A program made the position numbers and the translations under genes. Under the pieces are notes generated by a model that saw nothing but the letters and a program-made list of their open reading frames with translations, searched no databases and had not been told where the DNA came from. Below are positions 1 to 42,456 of a stretch of 42,456 bases of DNA, piece by piece. The stretch comes from Acidimicrobiales bacterium (GTDB lineage Bacteria; Actinomycetota; Acidimicrobiia; Acidimicrobiales; JAHWLA01), in contig DATLNE010000052.1 of assembly GCA_035536915.1 (NCBI GenBank), positions 1 to 42,456 on the forward strand, written 5' to 3'. Position 1 is the first letter of the stretch. Each line of letters opens with the position of its first letter.

Positions 1-33
1 CGGCGCCAGAGCGCCGGATCGACGGACCAGAAC
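1..33 (+). repeat. Partial copy of palindromic repeat P1 (cut by window edge)
   Basis: The first 33 bases match 18930-18962 at 32 of 33 positions; the only difference is A at 10 against G at 18939. At 18914-18961 this sequence is the apex and right arm of a 23-bp inverted repeat, so the left arm of this copy should lie just outside the window. Read in the aroQ frame it encodes RRQSAGSTDQN with no stop, the same frame and nearly the same peptide as in rsmB. Confidence 0.8.
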
Positions 34-39
34 CGACTG

Positions 40-462
40 GTGTTGCTGCTGTCGGGCGCCAACCTCAACCTGCTCGGCACCCGCGAGCCGGAGGTGTACG
101 GCACCGACACGCTTGACGACCACGTGCAGCGGGCCACCGTCGCCGCCGAGAGGCACGGCCTCACCGTCGAACACCTCCAGTCCAACGCCGAGAGCGACCT
201 GGTCGAGGCCATCCACGGCGCGCGCGGCCGGTGCGCGGCGATCGTCGTCAACCCCGGTGCGTTCACCCACTACGCCTGGTCGTTGCACGACGCGTTGGCC
301 GCCTTCGACGGGCCCGTCATCGAGCTCCACCTCTCCAACCCCAACGCCCGTGAGCCGTGGCGGCACACGTCCGTCATCGCCCCGGTGGCCAAGGGGTCGA
401 TCGTCGGATTCGGCGGGCTCGGCTACCAGTTGGCCATCGACGCGGTGGCGAGCCTCCTGTGA
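40..462 (+). CDS. aroQ: 3-dehydroquinate dehydratase, type II
   Basis: Catalyses dehydration of 3-dehydroquinate to 3-dehydroshikimate, the third step of the shikimate pathway, in the cytoplasm as a dodecamer. The N-terminus reads LLLSGANLNLLGTREPEVYG, matching the family signature with the catalytic Tyr; NPGAFTHYAWSLHDAL and the His-bearing ELHLSN segment follow. The 140 residues from GTG 40 are close to the usual 145. Family members normally start two or three residues earlier, and the frame is open upstream to base 1 through a palindromic repeat, so the true start may lie outside the window. The gene overlaps pepQ at a GTGA junction. The identity is firm; only the start is in doubt. Confidence 0.93.
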   Translation: MLLLSGANLNLLGTREPEVYGTDTLDDHVQRATVAAERHGLTVEHLQSNAESDLVEAIHGARGRCAAIVVNPGAFTHYAWSLHDALAAFDGPVIELHLSNPNAREPWRHTSVIAPVAKGSIVGFGGLGYQLAIDAVASLL

Positions 463-1550
463 CCCCCATGGATACCGCGGGCCGCGTCGTCCGCCTGCGC
501 GAGGCGCTCACCGACTGCGACGCGCTGCTTGTCACCACCCTCAACAACATCCGCTACCTCACCGGCTTCACCGGCAGCGCCGCCTTGTTGCTCGTGCTGC
601 CCGACGAGCTCGTGTTCACCACCGACGGCCGCTACCGCGACCAAGCGGCCGAGCAGCTGCGCACCGCAGGAGTCGAGGCCCGCATCGAAGTCGGCATGCC
701 CAAGGTGCAGCAGGAGCGCATCAGTGCCTCGGCCCACGGCATTGGCCGCGTCGGCCTGGAAGCAGCGAACGTCACCTGGGCCCGTCAGCGGGCCATGGCC
801 GCCGAGTGGTTCCCCGACGCCGAGCTGGTCGCCACCGAAGGCGCCGTCGAAGCCCTGCGCCAGGTCAAGGACGCAGGCGAGATCGCCCGCATGGAGGCCG
901 CCGCCGCCATCGCGGATGAGGCCCTGGCCCAGGCCAAGCCCCTCCTGCTCGACGGCCCCACCGAGCGCGACTTCGCCATAGAGCTCGACTTCCGCATGCG
1001 CCGCCTGGGCGCCGGCGGCCCGTCGTTCGAGACGATCGTCGCCTCCGGCCCCAACGGCGCCAAGCCGCATGCCCGCCCCGGCGACCGCCGCATCGCGCCG
1101 GGCGAGCTCGTCGTGCTCGACTTCGGTGCCGTGGTCGACGGCTACTGCTCTGACATGACCCGCACCGTCTGCGTGGGGGAGATGTCCGACCCCGTGGCCC
1201 GCCGCATGTACGACGTGGTGATCGCCAGCCAGGCCGCCGGTGCCGAGGCCGTGGCGCCCGGCGTGGAGTCGGCCGCCGTCGACCGCACCTGTCGCGACGT
1301 CATCGCCGAGGCCGGGTGGGCCGATGCCTTCCTGCACTCCACCGGCCACGGCGTGGGCCTCGACATCCACGAGGCACCCTGGGTCGCCTCGACGGCCGGT
1401 GGTACGTTGTCCGCCGGCAACGTCGTGACCGTCGAGCCGGGCGTGTACCTCCCCGATCACGGCGGCGTCCGCATCGAGGACACGCTCGTCGTCACCGACG
1501 ACGGCCGCCGTCCCCTCACCCGATCTCCGAAAGACCTGATCGTCCAATGA
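459..1550 (+). CDS. pepQ: M24 aminopeptidase, Xaa-Pro dipeptidase/aminopeptidase type
   Basis: A two-metal cytoplasmic peptidase that releases the residue in front of proline. A creatinase-like N-terminal domain (about residues 1-130) with [13 protein letters not shown] is followed by the pita-bread catalytic domain. The metal ligands are visible: Asp in [19 protein letters not shown] (two), His in [13 protein letters not shown], Glu in VEPGVY and Glu in GVRIEDT. The 363-residue length is normal for PepQ-type enzymes beside efp. I chose GTG 459 because it forms a GTGA overlap with the aroQ stop, like other junctions here; ATG 468 is possible. Next to efp it may take part in general turnover of proline peptides. 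The exact PepP or PepQ specificity cannot be told from sequence. Confidence 0.88.
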
Positions 1551-2113
1551 GTGTCTCCACCAACGACCTGAAGAACGGCATGAGCCTCGACCTGCCGGAG
1601 GGCCTGTTCTCCGTGGTCGAGTTCCAGCACGTGAAGCCCGGCAAGGGCGGCGCCTTCGTGCGCACCAAGCTCAAGAACGTGCGCACCGGCGCCGTCATCG
1701 AGCGCACCTACCGGGCCGACGAGAAGCTCGAACAGGCGATCATCGACAAGCGCGAGATGCAGTACCTCTACAACGACGGCGAGCAGTACGTGTTCATGGA
1801 CAACTCGTCCTACGACCAGCTCAACGTCGACGCCTCTGCCCTCGGCACAGCCAGCCGCTTCATCAAGGAAGGCGACTCGGCCGTGCTGCAGATGTACAAC
1901 GGCGAGATCGTGGGCGTCGACCTGCCTGCCGCCGTCGAACTGACGGTGACCGAGACCGAGCCGGGCGTGCAGGGCGACCGGGTGTCGGGCGCTCGCAAGC
2001 CCGCCACCTTGGAGACCGGCCACACCGTGCAGGTCCCGTTGTTCGTCAACACCGGCGACCGCATCAAGGTCGACACCCGCTCGGGCGAGTACATCACCCG
2101 CGCCGGCGGATGA
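1547..2113 (+). CDS. efp: Translation elongation factor P
   Basis: EF-P binds ribosomes stalled at polyproline and promotes peptide bond formation. The 188-residue protein shows the three-domain EF-P layout: an N-terminal KOW-like domain with VKPGKGGAF (Lys33 at the loop tip that reaches the P-site tRNA), a central OB domain, and a C-terminal OB domain ending [14 protein letters not shown]. The ATG overlaps the pepQ stop (ATGA), and the efp stop overlaps nusB in the same way. No Lys-modifying gene (epmA/B) is nearby, so the modification state is unknown. A neighbouring Xaa-Pro peptidase is a common companion. Confidence 0.96.
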
Positions 2114-2517
2114 GCTCGCCGTCCGGCTCCCGGCGCGAGGCGCGGGAGCGGGCACTGTCGTTGTTGTACGAGGCGGAGCTCAAGGACCAAGCCCCCGCCG
2201 ACCTGTTGGCCGAGCTGGCCGTCGACCCCGACCCCTTCGCCGTCGACCTGGTCAGCGGCGTGGGCGAGCACCAGGCCGAGCTCGACGAGGTCATCGCCCG
2301 CTACGCCATCGACTGGGCGCTCGACCGCATGCCGGTGGTCGACCGCAACGTGTTGCGGCTGGGGGTCTTCGAGCTGCTCCACCGCCCCGAGATCCCGGTG
2401 GGCGCCGTCATCTCGGAGGCCGTCGAGTTGGCCAAGCGCTACTCCACCGAGGACTCCGGCCGCTTCGTCAACGGCGTGCTCGCCGGCGTCGCCGCCCAAC
2501 GCGAGGCGACGGGCTGA
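2110..2517 (+). CDS. nusB: Transcription antitermination factor NusB
   Basis: NusB pairs with NusE (S10) on boxA RNA and supports rRNA transcription antitermination. The 135-residue all-helical protein has the N-terminal [17 protein letters not shown] segment and the C-terminal [15 protein letters not shown] and [23 protein letters not shown] motifs. It starts at ATG 2110 in an ATGA overlap with efp, so it is probably translated by coupling. It ends seven bases before the -10 box of the pyrimidine operon, which marks the boundary between the two transcription units. Confidence 0.95.
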
Positions 2518-2523
2518 CGCTGG

Positions 2524-2529
2524 TAGAGT
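2524..2529 (+). promoter_or_regulatory. Candidate -10 box for the pyr operon (TAGAGT)
   Basis: TAGAGT fits the actinobacterial TANNNT -10 consensus and lies in the nusB-pyrR gap. A start site about seven bases downstream (near 2536) would place the 5' end of the RNA just before the PyrR binding loop at 2540. No good -35 is visible at the expected spacing. Confidence 0.5.
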
Positions 2530-2539
2530 GAACGTCTGA

Positions 2540-2570
2540 CCGTGAAGCGAGTCCCGTGAGGCTCGCACGG
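2540..2570 (+). promoter_or_regulatory. PyrR RNA-binding loop
   Basis: The RNA folds as lower stem CCGUG/CACGG (2540-2544 with 2566-2570), a 5' purine bulge AAG (2545-2547), an upper stem (2548-2553 with 2560-2565) and hexaloop CCGUGA. The core at 2550-2563 is AGUCCCGUGAGGCU, an exact match to the established PyrR consensus ARUCCNGNGAGGYU. PyrR bound to UMP stabilises this hairpin. It ends two bases before the AGGAGG of pyrR, so binding should also hinder ribosome entry. Confidence 0.85.
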
Positions 2571-2582
2571 ACAGGAGGAACG

Positions 2583-3152
2583 TTGGCCGAACGCGAACGA
2601 GCCCTGGCGCCCCCGAGTGGGGGCGTTTTCGTTGCCCGGGCCCAGGTCATGTCGCCCGACGACCTGCGGCGGGCCATCACCCGCATCGCCCACGAGATCG
2701 TGGAGCGCAACCACGGGCTCGACGACCTGGCGCTGATCGGCATGCAGACCGGCGGCGTGCCCTTGGCCGAGCGGTTGCAAGCCACCCTGCGCACCATCGA
2801 AGGCGGCGGCGACGTGCCCGTCGGCATGCTCGATGCCACCTTCTACCGCGACGACATCGGGCTGCGGCCCCTGGTGCCCGAGGCGGTCACCGACATCTCC
2901 TTCGACCTCACCGGCATGACCGTGGTGCTGGTCGACGACGTGCTCTTCACCGGCCGCACCGTGCGCGCTGCGCTCAACGCGGTCAACGACTACGGGCGCC
3001 CCCGGGCCGTGCAACTGGCCGTCATGGTCGACCGCGGCCACCGGGAACTGCCCATCCGCCCCGACTACGTGGGCAAGAACCTGCCCACCCGTCGCGACGA
3101 GTTGGTCGACGTCGGCGAGAGCGGCGTGGTCATCGGGGAGGTGGGCCGGTGA
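2583..3152 (+). CDS. pyrR: PyrR pyrimidine attenuation regulator / uracil phosphoribosyltransferase
   Basis: An RNA-binding regulator that senses UMP and PRPP, often with weak uracil phosphoribosyltransferase activity. The conserved core begins [21 protein letters not shown]; the PRPP motif [18 protein letters not shown] and the C-terminal [18 protein letters not shown] are intact. I chose TTG 2583 because AGGAGG lies at 2573-2578, four bases upstream, and alignment with family N-termini needs residues before ATG 2649. The product is 189 residues, similar to the mycobacterial protein. About 20 extra N-terminal residues are encoded across an intrinsic terminator. The stop overlaps pyrB (GTGA). 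It probably controls the whole pyr operon through the loop at 2540-2570. ATG 2649 (167 residues) is the alternative start. Confidence 0.93.
2608..2629 (+). terminator. Attenuator: intrinsic terminator inside the 5' end of pyrR
   Basis: A 7-bp perfect stem (2608-2614 with 2619-2625, loop GAGT) is followed by TTTT. It lies 38 bases after the PyrR loop and within codons 9-15 of the TTG-started pyrR. A competing pairing is possible between GGCTCG at 2560-2565 and CGAGCC at 2598-2603; this would open the PyrR loop and could act as an antiterminator. Confidence 0.7.
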
Positions 3153-4072
3153 AGCATTTGCTCTCCGTCGAGGACCTCGGGGCCGAGGGGATCGAGGAGG
3201 TGATGCGGGTGACCGATTCCTTCGTGGAGGTCAGCGCCCGCGCCATCCCCCGGGTTCCCGCGCTGCGAGGCAAGACCGTCGTCTCGTTGTTCTACGAGGA
3301 CTCCACCCGCACGCGCCTGTCGTTCGAGACCGCCGCCAAGCGCTTGTCGGCCGACACCATGACGTTCTCGGTGTCGACCTCGTCGGTGAAGAAGGGCGAA
3401 TCGCTCAAGGACACTGTCGAGACCATCGAGGCCATGGGCATCGACGCCGTTGTCGTGCGCCACGGCTCGGCGGGCGTGCCCTGGCAGGTGGCGTCGTGGA
3501 TCGACGCCTCTGTCGTCAACGCGGGCGACGGCTGGCACGAGCACCCCACCCAAGCCCTGCTCGACTGCTACACCATCCGCCAGGCATTGGGCGGGCTCGA
3601 CGGGCGGCGGGTGGCCATCGTGGGCGACATCAAGCACAGCCGGGTGGCGCGCTCCAACGTCCTTGCTTTCACCGCCTTGGGCGCCGAGGTCACGTTGGTA
3701 GCGCCGCCCACCCTGCTGCCGCCCTCGCTCGAAGGCTGGCCGGTGAGCGTGAGCCACGACCTCGATCCCGTGCTGGCCAAGGCCGACGTGGTGTACCTCC
3801 TGCGCATGCAACGCGAGCGCATGACGGAGGCGTTGCTGCCGTCGATGCGGGAGTACACGGCCCGCTACGGGCTCACCAGCAGACGGGCGGCGTTGCTCGA
3901 CGACAGCGCCATCGTGTTGCATCCGGGTCCGATGAACCGCGGAGTCGAGATCGCTGCCGACGTGGCCGAACTGCCCCAGGCCCTCGTGACCCGACAAGTT
4001 GCCAACGGAGTCGCCGTGCGCATGGCCGTCCTGTACCTGCTGCTGGGATCGGGGGCCGACCTTGCCGCGTGA
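3149..4072 (+). CDS. pyrB: Aspartate carbamoyltransferase, catalytic subunit
   Basis: Joins carbamoyl phosphate and aspartate to form carbamoyl aspartate, the second step of UMP synthesis. The protein has 307 residues, the usual length. The carbamoyl-phosphate motif STRTRLSFE is near residue 52, HPTQALLD near residue 132, and the aspartate-loop region LLRMQRERM follows. No pyrI regulatory chain is seen, so control should come from PyrR attenuation. GTG 3149 overlaps the pyrR stop. The 3' end overlaps the likely TTG start of pyrC. Confidence 0.97.
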
Positions 4073-5339
4073 ACTGGTGATAGCAGGCGGCACCGTGGTC
4101 GACGCCACCGGCTCGCGCCGCGCCGACGTGCTCGTGCGCGACGGCGTCGTCGCCGCCGTGGGCGAAGGGCTCACCGCTGCGCAGACGCTCGACGCCACCG
4201 GCTGCGTCGTCGCACCGGGCCTGGTCGACCTCCACACCCACCTGCGCGAGCCGGGGCGGGAGGAGGCCGAGACCGTCGAGTCCGGCTCCCGGGCCGCCGC
4301 TGTCGGCGGATACACCGCCGTCGTGGCCATGCCCAACACCGAGCCCGCCATCGACAACGCCGCGGCCGTGCGCCACGTGCTCGACCTCGGTGCCACGGCG
4401 CTGTGCGACGTGCGGGTGGCGGGCGCCATCACGGTCGGCCGCGAAGGCACGCAGCTCGCCCCCCTTGCCGAGATGGCCGACCTCGGCGTGCGCCTGTTCA
4501 CCGACGACGGCGCGGGCGTGCAGGACAGCCGCCTCATGCGCCGGGCGTTGGAGTACGCCTCGTCGCTCGACGTCACCCTGGCCCAGCACTACGAGGACGC
4601 CGCCCTCGCCGCGGGAGGCCACATGCACGAGGGGGCGTGGTCGAGCCGCCTGGGCATCCCCGGCATCCCCGCCGAGGCCGAGGAGCTCATGGTGATGCGC
4701 GACATCGCCCTGGCCCGCCTCACCGGCGCCCGGGTGCACTTCCTCCACCTGTCCACCGCGGGTTCGGTCGCCATGGTCGGCGCGGCCAAGGCACAAGGCC
4801 TGCCGGTCACCGCCGAGGTGGCGCCCCACCACTTCACCCTCACCGACGCCGAGGTGCAGGGCTTCGACACCGTGTTCAAGGTCAACCCGCCCCTGCGGTC
4901 GAGCGGTGACGTCGCCGCCGTGCGCCAGGCCCTGCGCGACGGCAGCATCGACGCCATCGCCACCGACCACGCCCCCCACACCCGCGACGTGAAGGAAGCG
5001 CCGTTCGACCAGGCGCCGCCCGGCATGCTCGGCCTGGAGACGGCGCTGGCACTGGCGATCACCGAACTCGACCTGCCCATCGAACAGGTGCTGGCGCTGC
5101 TGTCGTGGCAGCCCGCCCGCATCGCAGGCCTCACCGGCGAGCACGGCGGCCCGATCGTCGAAGGCGCCCCCGCCAACCTGTGCGTCATCGACCCCGCCGC
5201 CACCTGGGTGGTCGATGCCGACCGCCTGGCCAGCCGCAGCCGCAACACGCCGTACGCCGGTCGCAAGCTCACCGGCAAAGTCCGCCACACCATTCTGCGA
5301 GGAGAACCCGTCGTGATCGACGCCGAGGCCCAGCGATGA
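4062..5339 (+). CDS. pyrC: Dihydroorotase (class I)
   Basis: A zinc amidohydrolase that cyclises carbamoyl aspartate to dihydroorotate. The metal-binding [10 protein letters not shown] motif lies near residue 53 and [14 protein letters not shown] follows; [12 protein letters not shown] and the C-terminal ATDHAPHT complete the site, so this is an active enzyme and not the inactive pyrC-prime type. The frame is open further upstream inside pyrB, but homologous sequence begins at [19 protein letters not shown] 4062 has a GGGGG tract about seven bases upstream and gives 425 residues; GTG 4077 is an alternative. The gene overlaps pyrB by 11 bases and meets carA in an ATGA overlap. Confidence 0.95.
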
Positions 5340-6398
5340 GGCGCGAGGGGGTGCTCGTCCTCGCCGACGGCACCACGTTCGAGGGCGAGCTGTTCGGCGC
5401 CGACCGGACGGCCACCGGCGAGGTCGTGTTCAACACCGTGCTCTCCGGCTACCAGGAGGTCATCACCGACCCGTCGTACGCAGGCCAGGTCATCGCCTTC
5501 ACCTACCCGCACATCGGCAACTACGGGGTCACCCCCGACGACGACGAGAGCCGCCGCCCCCACTGCCGGGGCATCGTCGTGCGCGACCTGGTGCGTCGGC
5601 CGAGCAACTGGCGGTCGTCGGAGCACCTCGACGACTTCCTGCGCCGCCACGACGTGCCCGGCATCACCGGCATCGACACCCGCCGCCTCACCCGTCACAT
5701 TCGCGACGCAGGCTCGATGCCGTGCGCTTTCGGCCCGGCCGACGACGAGGCCGCCATCAAGCAGGCGGCGGCCGACGAGCCCGGCACCGACGGCGTCGAC
5801 CTCGTCGCCACCGTCACCACGGCCACGCCCTACACGGTGGGCGACGGGCCGCTGCGAGTCGTCGCCTACGACTTCGGCATCAAGCGCACCATCCTGCGCC
5901 ACCTGTCGCACATCGCCACCGTCGAGGTGGTGCCGGCATCGACGCCTGCGGCCGAGGTGCTGGCCCGTCGCCCCGACGGGGTGTTCCTCTCCAACGGCCC
6001 CGGCGACCCCGCGGCGGTCACCTACGCCAGCGACACCATCAAGGAGTTGGTGGGGGAGGTGCCGGTGTTCGGCATCTGCCTGGGCCACCAGTTGCTCGGC
6101 ACCGCGCTGGGCGGCGCCACCTACAAGCTCAAGTTCGGCCACCACGGCGGCAACCATCCGGTGCGCCGGCTGGAGACCGACGGCGTGGAGATCACCAGCC
6201 AGAACCACAACTACGCCGTCGACGCGGGCTCCATCCCCAGCGCCGACGTCACCCACGTCAACCTCAACGACGGCGTGGTGGAAGGCCTGCGCTGCCGCGA
6301 CGTGCCCGCCTTCTCCGTGCAGTACCACCCCGAGGCCGGCCCCGGCCCCCACGACGCCCGTTACCTCTTCGAGGAGTTCAAGAACCTGATGGAGCGAC

Positions 6399-6409
<11 letters not shown>
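5336..6409 (+). CDS. carA: Carbamoyl-phosphate synthase, small (glutaminase) subunit
   Basis: Hydrolyses glutamine and channels ammonia to CarB for carbamoyl phosphate, which feeds both the pyr genes here and ArgF further along. The N-terminal CPSase small-chain domain ([24 protein letters not shown]) is followed by a class I glutamine amidotransferase domain with Cys248 in [11 protein letters not shown] and the His-Glu pair in [17 protein letters not shown]. The 357-residue length is slightly short but complete. ATG 5336 overlaps the pyrC stop. The last 11 bases overlap carB, as is common for the tightly coupled pair. Confidence 0.97.
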
Positions 6410-9679
<3,270 letters not shown>

Positions 9680-9683
<4 letters not shown>

Positions 9684-10597
9684 TCCACACCTCGACGCGG
9701 GTGGGCTCGGTCGAGCTCGACAACCCGGTGATGACCGCGGCGGGCACGGCCGGCCACGGGGCCGAGCTGGGCCGTTACGTCGACCTCGCCACACTGGGCG
9801 CGGTCGTCGTGAAGTCGCTGTCGCCCCAGCCGTGGGCGGGCAATCCCGCGCCGCGTGTGCATCAGACCACAGGCGGCATGCTCAACAGCGTCGGCCTGCA
9901 AGGGCCAGGCGTCGAGGCGTGGTTGGAGCACGAGCTACCCCCTCTGCTCCAAGCCGGTGCCACCGTCGTGGCTTCCATCTGGGGCTTCACCGTCGAGGAC
10001 TACGCCAAGGCCGCGGCCATGTTGGCCGACGCGCCCGTCGTCGCCGTCGAGGTCAACCTCAGTTGCCCCAACGTCGAGGACCGGCGCCACATGTTCGCCC
10101 ACAACCCCACGACGGCGGCCGAGGCCATCGAGGCCACCGCTGCGTGTGCCAAGCCCCGCTGGGCCAAGCTCAGCCCCAACGTCACCGACATCACCGAGAT
10201 CGCGGGCGCCGTGCTCGACGCCGGCGCCGACGCACTGACGTTGGCCAACACCGTCATGGGTCTGGCCATCGACCCCGAGAGCCGCAAGCCACGACTGGGC
10301 GCGGGCGGTGGAGGACTGAGCGGTGCGGCCATTCGTCCCGTTGCCGTCCGGGCCGTCTACGACTGCCGCAAGGCGTTCCCCCACGCCGCCATCGTCGGCG
10401 TGGGCGGCATCAGCAGCGGCGAGCACGCCGTCGAGTTCCTGCTCGCCGGCGCATCGGCCGTGCAGGTGGGTACCGCCACGTTCGCCGACCCCAAGGCCCC
10501 GGCGCGGGTACGGTCGGAGCTCGAACGCTGGTGCCGTCGGCACGGCGTCGACCGGATCACCGACCTGATCGGAGGCGCGCATGTCGGAGACCACTGA
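9680..10597 (+). CDS. pyrD: Dihydroorotate dehydrogenase, class 1B-like
   Basis: A flavoenzyme that oxidises dihydroorotate to orotate. The core begins [20 protein letters not shown]; the FMN and substrate motif [17 protein letters not shown] contains the class 1 active-site Cys, and [26 protein letters not shown] is the phosphate-binding end. The style is class 1B, which normally needs the iron-sulphur flavoprotein PyrK, yet no pyrK lies between carB and pyrD or elsewhere in the window. Start: CTG 9680 in a CTGA overlap with carB gives 305 residues and keeps the TRVGS segment; GTG 9701 is the first conventional start and would trim seven residues. Confidence 0.93.
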
Positions 10598-11324
10598 CCA
10601 ACGACGAGAGCAGGCACCTGATGTTCGCAACCGCTTGGCCATCGCCCTCGACGTCGACGACCTCGTCGAGGCGTTGCGCATCGCCAAGGACGTGCGGCCG
10701 TGGTTCGGCGTGGCCAAGGTGGGCCTCGAGCTCTATGCGGCGGCGGGCACCGACGCCGTGTTCGAACTGGCCAAGCTCGACTACCGGATCTTCCTCGACC
10801 TGAAGTTCCACGACATCCCCACGACCGTTCGCAAGGCGGCCCGGGTGGTGGGTGCCATCGGCGCCACGTACCTCACGCTGCACGCCTCGGGCGGCAACGC
10901 CATGTTGCGGGCGGGCGTCGAAGGCTTGGCCGAAGGCGCGGCGAGCGCGGGCCTCGAGGCACCGACCACGGCGCTGGCCGTCACCGTCCTCACCAGTGAG
11001 GAAGCGGCCCCCGACCAGGTGCTCACCAACCGCATCAAGCACGCCATGGAGGCGGGGTGCGGCGGCATCGTCTGCGCCGCCACCGACGTGCGCCACGCCA
11101 AGCAGGTGGCGCCTCGCCTGACTGCCGTGGTGCCTGGCATCCGCGCCGCCGGGATGAACACCCACGACCAGGCCCGCGCCTCCACCCCCGAGGCCGCCAT
11201 CCAGGCGGGCGCCGACCTTCTCGTCGTGGGCCGGGCGGTCACCGGAGCAAGCGATCGCGCCGCGGCCGCCGAGCAGTTGGTGGGGTCGCTCGACCTCGAA
11301 CGTCGTTCAGCGTCCTCGCGCTAG
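10581..11324 (+). CDS. pyrF: Orotidine 5'-phosphate decarboxylase
   Basis: The last step of UMP synthesis, decarboxylating OMP. The catalytic Lys and Asp cluster is in YRIFLDLKFHDIPTTVRKA near residues 69-80, and the phosphate-binding end reads LLVVGRAVTGASD. The length (247) is that of the short bacterial form. ATG 10581 has GGAGG seven bases upstream and overlaps pyrD by 17 bases. Its TAG stop doubles as the start of the -10 box for mihF, marking the end of the pyr operon. Confidence 0.97.
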   Translation: MSETTDQRREQAPDVRNRLAIALDVDDLVEALRIAKDVRPWFGVAKVGLELYAAAGTDAVFELAKLDYRIFLDLKFHDIPTTVRKAARVVGAIGATYLTLHASGGNAMLRAGVEGLAEGAASAGLEAPTTALAVTVLTSEEAAPDQVLTNRIKHAMEAGCGGIVCAATDVRHAKQVAPRLTAVVPGIRAAGMNTHDQARASTPEAAIQAGADLLVVGRAVTGASDRAAAAEQLVGSLDLERRSASSR

Positions 11325-11327
11325 GGT
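11322..11327 (+). promoter_or_regulatory. Leaderless-type -10 box for mihF (TAGGGT)
   Basis: TAGGGT overlaps the pyrF stop codon and ends six bases before the mihF ATG, so transcription would begin at or near the start codon. There is no Shine-Dalgarno upstream of mihF, consistent with a leaderless mRNA. Confidence 0.5.
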
Positions 11328-11333
11328 CACGCC

Positions 11334-11654
11334 ATGCCGTTGCCCCCCGCTCTTTCCCCCGATCAGCGACAGGCCGCGCTCGACAAGGCAGCAGCCGCAC
11401 GGCGCCAGCGCGCCGAGCTGAAGGAGAAGCTCAAGATGGGCTCGATCACCTTGCGCGAACTGCTCGATCAGGGCGAACGCGACGAGGTCGTCGGCAAGAT
11501 GAAGGTGGTCGCCGTCCTCGAATCCCTCCCCGGAGTGGGCAAGGTCAAGGCCCGCCGGCTCATGGAGGAGATCGGCATCAGCGACGCCCGTCGGGTGCAG
11601 GGCCTGGGCGAGAACCAGCGCAAGAAGCTGTTCGAGCGCCTCTCCCAGTTGTAG
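11334..11654 (+). CDS. mihF: Integration host factor, actinobacterial type (mIHF)
   Basis: A small basic nucleoid protein of 106 residues, unrelated to proteobacterial IHF, that bends DNA and is essential in mycobacteria. A long N-terminal helix (residues 10-40, rich in Ala, Arg and Lys) leads to a helix-two-turns-helix region LESLPGVGKVKARRLMEEIGISDARRVQGLG and a basic end. This protein is a strong taxonomic marker for Actinobacteria. The pyrF-mihF-gmk-rpoZ order is widely conserved in them. It is probably transcribed from its own leaderless promoter. Confidence 0.95.
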   Translation: MPLPPALSPDQRQAALDKAAAARRQRAELKEKLKMGSITLRELLDQGERDEVVGKMKVVAVLESLPGVGKVKARRLMEEIGISDARRVQGLGENQRKKLFERLSQL

Positions 11655-11752
11655 GCGCCTCCGGGTCCTGTCACGCACGGATGCCTTCCCACCCTCGTCC
11701 CTCGGGCGGGCCCCTTCCCTACCTGCCACCCCTCGGCGTAGCGCTGAGCGGA

Positions 11753-11769
11753 ATCGGCTTTCAGCCGAT
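11753..11769 (+). other. Hairpin in the mihF-gmk gap
   Basis: A 7-bp perfect inverted repeat (11753-11759 with 11763-11769, loop TTC) lies 12 bases before the gmk GTG. There is no T-run, so it is not a standard terminator. It may shape translation of gmk. The rest of 11655-11781 shows no gene and no clear promoter. Confidence 0.4.
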
Positions 11770-11781
11770 ACTGATGTTGCC

Positions 11782-12339
11782 GTGAGCGTTTACGTACTTT
11801 CCGGGCCGGGGGGCGCGGGCAAGAACACCATCGTCGACCGCCTGCTGGCGCGCGACCGCACCCTGCGCGAGAGCCGGAGCTGGACGACCCGGGCCCGGCG
11901 TCCGGGCGAGCCCGAAGACGCCTACACGTTCGTCACCCGTGACGAGTTCCTCGAACACGTGCGCAACGACGGGTTCCTGGAGTGGGCCGAGTACGTCGAC
12001 AACTTCTACGGCACGCCGCTGCCTCGCGCCGAGCCGGGAACCGACCTCATCCTCGTCATCGAGGTGCAAGGTGCGCGCCAGGTGCTCCAACGGGTGCCCG
12101 ACGCAGTGATGATCCTGGTGGCGCCCCCCAGTCGCGAGGTCCAGCAGGCCCGCCTGCGAGCCCGGGGCGACAACGACGACCACATCGACAAGCGCATCGC
12201 CATCGCCGAGGAAGAAGAAGCGATCGGGCGCACCCTCGCCCACCACATCGTGGTGAACGACGACCTGGATAGGGCCGTCGAGGAGGTCGCCGGTATACTC
12301 GACAGCTACCGCAAACCCCCTGCCGAAGGAACCGCGTAA
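11782..12339 (+). CDS. gmk: Guanylate kinase
   Basis: Phosphorylates GMP to GDP with ATP. The 185-residue protein has the P-loop SGPGGAGKNTIVDRLL near residue 7 (the residue after the Lys is Asn, where Ser or Gly is usual, but the following Thr is kept), the GMP-binding SWTTRARRPGEPEDAYTFVTRDEF and DGFLEWAEYVDNFYGTP, and the lid with RLRARGDNDDHIDKRI. The start is GTG 11782; no Shine-Dalgarno is evident. The 3' end carries the putative rpoZ promoter, and the stop overlaps rpoZ by one base (TAATG). Confidence 0.95.
   Translation: MSVYVLSGPGGAGKNTIVDRLLARDRTLRESRSWTTRARRPGEPEDAYTFVTRDEFLEHVRNDGFLEWAEYVDNFYGTPLPRAEPGTDLILVIEVQGARQVLQRVPDAVMILVAPPSREVQQARLRARGDNDDHIDKRIAIAEEEEAIGRTLAHHIVVNDDLDRAVEEVAGILDSYRKPPAEGTA
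12294..12299 (+). promoter_or_regulatory. Internal -10 box (TATACT) for rpoZ
   Basis: TATACT within the last codons of gmk is the closest match to TATAAT in this region and stands out in GC-rich coding sequence. A transcript from about 12306 would have a leader of roughly 33 bases with GAAGGA ahead of rpoZ. No clear -35 is seen. Confidence 0.45.
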
Positions 12340-12611
12340 TGGCTCAGCGCCGCCCGACCATGATGGACCCGCCCATCGAGCAGCTGCTCGACAAGGTCGA
12401 CTCGAAGTTCTCGCTGGTCACCCTCGCTTCCAAGCGCGGCCGGCAGATCAACTCCTACTTCAACCAACTGGGCGAGGGCCTGGGCGCCATCGTGCCCCCG
12501 CAGGTCACCTCCGTCTCGCGCAAGCCGCTGTCGATCGCCCTCGAGGAGATCGCCGCCCACAAGATCGTCTTCCGCCGCGTCGACGAGCCCGAGGCCGGCT
12601 CGGAGCAGTAA
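12339..12611 (+). CDS. rpoZ: RNA polymerase omega subunit
   Basis: Omega (90 residues) folds around the C-terminus of beta-prime and aids polymerase assembly. The segment FSLVTLASKRGRQINSYFNQLG matches the conserved omega core, and PLSIALEEIAAHKIVFRR forms the C-terminal helix. GAAGGA lies upstream of ATG 12339. The gmk-rpoZ-coaBC order is conserved in actinobacteria. Confidence 0.95.
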   Translation: MAQRRPTMMDPPIEQLLDKVDSKFSLVTLASKRGRQINSYFNQLGEGLGAIVPPQVTSVSRKPLSIALEEIAAHKIVFRRVDEPEAGSEQ

Positions 12612-12616
12612 GACCC

Positions 12617-13828
12617 GTGTTGGCGGGACGCCGCATCGTCCTCGGCGTCTCCGGCGGCATCGCCGCCTACAAGGCCGTCGAAGTGTGCCGTCGCTTGGTC
12701 GACGCCGGGGCGTTCGTGTCGCCCGTCATGACCAAGGACGCCGAACGCTTTCTCGGCAAGGTCACCCTCTCGGCCCTCGCCTCGGAGAAGGTGCGCACCT
12801 CCATGTGGGACGAGGCCGAGCCCATCCCGCACACCAAGCTGGGCCAAGGCGCCGACCTCGTGCTCGTAGTGCCCGCCACTGCCCGCGTGCTGGGCGCCTA
12901 TGCCGCGGGCTTGAGCTACGACCTGCTCACCTCGACGCTCCTCGCCACCCGCGCCCCGGTGGTGGTGTGCCCGGCCATGCACACCGAGATGTGGGAGCAC
13001 GCGGCCGTGCAGGAGAACTTGGCCACCTTGCGCCGCCGCGGCGTGCACGTGGTCGACCCCGAGGTGGGGCGACTGGCGGGGGGCGACGAAGGCGCCGGAC
13101 GCCTGGCCGACCCCGCGGCTGTCGTCGCTGCCGTCGAATCGGTATTCGCCCGGCAGGCCGACCTGGCCGGCGTGCGCATGCTCGTCACCGCGGGCGGCAC
13201 CCGCGAGCCCATCGACCCGGTGCGTTTCATCGGCAATCGATCGTCGGGCAAGCAGGGCTACGCCATCGCCGAAGAAGCCCATCGCCGCGGCGCCCACGTC
13301 ACCCTGGTCACCACCGTCAACCGCACCACCCTCGCCGGCATCGACATCGAGCGGGTGGAGACGGCGGCCGATATGGAAGCCGCGGTCGCCCGCCACAGCG
13401 ACGACGCCGACGTGGTCGTGATGGCCGCCGCGGTGGCCGACTTCCGTCCCAAGGCCACGGCCGACACCAAGATCAAGAAGGGCGACGGCGTGCCCGAGGT
13501 CATCCTCGAACCCACGCCCGACATCCTGGCCGGCGTGGCCGCCCGCAAGCGCGACGGGCAGTTGCTCGTGGGCTTCGCGGCCGAGACCGCCGACCTGCGG
13601 GCCAACGCCGCCGACAAGCTGGCCCGCAAGCGGCTCGACCTCATCGTGGCCAACGACGTGTCGGCGCCTGGCGTCGGTTTCGAGCACGACACCAACAGCG
13701 TGATTGTGCTCGCGGCCGACGGTACCGAGCAGAATGTCCCCCTGACGGACAAGCGGCAGGTGGCGAGCGTGGTGCTCGACCAGGTAGCCGCCCGCCTGAC
13801 CCGCCCCAGCACTTCAACAGGGAGTTAG
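12617..13828 (+). CDS. coaBC: Bifunctional CoaBC: phosphopantothenoylcysteine synthetase/decarboxylase
   Basis: Catalyses two steps of coenzyme A synthesis. The N-terminal flavin-dependent decarboxylase domain (CoaC, about residues 1-180) begins RRIVLGVSGGIAAYKAVEVC and has PAMHTEMW. The C-terminal synthetase (CoaB) has VTAGGTREPIDPVRFIGNRS and the catalytic lysines in KIKKGDG. In the CoaC flap the motif usually written ACGDxGxGR reads AGGDEGAGR, so the Cys that protonates the product in E. coli Dfp is Gly here; this may be a lineage trait. The 403-residue length is normal. GTG 12617 lies five bases after rpoZ. Confidence 0.95.
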   Translation: MLAGRRIVLGVSGGIAAYKAVEVCRRLVDAGAFVSPVMTKDAERFLGKVTLSALASEKVRTSMWDEAEPIPHTKLGQGADLVLVVPATARVLGAYAAGLSYDLLTSTLLATRAPVVVCPAMHTEMWEHAAVQENLATLRRRGVHVVDPEVGRLAGGDEGAGRLADPAAVVAAVESVFARQADLAGVRMLVTAGGTREPIDPVRFIGNRSSGKQGYAIAEEAHRRGAHVTLVTTVNRTTLAGIDIERVETAADMEAAVARHSDDADVVVMAAAVADFRPKATADTKIKKGDGVPEVILEPTPDILAGVAARKRDGQLLVGFAAETADLRANAADKLARKRLDLIVANDVSAPGVGFEHDTNSVIVLAADGTEQNVPLTDKRQVASVVLDQVAARLTRPSTSTGS

Positions 13829-13831
13829 ACC

Positions 13832-15024
<1,193 letters not shown>

Positions 15025-15028
<4 letters not shown>

Positions 15029-16737
15029 GCGCACCCCGTTGCGTCAGGGTCCTCCCTGACGTCCCCGCCATCGACAAGACGTTCGACTACCTGGTCCCCG
15101 AAGCCTTCGGGGACCAGGTGCGCGTCGGCACCATGGTGCGCATCGCCCTGGCGGGCCGTCGCGTGGGCGGCTGGGTGGTGGAAGACGACGTCGAGCCGCC
15201 CCCCGGCAAGCGGCTGGTGGCCCTGGCCAAGGTCACGGGCTGGGGCCCGTCCCCTGACCTCGTCGACTTGTCGCGCTGGGCGGCGCGGCGATGGGCCGGA
15301 CGCCAGGCCACGTTGTTGCGCACGGCCTCGCCGCCCGTCGCCGTGCGCGGGTTGCCACCCGCGCCACCGCCCCGCCCGCCCGCCGCGGTGATCGGGGAGG
15401 ACGACGTGGTGCGCGACGCCTTCGCCCGCCCCCGCAGCGTCGTTCGCCTCCCGCCTGCCACCGACCCGTTCCCGTACCTCGCGGCAGCCGCGGCCCGGGG
15501 GCCTGCATTGGTGCTGGCGCCGTCGATCGCCCGGGCTGCCCATGTGGCCGGGCGCCTGCGCCGGCAGGGCACCGTCGTCGCCTTGGCGCCGCGCGACTGG
15601 GCGCGTGCCGCGGCGGGCGGTGCCACGGTGGTGGGCGCCCGCGCCGGCGCATGGGCACCGGTGCCGGGCCTGGCCGCCGTCGTGGTGCTTGATGCCCACG
15701 ACGAGGTGTACCAAGAGGAACGGGCGCCCACGTGGAACGCCTGGCAGGTGGCGGCCGAGCGAGCCGAACGGGCGGGCGTGCCGTGCGTGTTGCTGTCGCC
15801 GTGCCCCACCCTCGAACTGCTGGAGTGGGGCGAGCCCGTCGTCCCTTCGCGGGCGGCAGAGCGCAGCGGATGGCCTGCCGTCGACATCGTTGACCGCCGC
15901 GGCGACGACCCCCGTTCCGGCCTCTACTCCGAGCGACTGGTCACCGCCTTGCGCAGCGGCGGGCGCGTGGTGTGCGTCCTCAACCGCAAGGGCCGAGCCC
16001 GGCTCCTCGCCTGTGCGGCGTGTGGCGAGCTGGCCCGGTGCACGGCATGCGACGGCGCCGTCGAGTTGGTCGACGACGAACTGCGGTGCGGCCGCTGCGG
16101 CACGGTCCGGCCGGTCGTGTGCGCGCACTGCGGCGCCCAGCGGTTCAAGAACCTGCGGGCCGGCGTGACGCGGGTGCGCGAGGAGTTGGAGGCGTTGGCC
16201 GGCGTGCCCGTCGAAGAGGTGACGGGGGAGTCCGACGACGACCCCACGGCGTCGGTCCTCGTCGGCACCGAGGCGGCGTTGCACCGCGTGCCCCAAGCCG
16301 ACGTGGTCGCCTTCCTCGACATCGACCAGGAGATCCTCGCCCCGCGCTTCCGAGCGGCCGAACAAGCCTTCGCCTTGTTGGCCCGCGCCGCTCGCATGGT
16401 GGGCGGTCGCGGCGGACGGGTGGTGGTGCAGACCCGCCTCCCGCACCACGAGGTGCTCACTGCTGCCTTGCATGCCGACCCCGCCCGCGTCGCAACCGCG
16501 GAGGAAGCCAGACGACGAGCCCTCGGCTTCCCGCCCTTCAGTGCGCTGGCCTTGGTGAGCGGCGAGGCGGCCGACGAGTACGTGGCCGCCTTGCCCGTGC
16601 ACCTCGACCGCCTCGGCCCGTCCGATGGCCGGTGGCTGGTGCGTGCGCCCGACCACCAGACGCTGTGCGACGGACTGGCGCAGACGCCGCGTCCGAACGG
16701 TCGCTTGCGCGTAGAGGTCGATCCGCTGCGCGCCTGA
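15025..16737 (+). CDS. priA: PriA-like primosomal protein N', helicase motifs degenerate
   Basis: Related to the replication-restart factor PriA. The N-terminal DNA-binding domain reads [20 protein letters not shown], a C-terminal zinc-binding module has eight Cys in four CxxC pairs (about residues 330-375), and [14 protein letters not shown] with ALGFPPF follows. No Walker A (GxxxxGKT/S) is present where [13 protein letters not shown] sits, and the DEAH box reads LDAHDE; this degenerate form is typical of actinobacterial PriA, which probably lacks helicase activity. Start: no ATG, GTG or TTG precedes the conserved N-terminus in frame. CTG 15025, overlapping the metK stop, gives 570 residues; the next conventional start, GTG 15118, would remove FDYLVPE. 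Confidence 0.88.
15090..15118 (+). repeat. 13-bp perfect palindrome in the 5' coding region of priA
   Basis: Arms 15090-15102 and 15106-15118 are exact reverse complements with a GCC loop. They encode the segment from LVPE to GDQ without any obvious insertion relative to the PriA fold. The function is unknown; it would form a strong RNA hairpin about 22 codons into the gene. Confidence 0.6.
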
Positions 16738-16748
16738 CCCTTCGGGTT

Positions 16749-16754
16749 ACCGTG
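16749..16754 (+). promoter_or_regulatory. Possible leaderless -10 box (TACCGT)
   Basis: TACCGT fits TANNNT and ends four bases before ATG 16759, a slightly tight spacing for a leaderless transcript. There is no Shine-Dalgarno at this start. Confidence 0.3.
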
Positions 16755-16758
16755 GCGC

Positions 16759-17493
16759 ATGTTCGGTGAGTTGTTCTTCCTCCAAGCCGGGGCGATCGTC
16801 AGCAACATCGTGTTCTCGGTGTTGGTCCTCGTCATCGCCGTCGCCGTCGGCGCCAACCGCGGGCAACCCGACCCTCGAGGCCACCGGCTCAAGGCCACCT
16901 ACCTCTGCGTGATCCTCTTCTTCTCCCTGTTCATCGCCCTGTTCGCCGCCACCTCGACCATGGGGTCGCTCATGGCCCTGGCCGCCGGCGAGGAGATGGG
17001 GAGCGGGCCGACGTTCTCGGACAGTCCGTCGTTCGACGACGACAGCTTCGGGACACTACGAGGGGTCGAATCCCACGGCGACGAGGAGGCAGCACGAAAC
17101 CTGATGCAAGGACTCGTGGTCACGGCTGTCGCCGGGGCGTTGCTGGTGTACCACCGTCGCCAGTTGCGGAACCTGGCTGCGTCCGACGATTTCGTCGGCG
17201 GGCCCGCCGCCCCCGTCTTCTCCACCTATCTCTACGTGTCGTCTCTGGTGGGGCTGTTTGCCTTCATCGTCGGTGCGGCCATGACGCTGTCGGGGTTGGC
17301 CCAGGCGGTGGCGCCTGGCACCTTCTCGAGCCAGGACGTCGAAACGGCCGTCAGGGACGGTGCGCGCGAGGGGATCGTCGGCGTGTTCCTGGCTGCTGCC
17401 TCCATGGCCCTCGTCGTGGCCCACCACCGCGACCGGGTCCTCATCGAACCCGACGCACCTGGGCCGACAACGCCGGACGACCCGATAGCCTGA
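16759..17493 (+). CDS. Integral membrane protein of unknown function
   Basis: I do not recognise this 244-residue protein. About five hydrophobic segments are visible: residues 12-33, 47-69, 116-133, 158-182 and 208-226. Between the second and third lies a polar, acidic stretch rich in Ser, Asp and Gly (about 75-110), probably a soluble loop. The C-terminus is short and hydrophilic. There is no signal peptide separate from the first membrane segment and no enzyme motif. It sits between priA and def with its own candidate promoter, so it need not share their function. Confidence 0.7.
   Translation: MFGELFFLQAGAIVSNIVFSVLVLVIAVAVGANRGQPDPRGHRLKATYLCVILFFSLFIALFAATSTMGSLMALAAGEEMGSGPTFSDSPSFDDDSFGTLRGVESHGDEEAARNLMQGLVVTAVAGALLVYHRRQLRNLAASDDFVGGPAAPVFSTYLYVSSLVGLFAFIVGAAMTLSGLAQAVAPGTFSSQDVETAVRDGAREGIVGVFLAAASMALVVAHHRDRVLIEPDAPGPTTPDDPIA
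17486..17491 (+). promoter_or_regulatory. Leaderless-type -10 box for def (TAGCCT)
   Basis: TAGCCT overlaps the end of the preceding membrane-protein gene and ends six bases before the def ATG, the same geometry as at mihF. No Shine-Dalgarno is present, so a leaderless def mRNA is likely. Confidence 0.5.
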
Positions 17494-17497
17494 AGCC

Positions 17498-18031
17498 ATG
17501 TCCACGCATGTCATCCGGGTCTTCGGCGACCCCGTGCTCAAGCAACGGGCCGCCGAGGTCGGCGATGTCGACGCCGCCCTGCTGCGGCTCGTCGACGACA
17601 TGGTGGAGACGATGTACGCGGCGCCCGGCGTGGGGCTGGCGGCGCCCCAGATCGGCGTGCAGAAGCGGCTGTTCGTGTACGACATCGGCGACGGCCCCCA
17701 GGCCATCGTGAACCCCCGCATCGAGGAGTCCGACGGCGAGTGGGAGTTCGACGAGGGCTGCCTGTCGGTGCCCGGCCTGTACTGGACGATCACCCGGCCC
17801 AAGCAGGTGCACCTGGTGGGCTTCGACCTCGACGGCAACGAGTTGTCGATCGAAGCCGACGAGTACCTGGCCCGGGTGTTCCAGCACGAGCTCGACCACC
17901 TCGACGGCACCTTGCTGCTCGACCGGCTCGATCCCGACACCCGCAAGGAGGCGATGCGCGAGCTGCGGCGGCAAGCGCTCGACCTGTCGACCATGGGCGA
18001 TGCCGAACTGCGGCCGCCCGGACGCCGCTGA
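17498..18031 (+). CDS. def: Peptide deformylase
   Basis: Removes the formyl group from nascent N-terminal fMet; it is the functional partner of Fmt just downstream. The three motifs are intact: GVGLAAPQIG, EGCLSVPG (metal ligand Cys near 88) and QHELDHLDG (His130, Glu131, His134). Length is 177 residues. It starts at ATG 17498. The stop overlaps the proposed CTG start of fmt. Confidence 0.96.
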   Translation: MSTHVIRVFGDPVLKQRAAEVGDVDAALLRLVDDMVETMYAAPGVGLAAPQIGVQKRLFVYDIGDGPQAIVNPRIEESDGEWEFDEGCLSVPGLYWTITRPKQVHLVGFDLDGNELSIEADEYLARVFQHELDHLDGTLLLDRLDPDTRKEAMRELRRQALDLSTMGDAELRPPGRR

Positions 18032-18894
18032 CCCGGCTCGCCTACCTCGGCACGCCCGCGGCCGCGGTCCCGCCGCTGGAGGCGTTGATCGACGCCGGCC
18101 ATGACGTGGCCCTCGTCGTCACCCAGCCCGACCGCCGTCGCGGCCGCGGTGGCGCGCTCGTGCCCAGTGCGGTCAAGGCCGCAGCCGAGGCGCATGGCAT
18201 CCCGGTGACCGAACGGGTCGACGACGTGCTCGACGCCGATGTGGAGCTGGGGGTGGTGGTGGCCTTCGGGCGGCTGGTGAAGCCGCACGTGCTCGAACGG
18301 GTGCCCATGCTCAACCTCCACTTCTCGCTGCTGCCGCGCTGGCGGGGTGCCGCACCCGTCGAGCGCGCCATCCTGGCGGGCGACAGCGAGACCGGCGTGT
18401 GCCTCATGCAGTTGGAGGAAGGGCTCGACACCGGGCCTGTCTATGCCGTGGAGCAGGTGGCCATCGGCGCGGGCGAGACGGCCGACTCGCTGCGAGAGCG
18501 ACTGGTCACCGTCGGCACCCGCCTGTTGGTGGAACGGCTGCGCGAGGGGCTGGGCGAGCCGGTGCCCCAGGCAGGTGAGGCCACCTACGCCGCCAAGTTG
18601 GAGCCCGAGGAGTTCCGGCTCGACTGGTGGCGGCCCGCGGAAGAACTGCACCGTGTGGTGCGACTGGGCCGGGCGTGGACGACGTTCCGGGGCAAGCGCT
18701 TGCGCGTGCTCGACGCCCGCTTGGTGACCGCGTCGGGCGGCCTGCACGGCGAGATCGAGAACCTCGTCGTCTCCGCGGGCGACGGCGCCGGACTGGAGTT
18801 GGTCGAGGTGCAGCCGGAGGGCAAAGGCCCGCAGTCGGCCGCCGCTTGGGCCAACGGCGCCCGCCTCCAGCCCGGCGAACGCCTCGGCGAATGA
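18028..18894 (+). CDS. fmt: Methionyl-tRNA formyltransferase
   Basis: Formylates initiator Met-tRNA using 10-formyl-tetrahydrofolate. The Rossmann-like N-terminal domain begins TRLAYLGTPAAAVPPLEAL; catalytic Asn and His are in LNLHFSLLPRWRGAAPVERA and the Asp in GLDTGPVYA. The C-terminal OB domain follows. Length is 288 residues, slightly under the usual 305-315. No ATG, GTG or TTG precedes the conserved N-terminus in this frame; CTG 18028 in a CTGA overlap with def is the best start. The 3' end overlaps rsmB (ATGA). Confidence 0.93.
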   Translation: MTRLAYLGTPAAAVPPLEALIDAGHDVALVVTQPDRRRGRGGALVPSAVKAAAEAHGIPVTERVDDVLDADVELGVVVAFGRLVKPHVLERVPMLNLHFSLLPRWRGAAPVERAILAGDSETGVCLMQLEEGLDTGPVYAVEQVAIGAGETADSLRERLVTVGTRLLVERLREGLGEPVPQAGEATYAAKLEPEEFRLDWWRPAEELHRVVRLGRAWTTFRGKRLRVLDARLVTASGGLHGEIENLVVSAGDGAGLELVEVQPEGKGPQSAAAWANGARLQPGERLGE

Positions 18895-20063
18895 CGGCCT
18901 CCACCCCCCGCCCTTCTGGTCCGTCGATTCGGCGCCAGGGCGCCGGATCGACGGACCAGAACGCTCGGGCCGTCGCCGCCCAGGCGCTGCTGCGCATCGA
19001 CGAGGGCGCCTACGCCAACCTCGTGGTGCCTGAGCTGCTCGACGCCTGTGACCTCTCGGCCCGCGACCGCGCCTTCGTCACCGAGCTCGTCTACGGCAGC
19101 ACGCGCATGCGCCGGGCCTGCGACTGGCTGGTCGACCGCTTCACCGACCGGCCCCTCGACCCCGACGTGCGCGCCGTCCTGCGCCTCGGCGCCTACCAGC
19201 TCGCCTTCCTCCAGACGCCGCCCCACGCCGCAGTGTCGGCCACCGTCTCTGCCGCGCCACCGCGAGCCCGTGGGTTCGTCAACGCCGTGCTGCGCAAGGT
19301 GGCCGGCGCCCTGCCGCCGCGGTGGCCCGACCCCGCCACCAAGCTCAGCTACCCCGACTGGATCGTGCGCCGCCTGGCCGCCGACCTCGGCGTCGATGCC
19401 GCGGCCGAGGCGTTGGAGCAGATGAACGTCGCCCCCACGGTGACCGAGCGCGACGACGGCTACGTGCAGGACGAGGCGTCGCAACAGGTCGCTGCTTATG
19501 TGGGTGCGTCGGCGGGGGAGCGGGTGGCCGACCTGTGCGCCGCGCCGGGCGGCAAAGCGACGGCGATGGCGGCCGCCTTCGTGGCCGCCTCCGACCTACT
19601 CGGCTTCCGGGTGGGGCTGGTGCAGCAGAACGTGCGCCGCCTCCGGCTCGACACCGTGGCCGTGGTGCAGGCCGACGGGCGCAGGCCGCCCTACCGGCCA
19701 GGTTCGTTCGACCGGGTGCTGCTCGACGCGCCGTGCTCGGGGCTGGGCGTGCTGCGCCGGCGGCCCGACGCCCGGTGGCGCATCGAGGCCGACGACATCG
19801 ACCGGCTCGTCGTCCTGCAACGCCAACTGCTCGACGCAGCCGTCGACCTGGTGCGGCCCGGAGGCGTGCTCGTCTACTCGGTGTGCACGCTGACGCTGGC
19901 CGAGTCGCTCGGCATCGACGAGTGGTTAGCCGACGCCCACCCCACGCTGGCGCCCCTGCCGCCGCCTGTGGCGCCGTGGGAACCGTTGGGGCGCGGCGCC
20001 CGCTTGCTCCCGCAGGCCGCAGGCACCGACGGGATGTACGTGCTCGGCCTGCGCAAGCCGTAG
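18891..20063 (+). CDS. rsmB: 16S rRNA (cytosine-967-C5)-methyltransferase RsmB, shortened
   Basis: An SAM-dependent rRNA methyltransferase with an N-terminal NusB-like RNA-binding domain (NARAVAAQALLRIDEGAYANL onward) and a catalytic domain with CAAPGGKATAM and the two catalytic Cys in LDAPCSGLG and VYSVCTLT. At 390 residues it is shorter than the usual 430-450: the linker between the NusB domain and the SAM fold is reduced to VAPTVTERDDGYVQDEAS. The first 24 codons include a 48-base palindrome encoding a non-conserved leader. No start codon lies between the palindrome and the conserved NAR motif, so translation must run through it from ATG 18891 (ATGA overlap with fmt). Confidence 0.92.
   Translation: MTASTPRPSGPSIRRQGAGSTDQNARAVAAQALLRIDEGAYANLVVPELLDACDLSARDRAFVTELVYGSTRMRRACDWLVDRFTDRPLDPDVRAVLRLGAYQLAFLQTPPHAAVSATVSAAPPRARGFVNAVLRKVAGALPPRWPDPATKLSYPDWIVRRLAADLGVDAAAEALEQMNVAPTVTERDDGYVQDEASQQVAAYVGASAGERVADLCAAPGGKATAMAAAFVAASDLLGFRVGLVQQNVRRLRLDTVAVVQADGRRPPYRPGSFDRVLLDAPCSGLGVLRRRPDARWRIEADDIDRLVVLQRQLLDAAVDLVRPGGVLVYSVCTLTLAESLGIDEWLADAHPTLAPLPPPVAPWEPLGRGARLLPQAAGTDGMYVLGLRKP
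18914..18961 (+). repeat. Palindromic repeat P1, full copy inside rsmB
   Basis: Arms 18914-18936 and 18939-18961 (23 bases each) are reverse complements with one mismatch (T18929 opposite G18946, a G-U pair in RNA) and a two-base loop AG. Bases 18930-18962 recur at 1-33 with one change. The element lies in frame in rsmB codons 8-24 and encodes SGPSIRRQGAGSTDQN. There is no T-tract, so it is not an intrinsic terminator. Confidence 0.85.
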
Positions 20064-20066
20064 CGT
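20061..20066 (+). promoter_or_regulatory. Possible leaderless -10 box for rpe (TAGCGT)
   Basis: TAGCGT begins with the rsmB stop codon and ends eight bases before ATG 20075, echoing the mihF arrangement in which a TAG stop opens a TANNNT box. Confidence 0.35.
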
Positions 20067-20074
20067 TGGGCGCA

Positions 20075-20725
20075 ATGGCCCGCATCGCCCCGTCGATCCT
20101 TTCCGCCGACTTCGCCACCTTGGCCGCCGCCGTCGACGGCGTGGCCCCCGAGACCGACATGCTCCACGTCGACGTGATGGACGGCCACTTCGTGCCCAAC
20201 CTCACCATCGGCCCGCCGGTGGTGGCGTCGCTGCGCAAGCACACCGACCTGTACCTCGACTGCCACCTGATGATCACCAACCCGGAGAAGTACCTGGAGG
20301 CGTTCAAGAAGGCGGGCGCCGACGGGTGTTCGGTGCACGTGGAGCTCGACCGCACCGACGAGCTCATCGAGCAGATGCGCTCGCTGGGCCTCGACGTGGG
20401 CTTGGCCGTCAACCCCGACACGCCCTACGAGGCGTTCGAGCCCTACCTCGACCGGCTCGACCTGCTGTTGCTCATGACCGTGTTCCCCGGCTTCGGCGGG
20501 CAGTCGTTCATCGGCGACGTGATGGACAAGGTGCGCCGCACCCGCGACGAGATCGATCGGCGCGGCCTGTCGCTCGCCATCCAGGTCGACGGCGGCATCA
20601 ACGAGGAAACGGCGCGCATTGCCGCCGAGGCGGGCGCCACCGTGTTCGTGGCGGGCAACGCCATCTTCCGGGCCGACGACCCGGTGGCCGCCGCCGCTCG
20701 CATCCGCGCCGCCGCGACGCTGTGA
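20075..20725 (+). CDS. rpe: Ribulose-phosphate 3-epimerase
   Basis: Interconverts ribulose 5-phosphate and xylulose 5-phosphate in the pentose phosphate pathway; ribulose 5-phosphate is also the RibB substrate, which suits its place before the rib genes. The TIM-barrel motifs IAPSILSADFATL, HVDVMDGHFVPNLTIGP, LMTVFPGFGGQSF and QVDGGINEET are all present. Length is 216 residues from ATG 20075. The stop overlaps the next gene (GTGA). Confidence 0.97.
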   Translation: MARIAPSILSADFATLAAAVDGVAPETDMLHVDVMDGHFVPNLTIGPPVVASLRKHTDLYLDCHLMITNPEKYLEAFKKAGADGCSVHVELDRTDELIEQMRSLGLDVGLAVNPDTPYEAFEPYLDRLDLLLLMTVFPGFGGQSFIGDVMDKVRRTRDEIDRRGLSLAIQVDGGINEETARIAAEAGATVFVAGNAIFRADDPVAAAARIRAAATL

Positions 20726-21183
20726 GGGCCAAGGTCCTCACCGTCTCCGACGGTGTCGTGGCGGGCACCCGCGAGGACCGCTCGGGCGCGGCGCTGGTAG
20801 AGCGCCTCACTACTGCGGGCTTCACCGTCGACGACCACCGGGCGGTGGCCGACGGGGTCGACTCGGTGGCCTTCGCCCTGCGGGAGATGGCGGGCAACTT
20901 CAGCGGCCTCATCGTGACCACCGGTGGCACGGGCTTCGGCCCTCGCGACCTCACGCCCGAAGGCACCAAGATCGTGCTCGACCGAGAGGCGCCCGGCTTG
21001 GCCGAGGCCATGCGACTCGTCAGCCCCCTCGGACGTTTGTCGCGGGCGGTGGCTGGCGCGCTCGACCACGCCCTGATCCTCAACACCCCCGGCTCCACGA
21101 CCGGCGCTGTCGAGTGCCTCGACGCCGTGCTCGACGTGGTGCCCCATGCGTTGTCGCTCCTGCGCGGCGAACACCCCCACTGA
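20722..21183 (+). CDS. MogA/MoaB-family molybdopterin-binding protein
   Basis: A 153-residue protein with the MoCF-biosynthesis fold. It begins RAKVLTVSDGVVAGTREDRSG, has the molybdopterin-binding TTGGTGFGPRDLTPEGT, and ends with ALDHALILNTPGSTTGAVECL. MogA and some MoaB proteins adenylate molybdopterin; others have lost activity, and the sequence alone does not settle which this is. No other molybdenum-cofactor gene is in the window. GTG 20722 forms a GTGA overlap with rpe. Confidence 0.85.
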   Translation: MRAKVLTVSDGVVAGTREDRSGAALVERLTTAGFTVDDHRAVADGVDSVAFALREMAGNFSGLIVTTGGTGFGPRDLTPEGTKIVLDREAPGLAEAMRLVSPLGRLSRAVAGALDHALILNTPGSTTGAVECLDAVLDVVPHALSLLRGEHPH

Positions 21184-21204
21184 CCCCCCGCCCACCCCAC
21201 CGCC

Positions 21205-21255
21205 GAAGTTGCGTAGGAAACGGCGCGGAAAACAACGCGATTCCTACACAAGTTC
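21205..21255 (+). repeat. Palindromic intergenic repeat P2, copy 1
   Basis: Arms 21205-21219 and 21241-21255 are inverted repeats matching at 13 of 15 positions. The left flank CCGCCGAAGTTGC, the internal CGCG and CGCGAT blocks and the right TACACAA recur at 33447-33498 after pheT. Both copies begin about 16 bases or less after a stop codon. There is no T-run. Confidence 0.6.
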
Positions 21256-21292
21256 GAGGGTTGGGTTGCGGGGCCCGCCAACTGTCCGGCTC

Positions 21293-21327
21293 GTGACCCT
21301 GCATGTCACACTGGACGGCCGGGTCAC
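21293..21327 (+). promoter_or_regulatory. Inverted repeat just upstream of ribD
   Basis: GTGACCC at 21293-21299 is repeated inverted as GGGTCAC at 21321-21327, ending three bases before the ribD ATG. It could be an operator or an RNA stem. The FMN riboswitch (RFN) core is not found in this gap, so control of the rib genes is not explained. Confidence 0.35.
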
Positions 21328-21330
21328 GAT

Positions 21331-22293
21331 ATGGACGACACAGCAGCGATGAGGCGGGCGATGACACTGGCCGCTTCCGTGCGCGCCTCCACGTCGCCCA
21401 ACCCGTGGGTGGGATGCGTGCTGTCGAGCGGCCACGAGGGGGCCACGCAGCCGCCCGGCGGACCGCACGCCGAGGCCGTCGCCCTGGCTGCAGCGGGCGA
21501 GGCGGCACGCGGGGCCACGCTCTGGACGACCCTCGAGCCCTGCGCCCACACGGGCCGCACCGGGCCGTGCACCGAAGCCATCGTCAACGCCGGTGTCGCA
21601 CGCGTGGTGGTCGGCATCGAAGACCCCGACCCCCAGGTGGCGGGCCGGGGCGTCGGGCAGCTGCGCCAGGCGGGCATCGAGGTCGAGGTGGGCGTGCTGG
21701 CCGACGAGGTGGGCGACCAGTTGGCGCCTTACCTCAAGCACCGCCGCACCGGTCGCCCGTGGGTCGTGCTCAAGCTGGCCGCCACCCTCGACGGCGGCAC
21801 GGCCGCGCCCGACGGCACCAGCCGGTGGATCACCGGGGAAGCGGCTCGCGCCGACGCTCATCGCCTGCGGGCCGACAGCGATGCCGTGCTCGTCGGCGCC
21901 GGCACCGTGCGCACCGACGACCCTTCGCTGACCGTGCGCCACGTCGAGGGCCGCGACCCGCTGCGAGTGGTCCTCGGTTCGGCACCCGCCGAGGCCAAGG
22001 TGCAGCCCGCGGTGGAGGTGAGCGGCGACCTTCGCACCGTGCTCGACGACCTCGGCGGCCGCGGGGTGCTGCAACTGCTGGTCGAGGGCGGCGCCACCGT
22101 GGCCCACGACTTCCACGCCGCGGGGTTGGTCGACCGCTACGTGCTCTACCTGGCCCCGGCGTTCTTCGGCGGCGACGATGCCCGCGGCCTCTTTGCCGGC
22201 CCCGGCGCCGCCACCGTGGCCGACGTGTGGCGCGGCCGCATCCTGTCGGTCGAGCAACTGGGCGACGACCTACGAGTCGAGGTCGCAGCGTAA
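21331..22293 (+). CDS. ribD: Bifunctional riboflavin deaminase/reductase RibD
   Basis: Performs deamination and side-chain reduction of the pyrimidine intermediate in riboflavin synthesis. The N-terminal deaminase zinc site is visible (PHAEAVAL, then EPCAHTGRTGPCTEAI); the NADPH-dependent reductase domain begins near residue 145 with PWVVLKLAATLDGGTA, and RWITGEAARADAHRLRADSDAVLVG follows. The protein is 320 residues, somewhat short because the segment after WVGCVL is trimmed. ATG 21331 has no clear Shine-Dalgarno. The TAA stop abuts ribE. Confidence 0.94.
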   Translation: MDDTAAMRRAMTLAASVRASTSPNPWVGCVLSSGHEGATQPPGGPHAEAVALAAAGEAARGATLWTTLEPCAHTGRTGPCTEAIVNAGVARVVVGIEDPDPQVAGRGVGQLRQAGIEVEVGVLADEVGDQLAPYLKHRRTGRPWVVLKLAATLDGGTAAPDGTSRWITGEAARADAHRLRADSDAVLVGAGTVRTDDPSLTVRHVEGRDPLRVVLGSAPAEAKVQPAVEVSGDLRTVLDDLGGRGVLQLLVEGGATVAHDFHAAGLVDRYVLYLAPAFFGGDDARGLFAGPGAATVADVWRGRILSVEQLGDDLRVEVAA

Positions 22294-22860
22294 GTGTTCA
22301 CCGGGATCGTGGAAGAACTGGGGAGGGTGGCGGCACGCGACGGCGGACGATTCACCTTCGAGGCCAAGGTCGTCACCCAGGACGCAGCCATCGGCGACTC
22401 CATCGCGGTGAACGGGTGCTGCCTCACCGTCGTCGCCCTCGGCACCGACACGTGGGAGGCCGACGCCGTGGACGAGACGCTGTCGCGCACCAACCTCGAC
22501 GACCTGCAGCCCGGCGACGTGGTGAACTTCGAGCGCCCGGTGCGAGCCCAAGACCGCCTCGGTGGCCACATCGTGCAGGGCCACGTCGATGCCGTCGGCC
22601 AGGTCGTCACCCCGGCCCCCGACTTGCGCGTGCGCATCCCCGAGGCGCTGCTGCGCTACGTCGTGCCCAAAGGCTCCATCACCGTCGACGGCTGTTCGTT
22701 GACCGTGGTCGACGCCCTGCCCGACGGCTTCACCGTTGCCGTCATCCCCCACACGGGGGACGTCACCACCCTCGGCCACCGGCTCGCCGGCGACCGGGTC
22801 AACATCGAAGTCGACGTCGTCGCCAAGTACGTCGAACGACTGCTTCAGGAAAGGCCGTAG
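22294..22860 (+). CDS. ribE: Riboflavin synthase, alpha chain
   Basis: Dismutates two molecules of 6,7-dimethyl-8-ribityllumazine into riboflavin. The protein has two tandem lumazine-binding barrels: the first opens [12 protein letters not shown] and contains NGCCLTVV; the second contains [12 protein letters not shown] and [10 protein letters not shown]. Length is 188 residues. GTG 22294 follows directly on the ribD stop. The product of RibH and RibBA downstream is its substrate. Confidence 0.95.
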
Positions 22861-22864
22861 CACT

Positions 22865-24085
22865 ATGCCGTTCTCCGAGATCGACAAGGCCGTCGCCGCC
22901 ATCGGGCGAGGGGAGATCGTCGTCGTCGTCGACGACGAGGACCGCGAGAACGAGGGCGACCTCATCATGGCCGCCGAGGCGGCGACGCCGGAGAAGATCG
23001 CCTTCTTCCTCCAGCACACCTCGGGGCTCATCTGCACGCCGATGACGCCCGAGCGCCTCGACGAGCTCGACCTGCCGCTGATGGTCACGCACAACACCGA
23101 GTCGCACCGCACGGCGTTCACCGTCAGCGTCGACTACCGCCACGGCACCAGCACGGGCATCTCCGCCTACGACCGGGCGGCCACCATCCAAGCGCTCATC
23201 GATCCCGCCAGCAGGCCCGCCGACTTCGCCCGCCCCGGCCACATCTTCCCGCTGCGTTACGCCAAGGGCGGCGTGCTCAAGCGGGCAGGCCACACCGAGG
23301 CCGCCGTCGACCTGGCCCGCATGGCCGGGCTCTACCCGGCGGGCGTGCTGTGCGAAGTGGTCGACAACAAGAAGACCGACATGGCCCGCCTCCCCGAGCT
23401 CGAAGCGTTCGCCGAAGAGCACGGCCTGCTGCTCATCTCCATTGCCGACCTCATCCGCTATCGGCGCCAGAACGAGAAGCTCGTGCGCCGCATCGCCGAG
23501 GCCCGCATCCCCACGGCCTACGGCGACTTCACCTGTTACGCCTACGAGTCGGTGCTCGACGGCCAGCAGCACCTGGCGCTGGTGAACGGCGCCGTGCAGG
23601 GCGAGGACAACGTGTTGGTCCGGGTACACAGCGAGTGCCTCACCGGCGACGTGTTCGGGTCGATGCGCTGCGACTGCGGGCCGCAACTCGACGCCGCCAT
23701 CAAGCGGGTTGCCGACGAAGGCATGGGCGTCGTGTTGTACCTGCGGGGCCACGAGGGCCGCGGCATCGGCATCGGCCACAAGCTGCGGGCCTACCGGCTG
23801 CAGGAGCAGGGGCGCGACACGGTCGACGCCAACCTGGAGTTGGGGCTGCCCGCCGACAGCCGGGAGTACGGCATCGGTGCCCAGATCCTCGTCGACCTCG
23901 GCATCACCACCATGCGCCTGATGACCAACAACCCGGCCAAGTACGGTGGCCTCGAAGGGTTCGGGCTCGACATCGTCGAGCGGGTGCCGTTGCAGTCCAC
24001 GCCGAACCCCGAGAACATCGACTACCTCCGCACGAAGCGCGAGCGGATGGGCCACCTCCTGGAGGGGCTGGATGACGTCCTCTGA
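22865..24085 (+). CDS. ribBA: Bifunctional RibBA: DHBP synthase / GTP cyclohydrolase II
   Basis: Supplies both precursors of riboflavin. The N-terminal RibB domain (about 1-200) has the acidic [16 protein letters not shown] and [10 protein letters not shown] motifs, acting on ribulose 5-phosphate. The C-terminal RibA domain has zinc-binding Cys in [17 protein letters not shown] and the GTP-binding [12 protein letters not shown]. Length is 406 residues. ATG 22865 is four bases past the ribE stop, with GAAAGG upstream. The 3' end overlaps ribH by 14 bases. Confidence 0.96.
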
Positions 24086-24521
24086 CAAACGCGGGCGGCG
24101 GGGCGACCTCGACGCGTCGGGGCTGCGTTTCGCCGTGGTGTGCGGGCGGTTCAACGACTTCATCACCGACCGCCTGCTGTCGGGCGCGCTGGCCGCGCTG
24201 GAGAAGTACGGCGCGGCCGAACCCACGGTCACGTGGGTGCCCGGCGCCTTCGAGATCCCGCTGGTGGCCAAGCACCTGGCGGCCAAGAACGACGCCGTGA
24301 TCACGCTGGGCGCTGTCATCCGGGGCGACACCCCGCACTTCGACTTCGTGGCGGGGGAGTGCGCATCGGGGCTCATGCGGGTGCAGCTCGACACCGGCGT
24401 GCCGTGCGTGTTCGGCGTGCTCACCACCGACACCGTCGAGCAGGCGGAAGCTCGGCTCGACAAGGGCTTCGAGGCGGCCGAGACGGCCATCGAGATGGCC
24501 ATGGTCCTCAAGGAAACCTGA
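24072..24521 (+). CDS. ribH: 6,7-dimethyl-8-ribityllumazine synthase
   Basis: Condenses the RibD and RibB products into lumazine; forms large shells. The 149-residue protein contains [48 protein letters not shown] (catalytic His) and the C-terminal [15 protein letters not shown] 24072 is preceded by GGAGGGG inside ribBA. The stop overlaps hisG (TGATG), so hisG appears co-translated with the rib genes. Confidence 0.96.
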
Positions 24522-25396
24522 TGCTGCGACTCGTCCTGCCCAAAGGCTCGCTGGAGCGCGCCACCCTCGAGCTGTTCGAGTCGGCCGACCTCGCCGTCAG
24601 CCGCTCGTCGTCGGTCGACTACAAGGCCACCATCGCCGATCCCCGCATCGACGAGGTGCGTATCCTGCGGCCGCAGGAGATCCCGCGGTATGTGGCCGAG
24701 GGGTTGTTCGACCTCGGCATCACGGGGCGCGACTGGATCGAGGAGACGGCGTCCGACGTGGTCTCGCTGGGCGAGCTCCACTATTCCAAGGCGACGGCCC
24801 GGCCCATCAAGCTGGTGCTCGCCGTGGCCGCCGACTCGCCCGTGCAGGCCGTCGAGGACCTGCCCCAAGGGGTGCGGGTCACCACCGAGTACCCCGAGAT
24901 CACCCGGCGGTTCCTCGAGAAGGCGGGCGTCGACGCCACGGTCACGCTGTCGTACGGCGCCACCGAGGCCAAGATCCCCGATATCGCCGATGCCGTGGTG
25001 GAGATCACCGAGACGGGCCGGGCGCTGAAGGCGGCGGGCCTGCGCATCGTCGACACCATCCTCACGTCGTACACCGAGCTGATCGCCAACCCCGCCGCGT
25101 GCGACGACCCCGAGAAGCGCCACGCCATGCACCAGATCCACACGCTGTTGCAGGGCACGCTCGAAGCGCGCGGCAAGGTGCTGGTGAAGCTCAACGTGGC
25201 CGACGCCGACCTGCAGTCGCTCATCGAGATCCTGCCGTCGATGAAAGCGCCGACGGTGTCGAAGCTCTTCGGCGAAGGCGGCTACGCGGTGGAGACGGTG
25301 GTGCCCAAGGCCGAGATCAACGTCTTGATCCCCGCCCTCAAGGACCACGGCGCCACCGACATCATCGAACTGCCGCTCTCCAAGATCGTCCACTAG
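24521..25396 (+). CDS. hisG: ATP phosphoribosyltransferase, long form
   Basis: First step of histidine synthesis, joining ATP and PRPP. The N-terminal part begins LRLVLPKGSLERATLELFE and has GITGRDWIEE; the PRPP loop lies in ADAVVEITETGRALKAAGLR. A C-terminal ACT-like domain (EILPSMKAPTVSKLFGEGGY) makes this the long, self-regulated HisG that does not need HisZ. Length is 291 residues. It overlaps ribH and no other his gene is in the window, so it is the tail of a rib operon. Confidence 0.96.
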   Translation: MLRLVLPKGSLERATLELFESADLAVSRSSSVDYKATIADPRIDEVRILRPQEIPRYVAEGLFDLGITGRDWIEETASDVVSLGELHYSKATARPIKLVLAVAADSPVQAVEDLPQGVRVTTEYPEITRRFLEKAGVDATVTLSYGATEAKIPDIADAVVEITETGRALKAAGLRIVDTILTSYTELIANPAACDDPEKRHAMHQIHTLLQGTLEARGKVLVKLNVADADLQSLIEILPSMKAPTVSKLFGEGGYAVETVVPKAEINVLIPALKDHGATDIIELPLSKIVH

Positions 25397-25400
25397 TCCG

Positions 25401-25604
25401 ATGCGCGGGCGGGTGATGGCTTTCGACGAGCACGTGGGGCTCGGGGAGATCGAGGCCGACGACGGCGGCCGCTACCCCTTCCACTGCACCCGCATCGCCG
25501 ACGGCACCCGCACCATCGACGTGGGCGCGGAAGTCACCTTCGAAACGACCCCCGGCCACCTCGGCCGCTCCGAAGCTTCTTCCGTGAGCCAAAGCTCCCG
25601 CTGA
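25401..25604 (+). CDS. Cold-shock-domain-like small protein with palindrome-derived C-terminus
   Basis: A 67-residue protein resembling a divergent cold-shock OB fold: GRVMAFDEHVGLGEIEADDGGRYPFHCTRI takes the place of the usual start with its RNP1 and RNP2 motifs, but several aromatic RNA-binding residues are replaced. The last residues SSVSQSSR and the stop are encoded by the left arm and loop of a 23-bp perfect hairpin, which suggests that the original C-terminus was changed. It starts at ATG 25401, four bases after hisG, and may be the last gene of the rib-hisG unit. The role is unknown; RNA binding is inferred. Confidence 0.65.
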   Translation: MRGRVMAFDEHVGLGEIEADDGGRYPFHCTRIADGTRTIDVGAEVTFETTPGHLGRSEASSVSQSSR

Positions 25605-25627
25605 GCGGGAGCTTTGGCTCACGGAAG
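25579..25627 (+). repeat. 23-bp perfect hairpin with the stop codon as its loop
   Basis: Arms 25579-25601 and 25605-25627 are exact reverse complements, and the loop 25602-25604 is the TGA stop of the cold-shock-like gene. There is no T-tract on either strand. It may end transcription from both sides between convergent genes, or be an inserted palindromic element. Confidence 0.85.
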
Positions 25628-25632
25628 TGAGA

Positions 25633-25668
25633 GAGGAGGTAGCGCTTCGAGCGAAGCGCTACCTCCTC
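25633..25668 (+). repeat. 17-bp perfect hairpin with AG loop
   Basis: Arms 25633-25649 and 25652-25668 are exact reverse complements around a two-base AG loop, the same loop as palindrome P1. It lies six bases after the previous hairpin and 12 bases beyond the stop of the convergent minus-strand gene. It may serve as a bidirectional terminator, though T-runs are absent. Confidence 0.8.
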
Positions 25669-25680
25669 GGAGATCGCTGC

Positions 25681-26085
25681 CTACAGGCACAACGCCGTTA
25701 TCGCTCCGCCAAACGCGGGCGGCGGAGAATGGCCTGTGCCCGCGGTTCCATACGCTCGTGACGACCACCCTCCAATCGCGCACGGCGCCGTGACGGTGAC
25801 GCTCGCGGAAAACTGGAGCGCCGGGTTGTTGACATTGTTCGTATTGCAGTATGTCCGAGTTGTTGCGCTGAACGAATAATCGAGACAGGCTGTGATCGTG
25901 TAGAGCTGGTGGGCACTGGTGCACGAGATTGCCCCTGTTGCGACCACCCAGGATCCGGACTCCTGCGGTGGCGTGACCGTGACTGCGCAGGTCCCGTGTG
26001 CCGATGCTGCAGGCGCCGTTACGACCACGGCGACGCCCCCCAGCGCGATCGCCACAAGTAGTCGGGCTCTCCACAAGCGAACCAT
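25681..26085 (-). CDS. Small secreted protein of unknown function
   Basis: A 134-residue protein with a clear Sec signal peptide: basic VRLWRARLL, hydrophobic VAIALGGVAVVVTAP, and a likely cleavage after AASA. The mature part has six Cys, which could form three disulfides, and is rich in Thr, Ser, Ala and Gly. I do not recognise a family. The start ATG at 26085 has AGGGGGA seven bases upstream; the frame is open a further 20 codons, but that extension lacks secretion features. Base composition is visibly lower in GC than all neighbours (many TTG, ATT and AAT words), a sign of recent arrival. It converges on the cold-shock-like gene across two hairpins. Confidence 0.7.
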   Translation of the reverse strand: MVRLWRARLLVAIALGGVAVVVTAPAASAHGTCAVTVTPPQESGSWVVATGAISCTSAHQLYTITACLDYSFSATTRTYCNTNNVNNPALQFSASVTVTAPCAIGGWSSRAYGTAGTGHSPPPAFGGAITALCL

Positions 26086-26319
26086 GGCAAAATCCCCCTG
26101 ACTCTTTGACAGCCGACTTGGTTGTCGTAGGCATGATGCGCTCACAGCCTGTCCGTTGCGACACCCCCCCGAGGTGAAATTGATTGTCGCCCGGTGACAG
26201 TCATGTGTGTCGCACGCGTGCCCTCCTTCAAGGCTCGCGTGCCCTCATCAACGGGTGGGGTGTCGCTGCCGCATGCCACCAGCACGAGCGGCGGGACCAC
26301 CACCCCGCCCCAGCACGTG
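26086..26319. other. Intergenic stretch between two minus-strand genes
   Basis: No gene is evident. It holds an 11-bp direct repeat CGCGTGCCCTC at 26215-26225 and 26236-26246, a 6-bp hairpin GGCGGG/CCCGCC (26290-26295 with 26304-26309) that could weakly end transcription of the DUF1844-like gene, and the self-complementary AGCACGTGCT at 26312-26321 next to that gene's stop. No convincing promoter for the secreted protein was found. Confidence 0.5.
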
Positions 26320-26706
26320 CTAACCCGCCTCGGCTTCGGCCGAGGCCTTGATCTGTACGAAGGCCAGCCGCAACTGGGCCAAGCCGTCGCGCAACTGCTG
26401 CTCTTCCTCGCCCAACCGGCCCGCCAGGCCCTCGATCACCGCGCCCAAGGCGTCGATGGCCAACTGGGCCTCGGCCAGCTTGGGCGGCTGCAGCGACAGG
26501 TGGATCGCGGCCAGCTCGAACATCCCGAAGCAGTGGTTGGCGATGACCACCTCGGCGGGCGCCTCGGCCAGCTGCTGGCGCAACTGGTCCATCTTGGCTT
26601 CGAACTCGGCTTCGTCGACCGGCCCCGGCTCCCCGGCCGCCCCCGCAGCAGGTTCGGGCCCGCCGCCCACCGGTACCTCGCCGCCGGGTGTCCAGATCGT
26701 GCTCAT
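26320..26706 (-). CDS. DUF1844-like protein of unknown function
   Basis: A 128-residue protein. The first 30 residues are Gly-, Pro- and Glu-rich and probably disordered. The remainder is helical: a coiled-coil-like stretch DEAEFEAKMDQLRQQLAEA, then CFGMFELAAIHLSLQPPKLAEAQLAIDALGAVIEGLAGRLGEEEQQLRDGLAQLRLAFVQI, which resembles DUF1844 proteins often found beside infC. There is no membrane segment. ATG 26706 is seven bases after a TAGGCT box, suggesting a leaderless transcript diverging from infC. The extreme 3' end forms a hairpin. The function is not known. Confidence 0.8.
   Translation of the reverse strand: MSTIWTPGGEVPVGGGPEPAAGAAGEPGPVDEAEFEAKMDQLRQQLAEAPAEVVIANHCFGMFELAAIHLSLQPPKLAEAQLAIDALGAVIEGLAGRLGEEEQQLRDGLAQLRLAFVQIKASAEAEAG
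26327..26346 (-). other. Hairpin at the 3' end of the DUF1844-like coding region
   Basis: An 8-bp perfect stem (26327-26334 with 26339-26346) closes a four-base loop within the last codons, encoding ASAEAEA. No T-run follows on the minus strand. Confidence 0.5.
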
Positions 26707-26712
26707 GCCTGG

Positions 26713-26719
26713 TAGCCTA
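26713..26719. promoter_or_regulatory. Overlapping divergent -10 boxes
   Basis: The near-palindromic TAGCCTA gives TAGGCT on the minus strand, seven bases before the DUF1844-like ATG, and TAGCCT on the plus strand, which would start the infC leader near 26725. The two -10 boxes share five bases, so the two polymerases would compete. No -35 match is evident on either side. Confidence 0.45.
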
Positions 26720-26812
26720 GGGGGCACAACTGAAGAGGGAAGCGGGGCGCCTCCAAGCACCCCCACCCGGCCACCAAGCCACACCAAGGTGCGTCCGGGT
26801 CGATCGACCGCC

Positions 26813-26846
26813 AAGCGGACGTTGCTTCCCGTGACGTCCGCTTTTT
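26813..26846 (+). terminator. Attenuator terminator in the infC leader
   Basis: A 10-bp perfect stem (26813-26822 with 26834-26843, 11-base loop) runs into a T-tract at 26842-26846, 33 bases before the infC start. A competing pairing, CGTCCG at 26792-26797 with CGGACG at 26816-26821 around the palindrome GGTCGATCGACC, would disrupt it. Leaders of infC-rpmI-rplT operons are often autoregulated by L20 or IF3, but which protein acts here cannot be read. Confidence 0.75.
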
Positions 26847-26878
26847 CGCGTGACCCGACCACCAAGGAGTGATGCCGC

Positions 26879-27520
26879 ATCGCCGCACCGACCAGCAACG
26901 AGCCTCGGATCAACGAACGCATCCGGGCTCGCGAGGTACGCCTCGTGGACGCCGAAGGCAAGCAGCTCGGGATCAAGCCGCTGCCCGAAGCGCTCCACAT
27001 CGCTCGGGATGCCGACCTCGACCTCGTCGAGGTGGCGCCTATGGCGAACCCGCCTGTCTGCCGGATCATGGACTACGGCAGGTTCAAGTACGAGAACGAG
27101 CAACGGGCGAAGGAATCGCGGCGCAAGACGACCAACGTCAGCATCAAGGAGATGAAGTACCGGCCCAAGATCGGCCAGGGCGACTTCGACACCAAGACCC
27201 GACAGGTGGCGAAGTTCCTCGGCCAGGGCCACAAGGTGAAGATCACGATCATGTTCCGAGGCCGGGAGATGAGCCACCAGGAGCTGGGGCTGAAGATCCT
27301 GAACCGGGTCGCCGAAGAGGTCGGCACGGTGGCCAAGGTCGAGGCGGCGCCCAAGGTCGACGGGCGCAACATGATCATGGTCCTCGCTCCCGACAAGCGG
27401 GCCAAGGCGGCGGCCGACGACCTGCACGAAGACGAACTGCACCAAGACGAACTGCACGACGAGACGACGAGCAGCAACGGCGCCGAGCCGGTTGTCGCCG
27501 CCGACACCCAGGAGAGCTGA
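26879..27520 (+). CDS. infC: Translation initiation factor IF-3, rare ATC start
   Basis: IF-3 keeps 30S subunits free and rejects wrong start codons. The N-domain reads [27 protein letters not shown], the linker and C-domain contain [21 protein letters not shown] and [19 protein letters not shown]. The conserved N-terminus extends upstream of GTG 26945, and in frame there is no ATG, GTG or TTG before the stop at 26870. AAGGAG at 26864-26869 sits nine bases before ATC 26879, the only start that fits. Rare AUU/AUC/AUA starts are the known basis of infC autocontrol. The protein has 213 residues, with an acidic C-terminal tail containing a 5-residue repeat. Confidence 0.93.
27422..27466 (+). repeat. 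15-base tandem repeat in the infC tail
   Basis: Three 15-base units starting CTGCAC (27422, 27437, 27452) encode [10 protein letters not shown] and LHDET in the acidic tail of IF-3. The first two differ at a single base; the third diverges at its end. Such repeats can change copy number by slippage. Confidence 0.7.
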
Positions 27521-27525
27521 ACGAC

Positions 27526-27720
27526 ATGCCCAAGATGAAGACCGACCGGGGCGCAGCCAAGCGCTTCAAGATCACCGGGACGGGCAAGATCATGCGCCGC
27601 AAGGCGTTCCGCTCCCACCTGCTCGAGAAGAAGTCCTCCGTCCGCACGCGCCGGTTGGGCCGCGAGGCCGAGGTCACCGGCGGCGACGCCAAGCAGATCA
27701 AGCGTCTGCTCGGCCTCTAG
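27526..27720 (+). CDS. rpmI: Ribosomal protein bL35
   Basis: A 64-residue basic protein of the 50S subunit. [21 protein letters not shown] is the bL35 signature, followed by the basic [18 protein letters not shown] 27526 follows infC by five bases with AGGAGAG upstream. It is co-transcribed in the usual infC-rpmI-rplT order. Confidence 0.97.
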
Positions 27721-27778
27721 CCGCTCGCACCCCGAACTCCACCTTCCGTCCCGTCCGCACCACGAAAGGAGACCCCGA

Positions 27779-28132
27779 ATGGCCAGGGTCAAGCGCGCCG
27801 TCCACGCCAAGAAGCACCACAAGGCAATCCTCGAGCAGGCGCAGGGTTACTACGGCAACAAGAGCCGCAGCTACCGCGCCGCCAACGAGCAGGTCATGCA
27901 CTCGCTGCAGTACGCCTTCCGCGACCGCCGGGCGCGCAAGGGCGACTTCCGCCAGCTGTGGATCCAGCGCATCAACGCCGCTGCCCGCCAGAACGGCATG
28001 AGCTACAGCCGCCTCATCGCCGGCCTCAAAGCCGCCGAGGTCGAAGTCGACCGCAAGGTGCTGGCCGACCTCGCCGTCACCGATCCCACCGCGTTCGCCG
28101 CGCTGGTGAAGGTCGCGGAGCAGGCCGGCTGA
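27779..28132 (+). CDS. rplT: Ribosomal protein bL20
   Basis: A 117-residue 50S assembly protein with a basic N-terminal extension ([20 protein letters not shown], then [17 protein letters not shown]) and a globular C-terminal domain ([18 protein letters not shown]). GAAAGGAG lies upstream of ATG 27779. In many bacteria L20 represses its own operon by binding the leader, which fits the attenuator ahead of infC. The stop overlaps the proposed CTG start of the methyltransferase gene. Confidence 0.97.
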
Positions 28133-28908
28133 GGCACGAGCTCACCTACAAGCACCAGAAGGTCCAGCGACTGCGGCGCCTCGTGGGGCGCCGCAGTGCG
28201 CGTGCGGCCGAGCGTGTCTTCGTCGTCGAAGGGGCCAAGGTCCTCTCCGAGGCGATCGTCGCGGGCGTGCCCGTCGAGGGCGTCTACGTCACCGCCGACG
28301 CCCCGCCCGACGTGCTCGAACTGGCCGACGCCACCAAGGCCCGTGTGCACGTGCTCGCCCAAGGCGTCATGGAACGAGTGGCCGACACCGTGACGCCTCA
28401 GCCCGTCATGGCCGTGGTGCCCTATGTCGACGTCGAGCTCGACAGCCTGCAGGACGCTACGTTCCTCGTCGTGTGCGTCGATGTGCGTGACCCGGGCAAC
28501 GCCGGGACCGTCCTGCGCAGTGCCGAAGCTGCCGGTGCCGACGGGGTAGTCTGCTGCGGCGGATCGGTCGACATGTACAACCCGAAAACGGTACGAGCGT
28601 CGGCCGGCACGTTGTTCCACGTCCCTGTCGTGGCGGGAGGCGACCCCGTGGAGATGCTCCAACGCATCGGCGGTTGGGGAGTACGTCGCCTGGGCACGGC
28701 GGCGCACTCCGGCGCGGACTACGTCTCGCTCGACCTCACCCAGCCGGTGGCATTCGTGCTCGGCAACGAGGCCAACGGGCTGCCCCCCGAAGTCGACGCC
28801 TCCCTCGACGAGCGCCTCACCATCCCCATGGCGGGCCGGGCCGAGTCGTTGAACGTGGGCATGGCCGCCGCCGTCCTCTGCTTCGAAGCGGCGAGGCAAC
28901 GGCGATGA
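28129..28908 (+). CDS. SpoU/TrmH-family RNA 2'-O-ribose methyltransferase
   Basis: A 259-residue SAM-dependent methyltransferase with a trefoil-knot (SPOUT) fold. The N-terminal substrate domain contains [25 protein letters not shown]; the SPOU motifs are [36 protein letters not shown] and [25 protein letters not shown]. The target is probably 23S rRNA, given its place after rplT; the exact site is unknown. No ATG, GTG or TTG precedes the N-terminal domain. CTG 28129 overlaps the rplT stop (CTGA); GTG 28183 is the alternative and sits in the loop of a strong hairpin. The stop overlaps the kinase gene (ATGA). Confidence 0.9.
28171..28196 (+). other. 10-bp hairpin in the 5' coding region of the rRNA methyltransferase
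   Basis: Arms 28171-28180 and 28187-28196 are exact reverse complements with loop TCGTGG, which contains the only nearby conventional start codon (GTG 28183). The stem could mask that GTG or slow ribosomes near the gene start. Confidence 0.5.
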
Positions 28909-29951
28909 TCGACCTCCTGCCCGACGCCGTCCTGCGCCTCGACGGCGAGCGCCGCATCGTCGATGCCAACGAAGCGGCCACCACCCTCACCGGCTACGAC
29001 CGGGAGGCGCTGCTGGGCCAGCCGTGTGGCGACTTCCTCGACGTGCGCAGCAAGAACGGCCACCCGCTGCTCAACGGCGACTGGCACCCCTCTGCATACC
29101 TGCGCTCGGTGCGCCTGGTCCCCGAGCAAGAGGTGACGATCCGCCGGGCCGACGGCACCGATGTCGCCACCCACGTCACCGGCCGCTACCAACGGCGCGC
29201 CGATGGCGGCGTCGACGGCGCCGTGCTCGTCCTGCGCCCCGCCGGCTCCCGCCGCCACCAAGCGGCCACCGGCATCGAGATCGTCTCGACGGTCAGCCAT
29301 GAGCTGCGCTCGCCGCTCACCTCGGTCAAGGGCTACACCAGCCTCCTGCTCAACCGCTGGGACCGCCTGCGCGACGACCAGAAGAAGATGATGCTCGAGC
29401 AGGTCAACCACGACGCGGATCGGGTGACCCGGCTCATCACCGAACTGCTCGACATCAGCCGCTTGGAATCGGGCCGCCTGGTGCTCCGCAGGCAGATGGT
29501 CGACCTCAAGGCGCTGGCCGCCAGCGTGGTCGAGAAGGTGCACATGGAGTACCCCGACCTCGAAGCCACCGTCGCCTTCCCCGACGACGTGCCCGCCGTC
29601 TACGCCGACCCCGACAAGATCGTGCAGGTCCTCACCAACTTGGTCGAGAACGCCTGCAAGTACGGGTCGCCCAAGGGGCTGCTGGTCGAAGCCGACGTGG
29701 CCGAGCACGAAGTGGCCGTCGCCGTGCGCGACCGCGGCGAAGGCATACCGGAGACCGACGTGTCGAAGATCTTCACCAAGTTCTTCCGCCGGGCCGAGAC
29801 CAAGCCCACCGGCTCCGGCTTGGGCCTGTGGATCAGCCGGGGCCTGGTGGAAGCCCACGGCGGCCGCCTCACCGCCGAGTCAATTCCCGGCGAGGGTTCG
29901 ACGTTCCGCTTTACGCTGCCGCTGCACGCATTCGAAGACCTGCACGCGTAA
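28905..29951 (+). CDS. PAS-domain sensor histidine kinase, orphan
   Basis: A 348-residue soluble kinase. Residues 1-110 form a PAS domain (DAVLRLDGERRIVDANEAAT, then GYDREALLGQPCGDFL); a HisKA domain follows with the phospho-acceptor His132 in VSTVSHELRSPLTSVKGY; the HATPase domain has the N-box LTNLVENACKYGS, DRGEGIPE and TGSGLGLWISRG. There is no membrane segment, so it should sense an internal signal, perhaps redox or a small ligand through the PAS domain. No response regulator is adjacent. It is coupled to the methyltransferase (ATGA) and lies 11 bases before pheS, inside a translation-gene block, which is an unexpected place for a signalling gene. Confidence 0.92.
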   Translation: MIDLLPDAVLRLDGERRIVDANEAATTLTGYDREALLGQPCGDFLDVRSKNGHPLLNGDWHPSAYLRSVRLVPEQEVTIRRADGTDVATHVTGRYQRRADGGVDGAVLVLRPAGSRRHQAATGIEIVSTVSHELRSPLTSVKGYTSLLLNRWDRLRDDQKKMMLEQVNHDADRVTRLITELLDISRLESGRLVLRRQMVDLKALAASVVEKVHMEYPDLEATVAFPDDVPAVYADPDKIVQVLTNLVENACKYGSPKGLLVEADVAEHEVAVAVRDRGEGIPETDVSKIFTKFFRRAETKPTGSGLGLWISRGLVEAHGGRLTAESIPGEGSTFRFTLPLHAFEDLHA

Positions 29952-29962
29952 GAAGGACTGTC

Positions 29963-31000
29963 GTGGACACCGCCGAGATCGCGCTCATCGAGAAGGACGG
30001 GCTGGCCCGCATCACCTCGGCCACGTCGCTCGACGAGCTGCGCGCCACCGAAGCCGAGGTGCTCGGCAAGCGCTCGGCCGTGGCGCAGCTCAACACCCGC
30101 CTCGGCTCGCTCGCCCCGGAAGAGCGCAAGGCCGTGGGGCAGCTCATCAACGAGGCCCGCAGCCGCCTGCAGGCCGCGGCCGACGAGCACCGGGCGGCCA
30201 TGGCCGTCGAGGAACGTCGCCGTCGCCTCGAAGCCGAACGCCTCGACCTCACCGAGGTGCTGCCCGGCCCGCCCACCCGAGGCCACCTGAGCCTCATCAC
30301 CCAGACCCGCGACGAACTCGAAGACGTCTTCGTGGGCATGGGCTTCTCGGTGGCCGAAGGCCCGGAAGTCGAGACCGACTGGTACAACTTCGAAGCCCTC
30401 AACATCCCCAAGGCGCACCCGGCCCGCAGCGGCCACGACAGCCTCTACCTGGAGTGGGGCGAGGCCGAGTCGACGCTGCTGCGCACCCATACCTCGCCCG
30501 TGCAGATCCGGGTGATGCAGACACAGCCGCCGCCCATCTACTCGATCATGCCGGGCAAGGTGTACCGCAAGGACACCCCCGACGCCCGCCACACGCCGTC
30601 GTTCTCGCAGCTCGAAGGACTGGTGATCGACCGGGGCATCACCTTCGGCGACCTGGCGGGCATTATCGAGACGTTCACCCAGGCCTACTTCGGCCCGGGC
30701 CGCAAGGCCCGCCTGCGCCCCGCCTACTTCCCGTTCACCGAGCCGTCGGCCGAGTTCGAGGTGACGTGCACCATCTGCGCGGGGTCCGGGTGCCGCACGT
30801 GCTCGGGCACCGGCTGGATCGAGCTCGGCGGCTGCGGCATGGTCCACCCCAACGTCTTCGCCGCCGTCGGCCTCGACCCCGAGGAGTGGACGGGCTTCGC
30901 TTTCGGCTTCGGCATCGATCGCCTTGCCCAGATGCGCCACGGCATCGCCGACATGCGCGTGCTGCTCGAGAACGACATCCGCTTCATCGCCCAGTTCTGA
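29963..31000 (+). CDS. pheS: Phenylalanyl-tRNA synthetase, alpha chain
   Basis: The catalytic chain of the alpha2-beta2 enzyme that charges tRNA-Phe. An N-terminal coiled coil (residues 1-90) contacts tRNA. The class II core has motif 2 around YRKDTPDARHTPSFSQLEGL and motif 3 at the end (GFAFGFGIDRLAQMRHGI). A Cys-rich insertion CTICAGSGCRTCSGTGW, common in bacterial PheS, is intact. Length is 345 residues. GTG 29963 has AAGGA six bases upstream. Confidence 0.96.
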   Translation: MDTAEIALIEKDGLARITSATSLDELRATEAEVLGKRSAVAQLNTRLGSLAPEERKAVGQLINEARSRLQAAADEHRAAMAVEERRRRLEAERLDLTEVLPGPPTRGHLSLITQTRDELEDVFVGMGFSVAEGPEVETDWYNFEALNIPKAHPARSGHDSLYLEWGEAESTLLRTHTSPVQIRVMQTQPPPIYSIMPGKVYRKDTPDARHTPSFSQLEGLVIDRGITFGDLAGIIETFTQAYFGPGRKARLRPAYFPFTEPSAEFEVTCTICAGSGCRTCSGTGWIELGGCGMVHPNVFAAVGLDPEEWTGFAFGFGIDRLAQMRHGIADMRVLLENDIRFIAQF

Positions 31001-31034
31001 TCCGATGGCTCTTCGCCTGACGGCTCATCGCGGT

Positions 31035-31061
31035 GTCGGCGGGGGCCCCAACCCCGCCGAC
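31035..31061 (+). other. 10-bp hairpin between pheS and pheT
   Basis: Arms 31035-31044 and 31052-31061 are exact reverse complements with a seven-base loop. There is no T-run. It lies in the 96-base pheS-pheT gap, where most genomes have few bases; it might adjust relative expression of the two chains. Confidence 0.5.
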
Positions 31062-31096
31062 TCGACCATCCATCCACCAACGTTCGGCAGGTTCTG

Positions 31097-33445
31097 ATGC
31101 GCGTCCCCCTTTCCTGGCTCCGAGACTTCGCGCCCTTCGAGGGCGATCCCGTCGCGCTGGGCGAGACCTTCGACGACCTCGGCATGGTGGTCGAGGGCAT
31201 CGAGCGGGTGGGGGAGGGACTCGGCGGCGTCGTGGTGGCCCGGGTGCTCGACATCCAGCCCATCAAGAAGGCCGACAAGATCCGCCAGGTGCTCGTCGAC
31301 GCGGGCGGCGGCGAGCCCGTGCAGGTGGTGTGCGGCGCGTGGAACTTCGACGTGGGCGCCACCGTCCCGTTCGCCACGGTGGGCGCCGTGCTGCCCGGCG
31401 ACTTCGAGATCACGGCCCGCAAGATGCGCGGCGTCGACTCCTTCGGGATGATCTGCTCGGCCGCCGAGCTTCGGCTGGGCGACGAAGCGGGCGGCATCAT
31501 GCTCCTGCCCGACTCGCTGGAGCCGGGCACGCCCGTGGCCGACGCACTGGGCATCGAAGCCGACGTCGTCTACGACCTGGCCATCGAGGGCAACCGGCCC
31601 GACGCCAACTGCGTGGCCGGCGTGGCCCGCGACGCCGCGGCCCGGCTGAAGCTGCCGTTCTCCATCCCCACGCCAAACGTGGCGCACCGCGCCGGCGCGG
31701 CGCAGGCCACCATCGCCGTGGAGTCGCCCGACCTGTGCCCGCGCTTCACCGCCACCGTCGTCACCGGCGTGGCCGTGCAGCCGTCGCCCGACTGGATCGC
31801 CCGGCGGCTGACGCTGGCGGGCATGCGTCCCATCAACAACATCGTCGATGCCTCCAACTACGTGATGCTGGAGTTGGGCCAGCCCACCCACCCCTACGAC
31901 CTCGACGCCTTGCCCGGTGGCGGGCTGTTGGTACGTGCCGCCCGACAGGACGAGGCGGTGGTGACCCTCGACGGGGTGGAGCGCCGGTTGGGTGACGGCG
32001 ACGACTGCCTCATCTGCGACGCCGAGTCCACTCCCGTTGGCATCGGCGGGATCATGGGCGGCGCCTCGTCGGAGATCACCGAGGCCACCACTCGGGTGCT
32101 GCTGGAAGCGGCGTACTTCACGCCCATGGCCATCGCCCGCACCTCGAAACGCATCGGGCTTCGCTCGGAGGCTTCGGCCCGCTTCGAGCGGGGCTGCGAC
32201 CCCCTCGGCATCGAACGCAGCGTCGAGCGCTTCTGCGAGCTGCTGGGCGCCACCGAGGTGAGCGACACCCTCGACTTCTCTACGGTGCCCACCGAACGCG
32301 AGCCCATCCGCGTGCGGGTCGACCGGGTCAACGCCGTGCTCGGCACCGCCCTCGATGCGCCGACGATGGCCTCGTACCTCACGCCCATCGGTTTCCAGGC
32401 CACCGCGCACGACACCGCCGTCGACGTGGTGCCACCCTCGTTCCGCCCCGATGTCAGCCGCGAGATCGAGGTGATCGAGGAGATCGCCCGCCACCACGGC
32501 TACAGCAACATCGTCACCACCGTGCCCAGCAGCCCGTTCGTGGGCGCGCTCACCCCGTTCCAACGGGCCCGCCGCGTGCTCAAGGACGTGCTCGTCGGCG
32601 CGGGCGTCAGCGAGGCCATGTTCTCGCCGCTGTTGGCACCCGGCGACCTCGAACGGGCCGGACTGCCGGGCACGGCACTGACCGCCACCGACCCGCTGGC
32701 CCGTGAGGAGTCCGTGCTGCGCACCTCGCAGTTGCCCGGCCTGCTCAAGGCGCTGGCCGGCAACGCGTCGCACCGCAATGCCGAGGTGGCCCTGTTCGAG
32801 GTGGGCCACGTCTTCGGCATGCCTGCAGCAGGCGACCCGTTGCCCGACGAACGCGAACGGCTGGCCGTCGTCCTCGCGGGCGACGACGGCGCCCCCGCGG
32901 CCAAGCGCTTGCTCGACGGGGTGCTCTCGACGCTGCACCGAGGTGACCTCTCACTGGTGGCCGATACCACCGACGGCCTGCACCCGACGCGTACGGCGCG
33001 CATCGTCGACCGCGAGGGCGCCACCGTCGGTTGGGTGGGGGAGGTCGACCCCTCGGCGTGCGAGGCCTTCGACGTGCCCGGTCGCGTGGGCTGGCTGGAA
33101 GCCGACCTCGCCCTGCTGCTGCCGAGCGAACGCAGCTACGTGCAGTCGCAGGTCGTGTCCAAGCTGCCGTCGAGCGACATCGACTTGGCTTTCGTGGTGC
33201 CCGACGGCGTGGCCGCGGCGGCCGTCGAGGCGACGCTGCGGGAAACGGGCGGCGAGCTGCTCGTCGACCTCCGCCTGTTCGACGTCTACCGCGGTGCCCA
33301 CCTGGCCGAGGGCACCCGGAGCCTGGCCTACCGACTGCGGTTCCAGTCGCTCGACCGCACCTTGAACGAGAGCGACCTGGCCGAGGTGCGCACCCGCTGC
33401 ATTGCCGCCGTCGAGGCCGCGCACGATGCCCAACTGCGGGCCTGA
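31097..33445 (+). CDS. pheT: Phenylalanyl-tRNA synthetase, beta chain
   Basis: The 782-residue partner of PheS. Domains run in the usual order: the N-terminal RVPLSWLRDF, an EMAP-like tRNA-binding domain (about 40-150), the B3/B4 editing domain, B5 (about 400-470), a class II-like core and a C-terminal FDX-ACB domain with LPSSDIDLAFVV. It edits mischarged Tyr-tRNA. ATG 31097 has AGG nine bases upstream. A palindromic repeat of family P2 follows the stop. Confidence 0.97.
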   Translation: MRVPLSWLRDFAPFEGDPVALGETFDDLGMVVEGIERVGEGLGGVVVARVLDIQPIKKADKIRQVLVDAGGGEPVQVVCGAWNFDVGATVPFATVGAVLPGDFEITARKMRGVDSFGMICSAAELRLGDEAGGIMLLPDSLEPGTPVADALGIEADVVYDLAIEGNRPDANCVAGVARDAAARLKLPFSIPTPNVAHRAGAAQATIAVESPDLCPRFTATVVTGVAVQPSPDWIARRLTLAGMRPINNIVDASNYVMLELGQPTHPYDLDALPGGGLLVRAARQDEAVVTLDGVERRLGDGDDCLICDAESTPVGIGGIMGGASSEITEATTRVLLEAAYFTPMAIARTSKRIGLRSEASARFERGCDPLGIERSVERFCELLGATEVSDTLDFSTVPTEREPIRVRVDRVNAVLGTALDAPTMASYLTPIGFQATAHDTAVDVVPPSFRPDVSREIEVIEEIARHHGYSNIVTTVPSSPFVGALTPFQRARRVLKDVLVGAGVSEAMFSPLLAPGDLERAGLPGTALTATDPLAREESVLRTSQLPGLLKALAGNASHRNAEVALFEVGHVFGMPAAGDPLPDERERLAVVLAGDDGAPAAKRLLDGVLSTLHRGDLSLVADTTDGLHPTRTARIVDREGATVGWVGEVDPSACEAFDVPGRVGWLEADLALLLPSERSYVQSQVVSKLPSSDIDLAFVVPDGVAAAAVEATLRETGGELLVDLRLFDVYRGAHLAEGTRSLAYRLRFQSLDRTLNESDLAEVRTRCIAAVEAAHDAQLRA

Positions 33446-33446
33446 C

Positions 33447-33498
33447 CGCCGAAGTTGCCCGCACATCGCGCCGTAAAGCGGCGCGATCGGTACACAAC
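33447..33498 (+). repeat. Palindromic intergenic repeat P2, copy 2
   Basis: It begins CCGCCGAAGTTGC two bases after the pheT stop, has a 9-bp perfect stem (33465-33473 with 33479-33487, loop TAAAG) and ends TACACAAC, sharing these flanks with the copy at 21201-21255. The short outer GTTG/CAAC pairing is kept in both. The remainder of 33446-33546 shows no gene. Confidence 0.6.
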
Positions 33499-33546
33499 CT
33501 CCTCGCGGTCCGACGGCGGTCGGCGCGCGTCTGCTTGTCTAGGGAC

Positions 33547-35739
33547 GTGACCACCGCTTCCACGTCAGGGCTCGTCCGTCTCGCCGCTTGGTCGTACCGT
33601 CGTCGGCGGCTTGTCGTCGCCCTCTGGATCCTGCTGTTCGTCGGCGGATCGGTCTTGGCGCAACGCTTCGGCGGCGACAACGAGTTCACGTTCGCCACGC
33701 CGGGCAGCGAGTCGCAGGCAGCCCAGGACCTCCTCAAGGCCCGTTTCCCCACGCGCGCCGGCGACGACATCGACATCGTGGTGGAAGCCCCGGGCGGGGT
33801 CCGTGCCGGTGACGTGCGGCGCGACTTCGAGGCGTTCCTCGACCGGCTCCGGGGCGTCGAGCACGTCGATGCCATCGAGTCGCCGTACGGAGCCGAAGGC
33901 GCCCCCCGCATCTCCCGCGACGGCACCATCGCCTACGCCACCGCGCACCTCGACGTGCCCGCCGACCGGTTCCCCATCGAGACAGCCAAAGGCGTCATCG
34001 CCATGGCGCACGACAGCAGCAGGCCGGGGCTGCGCTTCGAGTTGTCGGGCATGCCCATTGCACCGGCGCAGCAGAGCGAGTTCAGCTCGGAAGGTATCGG
34101 GCTCCTCGTGGCCGCCCTCATCCTGCTCATCAGCTTCGGGTCGTTGCTCGCCATGGGCATGCCGTTGCTGGTGGCGGTGTTCGGCCTCGGCATCGGCGCC
34201 TCGCTGATCGCGCTGTTGTCGAACGTCCTCGAAGTGCCCGACTTTGCGCCGCAGGTGGCGGCCATGATCGGCATCGGCGTGGGCATCGACTATGTGCTCT
34301 TCATCGTCACGCGCTACCGAGCCACGCTCCAAGCAGGACGAGATCCGCACGACGCCGTCATCATCGCCATGGCCACGGCCGGGCGTGCCGTGCTCTTCGC
34401 GGGCTGCACGGTGATCGTGTCGTTGCTCGGCTTGTTCGTGATGAACCTGGGCTTCCTCCGGGGGCTGGCGGTGAGCGCGGTGTGCACGGTGCTCGTCGTC
34501 ATGCTCGCCTCGATGACGTTCCTGCCCGCCCTGCTCGGGTTCGTCGGGCGCAAGATCGACAGCTTGCGGGTGCCGTTCGTGAAGCCCCGCACCGCCGGTG
34601 ACCGCACTGCCTTGTCGTACCGGTGGAGTCGCGTGGTGCAGCGCTATCCCTGGCCCGCCGCCGTGATCTGCCTGCTCGTACTGCTGGCGCTGGCCGCCCC
34701 GGCGCTGAGCATGCGCTTCGGCTTTCCCGACGCGGGCAACGACCCCGAGGAGTTCACCACCCGCCAGTCGTACGACCTGTTGACCAAGGGGTTCGGCGCG
34801 GGCTTCAGCGGCCCGCTGATCCTGGTGGCCGAGTCCACCTCACCGGGCCGGCCCGTCGACCTACAGGCGCTCGGCGCCGTGCAGCGCACAGTGTCGGGCG
34901 TGCCCGGCATCGCCTTCGTCGCTCCGCCACAGCCGAGCCCCGACGGCACCGTCGCCTTGGTCGCCGCCTTCGCCACCACGTCGCCGCAGGACGAGGCCAC
35001 CGAGGACCTGGTCGACCACCTGCGCAGCGACGTGCTGCCGCGGGCTGAAGGCGTGCGAGTGTTGATGACGGGCCCGACGGCCGGCGCCATCGACGCCAAC
35101 CGCTACGTGGCCGACCGCCTTCCCCTGTTCATCGGCGCGGTGATCCTGCTGTCGTTCCTGCTGCTGATGGTGGTGTTCCACTCGCTGCTGGTGCCGTTGA
35201 AGGCCGCCATCATGAACGTCCTGTCGATCGGCGCTGCCTACGGCGTGGTGGCCTTGGCCGTGCAGGGCGGCTGGTTCGGCTCGTTGTTCGGCATCACCGA
35301 AGCCGTGCCGGTGCCGAGCTTCATCCCCATGATGATGTTCGCCATCCTCTTCGGCCTCTCCATGGACTACGAGGTCTTCCTGCTGTCGCGCATCCGGGAG
35401 GAGTACGTGCGCACGGGCGACAACACGGCGGCCGTGGCCGACGGCCTCGCCGCCACCGCTCGGGTGATCACCGCGGCGGCCGCCATCATGATCTCGGTGT
35501 TCCTGGCCTTCGTCCTGGGCGACATCGTGTTCCTCAAGATGATCGGCATCGGCATGGCGACGGCGATCTTCGTCGATGCCACCCTGGTGCGGATGGTGCT
35601 CGTCCCGTCCACCATGGAGTTGCTGGGCAACGCCAACTGGTGGCTGCCCGGCTGGCTGGCACGGGTCCTTCCCAACGTGCACGTCGAAGCCGAGGTGTCG
35701 GAGCTGGAAGGGGAGTTGGGCGAGCCCGTCCCTGCTTGA
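33547..35739 (+). CDS. MMPL-family (RND) membrane transporter
   Basis: A 730-residue polytopic membrane protein of the MmpL class, proton-driven exporters of lipids or hydrophobic compounds. TM1 lies at residues 21-39; a periplasmic domain follows, then a block of helices (about 170-350), a second periplasmic domain and a second helix block (about 520-710). The two proton-relay motifs are visible: GIDYVLFIVTRYR (Asp248) and SMDYEVFLLSRIREEY (Asp607). The start GTG 33547 has AGGGA just upstream. Substrate cannot be told. Its stop codon is part of the argC promoter. Confidence 0.92.
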   Translation: MTTASTSGLVRLAAWSYRRRRLVVALWILLFVGGSVLAQRFGGDNEFTFATPGSESQAAQDLLKARFPTRAGDDIDIVVEAPGGVRAGDVRRDFEAFLDRLRGVEHVDAIESPYGAEGAPRISRDGTIAYATAHLDVPADRFPIETAKGVIAMAHDSSRPGLRFELSGMPIAPAQQSEFSSEGIGLLVAALILLISFGSLLAMGMPLLVAVFGLGIGASLIALLSNVLEVPDFAPQVAAMIGIGVGIDYVLFIVTRYRATLQAGRDPHDAVIIAMATAGRAVLFAGCTVIVSLLGLFVMNLGFLRGLAVSAVCTVLVVMLASMTFLPALLGFVGRKIDSLRVPFVKPRTAGDRTALSYRWSRVVQRYPWPAAVICLLVLLALAAPALSMRFGFPDAGNDPEEFTTRQSYDLLTKGFGAGFSGPLILVAESTSPGRPVDLQALGAVQRTVSGVPGIAFVAPPQPSPDGTVALVAAFATTSPQDEATEDLVDHLRSDVLPRAEGVRVLMTGPTAGAIDANRYVADRLPLFIGAVILLSFLLLMVVFHSLLVPLKAAIMNVLSIGAAYGVVALAVQGGWFGSLFGITEAVPVPSFIPMMMFAILFGLSMDYEVFLLSRIREEYVRTGDNTAAVADGLAATARVITAAAAIMISVFLAFVLGDIVFLKMIGIGMATAIFVDATLVRMVLVPSTMELLGNANWWLPGWLARVLPNVHVEAEVSELEGELGEPVPA

Positions 35740-35764
35740 ATGATTATGCAGCAGTGTGTATAGT
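35736..35764 (+). promoter_or_regulatory. argC promoter with overlapping ARG box
   Basis: TTGAAT (35736-35741) and TATAGT (35759-35764) form a promoter with the ideal 17-base spacer. TGAATGATTATGCA at 35737-35750 matches the ArgR operator pattern (near-palindromic TGAAT-N4-ATNCA) and covers the -35. ArgR, encoded six genes downstream, should repress here when arginine is plentiful. Transcription would begin near 35771, three bases before the argC ATG, giving an almost leaderless mRNA. The mmpL stop TGA lies within the -35. Confidence 0.8.
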
Positions 35765-35773
35765 AGCCGGGCT

Positions 35774-36784
35774 ATGGCGATTCGGGTCGGCATCTTCGGT
35801 GCCTCGGGCTACACGGGTGCGGAGCTGCTGCGGCTCTGCGCGTCGCACCCCGACTTCGAGGTGGCGTTGGCGACGGCCGACAGCCAGGTGGGCACCCGTG
35901 CTGCCGACCTCTATCCCAGCCTGGCCGCCGCCTACCCCGACCTGGTGTTCGCCGAGCCCGACCCGGCCGCCGCTGACGGGATCGACCTCGCCTTCTTGGC
36001 CTTGCCCCACGGCGCCTCGCAGCACCTGGTGGCCGACGTGCGCAAGCGGGTGGCGCACATCGTCGACCTGGCCGCCGACTTCCGGCTGAAGGACGCTTCG
36101 TTGTACCCGACGTGGTACGGCGAGGAGCACACCCAGCCCGCGCTCTTGGGGGAGTTCGCCTTCGGCATCCCCGAGCTGTTCCGGGAGCAGTTGGCCGGCG
36201 CGCCGCTGGTAGCCGCGGCCGGCTGTTACGTCACCGCTGCCGCGCTGGCGCTGGCGCCGTTGGTCCGCAACGGTGCGATCGAGCCGACCGGCGTGGTCGT
36301 CGACGCCGCCAGTGGGGTGTCGGGCGCGGGCCGCACGCCCAAGCACGGCACCCACTTCGGCACGGCCAACGAGGACTTCACCGCCTACGGGCTGCTCAAC
36401 CACCGGCACACGCCGGAGATCGAGCAGGCCACCGGCGCCCAGGTGCTGTTCACCCCCCACCTGGCGCCCATGACCCGGGGCATCCTCGCCACCTGTTACG
36501 CCCGGCCTGCTGGGTCCACCGACCCGTTGGCCGTGCTGCGGGAGTTCTACGCCGATGAGCCCTTCGTCGTGGTGGGGGATGCGCCGCCGTCGACCAAGGC
36601 CACGCTTGGGTCCAACACCGCCCACCTCACGGCCCGCTACGACGACCGCACCGGGTGGGTGGTCGTTCTCGCTGCCCTCGACAACTTGGTGAAGGGCGCG
36701 TCGGGCCAAGCAGTGCAATGCGCCAACCTCGCCCTCGGCCTGCCGGAAACCACCGGCCTCCCCATCGTGGGGGTCTACCCCTAA
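35774..36784 (+). CDS. argC: N-acetyl-gamma-glutamyl-phosphate reductase
   Basis: NADPH-dependent reduction in the third step of arginine synthesis. The Rossmann start IRVGIFGASGYTGAELLRL, the catalytic Cys151 in AAGCYVTAAALAL and the C-terminal TPHLAPMTRGILATCYA are intact. Length is 336 residues. ATG 35774 is nine bases after the -10 box. The stop TAA directly abuts argJ. Confidence 0.97.
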   Translation: MAIRVGIFGASGYTGAELLRLCASHPDFEVALATADSQVGTRAADLYPSLAAAYPDLVFAEPDPAAADGIDLAFLALPHGASQHLVADVRKRVAHIVDLAADFRLKDASLYPTWYGEEHTQPALLGEFAFGIPELFREQLAGAPLVAAAGCYVTAAALALAPLVRNGAIEPTGVVVDAASGVSGAGRTPKHGTHFGTANEDFTAYGLLNHRHTPEIEQATGAQVLFTPHLAPMTRGILATCYARPAGSTDPLAVLREFYADEPFVVVGDAPPSTKATLGSNTAHLTARYDDRTGWVVVLAALDNLVKGASGQAVQCANLALGLPETTGLPIVGVYP

Positions 36785-37948
36785 ATGAGCGTTACTGCCG
36801 CACAGGGGTTCGTCGCCGCGGGCATCGCCTGCGGGATCAAGGAATCGGGCGCGCCCGACCTGGCGCTGGTGGCCACCGACGACGGCAGGCCGGTGCCCGC
36901 CGCCGCCGTGTTCACCGCCAACAAGGCCAAAGCGGCGCCCGTGCAGGTGAGTGCCGCCCACCTCGCGGCCACCGGAGGCCAGGCCGCGGCCGTCGTGCTC
37001 AACAGCGGCAATGCCAACGCGGCGACCGGCGACGAGGGCCGGGCCACCGCCGAGCGCATGACGGCACTGGTGGCCCGGGAGCTCGGCTGCGACGCGACGC
37101 ACGTGCTCGTCTGCTCCACCGGCCTCATCGGCATCCCGCTGCCGTTGGCGCCGATCGAGAAGGGCATGGCCCCGCTGGCTGCTGCCCGCGCCGCCGCAGG
37201 CGGGCCCGACGCCGCCCGGGCGATCATGACCACCGACACCCATCCCAAGGAAGTGGTCGTCTCCGCCAACGGCATCACCGTGGGCGGCATGGCCAAGGGC
37301 GCCGCCATGCTCGCCCCCAACATGGCGACGATGCTGGCCGTGCTGACCACCGATGCGGTCGTCGACCCCACGGTGGCCAAAGGCCTGCTCCAGCACGCAG
37401 TGGCGCACTCGTTCAACACACTGTCGGTCGACGGGTGCACCTCGACCAACGACACCGTGATCGTGCTGGCCAACGGCCGGTCGGGGGTGTCCGACGACGC
37501 CGCCCTGCGCGACCTGCTCACCGAGGCGTGCAGCAACCTGGCCGCCCAGATGGCAGGCGACGCCGAAGGCGCCACCAAGGTCGTGCACGTCACCGTCACC
37601 GGTGCCCGCGATGACGCCCAAGCTGCCGCTGCCGCCCGCAAGATCGCCGAGAGCCAGTTGGTGAAGTGCTCGTTCTACGGCGAGGACCCCTACTGGGGAC
37701 GGGTGGTGAGCGAGGCCGGCTCGGCGGGCGTCGACTTCGACCCGGACGCGGTCAGCGTCACCTACGGCGACGTCACCGTCTGTCGCAACGGCGTCGAGAT
37801 CGACCACGACGCGGCAGCCGTGAAAGCCCATCTCACCCAGCGAGACGTGCGTCTCACCGTTGACCTCGCCTTGGGCGACGGCAAGGGCAGCGTCCTCACC
37901 AACGACCTCACCCACGCCTACATCGACGAGAACATGAGGACGAGCTAA
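36785..37948 (+). CDS. argJ: Glutamate N-acetyltransferase / amino-acid acetyltransferase ArgJ
   Basis: Recycles the acetyl group from N-acetylornithine to glutamate, giving the cyclic pathway. The self-cleavage region MTTDTHPKE lies at residues 148-156, with the Thr nucleophile expected there. GGMAKGAAMLAPNMATML and the C-terminal NDLTHAYIDENMRTS are family hallmarks. Length is 387 residues. No argA or argE is in the window, consistent with the cyclic route. It starts at ATG 36785, directly after argC. Confidence 0.97.
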   Translation: MSVTAAQGFVAAGIACGIKESGAPDLALVATDDGRPVPAAAVFTANKAKAAPVQVSAAHLAATGGQAAAVVLNSGNANAATGDEGRATAERMTALVARELGCDATHVLVCSTGLIGIPLPLAPIEKGMAPLAAARAAAGGPDAARAIMTTDTHPKEVVVSANGITVGGMAKGAAMLAPNMATMLAVLTTDAVVDPTVAKGLLQHAVAHSFNTLSVDGCTSTNDTVIVLANGRSGVSDDAALRDLLTEACSNLAAQMAGDAEGATKVVHVTVTGARDDAQAAAAARKIAESQLVKCSFYGEDPYWGRVVSEAGSAGVDFDPDAVSVTYGDVTVCRNGVEIDHDAAAVKAHLTQRDVRLTVDLALGDGKGSVLTNDLTHAYIDENMRTS

Positions 37949-38797
37949 GTGGACGCGCACGAAAAAGCGGGCGTCCTCATCGAAGCGCTTCCGTACATCC
38001 GCCGCTTCTGGCGCAAGGTGGTGGTGGTCAAGTACGGCGGCAACGCCATCGGCGACGACCAGTCGCTGGCGTCGTTTGCCGAGGACGTCGTCCTCATGCG
38101 CGCCGTGGGCATGCGCCCCGTCGTCGTGCACGGCGGCGGCCCCCAGATCGGTGACCTGATGAACCGATTGGGCAAGGTGGCCGAGTTCCGCGACGGCCTC
38201 CGGGTCACCGACGCCGAAACCCTCGACATTGCCCGCATGGTGCTCGTGGGCAAGGTCAACCGCGACATCGTGACGGCGATCAACGCCCACGGCCCGCTGG
38301 CCGTCGGCCTCTCGGGGGAGGACGCAGGCTTCATCCGGGCCAGCGCCAAGTCGCCCGAGCTCGGCTTCGTGGGCAACGTCACCGACGTCGACGCCGGGAT
38401 CGTCGAACGGTTGCTGGCCCAGGACCTCATCCCCATCGTCGCCACCATCGGCAGCGACGACGCGGGCCAGGCTTACAACATCAACGCCGACACCGCCGCC
38501 GGTGCCATCGCCGCCGCCCTGCAGGCGGAGAAGCTCGTCTACCTCACCAACATCGAGGGCCTGCGCCGCGACAAGGACGACCCGTCCACGCTGGTCTCGT
38601 CGCTGACCGCCGACGAGCTCGACGCCATGGTGGCCGACGGCTCCATCGTCGAAGGCATGATCCCCAAGGTGGCGTCGTGCGTGGAGGCGATCCGCGCCGG
38701 CGTCGGCGGCGCCCACATCCTCGACGGCCGCGCCCCCCACGCCCTCCTCCTCGAAGTCTTCACCGACTCCGGCATCGGCACCATGGTCAGGCCGTAG
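37949..38797 (+). CDS. argB: Acetylglutamate kinase
   Basis: Phosphorylates N-acetylglutamate. The 282-residue protein has the kinase motifs VVVKYGGNAIGD and VVVHGGGPQIGDLM and the ATP-site LVYLTNIEGLRRD. An N-terminal helix (HEKAGVLIEALPYIRRFWRK) of the type that links hexamers in arginine-sensitive enzymes is present, so feedback inhibition by arginine is likely. GTG 37949 follows directly on the argJ stop. Confidence 0.97.
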   Translation: MDAHEKAGVLIEALPYIRRFWRKVVVVKYGGNAIGDDQSLASFAEDVVLMRAVGMRPVVVHGGGPQIGDLMNRLGKVAEFRDGLRVTDAETLDIARMVLVGKVNRDIVTAINAHGPLAVGLSGEDAGFIRASAKSPELGFVGNVTDVDAGIVERLLAQDLIPIVATIGSDDAGQAYNINADTAAGAIAAALQAEKLVYLTNIEGLRRDKDDPSTLVSSLTADELDAMVADGSIVEGMIPKVASCVEAIRAGVGGAHILDGRAPHALLLEVFTDSGIGTMVRP

Positions 38798-39940
38798 ATG
38801 CCTAGCAAGCTCATGAACACCTACCCGCCGCAACCGGTGACCTTCGTCCGGGGCGAGGGCAGTTACCTGTGGGACGACGGCGGCAAGCGCTACCTCGACT
38901 TCCTGTCGGGACTGGCCGTCACCTCGCTCGGCCACGCCCACCCGGCGGTGGCCGACGCCATCTGCACCCAAGCCCGCACGCTGTTGCACGTCTCCAACCT
39001 CTACGGCACCGAGACACAACAGCGGGTGGCGGAAACCCTCGACGGCCTCCTCGGCGGCAACGGCAAGGTGTTCTTCGCCAACTCTGGCGCCGAGGCCAAC
39101 GAGTGCGCCCTCAAGCTGGCCCGCAAGTGGGCGGGCCACGGCCGCTACGTCGTGGTCAGCGCCTACGGCTCCTTCCACGGGCGCACGCTGGCCACCCTGC
39201 ACGCCACCGGCCAGCCCCAGAAACACGAGGCCTTCCAGCCCCTCCCGGAAGGCTTCCGCCACGTCGCCTTCAACGACGTCGACGCCCTCGAAGCCGCCCT
39301 CGACCCCACCGTGGCTGCCGTCCTGCTGGAACCGGTGCAGGGGGAGGGGGGCGTGCTGCCCGCTGACCGCGACTACATGCAAGCAGTGCGCCGGCTCTGC
39401 GACGAGCGCAACATCCTGTTCGTCGTCGACGAGGTGCAGACCGGCCTGGGCCGCACGGGCGAGTGGTTCGGCTTCCAGCACTTCGGCGTCGAACCCGACG
39501 TCGTCACCATGGCGAAGGCCCTCGGCAACGGCATGCCCATCGGCGCCTGCTGGGCCCGGGCGGAGGTGGCCGACGCGTTCCACCCCGGCGACCACGCCAC
39601 CACCTACGGCGGGCAACCGCTGGCCACCGCCGCGGCGGAAGCGACCCTGCGCACCATGCAGGAGCACGATGTGCCCGCGCTGGCCACGCAACAGGGCAAG
39701 CGGCTCACCGCCGCCCTCGAAGCCCTGCCCGGCATCGACAACGTGCGCGGCCTCGGCCTGCTCGTGGCCGCCGAGCTCCAAGCCAAGGGAACGGCCAAAG
39801 ACGTCGCCGCCGCCGCCCTCGGCGCAGGCCTCGTCGTCAACGCCGTCACCGACAGCGCCCTGCGCCTCGCACCGTCGCTTCTCGTGAGCGACGACGAGAT
39901 CGACGAAGCGGTCGCCGTACTCGCCAAGGTCCTCGCATGA
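38798..39940 (+). CDS. argD: Acetylornithine aminotransferase
   Basis: A PLP enzyme converting acetylglutamate semialdehyde to acetylornithine. Present are the PLP phosphate site NSGAEANECALKLARKW, VVDEVQTGLGRTGEWFGFQH and the Schiff-base Lys240 in TMAKALGNGMPIGA. Length is 380 residues. ATG 38798 directly follows the argB stop. The stop overlaps argF (ATGA). Confidence 0.96.
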   Translation: MPSKLMNTYPPQPVTFVRGEGSYLWDDGGKRYLDFLSGLAVTSLGHAHPAVADAICTQARTLLHVSNLYGTETQQRVAETLDGLLGGNGKVFFANSGAEANECALKLARKWAGHGRYVVVSAYGSFHGRTLATLHATGQPQKHEAFQPLPEGFRHVAFNDVDALEAALDPTVAAVLLEPVQGEGGVLPADRDYMQAVRRLCDERNILFVVDEVQTGLGRTGEWFGFQHFGVEPDVVTMAKALGNGMPIGACWARAEVADAFHPGDHATTYGGQPLATAAAEATLRTMQEHDVPALATQQGKRLTAALEALPGIDNVRGLGLLVAAELQAKGTAKDVAAAALGAGLVVNAVTDSALRLAPSLLVSDDEIDEAVAVLAKVLA

Positions 39941-40803
39941 CGCGCCACTTCCTCGAAGTCGACGACCTCAGCCCCGACGAGCTCGAACAAGTGCTCGCCC
40001 TCGCCGAGGTGGCGGATCCGCCCAAGGTGCTCGACGGCAAAGGCGTCGTGCTCATCTTCGAGAAGCCGTCGCTGCGCACCCGCAACAGCACGGAGATGGC
40101 AGTGGTGCAGTTGGGCGGGCACCCCGTCTCCATCAAGGGCGAGGAGATCGACCTCGAAAAGCGCGAGCCCGCGGCTGACGTGGCGCGGGTGCTGGCCCGC
40201 TACCACAGCTTCATCACCGCTCGGGTGTTCGCCCACGACACCTTGCGCCAGATGGCGGCGGTCAGCGACGTGCCCGTGGTCAACCTCCTGTCCGACGACG
40301 CCCACCCGTGCCAAGCCGTTGCCGACCTCCTCACCCTCAAGCAGCGGTGGGGGAGCCTGCAAGGCCGTTCCATCGCCTACGTGGGCGACGGCAACAACGT
40401 CTGCCGCTCGCTCGTGCGGGCCGCTCATATGGCCGGCATGGAAGCCCGGGTGGCGACGCCCGAAGGCTTCGAGCCCGACATCGACGTGCCCCTGTTCCGC
40501 GACCCCGCCGAGGCGGTCAAGGGCGTCGACGCCGTCTACACCGACGTGTGGGCGTCGATGGGCCAAGAGGGCGAGGCCGAGCAGCGCCGTCAGGCGTTCC
40601 GAGGCTTCACCGTCGACGACGCGCTGCTCGACCTGGCCGCGCCCGACGTCACGTTCCTCCACTGCCTCCCCGCCCACCGGGGCGAAGAGGTGAGCGCCGA
40701 AGCTGTCGACGGCCCCCGCAGTGCCGTGTGGCAACAGGCCGAGAACCGCATGCACGCCATGCGCGGCCTCTTCCTCTTCTTCAGCGGGGTCACGGCGGGA
40801 TGA
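39937..40803 (+). CDS. argF: Ornithine carbamoyltransferase, SLRTR variant
   Basis: Makes citrulline from ornithine and carbamoyl phosphate. Motifs: the carbamoyl-phosphate loop reads FEKPSLRTRNSTEMA, where most enzymes have STRTR and SFE; HPCQAVADL, the ornithine-binding DVWASMGQE and the catalytic HCLPAHRGEE are normal. SLRTR is known from the acetyl- and succinylornithine carbamoyltransferases, but the intact SMG loop and the pathway genes (argJ cycle) favour ornithine as substrate. Length is 288 residues, a little short. It is coupled to argD and argR by ATGA overlaps. Confidence 0.93.
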   Translation: MTRHFLEVDDLSPDELEQVLALAEVADPPKVLDGKGVVLIFEKPSLRTRNSTEMAVVQLGGHPVSIKGEEIDLEKREPAADVARVLARYHSFITARVFAHDTLRQMAAVSDVPVVNLLSDDAHPCQAVADLLTLKQRWGSLQGRSIAYVGDGNNVCRSLVRAAHMAGMEARVATPEGFEPDIDVPLFRDPAEAVKGVDAVYTDVWASMGQEGEAEQRRQAFRGFTVDDALLDLAAPDVTFLHCLPAHRGEEVSAEAVDGPRSAVWQQAENRMHAMRGLFLFFSGVTAG

Positions 40804-41267
40804 AGATGGCCAAGACGCAGCGCCAGCACCGCATCGCCCGGCTGCTGGAGGACAACGCGGTGACGAGCCAGACACAGTTGGTCGAACTGTTGGCCGCCGA
40901 CGGCGTCGTCGCCACCCAAGCCACCGTCTCTCGCGACCTCGAGGAACTGGGTGCGGTGAAGGTGCGGGTGCCGGGCGGCGACACCGTCTACGCCATCCCC
41001 GAGCTGCCCAAGGACCGGGTAGCGCCGGAGGAGCACTTGCGCAGGGTGTTGGGCGACTGGGTTGTAGAAGTGGCCCATTCGGGCAACCTGGTGGTGTTGC
41101 GCACGCCGCCGGGCTCGGCGCACGTAGTGGCATCGGCCCTCGACCGGGCCGGGCTCGACGACATTCTCGGTACCGTCGCAGGTGACGACACCATCATGGT
41201 GGTGGCTTCCGAACGGACCGGTGGGACGAAAGTGGCCAAGCGCTTGTCGGCGCTGGCCGGACTCTGA
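40800..41267 (+). CDS. argR: Arginine repressor ArgR
   Basis: The arginine-sensing regulator that binds ARG boxes as a hexamer. An N-terminal winged helix (RQHRIARLLEDNAVTSQTQLVELLAADGVVATQATVSRDLEELGAVK) is followed by a C-terminal oligomerisation and arginine-binding domain with GTVAGDDTIMVV. The 155-residue length is normal. ATG 40800 overlaps the argF stop; ATG 40806 is an alternative. Its expected target is the ARG box at 35737-35750, making a negative feedback loop. Confidence 0.96.
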   Translation: MKMAKTQRQHRIARLLEDNAVTSQTQLVELLAADGVVATQATVSRDLEELGAVKVRVPGGDTVYAIPELPKDRVAPEEHLRRVLGDWVVEVAHSGNLVVLRTPPGSAHVVASALDRAGLDDILGTVAGDDTIMVVASERTGGTKVAKRLSALAGL

Positions 41268-41275
41268 GGAGCACA

Positions 41276-42456
<1,181 letters not shown>

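Follow-up and report, generated by a model that had tools for sequence, protein, structure and literature searches.

REPs are short, dispersed palindromes that form species-specific families and lie mostly 3′ of genes, whether unidirectional or convergent (PMC3733652). REPs of the GTAG type are reported to contribute, in many cases, the TAG stop codon of neighboring ORFs, and those of the CGTC type occur without a dedicated transposase (PMC3733652). Among actinobacteria, the MIRUs of mycobacteria are seemingly mobile repeats at gene junctions, coupled to the start of the gene that follows (PMC12548453). Here, we analyze a 42,456-nt stretch of DNA (the window) from an uncultured actinobacterial lineage, in which a cold-shock-domain gene, csd, ends within a perfect hairpin. 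Very probably, this hairpin is a copy of one REP-like family, E, among several that have proliferated in the lineage and lodged at the 3′ ends of genes.

REPs are the nearest known kind, and the families described here are new, RAYT-less and REP-like. As with REPs, the elements form dispersed palindromic families in extragenic positions; as with GTAG REPs, they supply TAG stops; as with CGTC REPs, no dedicated transposase was found; and as with BIMEs, elements (E1 and E2) are paired. Unlike REPs, which span 20–40 nt and have a short stem, the units here are of fixed length, about 45–52 nt, with stems of 20–24 bp. Their flanks hold no unpaired GTAG or CGTC tag: family A has CG outside both ends, and family C has no consensus tetramer. 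No RAYT (Y1) gene was found in three carrier genomes, in contrast to GTAG REPs. Other differences from REPs are that stops recur in the loop and that a mirror-image ATG of family C is used as a start.

Other systems offer partial parallels. Rickettsia palindromic elements (RPEs), in the form in which this class is cited in PMC3733652 and PMC1590033, are likewise palindromic repeats that add residues to proteins. RPEs lie inside ORFs, whereas the copies here are found at the ends of genes, where they usually encode no more than the last 3–9 residues. MIRUs, compared here by description rather than by sequence, offer a functional parallel among actinobacteria as apparently mobile repeats of gene junctions; for the elements, the supply of stops is clear, and the supply of starts is convincing for CobT of the congener. 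Unlike the elements, MIRUs are non-palindromic, tandemly repeated and equipped with a small ORF. Finally, the bidirectional or U-less intrinsic terminators of high-GC Gram-positives also place a GC-rich hairpin right past the stop of convergent genes. Such terminators differ from our elements, which form dispersed sequence families, vary in presence between congeners, and can hold the stop codon within the hairpin.

A hairpin around the csd stop codon

The hairpin occupies positions 25579–25627, which read CTTCCGTGAGCCAAAGCTCCCGC-TGA-GCGGGAGCTTTGGCTCACGGAAG: 23 pairs with zero mismatches, and TGA between the arms. Read as a DNA palindrome, the same interval has 24-nt arms flanking one base. 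It is the longest perfect inverted repeat found in the window, with a palindrome score of 24; a Markov-shuffled control of 440 kb yielded 15 palindromes scoring at least 13, with a maximum of 17. A 131-nt region containing the hairpin folds as RNA with z = −10.4, better than every one of 200 shuffles. We delimit the element (assigned no strand, like the other palindromes below) as the 47-nt unit 25580–25626, with a 23-bp stem and TGA loop; its core CCCGCTGAGCGGG, at 25597–25609, is common to the E copies of this genome and the congener. The csd gene (25401–25604, + strand), whose product matches the cold-shock domain PF00313 (E = 6e-7), has its last eight codons (SSVSQSSR) and its stop inside the element. 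The C-terminus reads ...EASSVSQSSR, and the stop is the loop TGA itself (25602–25604, + strand). Sequence, ORF and fold thus bear out the preliminary description of a perfect 23-bp hairpin with a TGA loop ending a csd-type gene.

Upstream, hisG (24521–25396, + strand) serves as a syntenic anchor for orthologue comparison, since csd lies 3′ of hisG both here and in most relatives' loci. Downstream, a second perfect hairpin (25633–25668; 17 bp, 2-nt loop), apparently single-copy, starts 5 nt past the csd element. It lies 12 nt beyond the stop of a convergent 154-aa ORF (25681–26145, − strand) with a signal-peptide-like N-terminus, and is possibly that ORF's own terminator. Only in this genome is this secreted-looking ORF interposed between csd and the next convergent gene that is conserved; no homologue was found in the other loci compared, and it is missing from the csd locus of the congener. 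An Rfam scan gave nothing relevant, nor did a scan for tRNA and tmRNA. Scans for consensus terminators and promoters gave no site, and neither strand of the csd hairpin has the T-tract that follows the GC-rich hairpin of an intrinsic terminator.

Palindrome families at gene ends

At least six dispersed families of near-perfect palindromes, of about 45–55 bp, are present in this genome and its one congener. We name them A, B, C, E, G and H, alongside minor ones; D and F also figure in our palindrome listing, which covers 440–835 kb of the genome and holds about 30 palindromes of 44–62 nt in several families, with E in the minority. Family A is marked by TTCTGGTCCG, B by GAAGTTGCG and C by TCCCGAGTACATAG, and families G and H were added by the congener. 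Whole-genome searches with exact patterns found 22 copies of A and 24 of C here, and 53 and 35, respectively, in the congener. Of 57 further genomes in the order, none has A and two have a single copy of C each; reversed-pattern controls gave zero matches in every genome searched. Across a public genome set, which may leave out the window's own genome, matches to C at its exact spacing of 37 nt were confined to the congener (MAG 0813_bin7), YU_71_112, AC_25 and BP_115. Family A has no match in viral contigs. The congener is represented by a single genome, 76% complete and in 230 contigs. Some of these contigs (L130 1–48, L133 2–53, L112 3–54) start precisely at an A-type palindrome, so that additional copies are hidden by breaks in the assembly. 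Besides the whole-genome pattern searches, we analyzed stretches of ~1.09 Mb from this genome and ~0.67 Mb from the congener; these were partly chosen around known A and C copies, and we draw no per-Mb densities from them.

A search of the genome with the csd palindrome, as the preliminary description had proposed, turned up three related copies at unrelated loci (C33:46744, C31:52865 and C6:12837), bringing family E to four copies in this genome. They have a common core, CCCGCTSAGCGGG, and arms near TTCCGTGAGCC. The 13-base core alone is too short for specificity: one of its five genome matches is a chance match inside a gene. The stop is an outer TGA in the C6 and C33 copies and the loop TGA in the window copy. 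The congener also has an E subtype, TTCTGGAGGCA. The csd palindrome had initially been paired with one at rsmB. The latter does exist (18914–18961; 23-nt arms, one mismatch), 23 nt into the 5′ end of the rsmB ORF (18891–20063), but the two belong to different families, csd to E and rsmB to A.

Gene calls in the sampled stretches show that copies of A, C, G and H almost always start 0–20 nt past a stop, or contain one. When palindrome centres are plotted against 951 stops, a main downstream peak is seen, with a spike at +10 that corresponds to family C; five centres form a distinct cluster at zero. These five further stop-in-loop copies, in 1.09 Mb, have a probability of about 1e-4 as the tail of the main peak; csd, too short for the gene caller, comes on top. 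In other genes the loop stop is TAG, TAA or TGA. Four A copies contain a stop, in the outer arm or the loop. In 12 C copies, the stop falls at an identical position in the element, the TAG of GAGTACATAG, and 12 unrelated proteins have the C-encoded tails VPST, LPST, HPST, LRST, VRST or LSST ([V/L/H]-[P/R/S]-S-T). The elements thus provide stops at fixed element positions, giving unrelated proteins element-encoded tails. In family C, a mirror-image ATG serves as a start codon. This is convincing for cobT of the congener (L127 1821–1865 and 2923–2967), which takes its start ATG (MYSG...) from one C element and its stop (...LPST) from another; in cobT orthologues that lack elements, the protein begins MTSRF or MTSFF and has another end. 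Other cases of element-supplied starts come from gene calls alone.

Comparison of the congeners shows that copies come and go: 13 of 17 alignable element/site comparisons have an empty orthologous site, without a hairpin. Three others have the same family (one locus being counted from both sides), and one has another palindrome. At further orthologous gene ends, different families occupy one site in the two species. Clearest of all is the end of the congener's thiE-like gene, where 46 nt have been inserted next to a CTAG that this genome retains; the congener's gene terminates in ALSST, at the TAG of the element. Presence and absence at orthologous sites, with a clean empty site, is what is looked for in a mobile element.

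In light of the dispersed families, their position 0–20 nt after stops, their supply of stops and the mostly empty orthologous sites, the initial proposal of palindromes that lodge at the edges of genes and rewrite the ends of proteins is well supported. The bias toward gene ends may reflect insertion plus selection against in-gene copies, or true targeting of stop codons. What emerges is that short mobile palindromes have repeatedly and traceably rewritten the protein ends encoded by housekeeping genes, which include csd, cobT, the thiE-like gene and probably rsmB. It also carries a warning: shared C-terminal tails such as -PST can derive from repeats, not function.

Origin and role of the csd hairpin

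In the congener, the order at the csd locus is csd-TAG-E1-CGG-E2-convergent gene. The window element matches this E1 at 33 of 47 positions (null maximum 27, from 5000 shuffled palindromes), and another congener copy, L138a, at 35 of 47. In alignment, this genome has a gap of 21–22 nt between the last shared csd codon and the element, where the congener has AITTVS and its stop. The preliminary description had called for a comparison of C-termini, and had named distant orthologues with both the same C-terminus and the same hairpin as the pattern of an ordinary conserved terminator. We looked for this pattern and did not find it: the C-termini of about 25 csd orthologues in the order differ, and no comparable hairpin lies on the stop, except for the congener's separate elements. 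In YU_71_112 (L221, about 2574–2608), the csd TAG is central in an unrelated perfect hairpin, GTGCAGAACACCGCGC-ATA-GCGCGGTGTTCTGCAC. The pairing of E1 with E2 is seen at two loci of the congener (L138 1176–1294 and L139 (congener csd locus)), like BIME-type pairs.

We ascribe the csd hairpin to a mobile repeat on account of the families, which nearly all relatives lack, the gene-end position, the element-encoded tails, the stop-in-loop cluster, the empty sites, the covariation of arms in A and C, and the likeness to E1 at csd; family E itself has few copies (four here). An ordinary bidirectional intrinsic terminator that has grown back over the csd stop, resembling other palindromes by convergence or sampling, would suit a site between convergent genes, and single-copy hairpins such as 25633–25668 also occur at gene ends. 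It is nonetheless improbable, given three related copies at unrelated loci, with fixed length and family structure, orthologous sites without any hairpin, and the absence of both a T-tract and a terminator-scan match. An ordinary origin therefore does not fit, although a terminator function is possible. The idea, raised initially, that the stop-centred hairpin serves recoding (readthrough or frameshifting at the UGA) draws on the strong structure at this codon and on a frame that stays open for 63 codons beyond it. We consider it highly improbable: this downstream frame is antisense to the convergent ORF and shows no sign of conservation, no csd orthologue has such an extension, loop stops elsewhere may be TAG, TAA or TGA, and Rfam gave no match.

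How csd came to overlap the element is a separate matter. Because an E element follows directly on the csd TAG of the congener, a deletion may explain the overlap. An old E element would have resided beside the native stop, and a small deletion would then have fused csd to it; csd now reads through the left arm to the first in-frame stop, the TGA of the loop. From the alignment, this is the simplest history and may be a better explanation than fresh insertion, the basis for choosing between them being one congener. An E element could instead have inserted independently at csd here and displaced the gene's own tail and stop. Elsewhere, orthologous gene ends occupied by different families do represent independent arrivals, and the window copy is slightly nearer to L138a than to the congener's csd copy. 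Yet both species have the same family at the same place, and the alignment shows one simple gap, which leaves independent insertion a substantial but rather doubtful alternative to the fusion of csd with a resident element.

As to function, the hairpin probably acts as an RNA 3′-end boundary. A GC-rich RNA hairpin at the stop could do so as a U-less terminator, as a barrier to 3′ exonucleases, or as a brake on translation termination. Between convergent genes, this boundary would be two-sided, and may let the element be tolerated there. The loop would recur as a stop site in that it is the only unpaired part, where a stop can arise without breaking the stem. In E. coli, a REP no more than 15 nt from a stop has been reported to lower translation, according to the citation of that work in PMC12306157. 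Most elements here lie at most 15 nt from a stop, and the hairpin may plausibly affect transcript ends or translation termination.

Arm pairing and mobilization

Why the arms stay paired while their sequence drifts is a question posed by these families. Arms covary in A (0.93 paired) and C (0.91), compared with 0.81 and 0.78 for shuffled arms; no covariation is found in B and H. Unlike A and C, the B and H elements (for example, C33:1089–1139 and L104:12475–12531) share their internal mismatches across copies. Given this contrast, different families may be upheld in different ways. A test for excess G-U on the sense strand found none, with 15 G-T versus 25 A-C mismatches; since G-U is not favored over A-C, the test gave no support for selection at the RNA level. 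The pairing may owe as much to a DNA process, such as template switching from arm to arm, or to selection for DNA structure, as it does to selection on RNA. In its strong form, this says that a DNA process (template switching, or copying of a folded single strand during transposition) keeps the arms perfect, and RNA-hairpin selection does not. Compensated arms in A and C, together with the lack of G-U preference in one-sided elements, make this a serious contender, if a slightly disfavored one; against it stand the small mismatch counts, the fixed mismatches kept in B and H, and the placement right after stops, which suggests an RNA role.

What moves REP-like palindromes where RAYT is absent is also posed as a question by these genomes. 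No match to Y1/RAYT (PF01797) was obtained, even at E ≤ 10, in this genome (99.5% complete), the congener (76%) or YU_71_112. From these searches, the mobilizing enzyme appears to be something other than a recognizable Y1/RAYT transposase. An IS110-type transposase (PF02371) has one match here, one in YU_71_112 and none in the congener, which is richest in elements, so there is no correlation with element number. The genes between pairs of C elements, considered as autonomous (REPtron-like) versions, are housekeeping genes rather than transposases in those that we read. A tentative synthesis, on balance unlikely as a whole, is that the palindromes are portable gene-end modules that insert at stops, bring their own stop, placed in the loop or an outer arm, as well as a mirror-image start in the case of C, have their near-perfect arms regenerated by copying rather than by drift, and are moved by a mechanism other than that of Y1/RAYT. 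At one locus (C10:9969–10007 versus L107:5388–5434), a C element is identical at 39 of 39 positions between the two species, in flanks of about 77% identity, which suggests constraint or conversion at the site.
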